From Devosia ureilytica (GTDB lineage Bacteria > Pseudomonadota > Alphaproteobacteria > Rhizobiales > Devosiaceae): DNA of 64,000 bases. A program made the position numbers and the translations under genes. Shown here one piece after another: positions 1-64,000 of this stretch (positions are counted from its first letter, which is position 1; each line of letters begins with the position of its first letter). The stretch is taken from NCBI RefSeq assembly GCF_024273195.1, contig NZ_JAMZCU010000001.1:186001-250000 (forward strand), read 5' to 3'. The notes under the pieces were generated by a model. It did not search any database. It worked only from the letters and a program-made list of their open reading frames with translations, and was not told the origin of the DNA.

Positions 1-786
1 GATAATTTCGGATTGGCGCAGCTCTACCAGATCCGCGGTCGGATCGGTCGGGCCAAGCAGCGGGCCTATGCGCTTTTCACCGTGCCACCGGACCGCAAGC
101 TGACCGACACGGCGGAGCGAAGGTTGGGCGTGCTGCAATCGCTTGAAAGTCTGGGCGCCGGCTTTCAGCTGGCCAGCCACGACCTCGACATTCGCGGTGC
201 AGGCAATCTCCTGGGCGATGAGCAGTCGGGTCATATCCGCGAGGTGGGCTACGAACTCTACCAGGCCATGCTTGAAGAGGCGGTTGCCAACCTCAAGTCC
301 GGCGAAGAGGAATACGAAGACCGCAACGAGTGGAGCCCGCAGATTTCGCTGGGCATGCCGGTGATGATTCCCGAGCACTATGTGCCGGACCTGCAATTGC
401 GCATGCAGCTCTATCGCAAGCTGGGCGACCTGACGGACATTCGCGACATCGATGCCGCTGGGGCGGAACTGATTGATCGCTTCGGGCCATTACCCGAAGA
501 GGTCGAAGCACTGCTCAAGGTTATCCTGGTCAAATCGCTGTGCCGGCAGGCCAATGTCGAAAAGGTCGATGCCGGCCCCAAGGGTGCGGTCATTACCCTC
601 AGGAACAACGTATTCCCCAATCCGGCCGGGCTTGTGCGCATGGTCAGCGATCTTTCCAACCAGGTGCGGATCAAACCCGATCAGAAACTCGTGTTCGCCC
701 GTAACTGGCCGAGCGCCGAACACCGCCTCAAGGGGGCGGCGGCGATCCTGTCCAAGCTCGCAAAACTGGCAGAAACCGGGGCTTAG
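1..786 (+). CDS. mfd: Transcription-repair coupling factor Mfd, C-terminal part (5' end outside window)
   Basis: The frame is open from base 1, so the gene begins upstream; 261 residues are visible. Mfd is a DNA translocase that removes RNA polymerase stalled at lesions and recruits UvrA. The first residues (LAQLYQIRGRIGR) match helicase motif VI of the RecG/Mfd group. GAGNLLGDEQSGHIREVGY follows, a stretch typical of Mfd and RecG relatives. The remainder corresponds to the C-terminal regulatory domain (D7) that masks the UvrA-binding surface. The ending LSKLAKLAE is a plausible natural C-terminus. RecG lacks this C-terminal domain, so Mfd is preferred. Confidence 0.93.
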   Translation, partial: DNFGLAQLYQIRGRIGRAKQRAYALFTVPPDRKLTDTAERRLGVLQSLESLGAGFQLASHDLDIRGAGNLLGDEQSGHIREVGYELYQAMLEEAVANLKSGEEEYEDRNEWSPQISLGMPVMIPEHYVPDLQLRMQLYRKLGDLTDIRDIDAAGAELIDRFGPLPEEVEALLKVILVKSLCRQANVEKVDAGPKGAVITLRNNVFPNPAGLVRMVSDLSNQVRIKPDQKLVFARNWPSAEHRLKGAAAILSKLAKLAETGA

Positions 787-931
787 GCGTGCCCCACTTA
801 CCACGCCAGCGCATAATGTTTTGGCAAGGGCTATCGGTCATGTTATTGCCCGATTTGCGCCCTTGAAGGGCAGTTCGAATTTCAAGGCGGCCGGGAGCCG
901 CCGGGACCGCCAAGGAAGGCAAGGATATTCT

Positions 932-1684
932 ATGACTTTCAGGAAACCCCTCGTCGCCGGAATCGCGGTGGCTGCTCTTATGCTGTCTCCGCTATCGGCA
1001 TTCGCGCAGGACGCCACTGCGACCGAGGCGCCCGCAGCGGAGACCACAGAAGCCGCACCGGCTGAGGGTGCCGCGACCGATGAAGTTGCTGCGGCCGTCG
1101 ATGGCCTGGCATCGCAGAACTGGCTCAAGGTTTGTGATCCGCTGCCCGATGGTCAGAAGGCATGCCTGCTGCGCCAGGTTGTGCTGGCCAATGGCCAGTT
1201 CCTCGGCTCGTTCCTGCTGCGCGACGATCCGGGCCAGGAAAGCCGCCTGCTGGCGGTTGCTGCCGTTCCGCTCGGGGTGCTGCTGCCGTTTGGCCTGACC
1301 TGGCAGATCGACAATGCCAAGCCGGTCCGCGTGCCCTACATGCTGTGCGACACGCAGTCGTGCTCGACCCAGCTGGTGATCAACGAGCAGTATGTGAATT
1401 CGCTCAAGCGCGGCGCCAAACTGACGCTGACCGCCAAGAACCGCCAGAACCAGGATCTCGCCATCGAGATCGATCTGGCGGGCTTCACCGCAACCTATGA
1501 TAGCGATGCGGCGCTCTCGTTTGAGCAGCTGCAGCAGCAGGAATCGGGTCAGAACGCGCTAGAGCAGGTGTTGCAGGATCGCGCCGAGAAGCTGCGCCAG
1601 GAGCTTTCGGGAGAAGGCACCACGGCGCCGGCGACAGACGCTCCGGCAACTGACGCTCCGGCTGAAGAAGCGCCGGCTCAGTAA
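932..1684 (+). CDS. Invasion-associated locus B (IalB) family periplasmic protein
   Basis: 250-residue secreted protein. A signal peptide covers residues 1-26 (hydrophobic core, then SAFAQ). An Ala/Thr/Glu/Pro-rich linker runs to about residue 50, followed by the IalB domain. Four cysteines at about 68, 78, 139 and 144 (KVCDP, KACLL, MLCDT, QSCST) fit the two disulfides usual in the family. The C-terminal tail repeats APATDAP and is acidic and proline-rich. The ATG is chosen because it opens the signal peptide and has AAGGA upstream; the frame is open further 5' but that part overlaps mfd. IalB was named from Bartonella, but related proteins are common in non-pathogenic alphaproteobacteria, so a role in invasion should not be assumed. 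A strong terminator follows. Confidence 0.85.
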   Translation: MTFRKPLVAGIAVAALMLSPLSAFAQDATATEAPAAETTEAAPAEGAATDEVAAAVDGLASQNWLKVCDPLPDGQKACLLRQVVLANGQFLGSFLLRDDPGQESRLLAVAAVPLGVLLPFGLTWQIDNAKPVRVPYMLCDTQSCSTQLVINEQYVNSLKRGAKLTLTAKNRQNQDLAIEIDLAGFTATYDSDAALSFEQLQQQESGQNALEQVLQDRAEKLRQELSGEGTTAPATDAPATDAPAEEAPAQ

Positions 1685-1706
1685 GCTGGATTAAAGAATT
1701 GAGACG

Positions 1707-1737
1707 AAGGGCGCAGGAAACTGCGCCCTTTTTGTTT
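1707..1737 (+). terminator. Rho-independent terminator after the IalB-like gene
   Basis: A perfect 10-bp stem AAGGGCGCAG / CTGCGCCCTT closes a GAAA tetraloop and runs into a T-rich tract. It lies 23 bases after the stop codon. The opposite-strand gene ends only a few bases further on, so the site may help both. Confidence 0.92.
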
Positions 1738-1741
1738 TGTC

Positions 1742-2902
1742 TCAGGTCCGTTCGCCCATGCCCAAGGCAAAGGCCTGGCGGCGGAGGGGCGGTACCAGCT
1801 TCAGGGCCCAGAGGCCACCGGCGCGCAGGGCCTGGCTGGGCAGCATGTCCGCGAGCAGCGAGCGGAACAGGGTGTCCACCATGCCGCCTGTGCGCGCTAG
1901 ATCGCCGGCGCGGCGCTGGGCATAGTCGACTGACGCCAGATCACCCCACGAAGGATTGGACCGGTCGGCGGCGTTGACCGCTGCGAGGAGGTCAGCGACG
2001 TCTCGCAGCCCCAGGTTGAGGCCCTGCGCCCCGATGGGCGGGAAAGCGTGGGCAGATTCGCCGACCAGGGCCACGCCGTCCCGGCCAGCCGTGGCGACGG
2101 TGAGCGACGAGAGCGGGAAGACGAAACTGGGAGAGGCCAGCGTAATGGCGCCGAACAGGCGTTGCGAGCGCTGGTGCAGGGCCGCCAACAAGGCCTCGGG
2201 GCCTGCTGCCTGCGTTTGGCGCAGCAGCGGTTCCTCGTCGATCCAGACCAGATTGGCCCGCTTTCCGCCGGCGGGCACCAAGGTGAAGGGACCGTGGGGA
2301 TAGTGGAACTCAATGGAGGCGCCGCCAATCGGGCGGGCGAGTTCAAGATCGCAGACGAGGGCCGCCTCCGCGAACTGATGTTCGCGCGTGGCAATGCCTG
2401 CAGCGGCACGGACCAGGGATTTCTTGCCGTCGGCACCGACAATCAGGGGCGCGCGCAGTTCCGAGCCATCGCCCAGAGTGACAACGCCAAGCGCGCCGTC
2501 GCGTCGCCATGCGGTAACGGCCTGGTTGCGAGTTTCAAGGCCGGTGGCGGGTGCGGCTGCCTGGAAGCGCTCGAGCAGCTTGGCGTTGGAAAAATTCCAG
2601 CCAAAGGCAGGAAGACCCACTTCCTGCGCGTCGAACAGGGTTTCGGGCGCGTGGATCAGGCGCGGTGTCGCGTCGATAATGCGGATGGCGGTGAGCGCAT
2701 GTCCGATGCCGGCCGGATCGACGATCAGCCCGGTCTCGCAGAGGAAATCGACGCTGGGTATCATCAGCGCCGAGGTGCGGCGATCCGGCGGTGCAGCGGG
2801 CGCCAGGTGAATGGTGGCGAGGCCGGCGCCGGCAAGGCTAACAGCAGCAGCGACGCCCGTCAGCCCGCCACCGACGACGATGATGTCGGCGTCCTGGCTC
2901 AC
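1742..2902 (-). CDS. UbiH/UbiF/COQ6-family FAD-dependent hydroxylase
   Basis: 386-residue flavoprotein monooxygenase of the ubiquinone-hydroxylase family, which hydroxylates the aromatic ring during ubiquinone synthesis. Visible motifs are the N-terminal dinucleotide-binding loop (VVGGGLTGVAAAVSLAGAG), the DG motif (IVGADGKKSLVR) and the second FAD motif in the form GESAHAFPPIGAQGLNLG, close to the family signature. The GTG start gives a 4-base GTGA overlap with the stop of the upstream transporter gene and places the FAD motif at the normal N-terminal position. The frame is open upstream but that extension overlaps the transporter gene. Which ring position is hydroxylated (UbiH, UbiF, UbiI, UbiL or UbiM type) cannot be decided by eye. 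Confidence 0.85.
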   Translation of the reverse strand: MSQDADIIVVGGGLTGVAAAVSLAGAGLATIHLAPAAPPDRRTSALMIPSVDFLCETGLIVDPAGIGHALTAIRIIDATPRLIHAPETLFDAQEVGLPAFGWNFSNAKLLERFQAAAPATGLETRNQAVTAWRRDGALGVVTLGDGSELRAPLIVGADGKKSLVRAAAGIATREHQFAEAALVCDLELARPIGGASIEFHYPHGPFTLVPAGGKRANLVWIDEEPLLRQTQAAGPEALLAALHQRSQRLFGAITLASPSFVFPLSSLTVATAGRDGVALVGESAHAFPPIGAQGLNLGLRDVADLLAAVNAADRSNPSWGDLASVDYAQRRAGDLARTGGMVDTLFRSLLADMLPSQALRAGGLWALKLVPPLRRQAFALGMGERT

Positions 2903-3372
2903 GAGGCGGCATCCGAGAGGCGGCGTTGGTGGCCGCTTGGGAGGATCAGGCTGCCGGCAAGAGAGCCGGCGAACATGGCGGCAAGGAAAATCCAGAGCCC
3001 GTCCGGCTGAAAGGCGATCAGCGAGATTGCGGGGCCGGGACAAATGCCGGACATGCCCCAGCCGAGGCCGAACAAGGCCGCGCCACCGACAAGGCGACGG
3101 TCAATCTTGCGGTATTCCGGCTCGTGGAAGGTGATGTCAAAGAGCGGCGTGGCGCGGCCCTTGCCGATGCGTACGGCGATGAACATGACCAGAATGGCGG
3201 GGACGATGACGAAAGCGAGGCTGGGGTCCCAACCGCCTGAAGGAATGGCGGTGAAATCAAGGAAGCGCAGAACCTTGAGTGGATCGACCATCTGGGACAC
3301 GTAAAGACCAGCGCCGAAGAGGGCGCCGCTCAAGACGGCCGTGGCGAGGTAGGGCAGGCGCAGAACAGCCAT
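2899..3372 (-). CDS. YeeE/YedE-family sulfur-compound transporter, second half
   Basis: 157 residues with about four hydrophobic segments. It carries the conserved cysteine motif GMSGICPGPA characteristic of YeeE/YedE half-transporters. The family imports thiosulfate or related sulfur compounds; two-gene versions are annotated PmpA/PmpB. The ATG overlaps the stop of the preceding half by one base (TGATG), and the 3' end overlaps the UbiH-like gene by four, so the three are translationally coupled. A longer upstream-open frame is rejected because it lies inside the first half gene. Confidence 0.82.
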   Translation of the reverse strand: MAVLRLPYLATAVLSGALFGAGLYVSQMVDPLKVLRFLDFTAIPSGGWDPSLAFVIVPAILVMFIAVRIGKGRATPLFDITFHEPEYRKIDRRLVGGAALFGLGWGMSGICPGPAISLIAFQPDGLWIFLAAMFAGSLAGSLILPSGHQRRLSDAAS

Positions 3373-3824
3373 CAGACAATCCCCGTGACGGTAACAGTGA
3401 GAATGGCGACGCCGAAGAAAACGAGCACGGCAACCAGCGAGCGCAGCGACAGGCGGGCGAGACCACACACGCCATGGCCGGAAGTGCAGCCATTGCCGAT
3501 CTTGGTGCCGAGACCGGTGAGGAGCCCTGCAGCAATCAACCAGACCGGCATGGGGATGGACCAGGCGGCGGGTGGCGCAGCGAGTTGAGCCGGTTCAACG
3601 CCGCCAACACCGATCTGCGGGAACGCCAAGGCGGTGAGAGCCGTTGCGGCGACCAAGGCAACCAGGAAAACGACGCGCCAAACCACGGTTTGCGCTGGGG
3701 GCAGCAATTGTCCAAAAATGCCGGAGATACCGGCGATGCGGCCATTGCCCAGCCAGAGCACGGCGGAGGCAAGGCCGATCAGGACGCCGCCAAGCGCGGC
3801 GGTCAGGGGAGAGAAGGCTTCCAT
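3372..3824 (-). CDS. YeeE/YedE-family sulfur-compound transporter, first half
   Basis: 150 residues with about four membrane segments and the motif GNGCTSGHGVCG, the cysteine-containing signature expected in the partner of a GICPGPA half. Together the two halves equal one full-length YeeE. It is the first gene of the minus-strand operon. The upstream 184 bases toward terC hold the divergent promoters but no recognisable riboswitch. Thiosulfate as substrate is an inference from the family. Confidence 0.82.
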   Translation of the reverse strand: MEAFSPLTAALGGVLIGLASAVLWLGNGRIAGISGIFGQLLPPAQTVVWRVVFLVALVAATALTALAFPQIGVGGVEPAQLAAPPAAWSIPMPVWLIAAGLLTGLGTKIGNGCTSGHGVCGLARLSLRSLVAVLVFFGVAILTVTVTGIV

Positions 3825-4008
3825 GGTTGTACTCGCGCGAAAAGAGACTGGAACCTAACATCGCGCAAGGGCGTGATGCCAGCCTAGGCTGAGCTCAGTT
3901 GCCAGGTTTGATGACGCAGTGGCGAAAAACTGCATTTGCGCCCTTCACCGCAAGGCATCCCATCCCTAGATTGTCGCATCGCGTGGATTCCCCCGAATGG
4001 AGCGTTAG

Positions 4009-4947
4009 ATGCTTGAACTGTTGGCTGATCCAAATGTGTGGGTTGCCTTTGCCACCTTGACCGTCATGGAGATCGTGCTGGGCATCGACAATATCGTTTT
4101 CATCTCGGTGCTGGTGTCGCGCCTGCCGCGCGAGCAGGCCGAGTTCGCCCGTAAGCTGGGTATCGGTCTGGCGCTGGTGTTCCGCATCATATTGCTGCTG
4201 CTGATCAGCGTCATTGTGCAATTGCAGGACCCGGTCTTCGAGGCCTTTGGCCACGGTTTCTCGTGGAAGGACATCATTCTCGTCGCCGGCGGCGGCTTCC
4301 TGATCTACAAGGCCACCCACGAAATGCATGCAGCCATCGAAGAGCCGCATGAGGTTGGTCTGGCCGATGCTGCCAAGGCGAGCCTGCAGGCAATCCTGGT
4401 GCAGATTGTCGTTATCGACATGGTGTTCTCCATCGATTCGATCATCACCGCCGTGGGCATGGTGCCGGCGGACCAGGTGGCCGTGATGATTGCCGCCGTT
4501 CTGGTAGCGGTCGCAGTAATGTTCTTTGCCTCGGGGCCGATTGCCAAATTTGTGGCCGATCACCCGACAACCAAAATGCTGGCGCTGGCCTTCCTGCTGC
4601 TTATCGGCGTGACGCTGGTCGCTGACGGCTTCGGCGTCCACATTCCCAAGGGCTATATCTATTCGGCCATGGCCTTCTCGGTACTGGTCGAAGCGATCAA
4701 TGTGTTTGCCAAGAACCGCAAGCTGCGTATGGCGGGTGGCAAGGCGCACAAAACCGAGTTCACGCCATTTACTGGTGACACTGGTTCGGTCTCGTCGTCG
4801 GCGGCAATGGCGGCACTCGGCGGTGGGTCGCCTTCGACCACGACGCCGGCGGTCACCGCGGCCAAGCCGCGTCCGAAGACAACAGCCGCCAATCGGTCGC
4901 AGGCTCGTCCGAAATCGGCACCACGCAAGCCGAAGGCGCCGAAATGA
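4009..4947 (+). CDS. TerC-family integral membrane protein
   Basis: 312 residues. The first 235 or so form about seven membrane segments with the two TerC signatures: EIVLGIDNIVFISVLVSRLP near the N-terminus and DMVFSIDSIITAVGM in the middle. Their acidic residues are thought to bind metal. TerC proteins are linked to manganese export, metal loading of exoenzymes and tellurite resistance. The C-terminal 75 residues are a basic, Pro/Ala/Lys-rich tail that looks disordered. I checked the leader for a yybP-ykoY manganese riboswitch and did not see one. The stop overlaps the next start by ATGA. Confidence 0.87.
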   Translation: MLELLADPNVWVAFATLTVMEIVLGIDNIVFISVLVSRLPREQAEFARKLGIGLALVFRIILLLLISVIVQLQDPVFEAFGHGFSWKDIILVAGGGFLIYKATHEMHAAIEEPHEVGLADAAKASLQAILVQIVVIDMVFSIDSIITAVGMVPADQVAVMIAAVLVAVAVMFFASGPIAKFVADHPTTKMLALAFLLLIGVTLVADGFGVHIPKGYIYSAMAFSVLVEAINVFAKNRKLRMAGGKAHKTEFTPFTGDTGSVSSSAAMAALGGGSPSTTTPAVTAAKPRPKTTAANRSQARPKSAPRKPKAPK

Positions 4948-5915
4948 CCCGGGTTGTTGCCGTCAACGCAGTCGGCGGGCCGGAAGCACTCTCGATAGAG
5001 GACTGGCCGCTAGGCAATCCGGGGCCGGGGCAGGCGAGCGTGCGCCAGACCGCCGTCGGGCTTAATTTCATCGACACCTATCAGCGCTCGGGACTTTATC
5101 CTCTGCCGCTGCCGTTCGTGGCCGGCAATGAAGCGGCTGGCGTCGTGACGGCGGTGGGCGAGGGCGTCACCGCAGTCAAGGTGGGCGACCGCGTCTGCTA
5201 TCAGGGTACGCCGGGCGCCTATGCCGAGGAACGACTGGCACCGGTGGATAAATTGGTGCCGATCCCCGATGGCATCGATGACCAGACAGCCGCCGCCATC
5301 CTTCTCAAGGGGCTGACGGCCTATTATCTGCTGTTCAAGACCTGGCCGGTGCAAGCCGGCGAAACCATTCTCTGGCACGCGGCAGCCGGTGGCACTGGGC
5401 TGATTGCCACGCAGTGGGCACGCTCGCTCGGCGCAACGGTCATCGGTACGGCCGGTGGCCCGGACAAGGTCCGAAAGGCTCTCGACCATGGCTGTCACCA
5501 TGTCATCGACTATAAGGCCGAGGACTTCCCTACGCTGGTGAAGGAATTTACCGAGGGCAGGGGCGTCGATGTCGTCTATGATGGCGTAGGCAAGGCGACG
5601 TTCGAGGGATCGCTCGACTGCCTCAGGCCGCGTGGCCTGCTCGCCAGTTTCGGCAATGCCTCTGGTGTGGTCAGCGTACCGGACCTTGGCATTCTGGCGC
5701 GCAAGGGCTCGCTATATGTCACCCGTCCAACGGGCACGCATTACTTTCCCCAGCGCGAAAACCTGCTTGAAGGCGCCAAGGCGCTCTTCGACGCGGTGCT
5801 GTCCGGCGCCATCAAGGTCGAGATCGGCCGGACCTATCCGCTGGTTGAGGCGGCAGAAGCGCATCGGGCGCTGGAAAACCGCGAGACCACCGGTTCGGTG
5901 GTGTTGCTACCGTAG
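4944..5915 (+). CDS. qor: NADPH:quinone oxidoreductase (zeta-crystallin family)
   Basis: 323 residues, the usual length. It is a zinc-independent medium-chain reductase that reduces quinones with NADPH. Seen: N-terminal GroES-like half with NFIDTYQRSGLYPLPLPF and AGNEAAGVV, and the nucleotide-binding loop HAAAGGTGLIATQWARSLGA, which has AAxxGxG in place of the zinc-ADH GxGxxG. The zinc-ligand cysteines of classical alcohol dehydrogenases are absent. The ATG overlaps the TerC stop by four bases. A GC-rich hairpin without a U-tract (5935-5956) lies between this gene and the tRNA. Confidence 0.88.
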   Translation: MTRVVAVNAVGGPEALSIEDWPLGNPGPGQASVRQTAVGLNFIDTYQRSGLYPLPLPFVAGNEAAGVVTAVGEGVTAVKVGDRVCYQGTPGAYAEERLAPVDKLVPIPDGIDDQTAAAILLKGLTAYYLLFKTWPVQAGETILWHAAAGGTGLIATQWARSLGATVIGTAGGPDKVRKALDHGCHHVIDYKAEDFPTLVKEFTEGRGVDVVYDGVGKATFEGSLDCLRPRGLLASFGNASGVVSVPDLGILARKGSLYVTRPTGTHYFPQRENLLEGAKALFDAVLSGAIKVEIGRTYPLVEAAEAHRALENRETTGSVVLLP

Positions 5916-5982
5916 GACCAGGCAAACTTGGTGTCGCGGCCTCTGGACAGGCCGCGTCGCCACGGTTAAAGGCACAGGCTAC

Positions 5983-6072
5983 GGGCAGGTGGCAGAGCGG
6001 TTGATTGCTCCGGTCTTGAAAACCGGCGAAGGTGAAAGCCTTCCGGGGGTTCGAATCCCTCCCTGCCCGCCA
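5983..6072 (+). tRNA. tRNA-Ser (anticodon TGA)
   Basis: 90 nt class II tRNA. The acceptor stem GGGCAGG pairs with CCTGCCC, followed by discriminator G and an encoded CCA. The anticodon stem CCGGT/ACCGG encloses a loop with TGA at 6017-6019. A long variable arm (around GGCGAAGGTGAAAGCCTTCC) and the T-arm GGGGGTTCGAATCCCT are intact. No integrase or repeated 3' end is seen nearby. Confidence 0.97.
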
Positions 6073-6091
6073 CTCTACTGAGGCGAAAGAC

Positions 6092-6328
6092 ATGAGCCGC
6101 AAGGAATTTGACGCTTCGCGCATGCGGCGCATGAAACGCGTGGCGGCCCGGTATGGGCTGACCATCTTGACCGCCGACAAGGTCAAGGTGCTGGGACAGC
6201 CCGGCGGTCATGCGGTGCGGGAAGACGCCACGTTCAAGATCGTCTATGGCGATGTGCCAAAGCCGTTTTCGGCCTCGCTGGACGAGGTCGAATCCTATCT
6301 CGATGCATTGGAAGCGGGCGAAGAGTAA
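6092..6328 (+). CDS. Small conserved-type hypothetical protein
   Basis: 78 residues, basic at the N-terminus (SRMRRMKRVAARYGL) and acidic at the C-terminus, with no signal peptide or membrane segment. I do not recognise the family. Codon use is GC3-rich like the neighbours, which supports a real gene. The chosen ATG lies 20 bases after the tRNA; the open frame extends into the tRNA but that part cannot be coding. It could be co-transcribed with the tRNA. Confidence 0.6.
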   Translation: MSRKEFDASRMRRMKRVAARYGLTILTADKVKVLGQPGGHAVREDATFKIVYGDVPKPFSASLDEVESYLDALEAGEE

Positions 6329-6525
6329 GCGCGCCTGTCCTTTCGGACAAGCGGGGTTGTGATCCCCCGCAGCACATTCCGTTATTTATGCGGTAACGGA
6401 ATCGCCGCACACTCAATCTCGTAGGCTCGTCTGGGGCCGGTCTGGCGCCAGACTATTGTGGTCGCGGGCTTCTGCGGAATTCTACCTACGTCCGCATCCC
6501 GCTCCGTAGTGGAGACGCGTTCCTC
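6329..6525. other. Intergenic stretch with a 9-bp inverted repeat and a possible gene remnant
   Basis: No intact gene is seen here. A perfect inverted repeat ATTCCGTTA / TAACGGAAT (6376-6384 and 6394-6402) could form a hairpin but lacks a T-tract. On the minus strand about 35 codons ending at 6382 read KPATTIV, then AYEIECAAIP before a stop. This resembles the end of RidA/YjgF proteins, but nothing upstream in any frame continues the family. It may be a decayed remnant or chance. Confidence 0.35.
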
Positions 6526-6702
6526 ATGTTTACCCTGATCAACGCCGACGCCGAAGACGACGACGCCGAAATCACCGATCCCCAGGAAATCGCGGAGCTG
6601 TTTGCTGCCATCGCTGCCGTAGCCATTGAAGCTATCGGTCCGGGGCAGGCCCGCACCCTGTTCGAGGCCGTGGTTGAACAGGAGGGTCGCGACCCCAATT
6701 GA
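6526..6702 (+). CDS. Possible small acidic protein
   Basis: 58 codons from ATG to TGA. The product is strongly acidic near the start (NADAEDDDAEITD) with a helical Ala/Ile-rich middle. I recognise no family. Support comes from codon use: about 70 percent of third positions are G or C, with codons such as GCC, GAC, ATC and CTG preferred as in surrounding genes. A GGAG lies 11 bases before the start, further than ideal. The remaining 140 bases up to pxpB show nothing clear. Treat as tentative. Confidence 0.35.
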   Translation: MFTLINADAEDDDAEITDPQEIAELFAAIAAVAIEAIGPGQARTLFEAVVEQEGRDPN

Positions 6703-6842
6703 TCCCGGAAAATACGCGAATTTCATTGATGTAGTGCCGCATCGCGGCAGTTCCGCCGGCTTTGCCGGTGACCGACGACTTGACGGAACGCGGTCCAATC
6801 TGAAGGACTGCGTTCCCGAAGGTGAAGGGATTTAGGGCTGCC

Positions 6843-7505
6843 ATGAGCGGAATGGATGACAGCCTCTGGCGCAGGCCTCACATCATGCCCCTGGGCGACA
6901 GCGCTTTGCTTGTGCGGTTCGGTACCAGCCTTGATGACGAAGCCAACCAGGCGACCCTGACGCTTGCTGCACGGCTGGACGCCGAACCTATCTTTGGCGT
7001 TCTTGAAGTCGTGCCGAGCCTGGTTTCAGTGCTGCTGCGCTATGATCCCTTACAGATTTCGCCGGGACATCTGGCGGGGGAAATTGCGCTGCGATTAGGG
7101 CAGGGCAATGAGGCGCGAGAGCCTCACGTTCACGACATCGCAGTGGTCTTTGACGGAGTGGATCTGGCCGAGGTTGCAGCTGCGCTGGGCCTGTCCGAGA
7201 ACGACTTTATTGCGCAACACAATGCGGCGCCGCTCAGGGTGCTGACTACTGGATTTGCGCCCGGGTTTGTCTATTGCGGATTGCATTCTGAAGCCTTGGT
7301 CTTGCCGCGCCGTACACAGGTTCGCCCGAGCGTGCCGGTGGGAAGCGTGCTGTTCGCGGCGGGACAGACGGCGATCACTGCTACGGAGGTGCCGACTGGT
7401 TGGAATGTCATTGGCAGCACGAGTTTCCGCAACTTCGTGCCCCAAAACGATCCGCCTACCCGGTTGCAGGCGGGCGATCTCGTGCGATTCGTGGTGGCAC
7501 GATGA
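6843..7505 (+). CDS. pxpB: 5-oxoprolinase subunit PxpB
   Basis: 220 residues of the KipI/PxpB family. With PxpC and PxpA it forms the bacterial ATP-dependent 5-oxoprolinase that opens 5-oxo-L-proline to glutamate. Typical segments are MPLGDSALLVRFG near the start, TTGFAPGFVYCG in the middle and PVGSVLFAAGQTAI with PTGWNVIGST near the end. The ATG at 6843 is preferred; an in-frame GTG 21 bases upstream and an ATG 9 bases downstream are alternatives. The stop overlaps pxpC by ATGA. The genomic order B-C-A is a common one. Confidence 0.9.
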   Translation: MSGMDDSLWRRPHIMPLGDSALLVRFGTSLDDEANQATLTLAARLDAEPIFGVLEVVPSLVSVLLRYDPLQISPGHLAGEIALRLGQGNEAREPHVHDIAVVFDGVDLAEVAAALGLSENDFIAQHNAAPLRVLTTGFAPGFVYCGLHSEALVLPRRTQVRPSVPVGSVLFAAGQTAITATEVPTGWNVIGSTSFRNFVPQNDPPTRLQAGDLVRFVVAR

Positions 7506-8404
7506 GCGTGCGGATCATCATTGAGCGGGCAGGGCCCCTTTGTACTATCCAGGATCATGGCCGCGAGGGCCTGCTGGCGCATGGTATCAGTGCCTCGGGG
7601 CCAATGGACCGGGCGGCGCATCGCCTGGCGGGGGCGTTGGCTGGGGCGGCCGGTGAGGCGGGCGTGGAGCTGACGCGCGCGGGTATCGCCTTGCGGGTGG
7701 AGCAGGGGCGCTTGCGGATCGGTTGGGCCGGTGGCGCTTTTACTGTTGCGATCAACGGGGAAGGGCAAGTTTGGCCGGGAGGGGCGACGCTGGCGGCCGG
7801 AGACAGGCTTTCGGTGACGCCGGGACCAAGGGGCAATTACGGCTATCTTCGATTTGGGCCAATGCTGGACCTGCCGATGGTCATGGGGAGCCTGTCGACC
7901 AGCACGCGGGCCCGGTTAGGCGGGGTCGAGGGCCGAGCGCTGGCGGCTGGCGATGTGTTGGGTTTTGTAGGCGAAGAGCGGGCTGCGCTATCGCCTTCGC
8001 CCATCGCGTTGCAAGAGGGGCCGATCCGTTTCGTCTGGGGGCTGCATGCCGAAAACTTTGCGGCGGATGTCCGGCAACGCTTCGTTGAGGCGACGTTTCG
8101 GGTGACGCCGATGATGGATCGCATGGGCGTTCGCCTGGCCGACGAGGCGGGGGTTTTTGCGGGCGCCAGTATCTTGTCGCTGGTATCCGATCCGATCCTG
8201 CCCGGTGATATCCAGATATTGGGCGATGGCACGCCAATTGTGCTGATGCGGGACCACCAGCCCACGGGCGGCTATCCGCGTATAGGCACGGTCATTTCGG
8301 CGGACCTCGACAGATTTGCGCAAATGCGGGCCGGGGACCCGGTTGCCTTCGAGCCGGTAAGCGTGGAGCATGCGCACCGCCTGTTGCGGAGCAGCCTTTC
8401 ATGA
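7502..8404 (+). CDS. pxpC: 5-oxoprolinase subunit PxpC (biotin-dependent carboxyltransferase-like)
   Basis: 300 residues of the KipA/PxpC family, homologous to the carboxyltransferase half of urea amidolyase. Seen: TIQDHGREGLLAHGISASGPMD at the start (family pattern QD.GR.G....G.p.sGamD), GYLRFG in the middle, RVTPMMDRMGVRL and LPGDIQILGDGTPIVLM near the end, and DHQPTGGYPRIGTV, which is highly typical. Four-base overlaps with both neighbours indicate translational coupling and complex assembly. Confidence 0.9.
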   Translation: MSVRIIIERAGPLCTIQDHGREGLLAHGISASGPMDRAAHRLAGALAGAAGEAGVELTRAGIALRVEQGRLRIGWAGGAFTVAINGEGQVWPGGATLAAGDRLSVTPGPRGNYGYLRFGPMLDLPMVMGSLSTSTRARLGGVEGRALAAGDVLGFVGEERAALSPSPIALQEGPIRFVWGLHAENFAADVRQRFVEATFRVTPMMDRMGVRLADEAGVFAGASILSLVSDPILPGDIQILGDGTPIVLMRDHQPTGGYPRIGTVISADLDRFAQMRAGDPVAFEPVSVEHAHRLLRSSLS

Positions 8405-9171
8405 CCAGTATCGATCTCAATGCCGATCTCGGAGAGGGCATGGGAACCGACGACGACCTGTTGCATATCGTTTCCAGCGCCTCGATTGCCTGTGGCGGAC
8501 ATGCCGGCGACGCGGCGACGATCCGGCGCATCCTCAAGGTGTGCAAGGCGCGAGGGGTGCGTGCGGGGGCACACCCGGGCTATGTCGACCCCAAGCGGTT
8601 CGGCCGGTTTCGGGTGGTGATGCCGCTGGAGCAATTGCTGGGACAAATTCGCGGACAGCTGTTTCTCGTGCGCCACATCGCCGATGAGGTGGATGTGCCG
8701 CTTTCCTATGTGAAGCTGCATGGGGCGCTGGCCAACCAGACGGCGGAGGAGCTGGCTTTTGCCGTCGGAATATTTGGCAGCATTCATGCAATGGACCCGC
8801 GCATGGCCGTGTTGGCACTGGACAACAGCCAGCAGGTACGGGCGGCCAAGGCCGTGGGATTGCCGTTGATCCGCGAGGCTTATGCCGACCGCGCCTATAC
8901 CGCAAACGGGTTGCTGGTGCCGCGAACGGAAGAGGGGGCCGTCATCAAAGACCCCGAAGCTGTCATCGAGCGCTGCCTTCGGCTGGCGGTCGAGGGCGAA
9001 GTCGTGGCCATTGATGGCACGGTGATCAAGTCGGCCGCGCGGTCCATCTGCCTGCATGGCGATACGCCCGGGGCAGTCGACCTGGCCCGCGAAGTGCGGG
9101 ATGCGCTGGTCGGCGAAGGCATTACCATTGCGCCGGCCGAGCCGGAGGTGGAGAGGGCGGTGGAGATTTAG
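8401..9171 (+). CDS. pxpA: 5-oxoprolinase subunit PxpA (LamB/YcsF family)
   Basis: 256 residues, full length. The start DLNADLGEGMG is the LamB/YcsF signature, followed by ASIACGGHAGDA, AGAHPGYVD and YVKLHGALANQ, which carry metal- and substrate-binding residues. PxpA is believed to act on phosphorylated 5-oxoproline. It is the last gene of the operon. The 200-base gap that follows holds only a hairpin at 9349-9369, beside the oppositely oriented transporter operon. Confidence 0.92.
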   Translation: MTSIDLNADLGEGMGTDDDLLHIVSSASIACGGHAGDAATIRRILKVCKARGVRAGAHPGYVDPKRFGRFRVVMPLEQLLGQIRGQLFLVRHIADEVDVPLSYVKLHGALANQTAEELAFAVGIFGSIHAMDPRMAVLALDNSQQVRAAKAVGLPLIREAYADRAYTANGLLVPRTEEGAVIKDPEAVIERCLRLAVEGEVVAIDGTVIKSAARSICLHGDTPGAVDLAREVRDALVGEGITIAPAEPEVERAVEI

Positions 9172-9348
9172 GGGGTGGGGAGTTTTCGTGCCACTCAAGC
9201 GCAGCTCTCGTGGCCTTCCCGCCTAAAATCCCCCCACTGGGGAGATTTTGCTCTTCAAGCACCGCGAGAAGTACCCTGGGACCTTCAGGGGGGAGAGGGT
9301 GAGATCGGCAAAATGCCTTGAAACCCAAAGGACCCAGGGTATGCGTGG

Positions 9349-9369
9349 CTGGTCGCGAAGCGCGACCAG
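9349..9369. repeat. Perfect 8-bp inverted repeat between converging operons
   Basis: CTGGTCGC and GCGACCAG flank a 5-base loop. It lies 3 bases past the livF stop codon, so it can act as a 3' hairpin for the liv mRNA. Neither side has a U-tract, so intrinsic termination is doubtful. Confidence 0.5.
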
Positions 9370-9372
9370 GAT

Positions 9373-10143
9373 TTAGATCGCCAGGTATTCGTGGCGGAGT
9401 TCGGTGTTGTCGAGCACTTCCTTGGCGGTGCCCGAGAAAGCCACTTCGCCAGTGTCGAGGATGACGGCGCGGTCGGCCAGTTTCAGAGCGGCCACCGCAT
9501 TCTGCTCAACGATGATGGTGGTGATGCCCAGGGGCTTGATCGAATGGAGAATGCGTTCGATTTCATGGACGATCACTGGCGCCAACCCTTCATAGGGCTC
9601 GTCGAGCAGCAGCAGCTTGAGATCGCGGGCCAAGGCACGAGCGATGGCCAGCATCTGTTGCTCGCCGCCCGACAGGGTCACGCCATCCTGCTTGCGGCGC
9701 TCGGCAAGGCGCGGGAAGCTTTCGTAGATCTGATCGAGGCTCCAGCCGTTGCCCGGCGCCACTTTGGCCAGGGAAATGTTCTCCTCGACGGTGAGGCCCT
9801 GGATGATGCGGCGATCTTCGGGCACAAGCTGGATACCGGCGCGGGCCGCCTCGAAGCTCTTCATATGGTGGACGGGATGTCCGTCGAGCCAAATTTCGCC
9901 ATGGCGCATCTGAGGATTGTCTGTTCGGGCAATGGTGCGAAGCGTCGAGGTCTTGCCGGCGCCGTTGCGGCCGAGCAGGGCCAGAATTTCACCCTTACGA
10001 ATATCCAGCGACACGCCCTGCACGATATAGCTCTCGCCATAATAGGCGTGGATGTCGCGCACAGAGAAGAACGGGCGAACAGTTTCGATATCGGCAGCGT
10101 GGCTGCCGGCGACGGCGTCAGTTTGCATGGCTACAGAACTCAT
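9373..10143 (-). CDS. livF: Branched-chain-type ABC transporter ATPase LivF
   Basis: 256-residue ATPase of the LivF type. Visible: Walker A GRNGAGKTS, signature LSGGEQQM, Walker B LLLLDEPYEGLAP, and the EQNA switch-histidine region (IVEQNAVAALKLADRA), with the family's characteristic Asn. The N-terminus has about 25 extra residues before the usual LivF start. The ATG overlaps the livG stop by one base (TGATG). It ends the operon. It powers uptake by the LivH/LivM channel; the substrate is not deducible from this subunit. Confidence 0.9.
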   Translation of the reverse strand: MSSVAMQTDAVAGSHAADIETVRPFFSVRDIHAYYGESYIVQGVSLDIRKGEILALLGRNGAGKTSTLRTIARTDNPQMRHGEIWLDGHPVHHMKSFEAARAGIQLVPEDRRIIQGLTVEENISLAKVAPGNGWSLDQIYESFPRLAERRKQDGVTLSGGEQQMLAIARALARDLKLLLLDEPYEGLAPVIVHEIERILHSIKPLGITTIIVEQNAVAALKLADRAVILDTGEVAFSGTAKEVLDNTELRHEYLAI

Positions 10144-10907
10144 CAATGAGCCCCCCCGAGATAGGCTTCCTGGACCTTGGGATTGCCGCGAACCTCGTCC
10201 GGGGTGCCATCTGCAATGATGCGGCCCTGGGCGAGTACGGAGATCTTGTCGGCGAGCGAAAACACCACATGCATGTCGTGCTCGATGATCACCTTGGTCA
10301 TACCGCGGCTCTTGATCTTCTTGAGCAGGTCGATCGTGGTATTGGTGTCGTGGCGGCTCATGCCGGCCGTGGGTTCATCCAGCAGCAGCAGGCGTGGATG
10401 CTGAATGAGGCACATGGCGAGCTCCATGCGCCGCTTGTCGCCGCGGCTGAGGCTGCCTGCGTGCATGTCCCTGCGCGTGAGCATGCCGACATCTTCGAGC
10501 ATGTGCTCGGCTTCCTGGCGGATGGCGGTCTCGCTGTCGAGCGAGCGCAGCATGTTGAGCGTGAAGGCCCCGTCGCGCTTGGCGAAGGCCGGGATCATCA
10601 CGTTATGCAGCACCGAGAGATCGGCGAAGATCTCGGGGGTCTGGAAGACGCGGGCGATGCCGAGCTGATTGATCTGGTGGGGCTTGCGTCCGGTCAGGAT
10701 TGCTCCGTCGAACACCACCTGGCCACTGCTTGGCGCAAGCTTGCCAATAATGACATTGAGCAGGGTCGACTTGCCGGCGCCATTTGGCCCGATGATCGCA
10801 TGGGTCTGGCCCTCTTCGACCTGAAGGTCGATGTCGGCCAGGGCATGAAGCCCCCCGAAGCGCTTGTGAACGTCCGCAACGTGCAGGACAACGTTGGATT
10901 TTGCCAT
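10143..10907 (-). CDS. livG: Branched-chain-type ABC transporter ATPase LivG
   Basis: 254-residue ATPase. Walker A is GPNGAGKST and Walker B LLLLDEPTAGMSRHD. The Q-loop region reads ARVFQTPEIFADLSVLHNVM, as in LivG and UrtD. The ABC signature is LSRGDKRR instead of LSGGQ, a variant seen in some LivG/UrtD-like clades; it should be noted but is unlikely to abolish function. LivG pairs with LivF as a heterodimer. It starts 11 bases after the livM stop. Confidence 0.9.
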   Translation of the reverse strand: MAKSNVVLHVADVHKRFGGLHALADIDLQVEEGQTHAIIGPNGAGKSTLLNVIIGKLAPSSGQVVFDGAILTGRKPHQINQLGIARVFQTPEIFADLSVLHNVMIPAFAKRDGAFTLNMLRSLDSETAIRQEAEHMLEDVGMLTRRDMHAGSLSRGDKRRMELAMCLIQHPRLLLLDEPTAGMSRHDTNTTIDLLKKIKSRGMTKVIIEHDMHVVFSLADKISVLAQGRIIADGTPDEVRGNPKVQEAYLGGAH

Positions 10908-10918
10908 GATGGTTGTCC

Positions 10919-12058
10919 TTACTCTGCCGGCTGAGTCTGGCGAGATTTGGAGTCCGGGGTGCCAGACCGTTTGAGGGTGGCTGCAATCCGGCGGACGCCT
11001 TCCATGACGCCGCCCGGCAGGAACACCACGACCAGAACAAAGACCAGGCCAAGCGTGAGGAACCAGCCGTCGCCGACGAATTTGCCGGTGACCTGAACCA
11101 TGAGGTCGGCGGCGCCTTCGGGTAGGAAGCTCCAGAAATTGGCAAGGATCTGATCATTGAGGGCGGAAAGAATGTTCTCGAAGTACTTGATCAGCCAGGC
11201 GCCAATCACCGGGCCGACCAGCGTGCCGACGCCGCCCAGGATGGTCATGAGAACAACTTCACCAGAGGCAGTCCACTGCATGCGCTCTGCACCGGCCAGC
11301 GGGTCGGTGACGGCGAGCAGGGCGCCCGCCAGCCCTGCATACATGCCCGAAATCACGAAGGCGGAGAGGGCATAGGGGCGGGTATTAAAGCCGGTGAACT
11401 GCATGCGGGTCTGGTTGGACTTGATCGACTTGAGCATCATGCCGAAGGGCGAACCCGAGACGCGCTGAGCAATGAAGAACGACAGGATCAGGAAGCCGGC
11501 GCAGAGGTAGAAGCCGGCGTAGCCGCTCAACTGCTGCCCGAGCAGTGTGGGGACGGGCTGACCAACCAAGGTCTGGCCCATTGCCGCGTCCAGGACGCGT
11601 GCATCGCTGAGGGTGAGCTGCAGGCCTGTTTCACCATTGGTGATCGGGGTCAGCACGGAATAGGCCAGATTGTAGCTCATCTGGGCAAAAGCCAGCGTGA
11701 GGATGGAGAAGTAGATGCCCGAGCGGCGCAGCGACAGGAAGCCGATGATCAGCGCAAACAGGCCAGAAATCACGACCGCAAAGATCATCGCGGGAATGGC
11801 GTCCAGCGTCAGCAGCTTGAAGGACCAGACGGCAGCGTAGGAGCCGACGCCGAAGAAGGCTGCGTGGCCGAAGCTGAGATAGCCGGTGAGGCCGAACAAG
11901 ATGTTGAAGCCGACGGCAAAGATTCCATAGATCATGAAGCGTTGCAGCAGATCGGGGTAGCCGGCGCCAAAGGGCGCCAGCCAGATCGGCATGGCCAGCA
12001 CTACGATGGTGAAGCCGAGGAACAAAAAGAGGTCGTTGCGAGACATGAAATTGGCCAT
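10919..12058 (-). CDS. livM: Branched-chain-type ABC transporter permease LivM
   Basis: 379 residues and about ten membrane segments. The family segment [27 protein letters not shown] is present (the LivM pattern LxGxxSLGHxAF). The C-terminal 30 residues are polar and basic. The ATG was chosen because it follows the livH stop by a single base; the frame is open upstream but that part overlaps livH. Forms the channel with LivH. Confidence 0.9.
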
Positions 12059-12059
12059 G

Positions 12060-13091
12060 TCAGCTCTCCATGACGCCGCGGCGACCAAGCAGGCCACGGG
12101 GACGAACGAGTAGAATAATCACGGCAACGAGATAGATGATGATCTGATCGATACCGGGGAAGAAGGCCTTGATCTGCGTCATCGAGGCAAAAGACTGCAG
12201 GATGCCGAGCAGGAAGCCGGCTGCGACGGCGCCGGGTAGCGAGCCCATACCGCCAACCACGACCACCACGAAGCTGAGGACCAGGAAATCCATGCCCAGG
12301 TGGTAATTGGGTGGCAGGAGCGGCGTGTACATGACGCCTGCCATGCCGGCCACGACCGAAGCCAGGCCGAACATGATGGTGAAGCGCCGGTCGATGTTGA
12401 TGCCGAGCAGCCCAACCGTTTCACGGTCGGCCATGCCGGCACGTACGACCATGCCGAAGGTGGTGAACTGCAGGAAGGCAAAGACGCCACCGATGACCAC
12501 GGCCGAGAACAGGAAGTAGATCATCCTCCAGAGCGGATAGGTGATGACATTGGCCTGCATGCCGAGCCATGCGCCAATGTCTGCGGCGCCGCGCAGATCG
12601 GTCGGCATGGGCTGGGGGATGGGATTGGGCCCGAAGATGGACTTGATGACTTCCTGGGCGACGATGGCCAGGCCGAAGGTCACGAGGATCTGTTCGGCGT
12701 GGGGGCGCTTGTAGAAGTGCTTGATGATGCCCCGTTCCAGGGCGATGCCGATCAGCAGCATGATGGGAATGGTGATCAGGATCGAGGCGGGAACCGAGTA
12801 ATTGACGAGGATGGCGCCGAAATCGCCGAACCATGCCTGGACCAGGGGTTCGCGGATTTCCAGAGGCGCGCCCCATGGAGATAGCTGCGTGGGGTCGATA
12901 GTGACCGTTTCAAGGGTCAGAAACTGGCGGAACATGACGGCGCAGAATGCGCCCAGCATGAACAATGCCCCGTGGGCAAAGTTCACGACCCCTAGCGTGC
13001 CGAACACCAGGGTGAGCCCAAGGGCGATCAGCGCATAGGCGGCGCCTTTATCGAGCCCATTGAGGAATTGCAGAAAGATGACTTCGAACAT
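12060..13091 (-). CDS. livH: Branched-chain-type ABC transporter permease LivH
   Basis: 343 residues, longer than the usual 290-300 because of an insertion of about 45 residues after the first membrane helices ([16 protein letters not shown] onward), probably a periplasmic loop. The family start [31 protein letters not shown]... is clear. A GGAG lies 8 bases upstream of the ATG. It follows the binding-protein gene after a 161-base gap with a stable hairpin. Confidence 0.9.
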
Positions 13092-13219
13092 TTTTTGCTC
13101 CGCTAGGAGCGACGATCCCCAGGATCATCGCACGTCGCCATGGTCGGACATTCCGACGATCTCGATTTGCTTTTGAGCAAGCGAGAATGCCCGGGTGACC
13201 GCACGCCGGCGGGCCGAAA

Positions 13220-13243
13220 GGGGCAGGGATTTCTCCCTGCCCC
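13220..13243 (-). terminator. Stable hairpin between binding-protein gene and livH
   Basis: A perfect 10-bp GC-rich stem GGGGCAGGGA / TCCCTGCCCC with a TTTC loop lies 9 bases after the binding-protein stop codon. On the minus strand no U-tract follows. It is more likely a processing/stabilising hairpin or partial terminator that keeps binding-protein mRNA more abundant than the permease mRNA, a common arrangement in ABC operons. Confidence 0.6.
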
Positions 13244-13252
13244 TCAGTTGGA

Positions 13253-14611
13253 TCAAGCGCAGACTGGGACAGGTTCTGCCGGGCCGAGTTCGCCACCGAA
13301 GATCGAAGGATCGTAGTTGACGGTCTCGCGATCAACTTCCTGCACAACGTTGAGCACGTCGTACTCGCTGGTCGGCGCATCGTTGCCCTGCACGACGAGA
13401 ACTGACTTCATGCACTGGTGATCTTCGGCGCGGTAAAGCGTCCGACCATTGCCCATGCCGTCGAACTCGTGGCCTTCCATCGCCTTGATGACTTCCGGCG
13501 GATAGAAGGTGCCGGCGCGTTCCACAGCGTCTGCATAGAGCAGGGTCTGCACGTAGCAGGTGTGCGCTGCCTGCGACGGCGGAGAGCCATAGGCGGCACC
13601 GAACGACTTGGTGAAGGCGACGGAGCCGGCGTCCTGCAGGTTCCAGTGCCAGTTCGAGGTGCCGTAGATCCCCTTGATGTTCTCGCCGGCGCCCTTGGCC
13701 ATCAGTTCGGAGAACAGCGGAACCACGATCTGGAAATCCTTGCCGTTCGCCTGGCGGTCGCGCATGCCGAACTGAACGGCCTGCGTGAGCGAGTTCACCA
13801 TGTCATTGCCATAGTGGTTCAGGATCAGCACGTCAGCGCCGGAGTTCAGCACCGGGGTCAGGAACTGCGAGAAGTCGCCAGCACCGAGCGGGGTGCGTAC
13901 AGCTTCCACGGTTTCCCAGCCAAGCGCTTCAGTGGTGTTCTTGATGGACTCTTCCTGGGTCCAGCCCCAGGTGTAGTCTGCGGTCAGGTGATAGGCGCGG
14001 CGATCATTGCCATAAGCATTGCTTAGCACAGGACCGAGTGCCGTACCGGACTGGTAGGCATTGAAGAAATGGCGGAAACCGTAGCGCCGCTTGTCCTTCC
14101 CGGTGGTGTCGTTGGAGTGGGTCAGGCCCGCCATGAAGATGACGCCCATTTCCTGGCAGAGGCTCTGCACGGCGACAGCTTCGCCCGAGGACGAACCGCC
14201 CGTGATCATGATGGCGCCGTCACGTTCGATCATGCGGGTTGCACCAGCACGAGCCACGTCAGATTTGGTCTGGCTGTCGGAAGAAACGTAGCCAACCTTC
14301 TTGCCCAAGATGCCGTTGCCGGTGAGGGCTGAGGGGGTCAGTACGTTCATCAGGCCGCCGTCACCTTCACCATTGAGGTGCGCAATGGCCAGTTCGTAAG
14401 CCTTCAGTTCGTCAGCGCCTTCTTCGGCATAAGCGCCGGTCAAGGGCAGGTTGAGGCCGATGGTGACGGTGTCGCCGGTTGGATTGTTGCAGAATTCCTG
14501 CGCCCAGGCACCCTTGGTGAAAATCATGGGCGCAACGCCCGTACCAATAATGCCGGCCATGCCGGTCTGCAAAACCCTGCGGCGGGAAAGCCCGCGCTTC
14601 AAAAGTGTCAT
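13253..14611 (-). CDS. ABC transporter substrate-binding protein (Peripla_BP_6/LivK-UrtA type)
   Basis: 452-residue periplasmic binding protein, first gene of the liv-type operon. The N-terminus has a twin-arginine signal (SRRRVLQTGMAG followed by a hydrophobic run and KGAWAQ), so export is probably by Tat. The fold is recognisable from TVTIGLNLPLTGAYAEEGAD, ITGGSSSGEAVAVQSLCQE and DVLILNHYGNDMVN. It resembles the UrtA/amide-binding branch more than classical LivK, so the ligand may not be a branched-chain amino acid. The chosen ATG has AAGGAGGAG 7 bases upstream; the longer frame lacks this. It is divergent from the regulatory operon at 14801. Confidence 0.87.
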   Translation of the reverse strand: MTLLKRGLSRRRVLQTGMAGIIGTGVAPMIFTKGAWAQEFCNNPTGDTVTIGLNLPLTGAYAEEGADELKAYELAIAHLNGEGDGGLMNVLTPSALTGNGILGKKVGYVSSDSQTKSDVARAGATRMIERDGAIMITGGSSSGEAVAVQSLCQEMGVIFMAGLTHSNDTTGKDKRRYGFRHFFNAYQSGTALGPVLSNAYGNDRRAYHLTADYTWGWTQEESIKNTTEALGWETVEAVRTPLGAGDFSQFLTPVLNSGADVLILNHYGNDMVNSLTQAVQFGMRDRQANGKDFQIVVPLFSELMAKGAGENIKGIYGTSNWHWNLQDAGSVAFTKSFGAAYGSPPSQAAHTCYVQTLLYADAVERAGTFYPPEVIKAMEGHEFDGMGNGRTLYRAEDHQCMKSVLVVQGNDAPTSEYDVLNVVQEVDRETVNYDPSIFGGELGPAEPVPVCA

Positions 14612-14757
14612 AGATCTCCTCCTTATGGCGCGGAGCCACTGATACATTGCCAGCCGCTTCCGCCTGCCCAGTATTCGACACATTTGAAAACGACGGCAAT
14701 AGATCATTGTAATTCATGGAAAAACTTGTAAATTGTTGATCTAATTTCGCGTCATTT

Positions 14758-14775
14758 CTGTCAACGCGTTGACAG
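14758..14775. promoter_or_regulatory. 18-bp perfect palindrome, probable operator of the adjacent regulator
   Basis: CTGTCAACGCGTTGACAG reads the same on both strands. It lies 25 bases before the start of the XRE-type regulator, in the 189-base region shared with the divergent ABC operon. The flanking sequence toward the ABC gene is AT-rich, as expected of promoters. Autoregulation, and perhaps control of the transporter, is inferred from position only. Confidence 0.55.
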
Positions 14776-14800
14776 TCGAGGTGTTCTAGAGGGGGCGGGC

Positions 14801-16429
14801 ATGCGCGCACCGATAGGGTTTCGGATCAGCAACAGGCGGAAATCGCTCAAGATTTCCCAAGCCGCACTGGCGCGACTGGTGGGGATATCCCCGAGCTATC
14901 TGAACCTGATCGAGAACAACAAACGCGACGTCGGCGGCGCACTTTTGCAGCGCGTTGCGCTGCATCTGAACATCAGCATCGATGATCTGACGGGGCAGGC
15001 AGAACAGAAACTGCTGCAGGACCTCGAAGAGGCTTATGCCGACCCGATGATTGAGTCTCTGCCATTCCAGCCCGATGAACGCCGGCAGATGGTGGCGCAA
15101 TATCCGGCCAGCGCGATGGCCATGGCGCGCCTGCACAGGGCCTATTCGGACGCACTTGCCAATGCCGACGCCTATGCCGACCGACTGCGATCGGACCCGC
15201 TGCTGGGGCAATTGCTGCATCAGGTTCTGTCCGGGGTTACGGCAGTGCGCTCGAGTGCCGAAATTCTCGAGGACGTCGCTGATCTGGCCGAGGCGGAACG
15301 ACTGCGCTTTGTGAGCTCGATTGGCCGAGAGACGCGAAACCTCGGAGCGGTGGCGCGCAATCTGATCGGCCATTTCGAGAATGCCAGTGCCAGTCGTCGC
15401 AGCATTTCGCCGGCCCGCGAGATCGACGATCTGTTGGTCGCGCAGGGGAATTATTTTCCGGCGCTTGAGGCTGCCGCAGTGCGTCTGCGGCAGGAGCTTG
15501 AGGGCGATGGCGCGTTCGGCGTGCGCACGCTGACGGATGCCTTGGAGCGCCGCTTTGGCATCGGTATCCATATCGGCGGAGCGCCGCCCAGCGGGCTGGC
15601 AGACTTTCCCGGGCAGTATCGCTACTTTCCCGATAGCGCGACCATGTGGTTGCAAGGCTCAACAACCTTGGCGACGCGGCAATTCCAGTTGGCGCGGCTC
15701 TATGGCGAGATCGCGGCGGGTGAGGTGATCGAGGCCGAACTTGAAAAGGCTGGCATAGCTTCCCCCACCGCTCAGCGCCTGGCCCGCAGAGCGCTGGGGT
15801 CTTATTTGGCAGGCGCGATCGTTTTTCCCTATTCGGCATTTCTCGCGGCGGCAGCGGAGGCGTCCTATGACATCGACCAGCTACGCCAGACCTACAATGC
15901 CAGCTACGAGCAGGTGGCGCATCGCCTGGTGTCGCTGCGCCGGCCCGGCGAGGAGGGTGTGCCGTTCGGCTTTCTGCGTTCCGATCCAGCCGGCCGGCTG
16001 ACCAAGCACTTTCCATTGCCGGGTCTGCTATTGCCCTATTCGGGTCATGCCTGCCCGCTTTGGGCGATCTATGGGGCCTTTCGAACCCCAGACATGCCGG
16101 TGCGGCAGGTCGTGCGGTTTTCGGATGGTTCGCGCTATCTTTTCGTAGCGCGCACCGTGCAGCGCCGGGCAGCGGCATTCCATGAGCCGCCGGTGATGGC
16201 TTCGGTCATGCTGGCCTGTAATGTGCTGCATGCCGACCAGACGATTTACGCACAGGGGCTCAACCTTGCCGATACGGGTGCCGATGTGCAGGTGGGGCCG
16301 ACGTGCCGGCTGTGCACGCGGTCGGACTGTGCCAGCCGTCAGGAAGAGCCATTGGCGCCGATGCCGGGGCGCTCGGATTTGCGGGCGGCTCTGGTGCCAA
16401 AGGGTTTTGCGCTTGGCGAGCGTGGCTGA
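14801..16429 (+). CDS. XRE-family regulator with IrrE-like and DUF2083-type domains and an embedded H-box
   Basis: 542 residues. Residues 8-60 form an XRE helix-turn-helix (SQAALARLVGISPSYLNLIENNKR). Residues 135-195 resemble the dimerisation helices of a histidine kinase: LLHQVLSGVTAVRSSAEIL aligns with the H-box pattern H-E-L-R-x-P-L-x-A-I-R-x-x-x-E-L-L, with His140 at the phospho-acceptor position, and a second helix (RFVSSIGRETRNL) follows. No ATPase domain is present. The later region resembles the M78/IrrE domain but lacks the zinc HExxH. The C-terminus resembles DUF2083 and has three clustered cysteines (GPTCRLCTRSDC). Relatives are annotated as short-chain fatty-acyl regulators (ScfR/RamB type), sensing acyl-CoA or acetate status. 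It leads an operon with a receiver and a sensor kinase. Confidence 0.8.
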   Translation: MRAPIGFRISNRRKSLKISQAALARLVGISPSYLNLIENNKRDVGGALLQRVALHLNISIDDLTGQAEQKLLQDLEEAYADPMIESLPFQPDERRQMVAQYPASAMAMARLHRAYSDALANADAYADRLRSDPLLGQLLHQVLSGVTAVRSSAEILEDVADLAEAERLRFVSSIGRETRNLGAVARNLIGHFENASASRRSISPAREIDDLLVAQGNYFPALEAAAVRLRQELEGDGAFGVRTLTDALERRFGIGIHIGGAPPSGLADFPGQYRYFPDSATMWLQGSTTLATRQFQLARLYGEIAAGEVIEAELEKAGIASPTAQRLARRALGSYLAGAIVFPYSAFLAAAAEASYDIDQLRQTYNASYEQVAHRLVSLRRPGEEGVPFGFLRSDPAGRLTKHFPLPGLLLPYSGHACPLWAIYGAFRTPDMPVRQVVRFSDGSRYLFVARTVQRRAAAFHEPPVMASVMLACNVLHADQTIYAQGLNLADTGADVQVGPTCRLCTRSDCASRQEEPLAPMPGRSDLRAALVPKGFALGERG

Positions 16430-16486
16430 TTGCGATTTAGTGTCGATATTCGCGGTGGGGAGACTGCGGATATTTTGGGGGGAAAT

Positions 16487-16870
16487 TTGGCCGTCGATAT
16501 TCTGATCGCCGAAGATGAGCCGAGCATTCTGGAGTCGCTGGACTTCATCCTGCGTCGGGCGGGATGGAGTATCGATTCGGCCACAGATGGCGAAGCGGTG
16601 CTTGAAAAGGTGCGCCGCAGCCGGCCGCGCGTGCTGGTGCTCGATGTGATGCTACCCAAGCGTAGCGGCTTTGATGTGCTCAAGCAGTTGCGCTCTGACG
16701 TGGAGACCAAGGACCTGCCCGTGTTGATCCTGACTGCCAAGGGACAACAGCAGGACAGGCGCATTGCTGAAGAACTGGGCGCCGATGGTTTCGTGACCAA
16801 GCCCTATTCCAATGCCGAGGTGGTGGGCGCTGTGCGTCAGTTGCTGGGCGAAGATGACGGACCGGCGTAA
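16487..16870 (+). CDS. Single-domain response regulator (CheY-like receiver)
   Basis: 127 residues and nothing but a receiver domain. Acidic pocket AEDEP, phospho-acceptor Asp in VLVLDVMLP, Thr in LILTAKG and the conserved Lys in VTKPYSNAEV are all present. No output domain exists, so it must act through a partner protein or as a phosphate shuttle. The TTG start at 16487 is inferred: it begins the first beta strand (AVDILIAEDE) and has a GGGGGGA run just upstream; the frame is open back to 16430. It overlaps the next gene by 17 bases. Confidence 0.82.
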   Translation: MAVDILIAEDEPSILESLDFILRRAGWSIDSATDGEAVLEKVRRSRPRVLVLDVMLPKRSGFDVLKQLRSDVETKDLPVLILTAKGQQQDRRIAEELGADGFVTKPYSNAEVVGAVRQLLGEDDGPA

Positions 16871-17084
16871 GCTCGAAAGCGGCGTGCTGGTGTTCGCGGT
16901 GTTCAGCGCGCTGCTGATCGTGCCGCCGCTGGTTTATATCTTCAATCACCCCATCCTGCATTTTGGCCTGCCGCAGATCGTCCTATACCTGTTTGGTGTA
17001 TGGCTGCTGATGGTGGCGGGGACGGCGGTGCTGACTCATTACCTTCCGCATGCCGAGGGCGATAGCCACGACGGGAGCGAGTGA
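16854..17084 (+). CDS. Small two-helix membrane protein in the sensor-kinase operon
   Basis: 76 residues with two hydrophobic segments (about 10-30 and 38-60) and a polar acidic end HAEGDSHDGSE. No known family recognised. It overlaps the receiver gene by 17 bases and abuts the kinase gene (TGATG), so it is almost surely translated with them. A role as an accessory subunit of the transporter-like sensor, as small proteins do for some solute symporters, is a guess from position. Confidence 0.7.
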   Translation: MTDRRKLESGVLVFAVFSALLIVPPLVYIFNHPILHFGLPQIVLYLFGVWLLMVAGTAVLTHYLPHAEGDSHDGSE

Positions 17085-19798
17085 TGCTTTCGGCCGATTT
17101 CGTCATTGCCACAGCCGTTGCCTATGTGGGCCTGCTGTTCGTGCTCGCATACTTTGGCGACCGGCACACGCGCGCCAACCGGTCGTCGTTCCTGCGCTCG
17201 CCGGCGGTTTATACACTGTCCATATCGGTCTATTGCACCAGTTGGACCTTTTATGGCGCCGTGGGCAATGCAGCGCGCGGGGGACTGGAATTCCTGACCA
17301 TCTACCTGGGTCCGACCATCGTCTTTGTCGGCTGGTGGTTCGTGTTACGCAAGCTGGTGCGGATCGGGCGCCTGCAAGCGATCACCTCCATCGCCGATCT
17401 GCTGTCGTCGCGCTATGGCAAGTCCAGCCGATTGGCGGTGCTGGTGACATTGATCGCCGTGATTGGCATCACCCCCTATATTGCCCTGCAGCTCAAGGCC
17501 ATTACCGCTTCGATCCAGGCCGTGGCGGCGTCTGCGGAGGGTGCGCGCGGCAGCCTGGCCGGCGTGGATGACGGGGCGCTGGCCTTTGGCATTGCCGCCG
17601 GCATGGCGCTGTTCACGATTCTTTTCGGTACACGCAATGTCGATGCCAAGGAGCAGCACCATGGTGTGGTCGCCGCTATTGCTTTCGAAGCCGTGGTCAA
17701 ACTCGCTGCGCTGGTGGCCGTTGGGATTTTCGTTACTTTCGGCCTGGGTGGAGGCTTTGAGGCGGTTTTTCGTGGAGCCGAGGCGGCCGGGATTGCCATT
17801 TACGAGGACGATCCGTTCGGACCGCGATGGGTGGCAATGACTGTGCTGTCAGCGGCGGCGATTATTTGTCTGCCACGGCAGTTCCAGATCACGGTGGTTG
17901 AAAATTCCAACGAGGATCACCTGCGGACGGCCGGCTGGGCCTTTCCCGCCTATCTGCTGCTGATGTGCGTCTTTACCCTGCCCATCGCGCTCTATGGCAT
18001 GACGGTGATGCCGCCGGGCTCAAACCCCGATATGTTCGTGCTGACGCTGCCCCTGTCGGCGGGACAATCCGGCCTTGCATTGCTTGCCTTTATCGGCGGT
18101 TTTTCATCCGCCACATCAATGATTATCGTCGCCTCGATTGCGCTTTCGATCATGGTCTCGAACCACATCATCATGCCGATCATCCTGCGCTCGTCCAATG
18201 TGGGGCAGGGCGATGGTCAGGGCGTGCGACGGCTATTGCTGCTTAGCCGCAGAATTTCCATCGGAGTGATCCTGACGCTCGGATTTCTCTACTTCTCGCT
18301 GACGGGGGACGATGCTCTGGCGCCCATCGGCCTGATTTCCTTTGCCGGTGTCGCCCAATTCCTGCCGGCCATTCTGGCGGGCCTCTACTGGCGCGAAGCA
18401 TCGCTGCGCGGTGCGGCCAGTGGTATCTTCGTCGGTTTCGTGGTGTGGGCCTGGACCATGTTCATGCCCAGCTTCGAAACGGTCAGTCCGTGGGTCTATG
18501 CGGTCATGCAGCAGGGGCCATGGGGCATCGGGTTTCTGCGACCGGAGAACATGCTGGGACTTAATGGCCTGGATCCGCTGGTGCATTCCGTGTTCTGGAG
18601 CCTGCTGCTCAACACGGTTGTTCTGGTGCTTGGATCACTGCTGTCCAACCAGTCGGCATTGGAGCGTATTCAGGCCGCGGCCTTTGTCGATGTGTTCCGG
18701 CGCCGGCCGTTTGAACATCGCGGCTTCGTACCCGGCTCTGCGACGGCCAATGATCTCTATTTCGTGGCGGAGCGCGTGCTGGGAGAGAGCAGGGCGGCGT
18801 CGCTGTTTGAAGCGGCGGCAGAGGAGCGCGGCGTTGAGCCGGCGCTGCTGGAGCCGACGCCGGAGTTTATCGGCCGACTCGAGCGCGAGCTGGCCGGTTC
18901 CATCGGATCGGCGTCGGCGCATGTCATGCTATCCAAGGTGGTGGCTGGTGGCGATGTGTCGCTGGAAGAAATGATGCAGATGGCCGACGAAACGCAACAG
19001 GTCATCGAGTATTCCCAGGAGTTGGAGAAGACTTCGGCGGAGCTGCGGCTGACCGCGCGCAAGCTCGAGGACGCCAATGCGCAGCTGCGCGAGTTGGACA
19101 GCCAGAAGGACGAATTTCTCAGCCAGGTGAGCCACGAAGTGCGCACGCCCATGACTTCCATTCGCTCGTTTTCGGAAATCCTGATGGAGCCGAGTGATCT
19201 CAACGACAGTCAGCGGCAACGCTTCATCACCACGATCCATCAAGAGAGCTTGCGCCTGACCAAGCTGCTGGACGAAATCCTGGATCTCAGCGCTCTTGAA
19301 CGCGGCGAGCGCAGCTGGCGCAATGTGCCAGTGGACGCCGAAGATGCGCTGGACCGGGCCGTCGCGGTTTGCGATGCGCTGTTGCGGCAGAAGGGGATGC
19401 GGGTGGAGTTCGGGGAGCGCGCCCATGTCACTATGGTCGAGGGCGATAGCGACCGCCTGTGTCAGGTGTTCATCAACCTGATATCCAATGCGGTCAAATA
19501 CAATGACGCCGATGACCCGGTCGTGCAGATCAACTCGACGGTGCGGTCGGGGCAGTTCGTGGTGGATGTCGCGGACAATGGGCCGGGGATTTCCAAATCC
19601 GACCGGAAGCTGATTTTCGAGAAGTTCTGGCGCGGCGTCGAGGGAGGTGGTGACCAAGGCGGTGCCGGGCTCGGGCTGGCCATCAGCCGGCAGATCATCG
19701 CGCGCATGAACGGCTCACTGGAACTGGTGCAAGGCAGTTTGCCCGGCGCCTGTTTCCGAGTTCGGTTGCCGGTCGTCAAGCAGGCCAGCCAATCCTAA
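17084..19798 (+). CDS. Sodium/solute symporter-like sensor histidine kinase (CbrA/CrbS type)
   Basis: 904 residues. The N-terminal 520 or so residues form a sodium:solute symporter fold with about 13 membrane helices (for example SVYCTSWTFYGAVGNAARGG). A linker and coiled coil (about 635-680) follow. The kinase core has H-box SQVSHEVRTPMTSIRS, N-box NLISNAVKYNDAD, G1 VADNGPGIS and G2 GGAGLGLAIS. Such proteins (CbrA, CrbS) couple transport or binding of a small metabolite to two-component signalling. No output response regulator with a DNA-binding domain is in the operon; the candidates are the receiver and the XRE regulator upstream. GTG at 17081 is an alternative start. Confidence 0.87.
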   Translation: MLSADFVIATAVAYVGLLFVLAYFGDRHTRANRSSFLRSPAVYTLSISVYCTSWTFYGAVGNAARGGLEFLTIYLGPTIVFVGWWFVLRKLVRIGRLQAITSIADLLSSRYGKSSRLAVLVTLIAVIGITPYIALQLKAITASIQAVAASAEGARGSLAGVDDGALAFGIAAGMALFTILFGTRNVDAKEQHHGVVAAIAFEAVVKLAALVAVGIFVTFGLGGGFEAVFRGAEAAGIAIYEDDPFGPRWVAMTVLSAAAIICLPRQFQITVVENSNEDHLRTAGWAFPAYLLLMCVFTLPIALYGMTVMPPGSNPDMFVLTLPLSAGQSGLALLAFIGGFSSATSMIIVASIALSIMVSNHIIMPIILRSSNVGQGDGQGVRRLLLLSRRISIGVILTLGFLYFSLTGDDALAPIGLISFAGVAQFLPAILAGLYWREASLRGAASGIFVGFVVWAWTMFMPSFETVSPWVYAVMQQGPWGIGFLRPENMLGLNGLDPLVHSVFWSLLLNTVVLVLGSLLSNQSALERIQAAAFVDVFRRRPFEHRGFVPGSATANDLYFVAERVLGESRAASLFEAAAEERGVEPALLEPTPEFIGRLERELAGSIGSASAHVMLSKVVAGGDVSLEEMMQMADETQQVIEYSQELEKTSAELRLTARKLEDANAQLRELDSQKDEFLSQVSHEVRTPMTSIRSFSEILMEPSDLNDSQRQRFITTIHQESLRLTKLLDEILDLSALERGERSWRNVPVDAEDALDRAVAVCDALLRQKGMRVEFGERAHVTMVEGDSDRLCQVFINLISNAVKYNDADDPVVQINSTVRSGQFVVDVADNGPGISKSDRKLIFEKFWRGVEGGGDQGGAGLGLAISRQIIARMNGSLELVQGSLPGACFRVRLPVVKQASQS

Positions 19799-19803
19799 GT
19801 CGT

Positions 19804-20628
19804 TCAGCCCTCGCCCTCGTCGGGGATATTCAGCAAGTGTCCGCAGGCCTTGCAATGGACAGCGTCTGGCTCGTGCCTGTGCAGGCCACATTGCGGGCAT
19901 GGGAAGTTCACCTTGGCTGGGCGGAAGACAAGCTGGGCCAGCCGCACAAATAGCGAGATGCCAATGATCATGACGATGATCGAGGTGAGCTTGCCGAAGG
20001 TGCCAGGCAAGACGATGTCGCCAAACCCCGTGGTCGTCATGGTGGTGACGGTGAAATAGAGCGCGTCGACATAGCCGGCGATGCCGGACTGGCGATTGGC
20101 GAAGGCGGTGTAGACGAAGCCTGTGACCACGAAGATGAAGACGAGGAGGTTGATCACTGCCTGGACCGTTTCGCGGTATTCGCTGAGCCCGCGCTTTTCC
20201 AATGGGCGCCAGACCATGCTGGTGCGGGTAAGCGTCCAGAGGCGAAGGATGCGCAGGAACCCCAGGTTGAACAGCCAGGTGGGGGCCAGAAGTGTCACCA
20301 GAATGAAAATGTCGATTATGACCGGGAGCTGGCGCAGCCAGCGGGTCGGCTGATTGGAGGCCAGCCCCCGCGCCAGGAGATCGAGGGCAAGCAATGCGGC
20401 GATGGAATAATCGATCCAGAGAAAGGTTTCGCTTTCGCGCAGCAAAGGCGTGGCGATGAAGAAGGCAATGATCGCCAAGTCCACCACCAGAATGGTGGCC
20501 TGAAAGCGCAGGGCCTTGGTCGACTGGCCATGATAGAGCAGGCGAAGCCTGGAGCGCAGTCGATGTGGACCCGCTCCCCTGGATTGATTGGACTGGGTCC
20601 GTCTTTCGGTGGTCGCCACTCGGTTCAC
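19804..20628 (-). CDS. Voltage-gated-type potassium channel with C-terminal zinc ribbon
   Basis: 274 residues. Six membrane segments; the fourth is arginine-rich (LGFLRILRLWTLTR), as in voltage sensors. The pore loop holds the selectivity filter TTGFGD at about 199-204. After the last helix, residues 244-262 form a Cys4 pattern (CPQC ... CKAC) typical of a zinc ribbon in the cytoplasm, in place of the usual RCK/TrkA-N domain. The GTG start is the only good option I see. It is convergent with the kinase gene. The zinc ribbon is unusual and may regulate assembly or sense metal or redox state. Confidence 0.85.
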   Translation of the reverse strand: MNRVATTERRTQSNQSRGAGPHRLRSRLRLLYHGQSTKALRFQATILVVDLAIIAFFIATPLLRESETFLWIDYSIAALLALDLLARGLASNQPTRWLRQLPVIIDIFILVTLLAPTWLFNLGFLRILRLWTLTRTSMVWRPLEKRGLSEYRETVQAVINLLVFIFVVTGFVYTAFANRQSGIAGYVDALYFTVTTMTTTGFGDIVLPGTFGKLTSIIVMIIGISLFVRLAQLVFRPAKVNFPCPQCGLHRHEPDAVHCKACGHLLNIPDEGEG

Positions 20629-20715
20629 TTTGCGTGGGCTTGCTCGAGGCCGCTTAGAAAGGACAAGGTTGTAAGCTGATTAAAGGGCCAGGATGGCGAT
20701 GTGTTCCCATACAGC

Positions 20716-21489
20716 CTAGCAATTGGGGGCATTGATGGGCGCTGTGGAGCAGTATGATGTTTGCGTTTGTGACTGACTCTGGCTCGATGGTGCCGAAGGA
20801 TTGGCAATGGAGGTGTTCGTTGTCGCGGCGGGTGGGTTGAGGCACGCCTGGGCGCCGCCAATCCTGAAATCCCTGCCGAAGGCACTTTGGATGTTGGGCA
20901 GCGGGAAATTGCCCGCGAGGCCACCATGCCGGCCATCCGTCCATCCGAAAATATTGCCGTTGCCGCCGCCTGTGGCAGCTATATCGCAGCGCTTGGTCAG
21001 GTCGACACAGGTCCCGCCCTGGCACTGGGTCAGGGCCCCCTCGTACAGCAAGGTCAGTGTCTGGCCGCCACCGACGGTCAGATCGAACTTGGTTCCTCGG
21101 ACTGCGATGGAGGCCGTTGGGGTGTCGATGGAATAGACTGATTTGGGGCTAGTGCCGGAAATGAAGCGGAAGGTTCCCGCCAGGGCGTTGACGGCGAACT
21201 TATCCGCGCCGGTGCCGTTGAGCAGATAGGTCTCGATCTCGAGCGTGCTGCGCGGCCCGACCACCAGCCGGGTCCGATCGTCAAACAGAAGCTGCACATT
21301 GCCGCTTGGGCCGGTGACGATTTTTTCGCCCACCGAAACGTCCGCGCCGACAACCAGAATGCGATCCGCGCTGCCCAAGCGTGAAACGGCATCGGGCTTG
21401 ACGCCAACAGCAGTTCCCTCTCCGGCAGCAAAGGCTGACGTGAGCAGGAACAAGGAAGCAATAGCGGTACAGGCGATGTGTTTGATCAT
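20716..21489 (-). CDS. Secreted FecR-domain protein
   Basis: 257 residues with a signal peptide (cleavage near SAFAAGE). Residues 30-140 match the FecR fold: VGADVSVGEKIVTGPSGNVQLLFDDRTRLVVGPRSTLEIE and TPTASIAVRGTKFDLTV. It has no transmembrane or sigma-regulator N-terminus and no TonB receptor or ECF sigma nearby, so it is not a classical FecR anti-sigma factor. The C-terminus is Ser/Gln/Thr-rich with several cysteines. Stand-alone secreted FecR proteins are frequent in Hyphomicrobiales, with unknown role. Confidence 0.75.
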   Translation of the reverse strand: MIKHIACTAIASLFLLTSAFAAGEGTAVGVKPDAVSRLGSADRILVVGADVSVGEKIVTGPSGNVQLLFDDRTRLVVGPRSTLEIETYLLNGTGADKFAVNALAGTFRFISGTSPKSVYSIDTPTASIAVRGTKFDLTVGGGQTLTLLYEGALTQCQGGTCVDLTKRCDIAATGGGNGNIFGWTDGRHGGLAGNFPLPNIQSAFGRDFRIGGAQACLNPPAATTNTSIANPSAPSSQSQSQTQTSYCSTAPINAPNC

Positions 21490-21695
21490 GCTGAATACCG
21501 TCCAATATTACCGCTGAACCGGAACTGAACGGCTCAGGTGCAAACAGAGTTTACCAGAGACCAGGCGGCCTCGAAAGGAGGCGCTGATTTGTTGGTTCGA
21601 CCGGGACGCGCGCGTGCCATAGTTGCCGCAGGGGACGTGGCGCGCTATGTGCTGCTCACACAACAACCGGCGAATTGCCGGGCAAGAGGCCCCCC

Positions 21696-22439
21696 ATGAA
21701 GCTTGCCTTCGTCATTCCCGCCTACAACGAAGAAGCGCTGATCGGCAAATGTCTGGAATCGGTGCTGGCGGAAATCAAGCGCTCCGGCGCCGATGCGGAT
21801 GTCATCGTCGTCAACAATGCCTCGTCTGACCGGACGGGCGAAATCGCCCGCAGCTTTGCAGGTGTGCGCGTTGTCGATGAGCCCAAGAAGGGATTGGTGA
21901 ATGCCCGGGACGCCGGGTTTGCCGCCAGCGAAGGCTATGAGCTGGTTGCCAATATCGACAGCGACACCATCGTGCCGGAAGGCTGGCTGGATCGGGTGCT
22001 GAGCGAATTTGGCAAGGACAGCAAGCTTGTGTGCCTGAGTGGTCCCTATGTCTATTACGACATGGCGCTGCACAACCGGATGCTGATCGGGCTCTTCTAT
22101 GGCCTGACCTACCTGATTTACCTGCTCAATCGGTTTGTGCTGCGGGTCGGTTCGGTGGTGCAGGGCGGCAATTTCGTCTTCCGGCGCGCCGCCTGGGCGG
22201 CCGTGGGGGGCTATGATCGCACCATCGAGTTCTTCGGCGAAGATACCGACGTTGCGGTGCGGCTATCCAAGGTCGGCAAGGTCAAATGGACCTTTGCCCT
22301 CAAGATGAAGACCTCCGGCCGGCGGCTGGAGCAGGAGGGCGTATTCCGCACGGCGGGCACCTATACGCTCAACTTTTTCTGGGTGACCTTCAAAGGCAAG
22401 CCAATGACCAAGGACTATACGGACATTCGTCCGCAATAG
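21696..22439 (+). CDS. Family 2 glycosyltransferase
   Basis: 247 residues with a GT-A fold: FVIPAYNEEALIGKCLESVL at the start, VNNASSDRTGEIA, the DxD-type metal motif in ANIDSDTIVPEGWLD, and an acceptor-site motif FFGEDTDVAVRL. A hydrophobic segment near residues 125-145 (GLFYGLTYLIYLLNRFVLRVG) suggests membrane association. The nucleotide-sugar and acceptor are unknown, and no polysaccharide cluster surrounds it. The ATG is taken just before the first beta strand; the frame is open 7 codons further. Confidence 0.82.
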   Translation: MKLAFVIPAYNEEALIGKCLESVLAEIKRSGADADVIVVNNASSDRTGEIARSFAGVRVVDEPKKGLVNARDAGFAASEGYELVANIDSDTIVPEGWLDRVLSEFGKDSKLVCLSGPYVYYDMALHNRMLIGLFYGLTYLIYLLNRFVLRVGSVVQGGNFVFRRAAWAAVGGYDRTIEFFGEDTDVAVRLSKVGKVKWTFALKMKTSGRRLEQEGVFRTAGTYTLNFFWVTFKGKPMTKDYTDIRPQ

Positions 22440-22534
22440 ACCGGTTACGGTGTCGAACTGTTCGGGGTAGCGCCCTCGCTTCGATCAGCTAAACTGGCTC
22501 GGAGCCACGTGACGTGGCCGGAGTCGGCCGGCTG

Positions 22535-24457
22535 ATGAGCATTACGTCCCAGCTTCCGCCTATCCCACTGGCACAAGCCAGTGCAAGTTTGCGCGCGCTG
22601 GCGCAGGCGGCCGGGCAGACAGTCGAGGCGCGGGTCCTCAGCCAGTCCAGCAATGGCACGACGCAGGTGCAGATCGGGCGCCAGGTGCTGAACCTGGCCT
22701 TGCCTGAGGGGCAGCCTGTCGGGACGACCCTGACTCTCTCGGTCCAGCAGGCCGATGGACAGCTCCGACTGGCTCTGGTGGCGGCCCGTCCCCCCACGGC
22801 GAACATCATTCCGCCGCAAGGGGGCGCAGTCCTGGCGCCGGCAACTTCGGTGCAGCTTTCGGCTGCGGCTCTTTCCAGCCCTTCGCTCAACCAGCCCCTG
22901 GCATCGACTCCACCTGGGCAGGGCGCCCCGGGGATTGCGCCGGGGTCGATTTCACCATCGCCCGCATCGACGCCCGGCGGGGTAACAAACGCTGTTGCGT
23001 CGACTGGCGTGGTACCTGTCGCGTCGACGAATGTTGGCGCGCTGGTGACGCCGGCGCCCCCTGCGAGCGTTGTCCCGCCTCAAGGCGCGGCCATTGATTC
23101 ATCAACACCTGCGGCCACGCCCGGCGCGTCCGTAGCGTCAGGAGCGGTGAGCAGTGCTTCGGCAGCCAATGTGCAGCCGGGCATGCCGGCGGCCAGCGCG
23201 CCGCTGCTTCCCGTTTCTGGCGCAGCGCCAGCGCCGCCTGCCGGTTCGGGTCCCAGTTCGCCAACGGCTATGCCGACAGTCGTGGCGCCTGTGGCGGCAG
23301 CGGCGCCCGGCATTGCCGGTGGCCGTCCCGAAATTCCCTATGCGGTGGCGGCGCCAATCGCCGGTCCATCTCAGGTGACGAGTGTAAGCCGGGTGGCGGC
23401 CCCGGTCTTGTCCCCTGTGGCGTCGACCGTGTCGTCCAGTACCACCGGACAACATGCACCCTCGACCAATATGCCTGGTGTGCCGACGCAGGCACCTGCA
23501 GGCCCGACCCCGGCTGCGCCTATTACGCCGACAACGCCCGCTGTAACGCCGCAGGCGGCGCTGGCGCAGATGGTGCAGCAATCGCTGCCGCGTCAGGACA
23601 GCATCGTGGGGCTGACCACGGCTTTGACCGCCATCGCTGGTAAGGTGGCGCTGCCGGAGCCAGTGGTGAAGGCTGCGCAGCAGGTGCTGGCGGCGCGGGT
23701 GCCACTCGATGGGGTTCGGCTTGGCGGCGCCGTGATCAAGGCGGCGGTGCAGCGCTCCGGAGTGTTCCAAGAGGCGTTGCTGGCGGCCGGCCAGGGGCAG
23801 GCAGCCGTCGGTGATACCAAGAGCGCGCTCCTTGGGCTGCGTCAGAGCCTTGGTGCATGGCTAGGCAATCAGGCGCCGGTTGCGCAACTCTCGGCGGTGG
23901 CTCCGCCCTTGCGCGGGCATATTCCGAGGGCCCGGACCGGCGATGGGGTGCCGCCGGACATGCCGGATGATCCCGTTGAGGTGGGTAAGCTGTTGCTCGA
24001 GCGTACCGAGGCGGCGCTGTCGCGTGTCCGCCTGCACCAGAACGCCTCGCTGCCGGACCCCAACTCGGCCCGGCAGGACGCGCAGTGGAGCCTCGACCTG
24101 CCGGTGGTGGTTGGAGGACAGCAGCATTTGCTGCAGATGCAAATCCATCGCGATGCCGAGAAGGAGGCGGAGCGGCCCGAGGATCGCGGTTGGCAGGTGC
24201 GGTTTGCGATCAATCTTGCGGAACGCGGTGAAGTCGGGGCGCAGATTTCGCTGCGAGCCAAGAATACCAGTGTCTTGCTGTGGGCCGATGACCCTGAGAC
24301 GGCCCGGTCGCTGGCCGAAGCCGTTGATGGCTTGCGCCAAGCTCTTGCCGAGGTTGGGCTGATCGCGGGCGCGATCGTGGTGCGCTCCGGCGCGCCTGCG
24401 GAACAACAGGCTCAGCCATCCGGACAGGCCGGACACTATGTGGATGCGCGGCGATGA
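22535..24457 (+). CDS. FliK-like flagellar hook-length control / secretion-ruler type protein
   Basis: 640 residues. The N-terminal 100 or so residues are folded. A very long low-complexity Pro/Ala/Ser/Val/Thr region follows to about residue 350, then a C-terminal domain. Residues 515-620 (QWSLDLPVVVGGQQHLLQMQI, INLAERGEVGAQISLRAKNTSVLLWAD, LRQALAEVGL) match the flagellar hook-length control (FliK) C-terminal pattern. The next gene, overlapping by ATGA, encodes the cytoplasmic domain of FlhB, the known FliK partner, which strengthens the call. No other flagellar gene is in the window. GTG at 22514 is an alternative start. Confidence 0.75.
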   Translation: MSITSQLPPIPLAQASASLRALAQAAGQTVEARVLSQSSNGTTQVQIGRQVLNLALPEGQPVGTTLTLSVQQADGQLRLALVAARPPTANIIPPQGGAVLAPATSVQLSAAALSSPSLNQPLASTPPGQGAPGIAPGSISPSPASTPGGVTNAVASTGVVPVASTNVGALVTPAPPASVVPPQGAAIDSSTPAATPGASVASGAVSSASAANVQPGMPAASAPLLPVSGAAPAPPAGSGPSSPTAMPTVVAPVAAAAPGIAGGRPEIPYAVAAPIAGPSQVTSVSRVAAPVLSPVASTVSSSTTGQHAPSTNMPGVPTQAPAGPTPAAPITPTTPAVTPQAALAQMVQQSLPRQDSIVGLTTALTAIAGKVALPEPVVKAAQQVLAARVPLDGVRLGGAVIKAAVQRSGVFQEALLAAGQGQAAVGDTKSALLGLRQSLGAWLGNQAPVAQLSAVAPPLRGHIPRARTGDGVPPDMPDDPVEVGKLLLERTEAALSRVRLHQNASLPDPNSARQDAQWSLDLPVVVGGQQHLLQMQIHRDAEKEAERPEDRGWQVRFAINLAERGEVGAQISLRAKNTSVLLWADDPETARSLAEAVDGLRQALAEVGLIAGAIVVRSGAPAEQQAQPSGQAGHYVDARR

Positions 24458-24726
24458 GCGACGATGAAATCCGCGCGCGGGCGCTGGCAGTGGCGCTGCA
24501 GTATGAAAAGGGCTCCAAGGAAGCGCCGCGGGTCGTCGCCAAGGGCAGGGGCCTGGTGGCCGAGAAAATCGTTGCGCTGGCCGCTGAAAACGGCGTGGTG
24601 ATCGAGACCAATCCGGTGCTGGCCGAAGCCCTGAGCGGGGTGGAGCTGGATGAAACCATTCCGCTTGAACTCTATGACGCCATCGCCGTCGTCATTGGCT
24701 ATGTGTTGCAGCAAACGCGACGCTGA
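24454..24726 (+). CDS. Stand-alone FlhB C-terminal domain protein (FhlB type)
   Basis: 90 residues that align with only the cytoplasmic C-terminal fragment of FlhB/YscU export-switch proteins: RALAVALQYEKGSKEAPRVVAKGRG corresponds to the segment after the NPTH autocleavage site, and ENGVVIETNPVLAEALSGVELDETIPLELYDAIAVVIGYVL is reduced here to its recognisable core NPVLAEAL and IPLELYDAIA. The NPTH motif itself and all membrane helices are missing. Such proteins (FhlB) are known to substitute for or compete with the FlhB fragment that binds FliK. Coupling to the FliK-like gene fits that. Confidence 0.8.
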   Translation: MSDDEIRARALAVALQYEKGSKEAPRVVAKGRGLVAEKIVALAAENGVVIETNPVLAEALSGVELDETIPLELYDAIAVVIGYVLQQTRR

Positions 24727-24783
24727 TCCTTGTGCCAGGGCCAGATGCTCCCCATGTCCTTGTTGCAAACAACGGAGATGGCC

Positions 24784-25308
24784 ATGCTCAGAGCAGAAGA
24801 TGAACGCGCAATCGAGGACCTGTTCGCACGGCTTCGGCGCGTCGAGGGCAATAGCGGGCCACGCGATGCCGAGGCCGAGGCGCTGATCCGACAAAAATTG
24901 TCTGAGCATCCAGCGGCTGCCTATTACATGGCCCAGGCCATAATCGTGCAAGAGGCGGCCCTGCGGGACCAACAGACGCGCCTGGCCGAACTCGAAGAAC
25001 AGGCCGAACGCGGACGCTCGGGGTTTCTGGGCAGCGTCTTTGGCGATGAGCCGCCAAATCGCGAAGTGCGGCGTCGGCCCGGACCGTGGGATCGCCAGGA
25101 TGGCGGCGGCTTCCTGGCTGGCGCGGCCCAGACGGCTCTTGGCGTCAGCGGCGGCTTGTTGCTGGGTTCAGTGATTGCCGGGATGTTTAGTGGCGCGGCC
25201 GTCGCGGATGAGGGCCAGGCTGATGTTGCCGATGAGCCCGCAGCTGACGAGAGTTTCGAAAGCGGTGGCGACGACTGGGGTGGCTTTGATATCGGCGGCG
25301 AGTTCTAG
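24784..25308 (+). CDS. DUF2076-family protein
   Basis: 174 residues. The start DERAIEDLFARLRRVE, then PRDAEAEALIRQKLSEHPAAAYYMAQAIIVQE, fits the DUF2076 N-terminal pattern. A coiled-coil stretch (LRDQQTRLAELEEQAE) follows, then a Gly/Ala-rich hydrophobic segment (AAQTALGVSGGLLLGSVIAGMF) and an acidic tail ending DDWGGFDIGGEF. Function is unknown; the family is probably periplasmic or membrane-associated. The ATG at 24784 has GGAG six bases upstream; ATG 24778 directly abuts that GGAG and is less likely. Confidence 0.75.
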   Translation: MLRAEDERAIEDLFARLRRVEGNSGPRDAEAEALIRQKLSEHPAAAYYMAQAIIVQEAALRDQQTRLAELEEQAERGRSGFLGSVFGDEPPNREVRRRPGPWDRQDGGGFLAGAAQTALGVSGGLLLGSVIAGMFSGAAVADEGQADVADEPAADESFESGGDDWGGFDIGGEF

Positions 25309-25311
25309 CGC

Positions 25312-25800
25312 CTAGAGCAGACGCCCGCTGCGCGGGTCGCGCTTTTCGTAGAACTCGTTGCCGCCCGCTTCGAGCACATAGAACATGTTGTTGTAGGGGA
25401 AACGCAGGCCCGCGGTGTGGAAATGCTGGGCGTCCTGCACACCAGGATGGCGGGCGCCGCGGAGCACCTGTTCGGCAACCTGCGAGGCCAGTATGGCACC
25501 ACTATCGGTCATTGGACGGCTGAGTACGCCTTGGGCAAACTGGTTTTTCTGGCCCACCACGCCGCAGACGGATTTTGGGTAACGTGGGTCATTCTTGCGG
25601 TTCATGACCACAGTGCCGACGGCCAGCATGCCATCGGCGCTGGATCGGTTGGATTCAAAATACATGGCGCGCATCATGCATTCCTTCTCGCTCATCTGGC
25701 CCAAGCCGATGTTCATGCCAAGGAAACTGCAGCCTCCAAGGCTGGATGCCAGGATGGCCATGGCTGCAAAGCGCAGAAGGATTTTGCTGTGGGCGCGCAT
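25312..25800 (-). CDS. SleB-type cell-wall hydrolase, lipoprotein
   Basis: 162 residues of the Hydrolase_2 (SleB/CwlJ) family of peptidoglycan lytic enzymes. The N-terminus is a lipoprotein signal with a lipobox at SSLGGC (Cys about 24). The catalytic glutamate region reads ECMMRAMYFESNRSSADGMLAVGTVVMNR, and QNAFAQG-like NQFAQGVLS, CGVVGQ and DAQHFHTAG match family positions. It is probably anchored in the outer membrane facing the periplasm. It is convergent with the DUF2076 gene, with only 3 bases between the stops. Confidence 0.82.
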   Translation of the reverse strand: MRAHSKILLRFAAMAILASSLGGCSFLGMNIGLGQMSEKECMMRAMYFESNRSSADGMLAVGTVVMNRKNDPRYPKSVCGVVGQKNQFAQGVLSRPMTDSGAILASQVAEQVLRGARHPGVQDAQHFHTAGLRFPYNNMFYVLEAGGNEFYEKRDPRSGRLL

Positions 25801-25892
25801 GGATGCACTCCGGGCTGTGGCGGAAAGGTCGCTTGGCCCGAAAATGCGCGCTCAGGCTTAAGGAAAGCCTCAGCGGAAGGGTAAATGGAGCG

Positions 25893-26213
25893 TTACCTGC
25901 GACTGAGCAGGCGCGCCAGCAGCAGGCCGGTGCCGATCACAGCCAGTGCCGGAAGCGGATCATGCCGCACCATGATCGCGCCGCGCATTGCCTGGGTGCC
26001 GGCGATTTCAGCCAGGTGAGCAGTGTGATGGGCGGCCTCGCGTCCAAAATCGGAGAGATGATCATTCCACCCCTCGGTATGGTGGCTGGCCTGTCGTGAC
26101 AGGGCCTTGCCTATGCGCTGGACGTCACGCCGCATGGCGTGCAACTGAGCTTCCAGGCTATGCGGATCGTGACGTGGAATGCCGAGTTGGCTGAGAACTG
26201 TAGCAATGGACAT
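25893..26213 (-). CDS. Small stress-type membrane-anchored protein
   Basis: 106 residues: a His/Ala-rich amphipathic helical part and one C-terminal hydrophobic segment (DPLPALAVIGTGLLLARLLSRR). That ending resembles the C-terminal anchor of the YqjD/ElaB (DUF883) proteins, which bind ribosomes in stationary phase; homology over the rest is not evident. The gene is preceded by a perfect EcfG-type promoter (26237-26261), so it is probably part of the general stress regulon. Confidence 0.65.
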   Translation of the reverse strand: MSIATVLSQLGIPRHDPHSLEAQLHAMRRDVQRIGKALSRQASHHTEGWNDHLSDFGREAAHHTAHLAEIAGTQAMRGAIMVRHDPLPALAVIGTGLLLARLLSRR

Positions 26214-26236
26214 GGGACGCTCCTTGTTTGCGGATC

Positions 26237-26261
26237 AACGGGGGAGCAACCAAGGGGTTCC
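26237..26261 (-). promoter_or_regulatory. EcfG-type general stress promoter
   Basis: On the minus strand GGAAC is followed after exactly 16 bases by CGTT, the consensus for alphaproteobacterial sigma-EcfG. The -10 element lies 23 bases before the ATG of the small membrane protein, giving a short leader. This is an exact match read from the sequence; the function is inferred. Confidence 0.75.
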
Positions 26262-26316
26262 GTGGTCTTGAACTGCGCCATGCCATTGCCATCTAGTGCA
26301 GGGAGAGGGAGTTTCC

Positions 26317-26640
26317 ATGAGCAAGAGCGCTGACCGGTTAAACCGGCTGTTTGACCGGTTGGAACGCAGTATCCCAAAGTTGGCTGCCGGCTGGCTGGCC
26401 CGCGTGCGCCGTCCCGAAGCGCGCTGGGTGCGCATTCCCTTGGGCGTGCTGTTGGTGCTGGGCGGCATTTTCAGCTTCCTGCCGGTGCTCGGCATCTGGA
26501 TGTTGCCACTGGGCCTATTGCTGCTGGCGGTCGACCTGATCTTTCTGCAGGGGCCGGTGAATACGGCGGTGCTGCGCGGCGGCCGTTGGTGGACGCGTTG
26601 GCAGAGATCACGCCGTGACCGCAAGCGTGACGGGAAATAG
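26317..26640 (+). CDS. Small two-helix membrane protein
   Basis: 107 residues. Basic N-terminus, a motif RRPEARWVRIPLGVLLVLGGI leading into two hydrophobic segments (about 45-62 and 66-82, ending LPLGLLLLAVDLIFLQGPV), then a Trp/Arg-rich basic tail. Similar short proteins are frequent in alphaproteobacteria but have no named function. The ATG follows GGGAGAGGGAG. It is divergent from the stress protein and convergent with the nucleosidase, whose stop is 2 bases away. Confidence 0.65.
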   Translation: MSKSADRLNRLFDRLERSIPKLAAGWLARVRRPEARWVRIPLGVLLVLGGIFSFLPVLGIWMLPLGLLLLAVDLIFLQGPVNTAVLRGGRWWTRWQRSRRDRKRDGK

Positions 26641-26642
26641 GC

Positions 26643-27233
26643 TCAGATCGCCAAGACGTGCGCTTCGATCTGGTCGACTGCTGCCGCCAGTTTCTCGTCG
26701 ATGATATGCAGATATTGCGTCCAGTCCGCCATTTGGCCGATCTCCGTCTTGCCGTCTGAAATGCCGCGAAGGGCCAGCAAGGGCACGTTGAACGACTGGC
26801 AGGCGCGGAGCACCGCGAAGGTTTCCATGTCCACCATGTCTTCGGGGATGACGTCATAAGCGGCGCCCGAGACAATATTGGCGCCGGTGGAGAGGGTTGC
26901 TGTTTGCAGCCCAGGGATGGCAGGAGCCAGAGGAAGCGTCGCCGGCAAGTCTAGGAAGGGCGTTACACCGCGGGGAAATCCCAGCGCCGAAGCGTCCATG
27001 TCGCGATAGCTCACCGAGACGGCCTGATAGACGCCGCACTGCTCGAGCGTCCGAGACCCTGCGGAGCCAAGCGACACCACCAAGCGGGGCAGATCGCTTC
27101 GACGATCCGACAGGGCGCGTGTCGTGTTGACGGCGGCCTCCACCGGACCAACGCCGATGATCACCGGCTGAATTCGGGCACGCAGATAGGGACCGAACTC
27201 GGCTTCGGCGGCCATGACATAAAGGATCGACAT
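26643..27233 (-). CDS. mtnN: 5'-methylthioadenosine/S-adenosylhomocysteine nucleosidase
   Basis: 196 residues, shorter than the usual 230. The family hydrolyses MTA, SAH or related nucleosides to adenine and a thiosugar. Seen: N-terminal VMAAEAEFG (catalytic Glu region), VIIGVGPVEAAVNTTRAL, VSLGSAGS, the substrate motif DMETFAV with the Met-Glu pair, and ALRGISDG with the catalytic Asp. The shortening is mostly between the first strand and the VGP loop. It could be a general PNP/UDP-family nucleosidase, but the METFAV and RGISD pair favours MTA/SAH type. Confidence 0.8.
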   Translation of the reverse strand: MSILYVMAAEAEFGPYLRARIQPVIIGVGPVEAAVNTTRALSDRRSDLPRLVVSLGSAGSRTLEQCGVYQAVSVSYRDMDASALGFPRGVTPFLDLPATLPLAPAIPGLQTATLSTGANIVSGAAYDVIPEDMVDMETFAVLRACQSFNVPLLALRGISDGKTEIGQMADWTQYLHIIDEKLAAAVDQIEAHVLAI

Positions 27234-27354
27234 GGGGCGTAGATTAGCATTTGAGCGGCAAGGGCCAAGCGCTCATTTTCTGTTCCGTAACCAAGACTGG
27301 GTTAGGCTGAAAGCTGGCCAGGCAGGATGCCGACGGCCAGTGGGTACGCAAGAA

Positions 27355-27645
27355 ATGCGCTTTGCAGTCATCAGGGATACGCGTGAGTGGAGCGAGCCGG
27401 AAGGTGTCGCCAACGGCCAGGACCGGTTCATTGATCCTGGGGAAGTCGAGAACGAGGCACGGCGCCGAAAAGGCTTGCTCAAGCTCGATGAATGGCAATT
27501 GCGCCAATATGTCACCGACCGCCCGGTGCCCGATCACATCGTGCAGATGTGCCAGCAGATCGATCTGGCCGCACAGGCGCTGTCCCGGCTTTCGCCCATT
27601 CCAAGTGACTATGCCAATGACCTTTATTGGCCGCGCATGTGGTAG
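27355..27645 (+). CDS. Hypothetical protein
   Basis: 96 residues, soluble, with charged helices (DPGEVENEARRRKGLLKLDEWQLRQYV) and an aromatic ending DYANDLYWPRMW. No family recognised. Codon use fits the genome. The ATG at 27355 is preferred because the extension upstream overlaps the divergent nucleosidase promoter region and is poor in coding character. A good terminator follows at 27672. Confidence 0.55.
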   Translation: MRFAVIRDTREWSEPEGVANGQDRFIDPGEVENEARRRKGLLKLDEWQLRQYVTDRPVPDHIVQMCQQIDLAAQALSRLSPIPSDYANDLYWPRMW

Positions 27646-27671
27646 GCGCGACCAATTTCAGGCAAGCATCA

Positions 27672-27693
27672 GGCCGCCTCAGGCGGCCTTTTT
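27672..27693 (+). terminator. Rho-independent terminator, overlapping the end of the opposing gene
   Basis: GGCCGCC and GGCGGCC form a 7-bp stem around a TCA loop, followed by five T residues. The TCA loop is the complement of the TGA stop codon of the minus-strand DUF2934 gene, so the terminator is inside that gene's 3' end. Confidence 0.85.
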
Positions 27694-27849
27694 CACGCGA
27701 GGCGTGCGCTTGCGCGGCGGTTTGATGGTTTTGGCGGCTTCGGCGGCAATTTCGCTCACCGCCTTGAACCAGTAGGTCTGGTCCTGTCCTTCGGGACGAC
27801 CATCGGCTTCCCACAAGGCGTAGGCACGACTTTGGATCTGTTCGTGCAT
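27679..27849 (-). CDS. Small DUF2934-family protein
   Basis: 56 residues. IQSRAYALWEADGRPEGQDQTYWFKAVSEI is the DUF2934 core (I..RAy.lWe..GrP.G.d..hW..A). The tail is basic (KPPRKRTPRVKKA). Function is unknown; the family is often found with stress and regulatory genes. The ATG has GGGAG 7-11 bases upstream. A longer open frame reaches back to 27984 but shows no family similarity and has an unlikely composition. Confidence 0.7.
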   Translation of the reverse strand: MHEQIQSRAYALWEADGRPEGQDQTYWFKAVSEIAAEAAKTIKPPRKRTPRVKKAA

Positions 27850-28271
27850 CGCAGCACTCCCTGATAACGGATACGGGAAAGAGCCTGCGCGCCTATGGTT
27901 GATGGATAGTAAATGTTGCGTGTCGCAGGGCGCATGGGCGCCATGACTTGAGTGGGTTCTGCTGTCGAAGTCAGCACTGCTCAATCGTCGGGGTGACAGA
28001 TTGCAGGAGAGTTTGCCAACGACCCCAGCTCATTTTGACGTCGTGACCCGTTTGTGCCGATTATCGATGCGGCCCTCGGGCGTTGTTGACGATATCTGGG
28101 TCGATCACGTCGGGCGGTGCGTTTTGCCGTCCTGACGGGCATTTGTGGGCGTTGGCCCAAAGCATCGCTCAGGTCGACCCTGACACGGGTTGTCTTCGCT
28201 CCAGTTTAGCAATTGAGCATCGCAGCGCCGGCCCATAGGGTGGGTGCAAAGCCAAGGATCGGACTATTCCC
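27850..28271. other. 422-base divergent intergenic region without a visible gene
   Basis: It lies between the divergent DUF2934 and MFS genes and should contain both promoters. I find no open frame with coding character, no tRNA, no EcfG-type promoter and no clear riboswitch or terminator. AAGGA lies 12 bases before the MFS start. A small RNA cannot be excluded. Confidence 0.5.
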
Positions 28272-29627
28272 ATGAAGCCGTTTCATCGAATACTGGCCAA
28301 TAATCTCGTCGCCAACGTCACCAATTTCACAGTGTGGTTCGCGGTCACATTCTGGGTGTTCCTCGAGACCCAGTCGGTGTTTGCCACGGGCATGATTGCA
28401 GGCATCTACCTGGTGTTCACAGCAGGCTTCGGCATCTGGTTCGGAGCCATTGTCGATCACAATCCCAAGAAACTGGCGATGATCGGGTCGAGCTTCGTCT
28501 CGGGCGTGCTCTATGTGATCGGCCTCGCCCTGATCCTGTTCGAACCAGAAGGAGCCTTTGCCAATCCCTATGGGCCCTATCTCTGGGCCTTCATCCTGGT
28601 CGTCATGCTGGGGGTCATTGTCGGCAATATCCGTTCGATTGCCCTGCCGACGCTGGTGACCATTCTCATTCCCGAAGACAATCGCGACAAGGCCAACGGC
28701 CTTGTAGGCATGGTTTCAGGCATAGGCTTCCTGACCACCTCGGTCATTTCCGGCTTCATGGTTGCCTATACGGGCATGCTGGGTGTGATGGTCTTTGCCC
28801 TGGTTGCAACCGTACTGGTGTTGGTACACCTGTTCTTCGTCCAAATCGATGAAGGTCGGGTTGAACCGAGCGCCGATGCGCCAGCTGAACCCAAGCGGGT
28901 GGATATTGCCGGCACGATTGCGGTGATAGGGGCGGTGCCGGGGCTTTTCGCCCTGATCTTCTTCGCCTGTTTCAACAATTTCCTGGGCGGCGTGTTCATG
29001 GCGCTGCTCGACGCCTATGGCCTGTCACTGGTGCCGGTGGAAATCTGGGGCCTGACTTTTGGCGCCTTGTCGACGGCATTCATCCTCTCCGGCATCATCA
29101 TTGCCAAGACGGGGCTGGGCAAGAATCCCCTGCGCACATTGCTGATGGTCAATGTCATTACCTGGTCGGTCTGCTGCGTCTTTACAGTAGTCTCCTCCTA
29201 TTGGCTGCTGGTGGCGGGATGCTTCGTCTGGATGTTCCTGGCGCCCTATGCCGAGGCGGCAGAGCACACGACGCTGCAGAAGGTGGTGCCGCTCGAGCGC
29301 CAGGGGCGAGTTTTTGGCTTTGCCCAGTCAGTGGAACAATCGGCTTCGCCGCTGACGGCCTTCCTGATCGGGCCATTGACCCAGTTCGTGGTCATCCCGT
29401 TCATGACCGACGGGGCAGGAGCCGATGCCATCGGCGGCTGGTTCGGGACCGGGGCGGATCGAGGCATGGCGCTGGTCTTCACCGTGGCCGGCGTCATCGG
29501 GCTCATCGTCACCATCATAGCCTTCAACTCCCGCTACTATCGGGACCTGTCGGCAGCCTATGCGGCGGGCAAGAATGATGACGATGAAGGGGACGGTGGC
29601 GAGGCGGCCGTGGCCAGCCCCGCCTGA
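28272..29627 (+). CDS. MFS transporter (drug/unknown-solute type)
   Basis: 451 residues with twelve predicted membrane segments. The MFS A-motif-like loop GIWFGAIVDHNPKKLAMIGSS after helix 2 is recognisable in GAIVDHNPKK. The central loop (about 195-215, DEGRVEPSADAPAEPKRVD) is polar, as usual between the two six-helix halves. The C-terminal tail is acidic (NDDDEGDGGEAA). Substrate unknown. It converges on another MFS gene of a different subfamily. Confidence 0.8.
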   Translation: MKPFHRILANNLVANVTNFTVWFAVTFWVFLETQSVFATGMIAGIYLVFTAGFGIWFGAIVDHNPKKLAMIGSSFVSGVLYVIGLALILFEPEGAFANPYGPYLWAFILVVMLGVIVGNIRSIALPTLVTILIPEDNRDKANGLVGMVSGIGFLTTSVISGFMVAYTGMLGVMVFALVATVLVLVHLFFVQIDEGRVEPSADAPAEPKRVDIAGTIAVIGAVPGLFALIFFACFNNFLGGVFMALLDAYGLSLVPVEIWGLTFGALSTAFILSGIIIAKTGLGKNPLRTLLMVNVITWSVCCVFTVVSSYWLLVAGCFVWMFLAPYAEAAEHTTLQKVVPLERQGRVFGFAQSVEQSASPLTAFLIGPLTQFVVIPFMTDGAGADAIGGWFGTGADRGMALVFTVAGVIGLIVTIIAFNSRYYRDLSAAYAAGKNDDDEGDGGEAAVASPA

Positions 29628-29649
29628 TCGGAGGACCCCCAAGTTTCGC

Positions 29650-30873
29650 CTACGCTGGCAGCGCGGCTGTCGGAGTAGGCTCTTCAGTCTTGGGCGGAAA
29701 GGCCAGCGCAAGCATGGCCCCGGCCAAGCCCACCGCCGCCGAGGCGACATAGAGCCAGTGGTAGTCGCCAAAGGTATCGAAGAGATAGCCACCACCCAAG
29801 GGTCCGAAGGCCATGCCGATGGACGAGGTCATGGTAATGCCGCCCAAGACCGTGCCAAGGACCTTGGGGCCGAAATAGTCGCGCGCCAACACGGAATATA
29901 GGGGCATGACGCCGCCATAAACGAGGCCCAGCACCACGGCCAGCATGTAGAAGTGGGTCAATTCGCTGACATAGATATAACTATAGATGCCGACGGCCTG
30001 CAGCAGGAGGCCGCCGACAATGACGCGCTTGACGCCAATGCGGTCGGCAAGCATGGCGAAGATCAGGCGGCCAAAGAGGCCCGCGAAACCTTCGACGCTA
30101 TAAATACTGGCGGCGGCCAGCGCCGAGGCGCCACAGAGCATGGCATAACTGACGGTGTGAAAGATCGGGCCCGAATGGGCGCCGCAGCAGAGGAAAAACA
30201 CCCCGGCCAGCACGAAAAACTGCGGCTTGCGGAAAATGGCGGCCATATTGCCTGGACGCGGTTCGGCGGGGACCACGTCGCTGGCGGGACTAGGTGCCTC
30301 AACCATGGCTTCGGGTGCCCGGCGGATCAGGAAAGCGGCCGGAACTATAAGGCAGGTGGCGACAATGGCCGTCATCATCATGGCGTCGCGCCAGCCGAAG
30401 TTCTCGATGAGCACGGTGGCCAGCGGGGTGATGGTCATGGGGGCGATGCCTCCGCCCAGAGACACCAGCGACACCGCCAGGCTCCGGTTTTTGTCGAACC
30501 AGCCTAGCGTGGTGGCGATCAGCGGGGCGAAGAAAGCGCCGCCAGAGGCGCCGACGAGACCGCCATAGGCAAACTGGAAAACCAAGAGGTCGGTGGCGCG
30601 GCTGGCGATGAAGAGGCCGAGGCCCAGCAAAAGGGCGGCGGTCAGGATGACCGGTCGAGCGCCGATACGGTCGGTCAGCGTGCCCCAGAAGAAGCCTGCG
30701 ACGCCCATGACGATGAAGCCCACGGTCATGGCGCCCGAAATGCCGGCGCGGGTCCAGCCGGTCTCATCGGCCATGGGCTGGAGATAAACGGGTAGGGCAA
30801 ACATGGCGCCCATGGCCAGACAGGTGATGACTGCGCCAGCAGCGACAATCACCCAGCCGTAGTGTCGTTCCAT
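29650..30873 (-). CDS. MFS transporter, monocarboxylate/oxalate-formate antiporter-like
   Basis: 407 residues with twelve membrane segments. It starts directly with RHYGWVIVAAGAVITCLAMGAMFALPVYLQPM, the pattern of the MCT/OFA subgroup, and has the loop GTLTDRIGARPVILTAALLL and, after helix 8, FAMLADRIGVKRVI. Members carry organic anions such as monocarboxylates and oxalate. The gene is monocistronic; no enzyme gene adjoins it. Confidence 0.82.
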   Translation of the reverse strand: MERHYGWVIVAAGAVITCLAMGAMFALPVYLQPMADETGWTRAGISGAMTVGFIVMGVAGFFWGTLTDRIGARPVILTAALLLGLGLFIASRATDLLVFQFAYGGLVGASGGAFFAPLIATTLGWFDKNRSLAVSLVSLGGGIAPMTITPLATVLIENFGWRDAMMMTAIVATCLIVPAAFLIRRAPEAMVEAPSPASDVVPAEPRPGNMAAIFRKPQFFVLAGVFFLCCGAHSGPIFHTVSYAMLCGASALAAASIYSVEGFAGLFGRLIFAMLADRIGVKRVIVGGLLLQAVGIYSYIYVSELTHFYMLAVVLGLVYGGVMPLYSVLARDYFGPKVLGTVLGGITMTSSIGMAFGPLGGGYLFDTFGDYHWLYVASAAVGLAGAMLALAFPPKTEEPTPTAALPA

Positions 30874-31008
30874 TGGAAGGTCCCTCCTTGCAGGAATTCA
30901 CCAGCACGACGGATGGAGCGCCGGCTGTTCGACACGAGCAAGTGAAATTTATCGAGGCGCGTGGACGCCTGCCTTGCCGCGGCGGCCGGGGGGCCACATA
31001 TTCAAACA

Positions 31009-31728
31009 ATGAGTGAGAAAAATCCGACCCGGCGAGGAGACGCCGTGGCGCCGCAGGGCGAAGTTCGGGACGAGGTCGCTGCCTTTGTGAAAAAGGTGGG
31101 GCAATTGGCACGGCCCAATGCCGACGAGGACGGGCGCCTGTTGTTTGCCATGGATGCCACCATGAGCCGGCAGCCGACCTGGGATATGGCGATGAGCCTA
31201 CAGGCCGGTATGTTCCAGGCAATCCCGAAGGATAGCGCGTTGCAGGTGCAACTGATCTACTTCCGGGGGCTCGGCGAATGCCGGGCGTCCAAGTGGGTGC
31301 TTGATGCAGCGGCGTTGGCGCGGTTGATGAGCACTATTGCCTGCCAGGGGGGCAATACCCAGATCGGCAAGGTGCTAGCCCATGCCCGGGATGAGCACCG
31401 CAAGCGGCGCATTCACGCCGTGGTCTATGTGGGTGACGCCATAGAAGAAAGTGTCGATGCCCTATGCGCCAAGGCTGGGGAACTGGGGCTGATGGGCTTG
31501 CCGCTGTTTGTGTTCCAGGAGGGGCGCGATTCCAGGGTCGAGGCGGCGTTCCGGGAGTTCGCGCGGTTGTCCAAAGGCGCCTATGCGCGCTTCGACAGCA
31601 GCGCCCCGCAGCAATTGGCAGACCTGCTCAAGGCGGTGGCGGCCTATGCCAGCGGCGGCCGGGCGCATTTGAAGCTGCAGTCAAGCGGGGCAGCGCGGGC
31701 GCTGCTGACACAGATCGAGGGACGATGA
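31009..31728 (+). CDS. VWA-like domain protein paired with a membrane DnaJ protein
   Basis: 239 residues, soluble. The core LLFAMDATMSRQPTWDMAMSLQ looks like a von Willebrand A-type fold with the metal-site D-x-S/T-x-S altered to DATMSRQ. Later strands (RIHAVVYVGDAIEESVDAL, PLFVFQEGRD) fit the same fold. The stop overlaps the next gene by ATGA. The pairing with a DnaJ-domain membrane protein recurs in Hyphomicrobiales as far as I recall, suggesting a shared quality-control role; unproven. Confidence 0.7.
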   Translation: MSEKNPTRRGDAVAPQGEVRDEVAAFVKKVGQLARPNADEDGRLLFAMDATMSRQPTWDMAMSLQAGMFQAIPKDSALQVQLIYFRGLGECRASKWVLDAAALARLMSTIACQGGNTQIGKVLAHARDEHRKRRIHAVVYVGDAIEESVDALCAKAGELGLMGLPLFVFQEGRDSRVEAAFREFARLSKGAYARFDSSAPQQLADLLKAVAAYASGGRAHLKLQSSGAARALLTQIEGR

Positions 31729-32450
31729 GCTGGATTTTTCTGGTCGCACTGGGGCTGCTGGGCGTGCTCTGGCTGGTATTTGCGCTGCGCAATATGGACC
31801 GGCGGCTGGTGATGCAGTCCCTGCGCTGGATTGTGGGCGGGGTTGCCGCGGTGATTGCGATCGGCGCTCTGCTATTGCGGCGCATCGATATCGCCATGAT
31901 CGTTGGCGCGGTGGCCGCCTCGGTGCTGTTGCGCGGGCGGTTGGGACGATTTTCGTTCGACAGCATTGGCGATCAGAGCAGCGGCAATGTGTCGAAGGTG
32001 CGCAGCCGCTATCTGGCGATGGAACTCGATCACGACACCGGCGAGCTGGGCGGCCGGGTGGTCGACGGCCAGTTTGCCGGCTGGGACCTAATGGACCTGG
32101 GCGAAACTGAAACGCGGGCGCTGTTCGAGGAGATTGGGCAGGACGCCGAGAGTGTCAATTTGCTCGAGAGTTGGCTCGATACCAACAGGGCCGGCTGGCG
32201 CGAATATTTCGCCGAGGCTGACGCAGGGGGCGGCGCTGGCTCTGGCGCCGGGCAGGGCGCCTCAAATGGTGCAGCCGGCGATGCAGTGCGCGAGGCCTAT
32301 GCTGTGCTGGGCCTGAAGCCCGGAGCGAGCGATGAGGACATCAAGTCTGCGCATCGCGAATTGATGAAGGGGGTTCATCCCGACCATGGCGGTTCGGAGT
32401 TCCTTGCCGCCAAGATCAATGATGCGCGAGACCTGCTGTTGGGGCGCTGA
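31725..32450 (+). CDS. Membrane-anchored DnaJ-domain protein
   Basis: 241 residues. Two N-terminal membrane segments (about 2-20 and 36-66) are followed by a cytosolic region, a Gly/Ala-rich linker and a C-terminal J-domain. The J-domain reads EAYAVLGLKPGASDEDIKSAHRELMKGVHPDHGGS with the essential HPD tripeptide. The layout (membrane anchor first, J-domain last) resembles Pam18/TIM14 and DjlA-like co-chaperones that recruit DnaK to the membrane. Coupled to the VWA-like gene. Confidence 0.8.
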   Translation: MSWIFLVALGLLGVLWLVFALRNMDRRLVMQSLRWIVGGVAAVIAIGALLLRRIDIAMIVGAVAASVLLRGRLGRFSFDSIGDQSSGNVSKVRSRYLAMELDHDTGELGGRVVDGQFAGWDLMDLGETETRALFEEIGQDAESVNLLESWLDTNRAGWREYFAEADAGGGAGSGAGQGASNGAAGDAVREAYAVLGLKPGASDEDIKSAHRELMKGVHPDHGGSEFLAAKINDARDLLLGR

Positions 32451-32474
32451 GAGCGGAGGGCCAGTGCCAGGGCC

Positions 32475-32882
32475 TTAGTGTTGACCAGTGATATTGACCA
32501 TCCAGCGCGTGCCGAACTGGTCGGTCAGCATGCCGAAGGTGTCGCCCCAGGGGGCTTTGACCAATGGCTCACTGATCTGACCGCCCTTGGCTAGCCCGTG
32601 CCAATAGCCGGTGAGCAGGGCCTCCTCATCGCCGCTGAGCGAGACGGTGATATTGCTGTTTGACGCGACGTCCATCGTCTGGGGCGTGTCGGAGGCCATC
32701 AGGGTGAAGCCCTTGGCAGTTTCGAGCTGCCCGTGCATGATTTTATCGGCCTCGTCGCCCTGCATGCCGTTCTCGCCAAAGGTCATCAGCTGCAACTCGC
32801 CGCCGAAAACACTCTGATAGAAATTGAGCGCGTCGCGGGCCTGATTGCGGAAGCCGAGATAAGGGTTCAGTCGTGCGGTCAT
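32475..32882 (-). CDS. VOC-superfamily protein (PhnB/YjdN-like glyoxalase fold)
   Basis: 135 residues. LNPYLGFRNQARDALNFYQSVFGGEL opens the fold, and GQLETAKGFTLMASDTP, SLSGDEEALLTGYWHGLAKGG and APWGDTFGMLTDQFGTRWMVNI follow the PhnB/YjdN family closely. Function is not established for this family; members are also annotated as 3-demethylubiquinone methyltransferase-like. A stop is followed closely by the DnaJ gene end (convergent). Confidence 0.82.
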   Translation of the reverse strand: MTARLNPYLGFRNQARDALNFYQSVFGGELQLMTFGENGMQGDEADKIMHGQLETAKGFTLMASDTPQTMDVASNSNITVSLSGDEEALLTGYWHGLAKGGQISEPLVKAPWGDTFGMLTDQFGTRWMVNITGQH

Positions 32883-32957
32883 TTCCGGTCCCTCCGGTTG
32901 GTGCCGGGCAAGTCTAGCGCCAGATCATGACCGTTGGTAGATGGCGGAGGGCAGGTG

Positions 32958-34136
32958 CTATGGCTGCTGGGGCGTGCGCAAGCCAAGTTCTGCAAGGATT
33001 TCATCGGTGTGCTGCCCAAGAAGGGGCGGCGGTGCATCGATCCCGGGGCCGTCATGTTCGAAGCGGAAGCCGGCATTGAGAATATGTGTGCGGCCAACCG
33101 CATCGTTGGGCACGTCGATGGGGAGATGCAAGCCCCGGTCCTTGAGTTGCGGCAAGTCCAGAACTTCACGGAGGGGGCGGACAGCGCCCGCCGGGACGCC
33201 AGCATCAGACAGGATCTGTTCCCATTCAAGAGCGGTCCTGGTCTTGAAGGCGGCCGCCAGTTCCGCCTGCAAGGCGGTGTCGTGCGCGATGCGGCTGTCC
33301 CCATCGACAAAGCGCGGATCAGCGATCAGGTCGGGGCGCTCCAGCGCCTTGCAGAGGCGCTCATACTGGTTTTGCTGGACGGCGCCGATGGTAATGGGCG
33401 CGTCGCTGGTTTCGAATGTATCGGCCGTCGGCGCCAGGGAGAAACCGCGATTGCCCGTGCGCACGGGTTCGGTGCCCGAAATGACGAGTGGATTGACCAC
33501 CGAGGCCATCATCACCAGCGACGCATCCAGCATGGACATGTCGATATATTGACCACGGCGCTCCGGATCGCGCTCGCGCTGAATATAGGCCGACTGGATG
33601 GCAAAGGCCGCGAGCAGCGCCGAATAGGTATCGACGAGGGGGAAGCCAACGCGCATTGGACCGCTGTCCGGCTCGCCCGATAGACTCATAAGTCCTGAAA
33701 CGGATTGGATAATCTGGTCGATGGCCGGATAATCGCGCATCGGGCCGGACTGCCCATAACCCGAAATCGAACAAAAAATCAGGCTGGGGTGGTCCTTGCG
33801 CAGGGCCTCATAGCCTAGGCCCAGGCGATCAATGACGCCGGGGCGGAAGTTCTCGACAACAATGTCGCTGGTGCCGATCAGACGTCGCGCGGCCTCTCGG
33901 CCGGCGTCGGATTTGAGATCTAGGACAATGGACTTCTTGCCCGCATTGGCGCCGATAAAGGGCTCGGCCATGCCGCGCAGTTCGCGTCTCTGCGTATAAT
34001 TGCGCAGTACATCGCCAGTAGGCGGTTCGACCTTGATGACCTCGGCGCCCAGCAGGCACAGGAAATGCGTTGCCAGGGGGCCGGCAATGACGTGACTGAA
34101 ATCGGCAATCCTGACGCCAGCCAATGGTTGAGCCAA
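32958..34136 (-). CDS. Class III (CaiB/BaiF) CoA-transferase 1
   Basis: 392 residues, full length. Class III enzymes move CoA between a thioester and a free acid via an aspartyl-CoA intermediate. Seen: GVRIADFSHVIAGPLATHFLCLLGAEVIKVEPP, NAGKKSIVLDLKSDAGR, VVENFRPGVIDRLGLGYEAL, and the catalytic Asp in VGFPLVDTYSALLAA. The start codon is TTG with GAGGAGG 7 bases upstream. It is transcribed away from the MarR-type gene and other cluster genes and carries a palindromic operator (34155-34173) in its promoter. The substrate is unknown. Confidence 0.87.
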   Translation of the reverse strand: MAQPLAGVRIADFSHVIAGPLATHFLCLLGAEVIKVEPPTGDVLRNYTQRRELRGMAEPFIGANAGKKSIVLDLKSDAGREAARRLIGTSDIVVENFRPGVIDRLGLGYEALRKDHPSLIFCSISGYGQSGPMRDYPAIDQIIQSVSGLMSLSGEPDSGPMRVGFPLVDTYSALLAAFAIQSAYIQRERDPERRGQYIDMSMLDASLVMMASVVNPLVISGTEPVRTGNRGFSLAPTADTFETSDAPITIGAVQQNQYERLCKALERPDLIADPRFVDGDSRIAHDTALQAELAAAFKTRTALEWEQILSDAGVPAGAVRPLREVLDLPQLKDRGLHLPIDVPNDAVGRTHILNAGFRFEHDGPGIDAPPPLLGQHTDEILAELGLRTPQQP

Positions 34137-34154
34137 GGCGCATCCTCCTCTTTA

Positions 34155-34173
34155 TAGTTCAGGAAATGAACTA
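34155..34173. promoter_or_regulatory. Probable MarR operator O1 (promoter of CoA-transferase 1)
   Basis: TAGTTCA-N5-TGAACTA, perfect 7-bp arms, lies 18-37 bases before the CoA-transferase start. A TTGACA (34192 down to 34187) sits upstream on the same strand as a possible -35. The palindrome has the same sequence and spacer length as the site at 34805. Confidence 0.75.
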
Positions 34174-34199
34174 TTGAGGGTGGTCTTGTCAAGGTTTCG

Positions 34200-34721
34200 T
34201 CAGTCGTCAGCGTCCTCTGCTGATAGGCCGCCGCTGGCGCGACGCGTGTCGCTCCGGCTAATCAGGTGCGCCAGCAGGCGATTGAGCAGGGCAAATAGCT
34301 GCTTCTGCTCAGCCTCGGAAAACGGTTCAATCAGCGCTTGATGCTGATCCGCCATGCGGGCCTGAATCCGCGAGTAGCGTTCTTCTCCGGCCGGAGTCAG
34401 GAACAGGGCATTATAGCGTTTGTCCTGGGCCACTTTTTCGCGCCGCACGATGCCGCGATCCTCAAGTTCTTTGATCACCTTGGTGACCGCAGACTTCTTC
34501 AGCACGAGCGTTGAGGCGACGTCTTGTTGCGATGTGCCGGGATTGAGCCCGATCAGGCAGATGACGACAATTTCGCCCTGCTGGGCGCCGACGTCGGCGT
34601 AAAAGTCCGCATTTTCGGCGCGGACGTGAGCGCGAAGGGCACGCGTTAGGAAGGGAATGTTACCCAGAAGGTAACCCAGCTCCATGCCGTTGTTCGCGTC
34701 CTCAGTGTCGTGGTCGGTCAT
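34200..34721 (-). CDS. MarR-family transcriptional regulator of the CoA cluster
   Basis: 173 residues. Winged-helix core: TSQQDVASTLVLKKSAVTKVIKELEDRGIV is the recognition region and EKVAQDKRYNALFLTPAGEE the wing, as in MarR regulators of aromatic or acid catabolism. Effector unknown. It lies between CoA-transferase 1 and the divergent dehydratase-like genes, and three matching palindromes occupy promoters of the cluster, so it is the obvious repressor. The ATG at 34721 has GGGGA about 5 bases upstream; ATG 34733 is possible. Confidence 0.87.
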   Translation of the reverse strand: MTDHDTEDANNGMELGYLLGNIPFLTRALRAHVRAENADFYADVGAQQGEIVVICLIGLNPGTSQQDVASTLVLKKSAVTKVIKELEDRGIVRREKVAQDKRYNALFLTPAGEERYSRIQARMADQHQALIEPFSEAEQKQLFALLNRLLAHLISRSDTRRASGGLSAEDADD

Positions 34722-34789
34722 GGTCGTCCCCATCCCTGGCTGGTGGTGACTATCGAGCAAACCAGATCGAGTCAAACTGCCGCGGCCCC

Positions 34790-34823
34790 TTGACACAACG
34801 TCAATAGTTCATAATGTGAACTA
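34790..34823 (+). promoter_or_regulatory. Sigma-70-type promoter with MarR operator O2 for the dehydratase-like operon
   Basis: TTGACA (34790-34795), 16-base spacer, TAATGT (34812-34817). The palindrome TAGTTCA-TAATG-TGAACTA (34805-34823) covers the -10 element, so a bound repressor would block polymerase. The gene starts 16 bases downstream of the palindrome. Confidence 0.78.
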
Positions 34824-34838
34824 AACAGAGGGCGTGTG

Positions 34839-35954
34839 GTGACGACTGTTATCGGACAGACTGCTGCAGCGGGAGAATTGCTGGAGTCAGCTTGCGCTGC
34901 GGCGGACCGCTTAGGGGATAGCGAAAGCTTGCCCCGGATCGGGCTTTTCGGTCTCGGGGTTCCCGAGGGACTGGTCGCGGCGGCCGGAAGCGTCTGCATC
35001 CATGTGAATTTCGGCGCTTCTCCAGACAACGAGCCGATGCGCGATGTCATCGAGCCCTTCGTGGACCATGAGGTGCGGGTGTTTCTCAACCGCTTTGCCC
35101 TCGGCGACTTCAATGGCCTGGCGGGGGTGGTTTTTGCGCGCGACGATGCGGCGGCGCTGACTGCCTATCAGTATGCGACCGAGTGGGTGCGGCAAGGGCG
35201 GGCTCCTGTCGGAACGCCACCGCTCTTCCTTTTTAATCTTGTGCATTCCCGCACGGTTGCGGCCCAAAAGTTCAATCGCATCCAGTGTGACAAGCTGGTG
35301 AATTTTCTGGTTCGGGTTGGTCTCGACCGGCCCGGCGATGCGGCGATGTCGGCAATGGCCGCGCTATCCAGGCGCCGTGATGGGCTTCTCCAGGCTGCCA
35401 GGGCCGTGCCGGGCGCGTTGACGACGCAGTGGCGCAATGCTGGCCGTTTCATGAGCGTTGCGGCGCATACCGAGCTGCTGGAGCGCGCTGTTGCCGACTT
35501 CGACCGTGCAGAGAGGGCAGGGCCGCGTCTGGGCCTTGTCGGCTCTGCTGTGGATGATCCTGGCTTCCTTGCGATGCTGGATCGCGTCGGCGTTCTAGTC
35601 GCCGATCTGCAGGCCTATGGGCAGTTCTGGCCCGGCGCCTGGGAGCAGAAGGCCGACATTGAGGCGATGCTGGACGTATTGTCCGGGGATCCTTCATGCC
35701 CCCGAATTGTGCCGCCACAAAACCACCGCCAATCGCTCGTGGATCGCGTCGTTGCCGCCGAATGTGATCTCGTTGTCTGCCAATTGGCACAGACCGACGA
35801 CACGTTTGGTTGGGAACTCCCGGCGCTCAAAGCCGCGCTTGCGGCGCATGGGATCAGGTTCGTTCATCTCGGGTTTCGAGACCACCGCCCGGATGCCGAC
35901 TGGCTGGCAGGGGCCGAACAGAAGCTGGTTCAAGCCTTGGAGGCCGCGCCGTGA
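34839..35954 (+). CDS. 2-hydroxyacyl-CoA dehydratase-like subunit A, lacking key cysteines
   Basis: 371 residues. The C-terminal half follows the family: LVGSAVDDPGFLAMLDRVGVLVADLQAYGQFW, DPSCPRIVPPQ, and CDLVVCQLAQTDDTFGWELPALKAALAAHGIRFVHL, whose usual form is a KFCDP-containing strand. By eye alignment the Cys of FCDP is replaced (QTDDT), and the Cys of the EDxCxG segment is also absent (DLQAYG); one CD pair (RIQCDKL) remains. Canonical members bind a [4Fe-4S] cluster and dehydrate (R)-2-hydroxyacyl-CoA or reduce benzoyl-CoA. GTG 34839 is preferred on ribosome-site spacing; GTG 34836 is possible. GTGA overlap with subunit B. Confidence 0.7.
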   Translation: MTTVIGQTAAAGELLESACAAADRLGDSESLPRIGLFGLGVPEGLVAAAGSVCIHVNFGASPDNEPMRDVIEPFVDHEVRVFLNRFALGDFNGLAGVVFARDDAAALTAYQYATEWVRQGRAPVGTPPLFLFNLVHSRTVAAQKFNRIQCDKLVNFLVRVGLDRPGDAAMSAMAALSRRRDGLLQAARAVPGALTTQWRNAGRFMSVAAHTELLERAVADFDRAERAGPRLGLVGSAVDDPGFLAMLDRVGVLVADLQAYGQFWPGAWEQKADIEAMLDVLSGDPSCPRIVPPQNHRQSLVDRVVAAECDLVVCQLAQTDDTFGWELPALKAALAAHGIRFVHLGFRDHRPDADWLAGAEQKLVQALEAAP

Positions 35955-37225
35955 CCTATCAGCCCCTAGCGGCGACGGCCGCAGCGACCGACTATCAGCG
36001 CAATTGGGTCAAGCAATTGCGGACCCAGATTACGTCGGGCACGCAATATGCCTTCGTCAATGCCGATACGCCGCATGAGCTTTTTCATGCCATGGACATG
36101 CCGATCGTCACCAATCAGTGGTGGTCGGCAGTGATCGCGGCCAAGCAGCTCTCCCAATATTATTTCGACTACATGCAGGCCGAGGGCTTCCACGAGCGAC
36201 TGGCGCGCTATTCGAGCCTGCCCCTGATTGCCGAACTGGAAGGCGATGCGGAGCGGCAACCCTGGGGCGGTCTGCCCAAACCGGCCATGCTATGCGCCCG
36301 CCTCAGTGCGGACGATCATGGCAAGATTTTCTCGCTTTGGGCCGAACAAACGGGCGCGCATCTGACCCTGTTGTCTGCACCCGCAGTTCCCGACCCGGAC
36401 CCCGAATGGTGGTCCCGCGCGCGCGTGGATTGGGAAGAGCTCTATCACACAGATCGCCTTGATCTGATGGTGGGTGAGTTCGAAACCTTGATCGCAGACA
36501 TCGAGGCTTTGACGGGACGGCGTTTCGATCCCGAGGCCTTTGCGCGCTATATGGACGCCATCGACCGCCAGGAAGCCATTTTTGAAGAGGCGAGCGATCT
36601 CGTCGCAACCGCCCCGCAATGTCCCATCCGCATCGCCGAGCAAATCCCCAATGTCATGATCCCGCAATGGCATCGCGGTTCGGATTGGGCAATCGACCAC
36701 GCGCAGCGTTTCCGCGATGAACTGGCTGAGCGCGTCGAAGCCGGCGTGTCAGTCGTTGAAGACGAGAAGATCCGCATGATGTGGATTGGGGCAGGACTCT
36801 GGTTCGACACAAGTTTCTACGCGGCCTTTGAAGAAAGTCATGGCGCGGCCTTTGTCTGGTCGATGTATCTGCCCTTTGCGGCTGACGGCTATCGTCGGGC
36901 CAGCAATGGCGATCCGCTCCGGGCGCTGGCCGCGCGCGTTTCGGCCATGAATGAGCAGTTGCATCAGCCGCCCTGGATCAATGCCTGGATGGTCGAGCAG
37001 GCACGGAAATATCGCATCGATGTCGCTCTTATGCTCATCCCCCAGCATGACCGTTTTTCCGGCCACGGCTCGCTTTACGCAAAGGCGGCGCTGGAGGCGG
37101 CGGGCGTCAAAGTTATCGAAGTCTGGTCCGACATGGTCGATCAGCGTGATTGGGACCGCGATGCCGTCGTTCGCCGCATCACCCCGGTTCTCGACGCCGT
37201 GCTGGAAGAGAAGCATTTGACATAG
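35951..37225 (+). CDS. 2-hydroxyacyl-CoA dehydratase-like subunit B, lacking all three expected ligand cysteines
   Basis: 424 residues. Family features: AFVNADTPHELFHAMDMPIV (position of the PEELxxAxGxxPV motif), LPKPAMLCARL, and the ending VIEVWSDMVDQRDWDRDAVVRRI. By eye alignment the three usual cluster ligands are gone: the DLCSY Cys is Ala in ERLARYS, the ICDT Cys is Ala in LSADDHGK, and the SCKP segment reads HDRFSGHG. Only two cysteines remain elsewhere. No HgdC-type activator ATPase is in the window. Start GTG overlaps the subunit A stop. The pair may be a non-radical or scaffold derivative of the fold. Confidence 0.7.
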   Translation: MTYQPLAATAAATDYQRNWVKQLRTQITSGTQYAFVNADTPHELFHAMDMPIVTNQWWSAVIAAKQLSQYYFDYMQAEGFHERLARYSSLPLIAELEGDAERQPWGGLPKPAMLCARLSADDHGKIFSLWAEQTGAHLTLLSAPAVPDPDPEWWSRARVDWEELYHTDRLDLMVGEFETLIADIEALTGRRFDPEAFARYMDAIDRQEAIFEEASDLVATAPQCPIRIAEQIPNVMIPQWHRGSDWAIDHAQRFRDELAERVEAGVSVVEDEKIRMMWIGAGLWFDTSFYAAFEESHGAAFVWSMYLPFAADGYRRASNGDPLRALAARVSAMNEQLHQPPWINAWMVEQARKYRIDVALMLIPQHDRFSGHGSLYAKAALEAAGVKVIEVWSDMVDQRDWDRDAVVRRITPVLDAVLEEKHLT

Positions 37226-37245
37226 TTCATTGTATGAACCATTAT
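37217..37245 (+). promoter_or_regulatory. Internal promoter with MarR operator O3 for CoA-transferase 2
   Basis: TTGACA (37217-37222, inside the last codons of subunit B), 17-base spacer, CATTAT (37240-37245). The palindrome TAGTTCA-N5-TGAACCA (37223-37241, one mismatch to the other two sites) fills the space between -35 and -10. A second, weaker repeat TATGAA-N9-TTCATA overlaps it. Confidence 0.72.
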
Positions 37246-37294
37246 CATTCATAACAAGATCGGCAAAGGCCGGCTGAGGAATGGGAGGCGCGCC

Positions 37295-38437
37295 GTGGGC
37301 GCATTGGACGGTCTTAAGATCGCGGACTTCTCCTGGGTTGGTGCGGGACCGCGCGCCACCAAGGACCTTGCTGACAATGGTGCAATCGTCATCAAGATCG
37401 AGTCGCGGAAGCGGCCTGATCTGGGTCGCCTGTCGCCCCCCTTTGCCGGTGGCCAGAAAAATCTGGATGGTTCGGCTTTTTTCGCGCAGACCAACACGTC
37501 CAAGAAGAGTGTCACGATTAATCTCTCGACCCCCGAAGGCGTGGAGATTGCCAAGAAACTGATCGCCTGGGCCGATGTCGTCGTCGAAAATTTTGGTCCC
37601 GGCTATATGGAGCGGATTGGCCTGGGCTACGAGACGCTCAAGTCCATCAGGCCCGACATCATCCTGGCCAGCGTCTCGGTGGCCGGACGAACCGGGCCTA
37701 TGGCGGGGTTCCGTGGCTATGGCAATTCGGCCGCTGCCCATTCGGGCCATGCCGCATTGACCGGGTGGGCCGGCCGCGCGCCGCATATGCCGCCCCTGGC
37801 CTATGGCGACGTGGTCGCGCCCATGTTTGCCACGGTCGCGATCCTGGCGGCACTCGAACACCATGCGCGCACCGGCGAGGGCCAGCATCTCGATATTTCC
37901 CAGACCGAACCGATGGTTCATGTCATTGCCGATCTCTATGCCCATGCCAGCATGCCGGACAAGGCGGGCAACGAGGATGCGGATTATCTTTTGCATGGGG
38001 TGTTTCCATGCGCCGGGGATGATCGATGGATCGCCATCGCCATTGATAACCATGGTCAATTGACGCCCTTGGCGGACGTCCTGGAATTGACGGTGCCACC
38101 GGATGAAGCCGCTCTTGCGGAGGCAACGGCAAAATTCGAGGCCGGGGATCTCGCAGCAAAGCTGCGGTCCCTGGGCATTGCTGCTGCACCTGTTCTCGAC
38201 GGGCGCGACGTGGCGCAAAGCGCGGAATTGGCAGCGGCCGGCCATTTCGTCGCGCTCGACCATCCCGTTCTGGGATCAGCCAGGATGCCGGCGCCACCCT
38301 ATCAATTGTCTGAAACGCCCTGGGCAATGACTGCTGCGCCACTTTTGGGGGAGCATAACAGGGAAGTGCTGGGCGAGATTGCCGGGCTCTCGGATGCCGA
38401 AATTGCGCGCCTCGAAGCAGAAGGGGTGCTCGCATGA
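37295..38437 (+). CDS. Class III (CaiB/BaiF) CoA-transferase 2
   Basis: 380 residues. GLKIADFSWVGAGPRATKDLADNGAIVIKIES, TNTSKKSVTINLSTPEG, VVENFGPGYMERIGLGYETL and ARTGEGQHLDISQTE are family segments. The catalytic Asp is placed in LAYGDVVAPMFATV. First of three tandem CoA-transferase genes joined by 4-base overlaps and driven by their own operator-bearing promoter. Tandem class III transferases often form hetero-oligomers (as in benzylsuccinate CoA-transferase), so genes 2-4 may make one complex. Confidence 0.85.
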   Translation: MGALDGLKIADFSWVGAGPRATKDLADNGAIVIKIESRKRPDLGRLSPPFAGGQKNLDGSAFFAQTNTSKKSVTINLSTPEGVEIAKKLIAWADVVVENFGPGYMERIGLGYETLKSIRPDIILASVSVAGRTGPMAGFRGYGNSAAAHSGHAALTGWAGRAPHMPPLAYGDVVAPMFATVAILAALEHHARTGEGQHLDISQTEPMVHVIADLYAHASMPDKAGNEDADYLLHGVFPCAGDDRWIAIAIDNHGQLTPLADVLELTVPPDEAALAEATAKFEAGDLAAKLRSLGIAAAPVLDGRDVAQSAELAAAGHFVALDHPVLGSARMPAPPYQLSETPWAMTAAPLLGEHNREVLGEIAGLSDAEIARLEAEGVLA

Positions 38438-39522
38438 CGCTGCTCAAAGGGATCAAGGTTCTCGAAATTGCCGATGGGCTGGTCGATTTCGGTGGGCGGA
38501 TGCTGGCCGAAATGGGCGCGGACGTGGTCTCGATAAGCTCAGAGCAGGATCGTGCGAAAGAGCGCGTGCTGGCCTGGCATCATGGCAAGACGCGGCTGAG
38601 TGTCGACGATCCTGAAGCGATCATTCCGCTGGCTAGACAGGCCGATATCGTCCTTGACGGGCAGCGAAATGGAGACCGGTTCGGACTGAGTGATGTTCTG
38701 GGCCCTGACACAAAAACCATCCATGTCCGCGTTTTTGCCGAGCGCGGATCGAGCGCGCCCGCCACTGACCTGACCCTGATGGCGCAGTCGAGCCTGATGG
38801 GCGTCACCGGTGATCCAGATCGTCCGCCGCTGCGGTTTCCCGGCGAGCAGGCCTATGCCCTGACAGGTATTCAGGCGGCAACAGCGGCCTTGCTGGGCCT
38901 TTATGCCCGGCGTCGCATTGGTCACGGCCAGCGGGTGGATGTGTCGGCGCGCCAAAGCGCGACGCTCGCCAGCTATCGCGAAGCGATCATGTATGAATGG
39001 ACGGGCCGTATTGGCAGGCGCAACGGCAATTTGCTCGTGCGCGGCAAGTCTGGGGTCCGCCAGGTGTGGGAGGCCCGCGATGGGCATGTCACCTGGTCGA
39101 TGATCGACAATCCACCGATGATGCGCGCCCTTGTGGCCGTTCTGGCCGAGCAGGGTGTCGCCGGCGAGCTGTCCGACGTCGATTGGGACAATACCCTGGT
39201 CGCGGATCTCCCACAGGAAACTATCGAACGTTGGCAGGCCATTGTGGGGGAATTCTTCAAGTCCCAGGAGAAGGCGCAATTGGGCCGGTGGTCGCTGCAA
39301 AAGGGCTGGGGTCTTTCGGTCATCAATACGCCCGCCGAAGTGCGCCACAGCGAGCAACTGGCTTCGCGCAGCCTGTTTGTGCAGGTGACCGATGAGGCCA
39401 CAGGGGAGAAGGCGAGCCTGCCGGGCCCGCTATTCGTTTCGACAATCAAGCCGGTGCCACCCGCCCGGACGCTATCGGCGCCCCAACCGGCCAGTTCATT
39501 CAAGCGCTGGAGCGCGTCATGA
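38434..39522 (+). CDS. Class III CoA-transferase 3, probably non-catalytic
   Basis: 362 residues; the fold is recognisable (LLKGIKVLEIADGLVDFGGRMLAEMGADVVSI, ARRRIGHGQRVDVSARQSA) but degenerate. The N-terminal region lacks the usual R-x-KRS nucleotide-binding stretch (it reads WHHGKTRLSVD), and the catalytic Asp position aligns with Glu in LRFPGEQAYALTG. An inactive partner subunit of the neighbouring transferases is the simplest reading; altered activity is possible. Coupled on both sides by ATGA overlaps. Confidence 0.78.
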   Translation: MTLLKGIKVLEIADGLVDFGGRMLAEMGADVVSISSEQDRAKERVLAWHHGKTRLSVDDPEAIIPLARQADIVLDGQRNGDRFGLSDVLGPDTKTIHVRVFAERGSSAPATDLTLMAQSSLMGVTGDPDRPPLRFPGEQAYALTGIQAATAALLGLYARRRIGHGQRVDVSARQSATLASYREAIMYEWTGRIGRRNGNLLVRGKSGVRQVWEARDGHVTWSMIDNPPMMRALVAVLAEQGVAGELSDVDWDNTLVADLPQETIERWQAIVGEFFKSQEKAQLGRWSLQKGWGLSVINTPAEVRHSEQLASRSLFVQVTDEATGEKASLPGPLFVSTIKPVPPARTLSAPQPASSFKRWSAS

Positions 39523-40703
39523 GCGGTGCACTGGCGGAGCTCAAGGTGCTGGATTTTTCCAGGCTGCTGCCCGGCCCCTATTGCAGCTGGCTGCTGGCCG
39601 ACATGGGCGCCGAGGTGATCCGCGTGGAAAACCCGCGAGAGATCAGCAAGCAGGCCAAGGTGTTCGGATGGGACAAGCTGCCTGAGGCAGATCGGCGTCG
39701 GCTGCGCGAAACCGATATTTTGGCGCGCAACAAGCGCTCCATCCTGCTCGATATTGGGCATGAAGACGCGCTTCCAGTACTGCAGGACCTCGCCAAGGGC
39801 GTGGACATTGTTGTTGAGGACTACCGGCCCGGCGTGCTGTCCGGGCTGGGGCTGGGCTACGACGCCCTTTCGGCGCTCAATCCCGGCCTGATCTATGCCA
39901 GCCTTACTCTTTGCGGACAGATCGGTCCTTATCGCGACAAGCCGGGGCACGATCCCGTTGCTCTGTCGATTGCCGGCGTGCAGTCGCGCATTGGCGAAGA
40001 CCTGAATGCGCCGAGCTTTGCCGGCATTCCCGCGGCCGATGTGATCACCGGCAGCCATGCCGCTTTCGCTATTCTCGCCGCCGTGCATGAACGAGGCCGC
40101 ACCGGACGCGGCCGGCATGTCGATGTGGCGATGAGCGATTGCGCCATGAGCCTGTTGGTCAATGTGCTGTCGCGCTATCCCGACCCTGCAACTATCCCCC
40201 CGCGCGGTACGCGCCGGGCCGATATGGGGCTTTGGCGGACGAGAGACGGCAAGTTCATCTGCACCACCGATATGGAACCGCGCTATTGGAAGGTCTTCTG
40301 CGAGACGGTGGGACGCCCTGACTTCGTACCCTTGCAAAACAGCGTCGAAAGCCGGCCTGAAATCCGGTCGGTGCTCGAGGCTGTGTTCCTCGAAAGGGAC
40401 CAGGCCGAGTGGCTGGCCATTCTTGAAGCGGCGGGGACGCAGTTTGCGCCGGTGAACGACATCCTAGAAGCCTTGGCCGACTCGCATGTTCGGGCCAGAG
40501 GCATGGTCGTAGAAGCCGCAGGAGAAGACGGCAGGACCGTCACACAGATCGGTGCGCCGGTCCGCCTTGAGGAGGGCGGTTCCCTGCGATGGCTGGGGCA
40601 CATGCCCGGCGCCGATACCCAGTTTGTCCTGTCCCAGTTGGGAATGGACAGCCTGGAGTTCGAGCAACTGAGGAGAAGCGGCGCGCTTGGCGCCGAAAAT
40701 TAG
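39519..40703 (+). CDS. Class III (CaiB/BaiF) CoA-transferase 4
   Basis: 394 residues. ELKVLDFSRLLPGPYCSWLLADMGAEVIRVENP, LARNKRSILLDIGHED, VVEDYRPGVLSGLGLGYDAL and the catalytic Asp in GIPAADVITGSHAAF are intact; RTGRGRHVDVAMSD completes the pattern. Although closest in style to alpha-methylacyl-CoA racemases, the cluster context favours CoA transfer; a racemase cannot be excluded by eye. It ends 20 bases before the TRAP genes, probably in one transcript. Confidence 0.85.
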   Translation: MSGALAELKVLDFSRLLPGPYCSWLLADMGAEVIRVENPREISKQAKVFGWDKLPEADRRRLRETDILARNKRSILLDIGHEDALPVLQDLAKGVDIVVEDYRPGVLSGLGLGYDALSALNPGLIYASLTLCGQIGPYRDKPGHDPVALSIAGVQSRIGEDLNAPSFAGIPAADVITGSHAAFAILAAVHERGRTGRGRHVDVAMSDCAMSLLVNVLSRYPDPATIPPRGTRRADMGLWRTRDGKFICTTDMEPRYWKVFCETVGRPDFVPLQNSVESRPEIRSVLEAVFLERDQAEWLAILEAAGTQFAPVNDILEALADSHVRARGMVVEAAGEDGRTVTQIGAPVRLEEGGSLRWLGHMPGADTQFVLSQLGMDSLEFEQLRRSGALGAEN

Positions 40704-40723
40704 GTCTCACACGGGAGGAACTG

Positions 40724-41737
40724 ATGAGCCTGAAACTGACGACTTGGACGGTACTGGTGACGACGGGGCTGACTGCCCTGATGGGTGGCGCAATCGCCCA
40801 GGAATTCCAGTTGAACTATGCCTCGCCCTATTCGCCAACCCACCCCTATGGTGCGGCAGACGCTGAATGGATCGAACGCATCAATGAACAGACTGATGGC
40901 CGCGTGGTCATCACGCCATTCTGGGGTGGATCGCTGATCACCAGCCGCGAGGGCGTAGATGAACTCGCAGCTGGCGTCGCTGACATTTCCTACATCGCGC
41001 CGATCTACGCACGTTCGGGTTATGACCTTAACCGTCTGACCCCGCAGCTGTTCTACGGTTATGCCGACGCCCAGGATGTCCTGAGCGTCTATATGGATCT
41101 GTGGGAAGAGTATCCGCAATATGCCGAAGAACTCGACGGCGTTAAGGTGCTGGGGTTCAACGTCGGTACCCCCATGCACTTGATGTTGCGCGAAAAGCCC
41201 TTTGAGAAGATCGAAGATCTCCAGGGCCTGCGCATCCGTTCGGCGGTGGACTATGTCGGAGCCCTTGCCAGCTTCGGCGCCGAAGGTGTTACAATGCCCA
41301 TGACGGACACCTATCCGTCGCTGCAGCGCGGAGTTCTCGATGGGGTCATTGCACCATACGAGGCGCTCAAGTCTTTGAGCTTTGCGGAAGTCATCAACTA
41401 TTATTCCGAGCTGCCCCATAGCCGCGGCGCCTATCCATCGCGCGCCATGAATGGAGATGTCTGGGCCAGCCTGCCAGCAGATATCCAGCAGGTGTTCGAG
41501 GACAATATCGAGTGGCTGACCCAGGCGACCTATGAAAACGCCCAGGCAGCGGAAGACGATGGCAAGGCCTATGGCGAGGAACAGGGCGTGGTATTTAATG
41601 CCGTCGATCCCGCAGTCGTCGCCACCTATTCCGAAGCCTTTGCGGAATCGGCCAAGACGACGGCCGAGCAGCTAGACGCCGCTGGCCTGCCGGGCACGGA
41701 AATTCTCGGCAAGATCCGTGCCGCGCACGACGAATAG
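40724..41737 (+). CDS. TRAP transporter solute-binding protein (DctP family)
   Basis: 337 residues with a signal peptide cleaved near GAIAQEF. Family segments: TDGRVVITPFWGGSLITSREGVDELAAGVADI, FEKIEDLQGLRIRS (the conserved carboxylate-binding Arg is in LRIRS) and VTMPMTDTYPSLQRGVLDG. It captures an organic acid in the periplasm for the DctQM membrane proteins. An excellent GGGAGGAA lies 6 bases before the ATG. A 12-bp hairpin with a UUCG loop follows, likely keeping this mRNA part abundant. The ligand is unknown, presumably the acid activated by the adjacent CoA-transferases. Confidence 0.9.
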   Translation: MSLKLTTWTVLVTTGLTALMGGAIAQEFQLNYASPYSPTHPYGAADAEWIERINEQTDGRVVITPFWGGSLITSREGVDELAAGVADISYIAPIYARSGYDLNRLTPQLFYGYADAQDVLSVYMDLWEEYPQYAEELDGVKVLGFNVGTPMHLMLREKPFEKIEDLQGLRIRSAVDYVGALASFGAEGVTMPMTDTYPSLQRGVLDGVIAPYEALKSLSFAEVINYYSELPHSRGAYPSRAMNGDVWASLPADIQQVFEDNIEWLTQATYENAQAAEDDGKAYGEEQGVVFNAVDPAVVATYSEAFAESAKTTAEQLDAAGLPGTEILGKIRAAHDE

Positions 41738-41745
41738 ATCCCTCC

Positions 41746-41773
41746 GTGCCGCGCATCTTCGGATGCGCGGCAC
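41746..41773 (+). terminator. 12-bp UUCG hairpin between binding protein and small permease
   Basis: GTGCCGCGCATC-TTCG-GATGCGCGGCAC is a perfect stem on an extra-stable UUCG tetraloop, 8 bases after the dctP stop. ACC TTAAGG follows rather than a T-tract, so it looks like an mRNA-stabilising or partial terminator element rather than a full terminator. Confidence 0.8.
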
Positions 41774-41793
41774 ACCTTAAGGGCGGAGCAGCC

Positions 41794-42309
41794 ATGAAAA
41801 CCTTTGAAACCCTGTTGCGACGCCTCTGCGCGGCGGCCGCCTTTGTGGGTGTAGCCGCCATTCTTTCGCTGATGGCCCTCACTGTCATTACCGTCATCTT
41901 CCGGGCAATCAGCATTGCCTTTCCGGGCACCTATTCGTTGTCAGAACTGCTCCTTATTCCGGCGGTCAGTTGCGCGCTTGCCTATGCGGCCATGCAGGGT
42001 GAGCACACCCGTGTCACCCTTTTTGTGGACCGGATCCGGTCGCGGCGCCTGCGTCTTGGGCTCGAGGGCACAATGACCTTTCTGGGCTCACTGTTCTGGG
42101 TCGCGATTGCCTGGGCCACCATTAAAGAAGCACTGCGGCGGATGGCTCAGAACGAGCTTTCTCCCATCATCAATGTGCCGGTTGCACCGTTCCGTTGGGC
42201 CATGGCGGCCGCGATCATCCTTCTCTGCGTCGTCTTGATGTTTCAGGCAATCAGACTGTGGCGCGGGGAAGAAACTGAAGACGATAGGGGCGGGGACTAC
42301 ACCAAATGA
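41794..42309 (+). CDS. TRAP transporter small permease (DctQ family)
   Basis: 171 residues, four membrane segments. ALTVITVIFRAISIAFPGTYSLSELLLIPAVSCALAYAAMQGEHTRVTLF contains the usual DctQ pattern (E-x4-x-G.H..v). Start ATG has GGCGGAG 6 bases upstream. Overlaps dctM by ATGA. Confidence 0.88.
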   Translation: MKTFETLLRRLCAAAAFVGVAAILSLMALTVITVIFRAISIAFPGTYSLSELLLIPAVSCALAYAAMQGEHTRVTLFVDRIRSRRLRLGLEGTMTFLGSLFWVAIAWATIKEALRRMAQNELSPIINVPVAPFRWAMAAAIILLCVVLMFQAIRLWRGEETEDDRGGDYTK

Positions 42310-43598
42310 CTGTTACGATCGGTTTTATCGGTCTTGGAATTCTCTTCGGCTTCATCGCGCTTGGCATGCCAATCGGCTTCGCCATGGGGCTTGTGGGTTT
42401 TGTCGGCTTCGCGGTGTTGGTGAGCCTGGATGCCGCAGTCGTTCGAATTGGTGTCACCGCCTATGATCTGGCAACCAATTACGCCATAGGTACCATCCCG
42501 CTCTTTCTTTTCATGGCGCACATACTGTTCGCCTCCGGCATTGGGCGCGACCTTTATGACTTTGCCTCCAAATGGATGGGCCGCCGCCGTGGAGGGCTCG
42601 CCATGGCAACTGTTGGGGCGTCGGCGGGCTTTGCTGCGGTGAGCGCTTCATCGCTTGCGACCACGGCTACCATGGGTCTCGTGGCCATGCCCGAGATGCG
42701 CAAGAACAATTACAACCTCTCGCTGGCCTCAGGCAGCGTTGTAGCCGGTGGGACAATCGGCTCATTGATCCCCCCTTCGGGGATGTTCATCATCTATGGC
42801 ATCCTGACGGAAACCTCGATCGGCAAGATGTTTGCTGCCGGGATCATTCCGGGGATTTTGCTGGCCCTGTTCTATATTGTGACCATCGCAATCTGGTGCC
42901 GGATTGATCCCAATGCCGGTCCGCGCGGGCCAAAGTTCACACTGCGGGAAAAGCTTTGGAGCTTCACACGCACCGGTGAAGTCATATTCCTGTTTACACT
43001 GGTCATGGGCGGGATCGTTCTGGGGTGGTTTACGCCCACGGAGGCCGGCGCCATCGGTGCTTTCGGGGCGATCATCATTTCGGTGGCGCGCAGACGGCTG
43101 AATTGGGAGGCGGCACGTAGGGCCATTTATGCCACTCTCAAGACGACGGGCATGATTTTTGGCATCCTGTTCGGAGCCTTAGTCTTCAATTCCTTTGTTA
43201 CAGCCAGCACCATTCCGTTGCATATCGTTGAGTTTGTTACGCAAAGCGGTCTGCCAAGCATGGCGGTGCTGGCGCTCGTACTGCTGGTTTATTTCGTGCT
43301 GGGCATGGTGCTCGATGCTTCGGCAATGATGACACTGACCATTCCGCTGTTCTTTCCGCTGATGATGGATCTGGGCTTTGATGCGGTCCTGTTCGGGGTG
43401 CTTGTGGTGCGCATGACTGAAATTGCACTGATCACCCCGCCCGTGGGCATGAATGTCTACATTCTTTCCGGGGTCGCCAAGGACGTCCCACTGGACAAGA
43501 TCTTCAAAGGCGCCTTGCCCTTTGTGGCCGCGGACATATTGCACGTTGCGATGCTCATTGCCTTTCCCTTGCTGGTCCTGTGGTTGCCAAGCTTGTGA
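42306..43598 (+). CDS. TRAP transporter large permease (DctM family)
   Basis: 430 residues with about twelve membrane segments. GMPIGFAMGLVGFVGF at the start, FLFMAHILFASGIGRDLYD, GGTIGSLIPPSGMFIIYGILTETSIGKMFAAGIIPGI and VLDASAMMTLTIPLFFPLM are typical DctM segments; PPVGMNVYILSG near the end is diagnostic. It is the sodium-driven translocating subunit and completes the TRAP set. Confidence 0.9.
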   Translation: MTVTIGFIGLGILFGFIALGMPIGFAMGLVGFVGFAVLVSLDAAVVRIGVTAYDLATNYAIGTIPLFLFMAHILFASGIGRDLYDFASKWMGRRRGGLAMATVGASAGFAAVSASSLATTATMGLVAMPEMRKNNYNLSLASGSVVAGGTIGSLIPPSGMFIIYGILTETSIGKMFAAGIIPGILLALFYIVTIAIWCRIDPNAGPRGPKFTLREKLWSFTRTGEVIFLFTLVMGGIVLGWFTPTEAGAIGAFGAIIISVARRRLNWEAARRAIYATLKTTGMIFGILFGALVFNSFVTASTIPLHIVEFVTQSGLPSMAVLALVLLVYFVLGMVLDASAMMTLTIPLFFPLMMDLGFDAVLFGVLVVRMTEIALITPPVGMNVYILSGVAKDVPLDKIFKGALPFVAADILHVAMLIAFPLLVLWLPSL

Positions 43599-44830
43599 CC
43601 GAGCCGAAGCCTCCAGGTTGGGGCCTCGTGGCCACAACCGGTGTTCTGACCGGCATGGGCCATGGCTTTGTCGCCTTTGCCGTGTCTGCTCTGCTCAAGC
43701 CCATCGCCCTGGACCTCGACACCGGGCGAGGCGTGGTATCCACGGCCATCGGCCTGGGCAGGTTGGCATCTGGCTTGATTTCACCGTTTGTCGGGCGGCT
43801 GGCCGATTTGTCGGGGCCGCGGCTGGTCGTGGCTTTCGGCATGACCCTGACCGCCGTCGGGCTGGTTGTCCTCGGATTTGCGCAAACGGAAGCCTGGCTT
43901 TACTTCGCTTGGTCCCTCTTGGTGTCGGTTGGCGTCGCTGCTGGCTTTACCGTCGCGCTCGACAAGCTGGTCATTGGGACAGGCCAAGGTCGGCGCGGCA
44001 TGGCGCTGGCCGTTCGATTCTCGATAGCAGCAGTCGTGTCCACGGTACTTGTGCCAACAGTCACTATTTTGGTCGAAGCCTTGGGTTGGCGAGCGACGTG
44101 TTTCATCTGGGCGGCAGTGATCATAATGATGCTGCCAATTCCTCTGCTTGCGTTCGGTCCTTCCAGCTCTGCGCCAAAGCCCGTCCGGCAGTCCACGGAC
44201 ACGCCCTCAAACACGCGAAGCATTTTGCGCAATCCCACATTCTGGCTGGTCGCCCTGGCTTTCACTGCTCAAGCGGCGGTTGTGACTGGGCTTTCGGTAC
44301 ATCTGGTGCCGTTAATGACCGACACCGGATTGCCGGCGGCCCAGGCCGGGGTGATATTTGGTAGCATGATCCTGCTCTCCGTGCCGGTTCGTCTCATCAC
44401 TGGTCGGATTGCCGACAAGGCCTCCCCGGATTTGCTGCCGGCCCTGCTGGCCGGGTTGTTCGTTTTGCAGGCTGCCTGTGTCGGCCTATTTGCTGTGTGG
44501 CCGAATTCAGCCAGCACTTTGATCCTCATCCTGGCACAGGGCATAGGGGCAGGGGCGCCAACACTGGTCGTGCTGCTCATGTGCGCGCATTTGTTTGGAG
44601 AGGAGCGCTTTGGCTCGGTGCAAGGCATGCTGATGGCGCTGCAAGTGCCTGGGACCGCCACGGCACCCATCATCGCGGGAGTGATTTATGATCAGCTTGG
44701 CAGCTATCAGCTGGCAATCGGCATATTCGCTTTAGTGCTTTTGCTGGCTGCGGTTTGCATGGCCCTGTTGTCGCGCCATGCCTCCCGAACGGGCCCAGGA
44801 GTTGGAGTCGTCGGGCCCGCGCCAAAATAG
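43595..44830 (+). CDS. MFS transporter at the end of the CoA/TRAP cluster
   Basis: 411 residues with twelve membrane segments. PFVGRLADLSGPRLVVAFGMTL is the MFS loop after helix 2; RLITGRIADKASPDLLPALL is its counterpart in the second half. It resembles the monocarboxylate (MCT/OFA) group. A GTG at 43595 gives a 4-base GTGA overlap with dctM; GTG 43580 is an alternative. A second carrier beside a TRAP system may export a product or take up a related acid. Confidence 0.8.
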   Translation: MTEPKPPGWGLVATTGVLTGMGHGFVAFAVSALLKPIALDLDTGRGVVSTAIGLGRLASGLISPFVGRLADLSGPRLVVAFGMTLTAVGLVVLGFAQTEAWLYFAWSLLVSVGVAAGFTVALDKLVIGTGQGRRGMALAVRFSIAAVVSTVLVPTVTILVEALGWRATCFIWAAVIIMMLPIPLLAFGPSSSAPKPVRQSTDTPSNTRSILRNPTFWLVALAFTAQAAVVTGLSVHLVPLMTDTGLPAAQAGVIFGSMILLSVPVRLITGRIADKASPDLLPALLAGLFVLQAACVGLFAVWPNSASTLILILAQGIGAGAPTLVVLLMCAHLFGEERFGSVQGMLMALQVPGTATAPIIAGVIYDQLGSYQLAIGIFALVLLLAAVCMALLSRHASRTGPGVGVVGPAPK

Positions 44831-44952
44831 GCTCTGGTCTTTTACAGCCTGGAGCGGCGCAGGAGAAATCAAGCGACAGTCCCCCGGTATTCGCCCGACT
44901 GGGTCGGATGGCGGACGATGTGTGGTGCTGGCTCGCTCAGGGGCCCTTTACG

Positions 44953-45948
44953 CTATGCGGCATTGTCCGAGGCGAAGGCCGAACGCGCCTGAGTGAACAC
45001 CGTCCAGATCATGCCTTTTTCTCCGAGACTAAGTTCCGCTGAGCCCTGCATCGTTGCGGGCACCATGCGCTCGAGTATGCGCCAACTCAACCGTGCTCTC
45101 GTGCCAGGGCCGAGGGAGGTCGCGCCGTTCTGCTCAGTCCAAAAGAACGAAAACGCTGGGGCGTCCATTGATCCATCCCAGCGGACATTTATCGTCCCTT
45201 CCGAAGCCAGGGCTCCATAATCCCTGGAATTGGCGCAGAGTTCGTGTAGCGCCAGCCCCATTGCCTGAGTTCCGGCCGGGGAGAGCCGCAGCTTTGGACC
45301 GGACGCCTTTATGCGGCTACTCAGTCGCGGACCCAAATGCTGTACGTGCACCTCTACAAGCTCTCCTACAGAGATACCTTTCCAGTCACTGCGCACGATC
45401 AGTTCGTGTGTGAGGGAAAGACCTTGAATGCGATCAAGTGCGCGCGCAACGAATACGTCCGGCGGTATTTCTTTTTCGGATTGCCTGAGCAAGCTTTGAA
45501 CGACTGCAAGTAAATTTCGGGAGCGGTGGTTTATTTCTCTGGACAGGATGTTTTTTAGTTCTTGGTTTTGGCGTTGCTCGGTAATGTCTCGAGCGATTTT
45601 GGAGACGCCTATTATGGCGCCGGATTCATTTCGTATCGGCGATATAGTCAGAGAAACGTCGATTACGCCGCCCCCCTTTCTCAGACGTCTTGTCTCAAAA
45701 TGGTCCAGGCGTTGGCCTGCCCGGATGCGGGCCAGTATGTCGGCCTCTTCATGGTGCCGCTCCGGCGGGATAACGGCCAGGATCGATCGCCCGACTATTT
45801 CATCTGCGGTGTAGCCGAATATACGTTCAGCGCTGGCGTTCCACGATGTTACGACGCCGTCGAGGGTCTTCGAAACAATTGCGTCGGCAGATGAATCGAC
45901 GATGGCAGCAAGCCAGTATTTGTGGTCGTGCTCAAGAGCATATGTCAT
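44953..45948 (-). CDS. PAS-domain HWE-family sensor histidine kinase
   Basis: 331 residues, soluble. Residues 10-130 are a PAS domain with a PAC tail (SSADAIVSKTLDGVVTSWNASAERIFGYTADEIVGR, SPIRNESGAIIGVSKIARDITEQ). The kinase core starts with LSREINHRSRNLLAVVQSL (HWE-type H-box), has N-box LALHELCANSRDYGALA and the WxE element in FFWTEQNG. HWE kinases are frequent inputs to the alphaproteobacterial general stress response. Its gene overlaps the receiver gene by ATGA and lies downstream of an EcfG-type promoter. Confidence 0.87.
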   Translation of the reverse strand: MTYALEHDHKYWLAAIVDSSADAIVSKTLDGVVTSWNASAERIFGYTADEIVGRSILAVIPPERHHEEADILARIRAGQRLDHFETRRLRKGGGVIDVSLTISPIRNESGAIIGVSKIARDITEQRQNQELKNILSREINHRSRNLLAVVQSLLRQSEKEIPPDVFVARALDRIQGLSLTHELIVRSDWKGISVGELVEVHVQHLGPRLSSRIKASGPKLRLSPAGTQAMGLALHELCANSRDYGALASEGTINVRWDGSMDAPAFSFFWTEQNGATSLGPGTRARLSWRILERMVPATMQGSAELSLGEKGMIWTVFTQARSAFASDNAA

Positions 45949-46334
45949 GGGGCCGTACTACCCGGCCCGGATCCATTCGACAGCATCTCGATTGTTGTGA
46001 GGAGCTCGGACATCACGAACGGTTTGAGCAACATTCGGCTGCTCTCGACGCCATTGGCGTCCCAGTCCGCTTCGCTGTCCCCACTCATGTAAATAACCGG
46101 GATTTGCGGGAATAGGGTTCGGCCATGACGCGCCACGTCCCACCCGCTTGGACCGGGAATACGAATGTCAGTCAAAATGGCCGCCAGCGGTTCTCCGCTG
46201 TTGATGGCCTCCAGGGCATTTTCACCATTGTGAACAAGTCGGGTGGCGAAGCCAGCGGCGCCCAAGGCATCTTCGATGTCGAGCGCAACGAGCACCTCAT
46301 CCTCAACCACTAAAATCTTGGCAGCGTTGTCCAC
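45945..46334 (-). CDS. Single-domain response regulator
   Basis: 129 residues. VVEDEVLVALDIEDAL carries the acidic pocket, the phospho-acceptor Asp is in AILTDIRIPGPSG, the Ser in VIYMSGDS and the Lys in MLLKPFVMSELL. There is no output domain, and it lacks the sigma-like domain of PhyR, so it is not the anti-anti-sigma factor. GTG 46334 is preferred: GGGGGA just upstream and the EcfG promoter 24 bases away. The frame is open to 46412, but that start would precede the promoter. Confidence 0.82.
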   Translation of the reverse strand: MDNAAKILVVEDEVLVALDIEDALGAAGFATRLVHNGENALEAINSGEPLAAILTDIRIPGPSGWDVARHGRTLFPQIPVIYMSGDSEADWDANGVESSRMLLKPFVMSELLTTIEMLSNGSGPGSTAP

Positions 46335-46357
46335 ATGGTCCCCCAAATTCGCAGAAT

Positions 46358-46382
46358 AACGCCCGGCTTCGCAAATCGTTCC
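46358..46382 (-). promoter_or_regulatory. EcfG-type general stress promoter of the receiver/HWE-kinase operon
   Basis: On the minus strand GGAAC, exactly 16 bases, then CGTT. The -10 is 24 bases before the GTG start. Exact consensus read directly; regulation inferred. Confidence 0.75.
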
Positions 46383-46565
46383 GCGGGGAGTAATCGGGTT
46401 GAGGGACCGCATGGAGCTCGTTTTTCCATGGCGTCATGTCGGCCGTTGGTGAGTTGATTGCCGAAAATTGCCCCCTTAACGGCTTGCAGAAGTTCAGAAA
46501 ATTCATCTTGCATGAGCTTGGGCCTTGCATAAGCCACTGTGGTAAAATAGGTAATGCCGCCCAGA

Positions 46566-46639
46566 GGCCGCGTGGCGGAGTGGTTACGCAGCGGATTGCA
46601 AATCCGTGTATTCCGGTTCGATTCCGGACGCGGCCTCCA
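46566..46639 (+). tRNA. tRNA-Cys (anticodon GCA)
   Basis: 74 nt. Acceptor stem GGCCGCG/CGCGGCC, discriminator T as usual for Cys, encoded CCA. Anticodon loop TTGCAAA with GCA at 46598-46600; T-arm CCGGTTCGATTCCGG intact. Confidence 0.97.
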
Positions 46640-46805
46640 GTTTCCCGAAGTGTTTGCTTGTTTCGAGCCCCTTTTGCCTGGGGGCCGCAAGGCGCCTAGG
46701 CGTCGGAAAAACGCTTGGTCAACAGCCGATTCATCAACAATGTTGCCGCCGATCTCAACTCGATGTTGCCATTGGCACGCTCTTGAGCATATTCACGTCC
46801 AGCAT

Positions 46806-47480
46806 ATGCCCAACCTGGATCAGCCCGTGCCCATTGCCGACTATTTGTCAGCCCGCAGGGCCATGGTGGAAAACCAGATACAGACCAGTTCGGTCACGGA
46901 CGTTCGGCTGCTCAAGGCGTTTCACGGGGTTCCGCGTGAGTGTTTTGTGCCAGAAGGCCGACGCGAACTGGCCTATAGCGACGCGCATCATCCATTGGGC
47001 AATGGTCGCATCCTGCCTGCGCCATCCGTGTTCGCCCGGCTGGTGCAACTTGCGGATATCAGGGATACCGATCACGTCCTCGATGTTGGCGCAGCCAGTG
47101 GCTATTCCACCGCGATCATTGCCGCCATCGCCCGCAAGGTCGTTGGGTGGGAACCTGATGCTGCCCTGGCAGCAGCTGCGCTGAGCACATTGGCAGAGCT
47201 AGGAATCGCCAATGCCACCATGGTCGCCGGCGACGGTTTGGCAGCGAATTTCAATGGATTTGACGCCATTATCGTTGAGGGTGCGGTTAAGCAGGTGCCG
47301 AATGACCTGCTCGGCCGACTGGCCCTAGGCGGTCGCCTCGTCTGCCTTTTGCGCCAGGGACCGACAGGGGTGGCCACTGTGTACACGCGTGCGCCCGAAG
47401 GCGTCGTCAGCAAGTCTTCGTTCAATGCGACCCTGCCGCTAATGGAGTTGGCGCCGACGCCGGAGATTTTTGTGTTCTAG
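46806..47480 (+). CDS. Protein-L-isoaspartate O-methyltransferase family protein
   Basis: 224 residues. SARRAMVENQIQTSSVTDVRLLKAF opens the PCMT fold; FVPEGRRELAYSD follows; the SAM-binding motif I is HVLDVGAASGYSTAI; the post-I acidic residue is in VVGWEPD. It differs from classical Pcm in lacking the strict GxGSGY form (VGAASGY). The gene precedes tolC, a recurring order in Hyphomicrobiales as I recall, so a role in outer-membrane secretion rather than repair has to be considered. The ATG is chosen by family length; upstream frame runs into the tRNA. Confidence 0.82.
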   Translation: MPNLDQPVPIADYLSARRAMVENQIQTSSVTDVRLLKAFHGVPRECFVPEGRRELAYSDAHHPLGNGRILPAPSVFARLVQLADIRDTDHVLDVGAASGYSTAIIAAIARKVVGWEPDAALAAAALSTLAELGIANATMVAGDGLAANFNGFDAIIVEGAVKQVPNDLLGRLALGGRLVCLLRQGPTGVATVYTRAPEGVVSKSSFNATLPLMELAPTPEIFVF

Positions 47481-47603
47481 TAAAGTGTTGCGTTCTGGCC
47501 ACGCTGGAGCATGGCGATGAGATTAAAATTTGTTAGGGTTGCCGGGGTCGGTTGTGCACCCCATGTGCTGGGCACTAGAGTGCCGGGGTCTGGAGTTTGG
47601 TCT

Positions 47604-48974
47604 ATGAATTATCGCGGAATATTGAGTGCGAGCGCGCTAGCTCTGCTGGTGGCCTGGGCTTCTGCCGGGGCATCGTACGCCCAGTCGATTTCACAGGCCC
47701 TGACGGCGGCATATGATCATGCCCCGGATTTGCAGTCAGCACTGTTGAGCGCCAAGGCCTCGGCCGAGGGCATTGTTCAGGCCAAATCGGGGTTGCTGCC
47801 GAACATTGGCGCGACCATAAGTGGCAGCCAGGGCACAAGCCTTGTTGGCGGCAACTGGAATGCAAGTTCCTCGCTCTCCACTGGTCTCTCCTACAGCCAG
47901 ACAATCTTTGACAACAACCGCACGGCCGCCCAAGTCGAAGCCGCGCGCGCTGCTGCCGAGGTTGCTGAATACCAGATCCGTTATACCGAGCAGAACGTAC
48001 TGCTGCAGGTTGTTCAGGCCTATATGGCGGTGCTGAGCGGGCGCGAATTGCTCGCGCTTCGGCAGGAAAATGTCACCTTCTTCCAAGCGCAGTTACAGTC
48101 TGCGCAAGATCGGCTCGACGTCGGTGAGGGCACCCGTATTGATGTCGCGCAGGCCCAGGCCCGGTTGGCCCAGGGGCAGGCAGCCCAGCAGGCCGCGTTG
48201 GGAGATTTGCAAAATAGCGAGGCCAGCTTCCAGCGGTTGGTCGGTCAACGTCCGCAGGGCCTCTCAACCGGTCACGCCTACGCCAATCTTCTGCCACGCT
48301 CGATCGACGCTGCTATCGCGGAGGCCGAGATTGGTCATCCGGCAATTCTGCTCTCCAAAGCAAGCATTCGTGCAGCGCAAGCCGGTAGCGACGCTGCACA
48401 GGCTGGCTATTTCGGCGCCACGGCAGGGGTGACCGGACAAGTCGGAACGAGTTGGACTGGCCCTTCGGGAAATCCCGCGCGCGATGGTATCTCCGCTTCG
48501 CTTGGCTTCCAGATCAATATCCCAATCTATTCCGGCGGACGGATGGGTTCTGCTGTGCGGCAGGCCAATCTCAACCAGATCAAGTCCGAGGTGGACGCCA
48601 TGTCCGCCTATGACCAGATTCGTGAGGCAGTGATTTCGGCCTGGACCGGTATTCAAAGCGCCGACGCGCAGATCAGCGCCGCCCAGGCGGCTGTTTCGTC
48701 GAGCAATACCGTGCTGGATGGTGTCATTCAGGAGCGTGATCTCGGCGCGGCGACGACGCTCGACGTGCTCAATGCGCAGGCCGACCTCACCAGCGCGCGC
48801 GAAGCGCTTATCAATGCCTCCAATGGCAAGATCATCGCCACATTCTCATTGCTGAGTGCAATGGGTCGCCTGACCGCGCACGATCTGGGCCTGGCTGTCG
48901 AGATAAAGACCGCGGTCCCCTATACTCAGGCCGTCGAAGACGTGTGGCAGGAATTGCGCACCGTCGTCGAGTGA
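47604..48974 (+). CDS. TolC-family outer-membrane efflux/secretion channel
   Basis: 456 residues. Signal peptide to SYAQSIS. Two OEP repeats with long Gln/Ala-rich helices: LTAAYDHAPDLQSALLSAKA and, in the second half, AEIGHPAILLSKASIRAAQAG. Conserved SYSQTIFDNNRT and NIPIYSGG mark the two beta strands of the barrel. It forms the trimeric exit duct for type I secretion and tripartite efflux. The partner membrane-fusion genes are not in the window. A terminator follows. Confidence 0.9.
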   Translation: MNYRGILSASALALLVAWASAGASYAQSISQALTAAYDHAPDLQSALLSAKASAEGIVQAKSGLLPNIGATISGSQGTSLVGGNWNASSSLSTGLSYSQTIFDNNRTAAQVEAARAAAEVAEYQIRYTEQNVLLQVVQAYMAVLSGRELLALRQENVTFFQAQLQSAQDRLDVGEGTRIDVAQAQARLAQGQAAQQAALGDLQNSEASFQRLVGQRPQGLSTGHAYANLLPRSIDAAIAEAEIGHPAILLSKASIRAAQAGSDAAQAGYFGATAGVTGQVGTSWTGPSGNPARDGISASLGFQINIPIYSGGRMGSAVRQANLNQIKSEVDAMSAYDQIREAVISAWTGIQSADAQISAAQAAVSSSNTVLDGVIQERDLGAATTLDVLNAQADLTSAREALINASNGKIIATFSLLSAMGRLTAHDLGLAVEIKTAVPYTQAVEDVWQELRTVVE

Positions 48975-48994
48975 TGCCAGTCTGATCCCAAATC

Positions 48995-49028
48995 TTGTGG
49001 CCGGGCCTGTCCCCGGCCACAACTTTTC
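48995..49028 (+). terminator. Rho-independent terminator after tolC
   Basis: A perfect 11-bp stem TTGTGGCCGGG / CCCGGCCACAA with a 6-base loop is followed by CTTTT. It starts 20 bases after the stop codon. Confidence 0.9.
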
Positions 49029-49158
49029 GTGGAAGACCTCAAGTTCCGGCCTTGGGATGATTCCTAATCGTGCCCCTTGCGTTTAAGCTATTGGTTACGA
49101 ATCAGGGAAAGCGGCTGCGGATGCCTTTCCCAGTCGGGCGCATGAGTAAGAGGCACTG

Positions 49159-49911
49159 ATGAATAAGCCGGCACCAAAAGAACCGTCCATGGACGAAATT
49201 CTGTCGTCCATTCGACAGATCATCGCCGACGATGATGCTGCCGGGACGCCGCGTCGGCCTTCTGTACAATCTGCTCCGCCACCGATGCAGGCCGCCCCGG
49301 CGCGCGCCATCAGCGAGCCTGATGACCGCGATCTGAGCGACATGCTGGACGACATCGAGCCGCTCGCGCTCTCAGCCTCTCAAATTGTCGAGCAGGGCGA
49401 CAATGTCGAAGGTTTTAGCTTCGACTCAATTCTGGCCGACACTGAAGGCCCGGAGGACAATGGTCCGGGTCTGGTCGAGGCCGAAGACGTAACCTTCGAC
49501 ATGGATGACGACCTACCCAGCTTTGATCCAGCGCCGTCCCGCGTGGTCGAAGCTGCCGCCGCGCCTGCGCCTGCGCCAGAACCTGAGCCGGTGTTCATGG
49601 CCATGCCGGAGCCCGAGCCGCAGCCGGTACCGGAGCCCCTGCCGAGCATGTCCCGGGCTGCTCCGCTGCCAGATCCGACTCTTACCGCCGATATGGCCGA
49701 GCAATTGCTTGAGCCGGCCACCCGCGCCGCCGTGCGTGGCTCCATCGGTAAGCTTTCGGCTCTGGGCATTGGCAATCCGGCGCTCACCATCGAGGCGATG
49801 ATGCGCGACATGCTGCGTCCCATGCTCAAGGAATGGCTGGATGAAAATCTGCCGTCCGTGGTGGAACGGATGGTGGAAAAGGAAATCGCCCGAGTTTCGC
49901 GCGGCGAGTAA
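49159..49911 (+). CDS. popZ: Polar organizing protein PopZ (DUF2497)
   Basis: 250 residues. The N-terminal helix EPSMDEILSSIRQIIADDD is the PopZ partner-binding motif. The middle is acidic and Pro/Glu-rich (PEPEPQPVPEPLP), the disordered spacer. The C-terminal DUF2497 region (IEAMMRDMLRPMLKEWLDENLPSVVERMVEKEI) drives oligomerisation. PopZ forms a polar hub that anchors the chromosome origin via ParB. Position just before valS matches the order in Caulobacter and other alphaproteobacteria. An AATTCGCTC/GAGCGAATT hairpin at 49932-49954 follows. Confidence 0.92.
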   Translation: MNKPAPKEPSMDEILSSIRQIIADDDAAGTPRRPSVQSAPPPMQAAPARAISEPDDRDLSDMLDDIEPLALSASQIVEQGDNVEGFSFDSILADTEGPEDNGPGLVEAEDVTFDMDDDLPSFDPAPSRVVEAAAAPAPAPEPEPVFMAMPEPEPQPVPEPLPSMSRAAPLPDPTLTADMAEQLLEPATRAAVRGSIGKLSALGIGNPALTIEAMMRDMLRPMLKEWLDENLPSVVERMVEKEIARVSRGE

Positions 49912-49931
49912 TTTCGAACCGGCCGCAGGCA

Positions 49932-49954
49932 AATTCGCTCTGGTGGAGCGAATT
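49932..49954 (+). terminator. Hairpin after popZ without U-tract
   Basis: Perfect 9-bp stem AATTCGCTC / GAGCGAATT with a 5-base loop, 20 bases after the popZ stop. No T-tract follows, so it may be an mRNA 3' end stabiliser. Confidence 0.5.
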
Positions 49955-50102
49955 AGGTGAGAAGGCCATGAGAGCTGTGCTCGAATGGCAAACCCCGCCT
50001 GAGGCAAAATCGATCTGTGCCAATGGCAGGCTTGTCGCCAGCTGGTCGATGGCCTGTTGACCCCGCACCCTGCATTTGCTTGAAGACTGCCAACCTCTTT
50101 CC

Positions 50103-50130
50103 GACCCGCCAAGGTTTTGCCTGGCGGGTC
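50103..50130 (+). promoter_or_regulatory. Leader hairpin upstream of valS
   Basis: Perfect 9-bp stem GACCCGCCA / TGGCGGGTC with a 10-base loop, 22 bases before the valS start. No T-tract, no T-box element and no valine-rich leader peptide were found, so any regulatory role is open. Confidence 0.45.
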
Positions 50131-50152
50131 GCTGCTGTTCGCGAGTGACGTC

Positions 50153-52906
50153 ATGCTTGAAAAAACCTACGACCCCGCCGCCGTTGAAGGCCGCATCTAT
50201 GATGCCTGGCTGGACACCAAATCCTTTGCGGCCGGGGCGGGGGCAAAGCCCGGCGCCGAGACCTTCACCATCGTTATCCCGCCGCCCAATGTGACTGGCT
50301 CGCTGCATATCGGCCACGCGCTCAACAATACCATCCAGGACATCCTGATCCGCTTCAACCGGATGTTGAAGAAGGACGTTCTCTGGCAGCCGGGCACCGA
50401 TCATGCCGGCATTGCCACTCAGATGATCGTCGAGCGCCAGCTTGCCGAGAAGCAGATGGACCGTCGGACCATGGGGCGCGACGCGTTCATTGATCGGGTA
50501 TGGGAATGGAAGGCCGAGAGCGGTGGCACCATTATGAACCAGTTGAAGCGCCTCGGCGCTTCGGCGGACTTTTCCCGCGAAAAGTTCACCATGGGCGAGC
50601 GTGGCCAGCCTGACGACCAGATGGTGCGCGCCGTCACCAAGGTGTTCGTCGAGCTGCACAAGCGCGAGCTGATTTACCGCGCCAAGCGACTGGTCAATTG
50701 GCATCCCGGTCTCGAAACCGCCATCTCTGACCTCGAAGTCGAGAACCTCGAGATCAAGGGCCACATGTGGCACCTGCGCTACCCCCTGGCCGATGGCGTC
50801 ACCTATCAGTTCCCGATCAAGGACGAAGAGGGCAATGTCACGGGCGAGGAAACGCGCGACTACATCATCGTGGCAACGACCCGTCCCGAAACCATGCTGG
50901 GTGATGTCGCCGTCGCCGTGCACCCGGAAGATGAGCGTTATCAGGGTCTGATTGGCAAATTTGTCGAGTTGCCACTGGTTGGCCGCCGTATCCCCGTCAT
51001 AGCCGATGAGTACGCTGACCCGGCGCTCGGCACCGGCGCCGTGAAGATTACCCCGGCGCATGACTTCAATGACTTTGAGGTGGGCACACGCGCCGGCCTC
51101 GAGCCGATCAACGTCTTCACCACGCGCGGCGCGATCATCGACGCGGACTTTGTCCCTGCGGCCTATCGCGGACTCGACCGTTTCGACGCCCGCAAGGCCA
51201 TCGTTGCTGATCTTGCGGCTATGGCCGAAGAGGACCCCACGCGCGGTCTCGATCATATCGAAGACAAGAAAATCATGGTGCCGCATGACGAGAAGAGCAA
51301 GCTCGTCGTCATCGAGCCTTTCCTGACCGACCAATGGTGGGTGAAGGCTGACGTGTTGGCTCAGCCGGCACTCGCCTCGGTGCGCGAGGGCCGCACCAAG
51401 TTCGTGCCGCAGCAATACGAGAACACCTATTTCGCCTGGCTCGAAAACATCAAGCCATGGTGCATTTCGCGCCAGCTCTGGTGGGGCCATCAGATTCCGG
51501 CCTGGTACGGCCCGGACAATGAGGCCTTTGTCGCCTATGACGAACCGGAGGCGCTGGCTGCCGCCGAGAAGCACTATGGCAAGCCGGTCGAACTGACCCG
51601 CGACCCCGACGTGCTCGATACCTGGTTCTCCTCGGCCCTATGGCCGTTCTCGACCCTGGGCTGGCCCGACGAGACGCCGGAACTCAAGCGCTATTATGCG
51701 ACTGACGTCCTTGTCACAGGTTTTGACATCATCTTCTTCTGGGTTGCCCGAATGATGATGATGGGGCTTGAGTTCTTAAAGGAAGAGCCGTTCCACACGG
51801 TCTATATGCACGCCCTGGTCCGCGACGAAAAGGGCCAGAAGATGAGCAAGACCAAGGGCAATGTCATCGACCCTCTCAAGCTCGTCGATGAATATGGCGC
51901 GGACGCGACCCGCTTCACCCTGGCGGCCATGGCAGCGCAGGGACGTGACCTGAAGCTCGCTATTTCGCGCGTCGAAGGCTATCGCAACTTCGTCACCAAG
52001 ATCTGGAATGCTGCGCGCTTCCTCGAAATGAACGAGTGCCGCCGCGTCGAGGGTTACGATCCGCGTGCGAACAAGCTGCCGCTCAATCGCTGGATCGTTG
52101 GCGCCACCGCGCGTGGACTGGCTGCGGTTCGTGCCGGCATTGAGGACTACAAGTTCAACGAGGCCGCCAATAGCGCCTATGACTTCGTCTGGGGCACGTT
52201 CTGCGATTGGTATGTCGAATTTGCCAAGCCCGTGTTCATGGGTGAAGACGAAGCTGCCAAGGCCGAAACTCGGGCCACCGCCGCTTGGGCGCTCGACCAG
52301 ATACTCATCATGCTGCACCCGATGATGCCTTTTGTCACCGAAGAGCTTTGGGCCGAGACCGGCAAGTTCGGTCCGGCGCGCGCGAGCATGCTCATCACCA
52401 CCGAATGGCCTGACCTTTCGGGCCTGGAGGATGCGGCCGCCGATGCCGAACTGGCCTGGCTGGTCGATGTCATTTCCAACATCCGCTCGGTGCGCGCCGA
52501 GATGAACGTGCCAGCCAGCGCCAAGCTGTTGATGGTCGTCACCGGGGCAGGGGACGAGACCCTGCATCGCCTTGTTTCGGGCACGTCGCTGATTTCGCGC
52601 CTGGCGCGTCTTGATGAAATTTCGCCGCGTAATGAAGTGCCCGGCGAATCTGCTCAGTTCGTGGTTGGCGACGCCACCTACGCACTGCCGCTTGCGGGGG
52701 TTATCGACATTGCCGCCGAGAAGACCCGCCTCGAAAAGGAAGTGGGCAAACTCGATAGCGAAGTCACCCAGGTCGACAAGAAACTGGGCAATGAGCAGTT
52801 CGTTTCCAAGGCACCTGAAGAGGTGATCGAGGAGCAAAAGGCCCGCCGCGAGGCGGCCATCGAGCGACGCACGAAGATTCTCGAAGCTTTGAAGCGCCTG
52901 AGCTGA
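50153..52906 (+). CDS. valS: Valyl-tRNA synthetase
   Basis: 917 residues, a usual length. Class I signature HIGH in PPNVTGSLHIGHALNN and KMSKS in QKMSKTKGNVIDP. The editing domain contains TTRPETMLGDVAVAVHPED. The anticodon-binding region (RWIVGATARGLAAVRAGIEDYKFNEAANSAYDFVW) and the C-terminal coiled coil (LEKEVGKLDSEVTQVDKKLGNEQFVSKAP) that contacts tRNA are present. The ATG is placed by family start (MLEKTYDPAAVEGRIYDAW). Confidence 0.97.
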   Translation: MLEKTYDPAAVEGRIYDAWLDTKSFAAGAGAKPGAETFTIVIPPPNVTGSLHIGHALNNTIQDILIRFNRMLKKDVLWQPGTDHAGIATQMIVERQLAEKQMDRRTMGRDAFIDRVWEWKAESGGTIMNQLKRLGASADFSREKFTMGERGQPDDQMVRAVTKVFVELHKRELIYRAKRLVNWHPGLETAISDLEVENLEIKGHMWHLRYPLADGVTYQFPIKDEEGNVTGEETRDYIIVATTRPETMLGDVAVAVHPEDERYQGLIGKFVELPLVGRRIPVIADEYADPALGTGAVKITPAHDFNDFEVGTRAGLEPINVFTTRGAIIDADFVPAAYRGLDRFDARKAIVADLAAMAEEDPTRGLDHIEDKKIMVPHDEKSKLVVIEPFLTDQWWVKADVLAQPALASVREGRTKFVPQQYENTYFAWLENIKPWCISRQLWWGHQIPAWYGPDNEAFVAYDEPEALAAAEKHYGKPVELTRDPDVLDTWFSSALWPFSTLGWPDETPELKRYYATDVLVTGFDIIFFWVARMMMMGLEFLKEEPFHTVYMHALVRDEKGQKMSKTKGNVIDPLKLVDEYGADATRFTLAAMAAQGRDLKLAISRVEGYRNFVTKIWNAARFLEMNECRRVEGYDPRANKLPLNRWIVGATARGLAAVRAGIEDYKFNEAANSAYDFVWGTFCDWYVEFAKPVFMGEDEAAKAETRATAAWALDQILIMLHPMMPFVTEELWAETGKFGPARASMLITTEWPDLSGLEDAAADAELAWLVDVISNIRSVRAEMNVPASAKLLMVVTGAGDETLHRLVSGTSLISRLARLDEISPRNEVPGESAQFVVGDATYALPLAGVIDIAAEKTRLEKEVGKLDSEVTQVDKKLGNEQFVSKAPEEVIEEQKARREAAIERRTKILEALKRLS

Positions 52907-52910
52907 TCGC

Positions 52911-53918
52911 ATGACGAACACCGCCAAGCCGCCCAACGAACGTGCAATGCAAAATGGCCTCGTCGGGGGCGGGGCGGTGCTGATCTTCGATGGTAACGGC
53001 GGCATGAAACGGCATGAACCGGGTGAGGATCACCCGGTGGTGCCCGGCAACGGCTTCAAGCTCGTCGTCGGCAATTCCAAGGCCCCCGAGTTCAAGCTTT
53101 GGCTCAAGGGCGAGCTTGGCGAGTTCAATACGGGCCTGGTGACTGCGCCGAGCTCGCGCAGCCGCTGCAGTGTGCTGGATGACCGCGCCTTGGTCGTACT
53201 GCGCGTTGTCCGTCCCGGTGCCGCGCCGCACGACGTCGGGCGGCAGTTCCTCACCATCTGGATCGAGAAGAGCCGCGTCATCATCGCGTCTGAACTGAAC
53301 ATTCTCGACTTTCTGGGTCTGTCCAAAGTCGAGCAGGCTGAATATGCACCCACCACGCCGGCCGACCTTATTGCTCGCTTGGCGCTACGCGCGACTGACC
53401 GGCTTGAACCACTGATCGAAATGCTCGGTGACCGGCTCGACGAGGTCGAGGAAAGTCTTATTACCCAAAAGACCGAACGGGCGCAGGACAATCTCGAGCA
53501 GTTGCGCCGAACGTTGATCAGTTTCCGCCGCCTCGTCTGGCCGCAGCGCGACGCCCTGTCCACGCTGGAAGTCGAAGACTTGTCCTTCTTCTCCGACCGC
53601 GACCGCATGCGCCTGCGCGAAGCGGCCATGCGCACTGCCCGTATCGGCGACGAATTGCAGGCGTTGTCTGAACGCGCGGTCCTCGTGCACGAGGAGATCA
53701 TCGACGATCGCGCCGAACAGATGAACAAGGCCATGCTCGTGCTGGCCGCCGTGACGGTGATCTTCTCGCCGCTGACCCTCCTTACAGGTCTTCTGGGCAT
53801 GAATGTCTCGGGCATTCCCTTCGCGGAAAACAGCGCGGCCTTCTGGGCGGTGTGCGTCCTCGTCGTCGTGCTGGGTCTCGGTGCCCTCGGGCTGATGCGT
53901 AAGCGGCGCTGGCTGTAA
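52911..53918 (+). CDS. CorA-family metal transporter, ZntB type
   Basis: 335 residues. Large N-terminal cytoplasmic domain, a long helix (about 165-265) and two C-terminal membrane segments. The CorA-family signature GMN is in LTGLLGMNVSGIPFAEN. An extended RLRxRR-type basic end (LMRKRRWL) follows the last helix. The branch resembles ZntB (zinc, proton-coupled) more than CorA (magnesium), but the ion cannot be fixed by eye. Four bases after valS; likely co-transcribed. Confidence 0.87.
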   Translation: MTNTAKPPNERAMQNGLVGGGAVLIFDGNGGMKRHEPGEDHPVVPGNGFKLVVGNSKAPEFKLWLKGELGEFNTGLVTAPSSRSRCSVLDDRALVVLRVVRPGAAPHDVGRQFLTIWIEKSRVIIASELNILDFLGLSKVEQAEYAPTTPADLIARLALRATDRLEPLIEMLGDRLDEVEESLITQKTERAQDNLEQLRRTLISFRRLVWPQRDALSTLEVEDLSFFSDRDRMRLREAAMRTARIGDELQALSERAVLVHEEIIDDRAEQMNKAMLVLAAVTVIFSPLTLLTGLLGMNVSGIPFAENSAAFWAVCVLVVVLGLGALGLMRKRRWL

Positions 53919-53944
53919 CGCCACGCTTTGCCAACCACCGCTCC

Positions 53945-53969
53945 GCCCCCGGGTCGAGCCCGAGGGGGC
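53945..53969. repeat. REP-like palindrome between convergent genes
   Basis: GCCCCCGGGTCGAGCCCGAGGGGGC is an imperfect palindrome. Its core CGGGTC-rr-GCCCGAGG recurs at 61071. It lies between the zntB-like gene and the convergent ABC exporter gene and may double as a terminator for both. Confidence 0.6.
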
Positions 53970-53987
53970 ACCCTGGCAAGTGCGGAA

Positions 53988-55832
53988 TCAGATCCTGGCT
54001 TGCACCGAATGCAGCCCGGCATAGGCGCCGTCCCTGGCCATCAGCTGGTCGTGCGTGCCTTCCTCGACAATCCCGTCCCTTGTCAGCACAAGGATGCGGT
54101 CGGCATGACGCACAGTTGAGAGTCGGTGGGCGATGACCAGCGTGGTGCGCCCGCGGGAAAGGCCCAGCAGGGCCTGCTGCACGGCCCGCTCGCTTTCATT
54201 GTCTAGCGCGCTAGTGGCTTCGTCGAAGATCAGCACGGGTGGATTTTTAAGGAAAGCACGGGCAAGGGTCAGGCGCTGCCTCTGCCCGCCCGACAGCTTT
54301 ACGCCCCGCTGGCCGATATCGGTGTCGTAGCCCTGCGGCAGCGCCATGATGAATGCATGCGCATTGGCCGCCTCGGCCGCTGTCACCATTTCCTCCTCGG
54401 ACGCCCCCGGTCGGCCATAAAGCAGATTGTCCCGCACCGAGCCGCTGAACAGGTAAATGTCCTGCTGAACCACGCCGATGGCGCCGCGCAGCGACGCGAG
54501 CGTGAGGTCACGCACATCTCTCCCGTCGATGCGGACACTGCCGCCCGCGACGTCGTAGAACCGGGGGATCAGGCTGCACAGGGTGCTTTTGCCGACGCCG
54601 GACGGGCCGACCAGGGCAACGAACTCGCCGGGCGCTATTTCAAGCGAGACAATGGCGAGAACCCCTGGCCCATCCACGTCATAGCGAAAGCTCACTTGCT
54701 CGAACGTAATTCGGCCTTCGACGGCCCCGATCGGTGTCGCGCCGGGCCGGTCGGCGATGTCGACGCCTTCCTCCAGTAGCTCCATGGCCCGCACAAAGCC
54801 CGTATAGCCCTCCTGCCAGAGCCGAATGAAGTTATCGAAGCGCTTGATCGGGTCGAGCAATACACCAACGCAAAGCAGTAGTGTCAGCATGTCTGCGGCT
54901 GTCAGATCGCTGGTCAGGATGCGGATTGCGCCGCCCACGATCACGAGGATCGTGATCAACTGGCCAAAACCCTCCATGCCGCTCCACAGCAGGGCCTCGC
55001 TGCGATAGCCGTCTTTTCGGCTCTCCAGAAACCGCCGATTCTCGACGGAGAACCGGCGCATTTCATCGCCTTCATTGGCGAAGGACTGCACCACCCGAAT
55101 GCCGCCCAACGCGTCCTCAACCCGCTCATTGATGTCGCCAATGCGCTCTTTGGTCTTGCGCAGGGCGATATTCATGCGTCGGTTGAAGTGTAACGCGTAA
55201 CCGCCAGCGAACGGAAGGAGAAGCGCGATGGCCAATGCAATTAAGGGGTCGATATAGGCTAATACGGCCATGGCGCCGAAGAACTTGAGCAGGCTGATCG
55301 CCAAGTCTTCCGGTCCATGGTGAAACAGTTCGCCCAGCCACAATGAGTCATTGCTGATGCGGCTCATCAACTGCCCGGTGCGCTGCCGGTCATAAAAGCT
55401 GAAAGACAGTTTCTGGCAGTGCTCGAATAACTCTTGGCGGACCTGGGCCTCGATCTTGGCACCCATGGCGTGGCCCTGGTAGTCGACGAAATAGGTCGCC
55501 AGCGCCTGCACGATAAAGACGCCCACCATGATTGCGCCCAGCATGAGCAATTGGCCCAACGCATCCGGCGCGGACCGCAAATCGTCCAACTGCACCACGA
55601 TGTAATTGGCCATCAGGGGAAGTGCTATGGCCGTCGTGGCGACGAGCAGGGCGCTGGCGAGGATAGCCGCCAACAGCGGCAGATGCGGTCGATAATAGGA
55701 GAGAAACCGGCGGGCGCGAACGCCCGCGACATCCTGGGCGATTGCACCAGTCTGTGCGTGTGGAATGAAGAGCCGGGAGAAAAGGCTATGGCGTTTGGCG
55801 CGCTGAGCCATCGAGGGAGAATGAGGAGACAT
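53988..55832 (-). CDS. ABC exporter, fused permease-ATPase (MsbA/multidrug type)
   Basis: 614 residues. Six membrane helices in the first 330 residues (for example RFLSYYRPHLPLLAAILASALLVATTAIALPLMANYI shortened here to LLAAILASALLVATTAIAL) with the coupling-helix segment SFYDRQRTGQLMSRISND. The ATPase has Walker A GPSGVGKST, signature LSGGQRQR and Walker B VLIFDEATSALD with the catalytic Glu. It acts as a homodimer or heterodimer; lipid or drug export is expected. No partner half-transporter nearby. Confidence 0.9.
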   Translation of the reverse strand: MSPHSPSMAQRAKRHSLFSRLFIPHAQTGAIAQDVAGVRARRFLSYYRPHLPLLAAILASALLVATTAIALPLMANYIVVQLDDLRSAPDALGQLLMLGAIMVGVFIVQALATYFVDYQGHAMGAKIEAQVRQELFEHCQKLSFSFYDRQRTGQLMSRISNDSLWLGELFHHGPEDLAISLLKFFGAMAVLAYIDPLIALAIALLLPFAGGYALHFNRRMNIALRKTKERIGDINERVEDALGGIRVVQSFANEGDEMRRFSVENRRFLESRKDGYRSEALLWSGMEGFGQLITILVIVGGAIRILTSDLTAADMLTLLLCVGVLLDPIKRFDNFIRLWQEGYTGFVRAMELLEEGVDIADRPGATPIGAVEGRITFEQVSFRYDVDGPGVLAIVSLEIAPGEFVALVGPSGVGKSTLCSLIPRFYDVAGGSVRIDGRDVRDLTLASLRGAIGVVQQDIYLFSGSVRDNLLYGRPGASEEEMVTAAEAANAHAFIMALPQGYDTDIGQRGVKLSGGQRQRLTLARAFLKNPPVLIFDEATSALDNESERAVQQALLGLSRGRTTLVIAHRLSTVRHADRILVLTRDGIVEEGTHDQLMARDGAYAGLHSVQARI

Positions 55833-56458
55833 GAGTACTTCTGTCCTGATGAAGATGCTGGGTTTTCAAAGCGGACAGAAAGGCTTTCATCTTGATCTCC
55901 CATAGGCTTGAGAGCACGAATTATGCTGGGCGCACGAGGTCAAGGCAATGCCGTGATCGGTTGCGCCCGCTCTATGTGACGATTCCGCAACAACGGCATC
56001 GATTCCATACGCCTGCTGGCTTCATCAACGATTTGGCGATGTTTCCCGCCACAATCTGACCCTAAAGCAGGTTGCATTGCATAGCGGGGGCGGGTGCTGG
56101 CTTCGGACAGGCCCATGGTGCATTGGGAAGTTCCGAACGGACAACTCCCCCGCTGCAAGCAGGGTTGGCGGCAGAATCCGCCAGAAACGGTGATATGAGC
56201 GCTCAAATAACGACCGCGATTGCTCTTGAACCAGTGGCCCCGTCCGCGCTCGGACTGGGGTCGGAACGCCGTTGTGATGGGTTGGGCTGAATGCTGTCAC
56301 AAATCGCGTTTACGAAGTGTTCAGACATTGCTTTGCTCGGTTACGTCATCCGGGCAATATCACCAATCATACAAAGCGGCCCCGCCGCTGCGGCGATCCC
56401 GTTGATGCGGGCAGCGCCAGAAGTGTCCGCCCATGCCAGCATGGGCGAAAGGAGTATC
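55833..56458. other. 626-base divergent intergenic region
   Basis: It separates the ABC exporter from the ExoR-like gene and should hold both promoters. Short open frames exist but none has family similarity or convincing codon use. At 56429-56446 a perfect 7-bp stem (GCCCATG/CATGGGC) with a CCAG loop lies immediately before the ribosome site AAAGGAG and could influence translation. No EcfG promoter was seen. Confidence 0.5.
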
Positions 56459-57265
56459 ATGCGCACAACTCGGGAAAAATCCCTTGCCCGCGCTGCGTCA
56501 GGTTTGTTGGTAGCCCTGTTGGCGTCGACGCCTGCTTATGCCCAGACTGCCGCCGATGCCGCTTTTGATTTTGCCCGCACGCTTGATGGCACAGGCTCCA
56601 TAGTCTCTAGCGATACCTATCTGTCTGCCCTTGAAAATGATGCCGCCGCCGGTCGTCCGCTGGCGCTTTGGCAGCTTGGCACGATGTATGAGAATGGCGA
56701 GGGCGTCGACAAGGACCCTGTGAAGGCTTTTGGCTATTTTGCCCAGATCGCCAACCAACATGCCGATGCCGCGCCGCGTGGCCTTGAAGCCGACATCGTC
56801 GCCAGTTCCTTTGTGAAGCTGGGTGATTATTTCCGCCTGGGCGTTCCCGAGGCAGGAGTTTCCCAAAACCCCGCCGAATATCATCGCATGCTGATGCATG
56901 CGGCGACCTATTTCGGCGATGCAGAGGCGCAATATCGTATCGGTATGCTCTATCAGCAGGAAGATGGCCTGGGCGTCAGCCCCATGCTCTCGGCCCGCTG
57001 GCTGCAGTCTGCCGCCCACAAGGGCCACTGCCTCGCCCAGGCCGAATTGGGCGACCTGCTGTTCAATGGCATGGAAGCCTACAGTCCGCGGCCGGCCGAA
57101 GGTCTGATGTGGATGAACCTGGCCCACGGCACCTGCGTCGGTACCAACGATATGGCCGCCGCCGACGAAATGCTCAAGCGCGCCATGTCCATCGCCACGC
57201 CCGAAGTTCGCGCCGCCGCCATCGAAATGGCCAATTCCGGCGTCGTGGTCAGTGCCGAGTTCTAG
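56459..57265 (+). CDS. ExoR-like periplasmic Sel1-repeat protein
   Basis: 268 residues, equal to my recollection of Sinorhizobium ExoR. Signal peptide ending PAYAQTA. Sel1-type repeats: ALWQLGTMYENGEGVDKDPVKAFGYF, AATYFGDAEAQYRIGMLYQQEDG and AAHKGHCLAQAELGDLLFNG, then RPAEGLMWMNLAH. The pattern of repeats and the linking segment (ANQHADAAPRG ... VASSFVKLGDYF) fits ExoR, which holds the ChvG sensor kinase inactive in the periplasm and so represses exopolysaccharide and activates motility genes. ChvG/ChvI are outside the window. ATG has AAAGGAG 5 bases upstream. Confidence 0.75.
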   Translation: MRTTREKSLARAASGLLVALLASTPAYAQTAADAAFDFARTLDGTGSIVSSDTYLSALENDAAAGRPLALWQLGTMYENGEGVDKDPVKAFGYFAQIANQHADAAPRGLEADIVASSFVKLGDYFRLGVPEAGVSQNPAEYHRMLMHAATYFGDAEAQYRIGMLYQQEDGLGVSPMLSARWLQSAAHKGHCLAQAELGDLLFNGMEAYSPRPAEGLMWMNLAHGTCVGTNDMAAADEMLKRAMSIATPEVRAAAIEMANSGVVVSAEF

Positions 57266-57320
57266 GGCGCGTCTTGCGCACCTGCAGCGGTTTTGCGGGT
57301 CAGATTCTCGATAATCAAAT

Positions 57321-57363
57321 CTGGAGCAGTCCGGCGTTTCAAAGAAACGGTGAAATGCTCTAG
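57321..57363. repeat. Palindromic intergenic element (GAGCA...TGCTC)
   Basis: CTGGAGCAGTCCGGCGTTTC then AAAGAAACGGTGAAATGCTC: outer arms GAGCA/TGCTC and an inner GTTTC-AAA-GAAAC hairpin. Elements of this form are dispersed between genes in several Hyphomicrobiales genomes as I remember; only one copy is in this window. Confidence 0.5.
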
Positions 57364-57369
57364 ATCCAA

Positions 57370-58155
57370 CTAGAAGCTGAACGCGCCTTCCACCGGCACG
57401 TGGTCGCTGGGTTTGTCCCAGCCACGCACATCCTTGTGGATGACCACATCGTCCAGCCGATCTGCGGCCTGGGGCGAAAGCATCAGATGATCGATGCGAA
57501 TGCCGGCGTTGCGGCGCCATGCGCCGGCCTGGAAATCCCAGAACGTATAGGCTTCTTCGGCGCTGATGGCGCGCAGCGCGTCGGTCATTCCCATGTTGCG
57601 CAAAATGCGGAATTTCTCGAGGCTTTCCGGGCGATAGAGCGCATCTCCCCACCACGCGGCCGGATCATGCGCGTCAATCGGCGCCGGAATGAGATTGAAG
57701 TCGCCCATCAGGATGAAGGGTTCTTCCAGCGCCAGCCGGTCTTGTACAAATCTGTTGAGCCGGTCCATCCACTCCAGCTTGTAGGGGAATTTTTCCGTAT
57801 CCACTGGGTTACCGTTTGGCAGGTAAATGTTGCATACCCGGATCACGCCGCCCTCTACCGAGAACACGCCCTCGATCAGTCGGGCCTGTTCGTCTTCGTC
57901 TCTGCCGGGCAGGCGGCGATGCACCTCGTCGAACGGCAACTTGGAAAGCAGGGCAACGCCGTTCCAGCTCTTCTGGCCATGGGTCTCCACATTGTAGCCC
58001 AGCGCTTCGATTTCGGCGCGCGGAAATCCCTCGTCGACGGTCTTGATTTCCTGAAGGCCGACGATGTCTGGCTTTTCTTCTTCCAGCCAGCGGACCAGCA
58101 GTTCCAGCCGGGCCTTGATGCCATTGATGTTCCAGGTGGCAATGCGCAGGGCCAT
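57370..58155 (-). CDS. xth: Exodeoxyribonuclease III
   Basis: 261 residues. Apurinic/apyrimidinic endonuclease and 3' exonuclease in base-excision repair. Seen: LRIATWNINGIKARL, the metal Glu in VGLQEIKT, SWNGVALLSK, the catalytic Asp-Asn in MGDFNLIPAPIDAHDP and the final SDHVPVEG. The ATG is fixed by the family start; a longer frame runs into the hydrolase gene upstream, which ends 10 bases before. Confidence 0.93.
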   Translation of the reverse strand: MALRIATWNINGIKARLELLVRWLEEEKPDIVGLQEIKTVDEGFPRAEIEALGYNVETHGQKSWNGVALLSKLPFDEVHRRLPGRDEDEQARLIEGVFSVEGGVIRVCNIYLPNGNPVDTEKFPYKLEWMDRLNRFVQDRLALEEPFILMGDFNLIPAPIDAHDPAAWWGDALYRPESLEKFRILRNMGMTDALRAISAEEAYTFWDFQAGAWRRNAGIRIDHLMLSPQAADRLDDVVIHKDVRGWDKPSDHVPVEGAFSF

Positions 58156-58165
58156 GGGTCTGTCC

Positions 58166-59272
58166 TTATGCAAGATCGGCGTGGATGGCGTGCCGCAAAG
58201 CGCGCGGATAAGCCAGTTCACCACCATAGAATGCTGTGTTGCTGAGTGAAACCGCCGATATGCCGGTTGCAGGATCGATCGACCAGACATGGCCGTAAAT
58301 GCCGCCCCAATTGTTGGCGCCGGCCGGCAGCGTCAGGTCGGCCCGCGCCGGATCGACTACATAGCTCCCCAACAGGCTGAAACCCTGGCCGGGGTCGCGC
58401 TCAAAGCTCATGTGGTTCTGCAAGGCCATGCGGGCAGTCTCGGGCCGCAGCACCGGCCCGCCGTCCTCGACCATCGCCATGAGAAAACGCATGAAGTCGG
58501 GCGCCGTCATGGCCATGCCACCGCCACCGGACTGGAAGGCTTTGTCATTGAAGATTCGGCTGGGTGAAAAGGTCGTGACGCCGCCCCAGGGGTTCGCGGC
58601 CGGATGCGGATCGGACATTGGCACCGGCTCGATCGGCCCATCGGCATAAGGCGTGGCCAGGCGCGTGCGGTCTGTTACGTGGAAGGCTGTGTCGTTCATG
58701 CCCAATGGACCGGTTACATAATGTGCAACGGCGTCCGATAACGGGCGGCCATGCACCTTTGCCACCACACCGCCCAGAACATCGATTGCCATCGAATAGA
58801 GCCAGGACTCGCCCGGCCGATAGGCGAGCGGCTGCTCGGCCACCAATTGCAGCACGTCATCCAGTCCGAGATCGGTATTGGTGAGGCCGGCGCTGATCCG
58901 AGGGTCTTTCGAATAATCGTAGGTGAGACCCGCCGTATGGGTCAGCAACTGCCTCAGCGTGATAGCCGGCTCGGTGCCATCGGCCAGCCGGGGCCGGAAA
59001 TAGGGCAGGTAGGCGGTAACGGGATCGTCAATGGAAAGCAGGCCCGCGTCCGACATGGCCAATAGTGTTGCCGCCACGATCGGCTTGGTCAGCGAGGCTG
59101 CGCGGAAAATCGTCGCCTCTGTCATCGGCTGGTCCGATTCCCGGTCGGCCAGCCCCGCAGCGCGGCGATAGACGATCTCGCCGTTCCGCGCGACCATGAC
59201 CACGGCGCCAACGAAACCCTTGTCGGCAAGTCCTTTTTCGATAACCGCGTCGATAGCTTTGGAATTGACCAT
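58166..59272 (-). CDS. Serine hydrolase of the class C beta-lactamase family
   Basis: 368 residues. SxxK motif in FRAASLTKPIVAA supplies the nucleophilic Ser and Lys; the Tyr motif is YSM in SWLYSMAIDVLG; a late HxW in IYGHVWSIDP replaces the KTG box. No signal peptide, so it is probably cytoplasmic, more like an esterase or EstB-type enzyme than an antibiotic-resistance factor. The ATG has GGGAGGAA 6 bases upstream; the longer frame adds 7 residues without a ribosome site. Confidence 0.87.
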   Translation of the reverse strand: MVNSKAIDAVIEKGLADKGFVGAVVMVARNGEIVYRRAAGLADRESDQPMTEATIFRAASLTKPIVAATLLAMSDAGLLSIDDPVTAYLPYFRPRLADGTEPAITLRQLLTHTAGLTYDYSKDPRISAGLTNTDLGLDDVLQLVAEQPLAYRPGESWLYSMAIDVLGGVVAKVHGRPLSDAVAHYVTGPLGMNDTAFHVTDRTRLATPYADGPIEPVPMSDPHPAANPWGGVTTFSPSRIFNDKAFQSGGGGMAMTAPDFMRFLMAMVEDGGPVLRPETARMALQNHMSFERDPGQGFSLLGSYVVDPARADLTLPAGANNWGGIYGHVWSIDPATGISAVSLSNTAFYGGELAYPRALRHAIHADLA

Positions 59273-59336
59273 GCGTGTTCCTCCCGTGGGCACTTTGTGC
59301 CGGGAGGGCCGCGTTTAGGCAACCATGGATTGGGGG

Positions 59337-59690
59337 TCAGACAGCAAAACTGGTGCCGCAGCCACAAGACGCGACCGCATTGGGGTTCTTGATCTGGAAA
59401 GACTGGCCGATCAGGTCGTCCACAAAATCGATCTCTGCGCCGCCCATGAATTCAAGGCTCAGCGAATCGATCAATACCGTCGCATCGCCCTTTTGCAGCA
59501 CCAGGTCATCCTCATTGGGCGTCTCCTGCACGAGATTGTATTCGTACTGGAACCCCGAGCAGCCGCCACCGGCCACCGAAACACGCAGGACCGTGCCCGG
59601 CGCTTCCTTGCCAAGAATGCGCGACACGCGCTTGGCGGCGCGGTCCGAAAGGGTTACGGCAGGTGTCTCAGCAAGGGCAGCGGCGGTCAT
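59337..59690 (-). CDS. erpA: Iron-sulfur cluster insertion protein ErpA / A-type carrier
   Basis: 117 residues. A-type carrier of [2Fe-2S]/[4Fe-4S] clusters. The three conserved cysteines are visible: LRVSVAGGGCSGFQY and the C-terminal SCGCGTSF. VTLSDRAAKRVSRIL is the usual N-terminal helix. ErpA is favoured over IscA because no isc/suf genes adjoin, and order erpA-dgt-argS is common in the group. It is divergent from dgt. Confidence 0.88.
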   Translation of the reverse strand: MTAAALAETPAVTLSDRAAKRVSRILGKEAPGTVLRVSVAGGGCSGFQYEYNLVQETPNEDDLVLQKGDATVLIDSLSLEFMGGAEIDFVDDLIGQSFQIKNPNAVASCGCGTSFAV

Positions 59691-59776
59691 GGGAGGTCCC
59701 GGATCGGTCGTAATGTCATAACGCTGCCGTTAAGATAGGCGCTCTGAGCGCCATTGCAAAGGCCGGACGACATCAG

Positions 59777-60967
59777 ATGAACGATACCGCCCCCTATGCC
59801 AGCAAATCCAGCCAATCGCTCGGCCGGCTTTTTGGCACAGGGCCAAGCCCGACGCGCTCGGAATTCCAGCGCGACCGGGATCGGATCATCCATTCGACCG
59901 CATTTCGCCGCCTGCAGCACAAGACCCAGGTGTTCCTGGCCCACGAAGGACGACACTTCCGCAATCGCCTGACTCATACGCTTGAGGTGAGCCAGATTGC
60001 CCGCTCCATTGCCCGGGCGCTGCGGCTTGATGAGGACCTGGCCGAAGCCGTGGCCCTGAGCCACGACCTTGGCCATACGCCCTTTGGTCACGCGGGCGAG
60101 CGGGCCTTGCACCGCGCCATGACACCCTTTGGCGGGTTTGATCACAATGTGCAGGCTCTGCGCGTCGTGACCCGTCTGGAGAACCGGTACGCCGAGCACG
60201 ACGGGCTCAACCTGACCTGGGAAACGCTGGAGGGGATTCTCAAGCACAATGGGCCGTTGCTGGACGCGCAAGGGTGCCCGCACGGCCGTTACGCCGAGGG
60301 CGGCCTGCCTGGCGGCCTGGACGATATTCCTGCCGCGGCCGATCTGCGCCTTGATACTTTTGCGAGCCTTGAGGCGCAGGTCGCCGCCATTGCTGACGAT
60401 ATTGCCTACAATGCCCATGACATCGACGATGCCTTGCGGGCGGGCCTGGTCACATTGCCCGATTTCATTGGCGTGCCGATGGCGGGTCCAATCGTCAGTG
60501 AGGTGTTGGGTCATTACCCTACAATCGCTCCCAAGCGGCAGGCGCATGAGGTGCAACGGCGCCTGATTACGCGCGCGGTTGAAGATGTCATAGCCACAAG
60601 CACCGCCAATATTGCCGCCGCCGCTCCCGTATCCACCGAAGATGTTCGCTTGGCCGGTCGGGCCCTTGTCACCTTTTCACCCGCGACGGAAGCAGCCGAA
60701 AAAGGCCTCAAGGCATTCCTCTTTGCTCGCGTCTATCGGCATGAGGCGGTCATGGTGCCCGTGCGCGAGAGCGAGGCCGTGGTTGAGCGACTGTTCGCGG
60801 CCTATATGGCCAATGCCGACATGCCCGGTCGCTGGGGTGAGATGGGCAGGCCTGTTGAGGGCGCGGCGCGCGCCCGCATCATTGCCGATTTCATCGCAGG
60901 GATGACCGATCCTTACGCCCTCGATGAGCATCAGCGCCTGTTTGACGCTCGACCGGATTTCCGTTAA
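59777..60967 (+). CDS. dgt: Deoxyguanosinetriphosphate triphosphohydrolase-like protein
   Basis: 396 residues of the HD-superfamily dNTP triphosphohydrolases. FQRDRDRIIHSTAFRRLQHKTQVF is the family start; metal ligands are in RLTHTLEVSQIARSIARAL (His) and SHDLGHTPFGHAGE (His-Asp and downstream His); IADDIAYNAHDIDDALR supplies the last Asp. Hydrolyses dNTPs to nucleoside and tripolyphosphate; the alphaproteobacterial branch is the SAMHD1-like type 2. Followed by a REP-like repeat and argS. Confidence 0.92.
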   Translation: MNDTAPYASKSSQSLGRLFGTGPSPTRSEFQRDRDRIIHSTAFRRLQHKTQVFLAHEGRHFRNRLTHTLEVSQIARSIARALRLDEDLAEAVALSHDLGHTPFGHAGERALHRAMTPFGGFDHNVQALRVVTRLENRYAEHDGLNLTWETLEGILKHNGPLLDAQGCPHGRYAEGGLPGGLDDIPAAADLRLDTFASLEAQVAAIADDIAYNAHDIDDALRAGLVTLPDFIGVPMAGPIVSEVLGHYPTIAPKRQAHEVQRRLITRAVEDVIATSTANIAAAAPVSTEDVRLAGRALVTFSPATEAAEKGLKAFLFARVYRHEAVMVPVRESEAVVERLFAAYMANADMPGRWGEMGRPVEGAARARIIADFIAGMTDPYALDEHQRLFDARPDFR

Positions 60968-61020
60968 CGCCAACCGCCGTGTGATGAGGTCGAGAACTCC
61001 TCAACCCCGCCGGTCCGCCG

Positions 61021-61093
61021 CCGGGCTTGACCCGAGGGCCTCTATCAACACAGTACGCATTACGACTGGTCCTCGGGTCAGGCCCGAGGATGA
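61021..61093. repeat. Pair of REP-like palindromes upstream of argS
   Basis: CCGGGCTTGACCCGAGGGCC (61021-61040) and CCTCGGGTCAGGCCCGAGGA followed by TGAC (61071-61093) are related in opposite orientation. The second shares its core CGGGTC-rr-GCCCGAGG with the element at 53945. Typical of short palindromic repeats between genes. Confidence 0.65.
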
Positions 61094-61157
61094 CACGGTG
61101 AAGGAGGAGGCGACCCGCCTCACATCGACACCGCACACGAAGTGAGTCAGGTTTACC

Positions 61158-62903
61158 ATGGATATTTTCGCACTTTTCACCACAAGGGTCATCGAGGTCC
61201 TGCGTGCCGACTATCCCCAGCTCGAGGATGGTCTGCTGACACGCGTTGTGGTGGAACCGCCGCGAGATGCCGCCCATGGGGACCTGTCGACCAATGCCGC
61301 AATGGTTGTTGCAAAGCCATTGGGCAAGAGCCCCCGCGACATTGCCGCCGCATTGGTAGAGCGCTTTCAGTCGCTGCCCGACGTGACCGCCGTCGAAGTC
61401 GCAGGGCCCGGGTTCATCAATTTCCGCCTGTCGAATGCCGTCTGGCACCAGGTGCTCAAGTCCGTGGGCAGCCAGGGCGCCGACTATGGCCGCTCCGACA
61501 TGGGCAAGGGCGAGCGGGTCAATGTGGAATATGTGTCGGCCAACCCTACCGGCCCCATGCATGTCGGCCACACCCGCGGTGCCGTCTTTGGTGACGCACT
61601 CGCCTCGTTGATGGCCTGGTCGGGCTATGATGTGACGCGGGAATATTACATCAACGACACTGGCGGGCAGACGATCATTCTCGGCCAGTCCGCAATGCTG
61701 CGCTATCGCGAGGCCCTGGGCGAAACCATCGAAATCCCTTCCGGCTTCTATCCCGGCGACTATCTGGTTCCCGTGGGCAAGGCGCTTGTGAGCGAATATG
61801 GCCATTCTCTGCTCGACCTGCCCGAGCAGGAGGCCGTGCTGATTGCCCGCGAGGCGGCGCTGGCGGCCATGATGGAACTGATCAAGTCTGATCTGGCTCA
61901 GCTCAATATCCACCACGACGTCTTCTTTTCCGAGAGGACGCTGCACGGGCAGGGGGGTGATATCCAGACCACCCTGGATTGGCTGCGCGAAGAAGGCATG
62001 GTCTATGAAGGTCGCCTGGAGCCTCCAAAGGGCAAGACGCCCGAGGAATGGGAAGACCGCGAACAGACCTTGTTCCGCGCCACCGATTATGGCGACGACA
62101 CGGATCGTGCGCTGATCAAGTCAGACGGCTCCTACACCTACTTTGCCGCCGATATTGCCTATCACCGCAACAAATACCTGCGCGGCTTCAAGCACATGAT
62201 CAATGTGCTGGGCGCTGACCACTCTGGTTATGTGAAGCGTCTCCAGGCCGCCGTGAAAGCCGTCTCGCACAAGGAGGCCGATATTGATGTGCGGATCTGC
62301 CAGCTCGTTCGGCTGCTCAAGAATGGCGAGCCGTTCAAGATGTCCAAGCGCTCTGGCGACCTGGTCACTCTGGCTGACGTCGTCGACGAAGTCGGCGCCG
62401 ATGCGACGCGCTTTATGCTGCTGTTCCGGCGCAATGACGCGTCGATGGATTTTGACTTCGCGCAGGTGAAGGAGCAGACCCGCGACAATCCGGTCTTCTA
62501 TGTTCAGTATGCCCATGCCCGCGCCTGCTCCATTTTCCGCACGGCGGAACGCGACATGCCTGACCTCGATCTTTCTCCTGCTTCGCTGGCCGGGGCTGAG
62601 GTGGATCTGCTGGTCAGCGATGCCGATCTCGAGTTGATCCGCCTTGTCGGATCTTGGCCGCGGACGGTCTCCGCGGCGACCCTTGCGCATGAGCCGCACC
62701 GCATTGCCTTCTATGTCCATGAGCTAGCAGGGGCCTTGCATGGCTTCTGGGCAAAGGGCAAGGATGATCCTGATTTACGATTTGTTAACCTTGCGGACCC
62801 GAAGTTGACGCTAGCGCGACTCGCACTCGTTGACGCCGTTCGTCAGGTTATCCGAAACGGCCTGGGGATTTTGGGGGTCTCGGCGCCCGAGGAGCTTTCA
62901 TAA
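61158..62903 (+). CDS. argS: Arginyl-tRNA synthetase
   Basis: 581 residues. N-terminal add-1 domain (tRNA D-loop recognition) with [17 protein letters not shown]; the HIGH motif appears as HVGH in [18 protein letters not shown]; the KMSKS-like loop is [12 protein letters not shown] anticodon-binding domain at the end ([16 protein letters not shown] onwards). Charges tRNA-Arg. Normal length, no anomalies. Confidence 0.97.
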
Positions 62904-62976
62904 TTCGGGCGCATTGGTGTGAACAATCGCGGCCAAGTCCTTGATCGGACTATCCGCATTCTAGGGGCGCTGTCAG

Positions 62977-64000
62977 ATGACGTCAGCGAAGCCGCAATCA
63001 ATGGCTGCACAGACTGAAGCACCGGACGATCTCATTGCCGAACTGGCACGCCTCATGGCCGACGACGCCAGGGGCAGCCAGCCAGTAGACAGTGAGCAGT
63101 CCAAGCCGGTTAGAATCCCCGGCGAAGCGACAGCAGCACCGACTCCCCGATACGATTTTTCCGTGTCTGCAGATATGGCAGCCGGCAAGGGGCCCAGCTC
63201 CCCCGTGCGAATTCCGGGTGGCCAAGCTGAACCTGCGGCATCGGCTGAGCCCTTCAATTTCAATTTTGATCTGAGTTCGTCCACGCAGAAGGCTGCGCAG
63301 ACCCCCTCGGAGCCAAGCCCATCCGCCACCAAGCCGGCCGCACCGCCGCTGCCGCCTTCGAGCTATGAGATGCCGAGTGCGCCTGAGCAGGCAGCGGCTC
63401 CGCTTGACCAGGATAGCCTTGCCGATCTGATTGCCGCCGAGCTGGCCGCTGATATCGGTGCTGCGCCTGTTGCTTTCGATCCGGCTCCGGTGACCACGCG
63501 GCCGACTGGTCCAGACAATTTCGCCGTGCCACCCGTATTTGGTCTGGGAACTGCACCGCAGAACCCGGCGCCTGCTGCTCCTGTGGCGGCGCGCCAGCCC
63601 GAAGCACCTTCACCGGCGAAGGTCGAGGCGGCACCTGCTCAGGCTGAGGAAAGTCCTGATGGCGACGCCCTGGACCCGCTCGACGAGATCGAGAGGCTTG
63701 TCGGTCCCGCGGTGCGAATGAATGTCGCCCACGCCTCGCCGACGCCGGCGCTGCGCAGTTTGGCAACGCCGACTATCCCCGAGCCGGTCTCGGCAGCGCC
63801 CGAGCTGCCTCAGCCCTCGCCGCAATCGGCGAAGGTGGCGCCAGAGCCCGTAGCCTCAATGAGTTCGGTTGACGAAGCCATCTTGGCCGCTGCCGCAGCC
63901 ACAGGAGCCCATGTTGAATGGGTCAATGCCGGTGATCGTGACGAGACCAGCGCTGATGATGGCGATGAAGCGATGGTCGCCCCCATTCCTGCCCGGAATA
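62977..64000 (+). CDS. Probable SPOR-domain cell-envelope protein, N-terminal part (runs off the window)
   Basis: The frame is open from ATG 62977 to the window end (341 codons visible). The sequence is Pro/Ala/Glu-rich and mostly disordered, with repeated short folded-looking motifs: DDLIAELARLMADD, DSLADLIAAELAAD and DPLDEIERLVGP, and two copies of PVRIPG. Position directly after argS matches the SPOR-domain protein common in Hyphomicrobiales; the SPOR domain and any membrane segment would lie beyond 64000, so the call rests on context. No strong ribosome site is seen. Confidence 0.6.
   Translation, partial: MTSAKPQSMAAQTEAPDDLIAELARLMADDARGSQPVDSEQSKPVRIPGEATAAPTPRYDFSVSADMAAGKGPSSPVRIPGGQAEPAASAEPFNFNFDLSSSTQKAAQTPSEPSPSATKPAAPPLPPSSYEMPSAPEQAAAPLDQDSLADLIAAELAADIGAAPVAFDPAPVTTRPTGPDNFAVPPVFGLGTAPQNPAPAAPVAARQPEAPSPAKVEAAPAQAEESPDGDALDPLDEIERLVGPAVRMNVAHASPTPALRSLATPTIPEPVSAAPELPQPSPQSAKVAPEPVASMSSVDEAILAAAAATGAHVEWVNAGDRDETSADDGDEAMVAPIPARN

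Follow-up and report, generated by a model that had tools for sequence, protein, structure and literature searches.

A protein pair with the 2-hydroxyacyl-CoA dehydratase fold in Devosia ureilytica that is predicted to work without cysteine-bound iron-sulfur clusters

Canonical 2-hydroxyacyl-CoA dehydratases are accompanied by class III CoA-transferases, HadA and FldA, as partners. In these dehydratases an activase reduces the cluster of the beta subunit, from which an electron is passed to the cluster of the substrate-binding alpha subunit (PMC11574389). A search of the titles and opening abstract lines of open-licence papers listed nothing on a cluster-free branch of the HGD-D superfamily, although such a branch may have been described elsewhere. 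Here we describe a gene pair of this superfamily, A and B, in the genome of D. ureilytica. The pair lies in a window of 64,000 nucleotides, which is the whole stretch of DNA that was analysed; positions are counted from its first letter.

34836..35954, + strand: subunit A, 372 amino acids, HGD-D family, counterpart of HadC/BzdN (Pfam 51.3 bits; AF2 pLDDT 92.0; Foldseek 8s02_B BzdN TM 0.80, 3o3n_B TM 0.76)
35951..37225, + strand: subunit B, 424 amino acids, HGD-D family, counterpart of HadB/BzdO (Pfam 129.9 bits; AF2 pLDDT 91.1; Foldseek 8s02_A TMq 0.81, 3o3m_A TMq 0.83 and TMt 0.88)

Gene A starts at the GTG at 34836, with a second in-frame GTG at 34839, and stops at 35954. Gene B starts at the GTG at 35951 and stops at 37225, and the two genes overlap by four bases (GTGA). 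Both proteins exceed the Pfam HGD-D cut-off of 28.4 bits, and they are the only HGD-D matches that a Pfam search found in the 3.8 Mb genome. AlphaFold models of A and B were built from family alignments and compared with the PDB using Foldseek. B matched BzdO, MbdO and HadB, while A matched BzdN and HadC; at E ≤0.001 each model had 20 matches, all of the HGD-D superfamily. These subunit matches identify A as the counterpart of the relay (beta) subunit and B as the counterpart of the substrate (alpha) subunit. Hence, A and B are a true HGD-D pair by fold and domain, and Pfam and the AlphaFold/Foldseek comparison agree with a preliminary description, made from the DNA alone, that both carry the fold signatures of the 2-hydroxyacyl-CoA dehydratase/benzoyl-CoA reductase family.

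Related pairs were collected by scanning genome contigs for two short peptide patterns, a procedure that misses members differing in those patterns. This yielded 78 loci from 131 candidate stretches and, with the window, 79 B proteins, two of which were too partial for class assignment. Class I contains 41 B proteins including that of the window, mostly from Rhizobiales and Rhodobacterales. Class II contains 28, from Sphingomonadales, Steroidobacter, Sterolibacterium, Acidobacteria, a Myxococcales bin and others, and class III contains eight. Class IV consists of two genomes in which A and B form one reading frame and the B site is Cys-less. Both fusions match the family profiles with an A part (residues 1-328 and 4-338; 125.7 and 160.3 bits) and a B part (residues 376-785 and 372-777; 420.6 and 411.7 bits), and the best Pfam stretch is the B half in each. 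The family occurs in Pseudomonadota, Acidobacteriota and Myxococcota, the last two represented by metagenome-assembled genomes only.

The B reading frame is open across the match in 76 of the 79 loci, and of the three exceptions two are cut off by contig ends; in L047 the match length is not divisible by three, an apparent frameshift in B. Neighbouring genes were taken from a codon-scored caller, which misplaces some starts and gave no A for L014, L018, L022, L062, L068 and L083; the A of the L014 genome is visible otherwise. The fold alignment of B (A3) left out the partial or mis-started L009, L047, L077 and L083. For the alignment of A (A4) a start giving 300 to 395 amino acids was required, and 64 of the other 72 proteins were kept. 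The first tree left out L047, L077 and L083, and the second tree left out ten more rows, namely nine near-duplicates within the family and one canonical protein.

Alignment with canonical proteins of other genomes located the following residues in the canonical Cys columns:

35064..35066, + strand: A D77, first column; Asp in 36/37 and Glu in 1/37 of the class I proteins with a residue there
35145..35147, + strand: A D104, second column; R102, two residues earlier, is Arg in 72/72
35796..35798, + strand: A D321, third column; Asp/Glu in 73/73
36203..36205, + strand: B A85, first column; A/P, C and P in classes I, II and III, respectively
36308..36310, + strand: B A120, second column; S/A, C and G in classes I, II and III, respectively
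37049..37051, + strand: B D367, third column; D in class I (41/41) and class III (8/8), N/T/S in 25/28 of class II

By this alignment, all six canonical cluster cysteines are absent from the pair. The preliminary description had listed three substitutions in B that removed each expected cluster cysteine, and these were right. It had also noted a loss of cluster cysteines in A, which the columns bear out (D77, D104, D321), together with a retained 'CD pair', which fails as a ligand. That pair, C151-D152, lies far from the second ligand column (104) and is Ala-Asp in the relative L005; hence no ligand Cys is left in A. Nor did the alignment to canonical proteins place replacement cysteines at the cluster sites of A or B: the sole cysteines of B (C115 and C224) and those of A (C151 and others) all lie off-column. 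The ligand loss is not a matter of chance, since the class I B proteins consistently (41/41) have A/P at 85, S/A at 120 and D at 367.

Homologues share this loss to a different extent in the two subunits. In A, Cys occurs at a ligand column in none of 73 proteins, one of which is gapped at two of the three columns; column 104 is S/G in 10/37 class I and S in 6/7 class III proteins. In B, Cys is absent from positions 85, 88, 120 and 122 in class I (0/41) and class III (0/8). In contrast, all 28 class II B proteins have Cys at these four positions, in a pattern CxxC...CxC at the same place as the canonical site. Cys 85 and Cys 120 occupy the first and second canonical ligand columns and Cys 88 and Cys 122 are extra, while the third canonical column is N/T/S in 25/28 and Cys in one (L045). 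The suggestion that homologues might conserve the Cys loss is therefore borne out for A and for class I and III B, but a uniform loss in B does not stand, given the four invariant Cys of class II. Since the site is Cys-less in classes I and III, a chemistry common to all classes cannot need a Cys-bound cluster there; some class II members may still hold a cluster or a metal.

In a tree calculated without the ligand columns, class II forms two groups among the Cys-less classes, and three changes between Cys and no Cys are needed. We therefore did not adopt a single clean loss of the cluster, though approximately unbiased (AU) tests rejected neither a single class II clade (p 0.37) nor a single Cys-less clade (p 0.30). 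Consequently, the tree does not fix the number of losses at the B site.

The preliminary description had reported that no activator gene is present in the window, and Pfam and TIGR00241 indeed found none there. It had further proposed a search for an HgdC-type ATPase in the rest of the genome, where the TIGR00241 profile likewise had no match in 3.8 Mb. A single protein of 316 amino acids matched PF01869. It lacks the CAAGTGRF motif of the activase that adjoins the canonical L007 pair, and presumably resembles a GlcNAc kinase. It was discarded as a candidate activator.

For a survey of activases in the family, 45 of the 78 loci were chosen and L043 was left out; the remainder lie in 43 genomes. 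TIGR00241 had no match in 37 of these genomes, matches above the cut-off in five and a weak match in one. Four of the five activase-bearing genomes carry class II pairs and one carries a class I pair (L036). Of their 15 matches above the cut-off, 13 have an HGD-D match from outside the family pair at a distance of 1.5 kb or less; for G413 C90 and G430 C156, the contig carries no listed HGD-D match. None of the 15 is near the family pair: four of the five genomes have activase and pair on separate contigs, and in G438 they share a contig but are about 16 kb apart. In these five genomes, the family pair may share an activase. The loss of ligands in the A proteins of every class fits the absence of an activase feeding the relay subunit.

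Sequence conservation differs strongly between the subunits. In all 2544 locus pairs that could be compared (72 loci), B has the higher conservation, with median identities of 67% versus 36% in class I, 60% versus 29% in class II and 71% versus 37% in class III. Three canonical comparisons gave B/A identities of 31/36, 31/34 and 72/59, the last of which also has B above A and counts against our main reading. Seven residues of B (K65, R117, R169, E294, W246, W303 and Y314) are identical in all 77 aligned B proteins and another four (R329, N334, E335 and H338) in 76/76. Of seven canonical B proteins, at most one shares any given residue of these eleven. Y87, E272 and R275 are the same in 7/7 canonical B proteins. 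W57, N234, M236 and W240 are invariant as well, but lie inside the search patterns of the collection, so that their invariance is partly by construction. One of the eleven residues is a candidate for catalysis:

36830..36832, + strand: B E294, Glu in 77/77 B proteins and Phe in 7/7 canonical B proteins by alignment, also present in the two class IV proteins; possible catalytic residue

The class IV B parts also keep Y306, Y314 and R329 and lack R117, N334, E335 and H338, which makes the proposed site partly non-universal. In A, fixed residues are E73 (72/72), R102 (72/72), W326 (73/73) and an acid at 321 (73/73). The old relay pocket of A has, as judged from the alignment, turned charged (E73, R102, D/E321). 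The conservation of B, together with the new near-invariant residues in B and A, points to an enzyme with a rebuilt site rather than to decay.

Several genes and sequence elements adjoin the pair:

32958..34136, - strand: T1, class III CoA-transferase with Asp in the catalytic column and close relatives beside A-B in other classes (PF02515, 390.5 bits)
34157..34171, no strand assigned: palindrome GTTCAGGAAATGAAC, upstream of T1, probable MarR operator (pattern search)
34200..34733, - strand: MarR-family regulator, divergent from A (PF01047)
34807..34821, no strand assigned: palindrome GTTCATAATGTGAAC, between MarR and A, probable MarR operator (pattern search)
37225..37239, no strand assigned: palindrome GTTCATTGTATGAAC, between B and T2, probable MarR operator (pattern search)
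37295..38437, + strand: T2, CoA-transferase with Asp in the catalytic column (PF02515, alignment)
38434..39522, + strand: T3, short homologue of CoA-transferases in which Tyr occupies the catalytic Asp column; may pair with T2 (PF02515, alignment)
39519..40703, + strand: T4, CoA-transferase with Asp in the catalytic column (PF02515, alignment)
40724..41737, + strand: DctP, TRAP solute-binding protein (PF03480, 124.4 bits)
41746..42309, + strand: DctQ, TRAP small permease (open reading frame, conserved cluster c8; named by eye and position)
42306..43598, + strand: DctM, TRAP large permease (open reading frame, conserved cluster c2; named by eye and position)

The four adjoining CoA-transferase genes noted previously are all recognised by PF02515, though T3 has Tyr in a column that we take to be the catalytic Asp position of CoA-transferases. 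With one locus compared per class, T1 is 56% identical to its relative in L043 (class I), 50% in L071 (class II) and 45% in L084 (class III); identity to the L051 copy is only 33%. L071 (class II) has a fused transferase; T2 is 37% identical to its C half, while T3, which would correspond to the N half, reaches only a background level of 21%. Across the family, a CoA_transf_3 (CaiB-family) gene lies within 8 kb in 72 of the 79 loci, which, together with T1-T4 in the window, sustains the CoA-ester context that had been proposed.

Other neighbours vary with class; gene-cluster identities across loci rest on one representative each. A MarR gene lies within 8 kb of B in 35/41 class I loci, and a TRAP large permease cluster is nearby in 38/41 class I, 18/28 class II and 2/8 class III loci. 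Class II loci have, within 8 kb, a CapA/PGA_cap protein matching the lasso-peptide epimerase MslH (23/28), a CocE/NonD hydrolase (14) and a TonB receptor (13). A quinone-oxidoreductase-like gene is present in 7/8 class III loci, and two P450 genes occur in some class I loci. L145 combines a fused AB with relatives of the genes at the T2, T3 and T4 positions of class I loci (59, 48 and 57% identical to those of L026, L011 and L016), another CoA-transferase and TRAP genes. A relative of hydroxycinnamoyl-CoA hydratase-lyase (c68) lies near L045 and L086, the L045 copy scoring 465 bits against a cut-off of 276. Since it was found at these two loci only, we did not adopt a hydroxycinnamate role for the family. 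The TRAP binding protein was also considered as a guide to the substrate and set aside, as its nearest solved structures (4n6d, 4pgn and 4nap) are modest matches; 4pgn and 4nap presumably bind indole acids. The MarR protein of the window scored 69.1 with the model of the regulator Saro_0803, below the cut-off of 200.

The pattern GTTCAN5TGAAC occurs three times in the window, where 0.01 occurrences are expected. Without mismatches these are also the only three sites in the whole 3.8 Mb genome, all at the AB locus, compared with one occurrence of a control pattern read backwards. A longer palindrome with one mismatch allowed gave three extra places elsewhere, with five forward and one reverse control matches, and weaker sites may exist elsewhere in the genome. 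In the 40 other class I loci, 49 sites lie between -2000 and +1400 of the B start, distributed over 25 loci, as against three elsewhere in 680 kb; this interval contains no palindrome in the remaining 15 loci. Class II and III loci have none. In the window, the palindromes mark a set consisting of T1, MarR, A, B and T2-T4 with the TRAP genes. If this set is complete, AB would be its likeliest member to alter the carbon skeleton or substituents of a substrate.

We give an even chance to the reading that AB is a heterodimer of the dehydratase/reductase fold that works without Cys-bound Fe-S clusters and without an ATP-driven activase, carrying out acid-base chemistry on a CoA ester in a dedicated catabolic locus. 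An acid would be imported by the TRAP transporter and converted to its CoA ester by a class III CoA-transferase, most likely T1. B would bind this ester at the site equivalent to that of HadB/BzdO, where alignment positions the new residues, and convert it by a redox-neutral acid-base step, most likely a hydro-lyase-like elimination or addition. The residues replacing the cluster would be E294 (in all classes seen), R329 and N334-E335-H338 (in classes I-III). A would complete the pocket and the dimer, with the charged residues E73, R102 and D/E321 possibly acting in the old relay pocket. T2/T3 and T4 may recycle or redistribute CoA, and MarR probably controls the transcription units by binding the three matching palindromes. 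Acid-base elimination as the reaction type is a guess, and the classes may differ in their reaction. The strongest argument against radical chemistry is the loss of ligands in the relay subunit of all classes combined with the lack of an activase in most genomes; the strongest argument for catalysis is the conservation of B.

Among other explanations, replacement of the cluster by another metal site is unlikely. In most class I members the three Cys columns of A have turned into Asp/Glu, and the third column of B into Asp; such side chains might coordinate a metal for activation of the thioester or of water, as A D77, D104 and D321 and B D367 would allow. Position 321 of A is D/E in 73/73, and the four invariant Cys of class II B (28/28) suggest that a metal can still be held. 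However, the second column of A is S/G in 10/37 class I and S in 6/7 class III proteins, and salt bridges would explain, equally well or better, the invariant Arg residues that adjoin the columns (A R102 and, in classes I-III, B R117). We hold it rather less probable that AB is non-catalytic and binds CoA esters as a chaperone, scaffold or sensor serving the CoA-transferases. The lost cofactor and the CoA-transferase neighbours in 72/79 loci would suit such a role, whereas the median identities of 60-71% within classes and the invariant polar residues of B, missing from most of the seven canonical B proteins, would not; moreover, the palindrome-marked class I locus seems to contain no other obvious enzyme of carbon chemistry. 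The preliminary description had offered a CoA-ester function with different chemistry or a binding/scaffold role. The former appears to be the better half of that proposal, while a pure scaffold is less likely for B in view of the 2544 of 2544 locus pairs and the near-invariant charged residues.

That AB has remained an Fe-S radical enzyme, its clusters held by unusual ligands and its electrons coming from another donor, seems decidedly improbable. The 424 residues of window B include just two Cys (C115 and C224), both outside the ligand columns; Cys occurs at the ligand columns in 0/73 A proteins; and an activase is absent from 37/43 genomes. Such an enzyme would nevertheless accord with the CxxC...CxC pattern at the class II B site, and Asp, Ser, His and Glu do serve, more rarely, as ligands of clusters (PMC11574389). 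We give almost no weight to the pair being a decaying remnant of a canonical dehydratase, as the loss of ligands and activase and the apparent frameshift in L047 B might indicate, because 76/79 B frames are open, conservation extends over many genera, and gene order and palindromes are shared.

A broader and more tentative history, to which we give somewhat less than an even chance, is that a family in three phyla took over the scaffold of the ATP-driven radical dehydratases and gave up first the activase and the relay cluster and later, in several branches, the catalytic cluster as well. The acyl-CoA pocket would have been re-used for a cofactor-free reaction in an undescribed catabolic pathway, with class II as survivors of an intermediate stage. 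If true, this would place a cluster-free branch inside a superfamily known for ketyl-radical chemistry and provide a natural series (three Cys in both subunits; four Cys in one subunit; none) in which the role of the cluster and the change from radical to non-radical chemistry could be tested. The compact locus with its own regulator would then mark an unknown catabolic pathway, and genes labelled '2-hydroxyacyl-CoA dehydratase family protein' in such bacteria may not perform that reaction. In two plasmid-borne class II relatives, B carries this label and A is called 'hypothetical protein'; neither label should be taken as function.

The hosts of the AB family are generally known as aerobes, unlike those of the HadBC kind, since the iron-sulfur radical enzymes of this build belong to anaerobic bacteria. 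AB has the two-subunit HGD-D fold in common with HadBC (PDB 3O3M/N/O), FldBC and HgdAB, with A resembling HadC and B resembling HadB, and it shares with them an accompanying class III CoA-transferase. It differs from them in lacking Cys ligands in both subunits, in that an activase was not found, and in the new near-invariant residues of B, which scored 40.2 bits with the NCBIfam equivalog HadB (NF052455), below the cut-off of 750. The class I benzoyl-CoA reductases BzdNO (8S02) and MbdON (9GAI) are the best PDB matches of both subunits by profile and fold, but again AB lacks the ligands and an activase was not found; A scored 23.9 bits with bzdN (cut-off 453.8) and B scored 38.2 bits with bzdO (cut-off 448.6). 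The double-cubane cluster protein DCCP (6ENO, 7YYL) shares the superfamily fold with AB, which lacks its ligands, and B scored 22.9 bits with the double-cubane anaerobic reductase model NF040772 (cut-off 350). Hence, AB is a member of the superfamily by fold and domain, but fails as a 2-hydroxyacyl-CoA dehydratase or benzoyl-CoA reductase by its ligands and activase. The class II relatives, such as those of Novosphingobium mathurense (L064) and Peristeroidobacter (L071), belong to the same family and have an A-B pair with CoA-transferases and often TRAP genes; they differ from the window pair in the four invariant Cys of B and in their CapA-like, CocE/NonD and TonB neighbours. The retention of related pairs beside CoA-transferase genes in many alphaproteobacteria suggests an old scaffold with a new chemistry.

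The locus occurs sporadically, as expected of horizontal transfer; in the same genus, no match was found in any of the 11 other genomes searched. In Oceanicola sp. S124 (L047), where the match spans 1268 bases, the B gene carries an apparent frameshift, which may be a sequencing error. Two loci hold natural fusions of A and B, each of about 790 amino acids and Cys-less at the cluster site:

L145, 8757-11123: natural A-B fusion
L146, 7788-10175: natural A-B fusion

Pairs of class I (Cys-less at the site, including the window pair) and class III (likewise Cys-less) were found together in three genomes, namely at L010 and L084, at L078 and L079, and at L006 and L008 of genome G056. Because they coexist, the different classes of pair may act on different substrates. 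In Rhizobium leguminosarum, an alphaproteobacterium, a plasmid typed as conjugative (L150) carries a dehydratase pair together with two genes annotated as activases.

Downstream of the TRAP genes, the window contains a further transporter ORF:

43580-44830: MFS transporter ORF, located after the TRAP large permease gene dctM

By eye, this ORF resembles the proteins of neighbour-gene cluster c24, whose genes lie behind dctM at five loci of class I. Within the Maritimibacter/Pararhodobacter branch of that class, the TRAP genes are followed by two neighbouring P450-cluster genes (L033, L035, L036, L038-L043 and L081), accompanied in L041-L043 by two FAD monooxygenase genes.

In T3 (window 38434-39522), a CoA-transferase homologue, the catalytic column lacks Asp. 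T3 may form a heteromer with the neighbouring CoA-transferase T2, as the fused transferase of class II suggests. A CapA/PGA_cap protein is encoded near the A-B pair at class II (four-Cys) loci such as L064, L071, L147 and L148, and lies within 8 kb of it at 23 of 28 class II loci. This protein matched the lasso-peptide Trp epimerase MslH, and it may be a pathway epimerase rather than a capsule protein.
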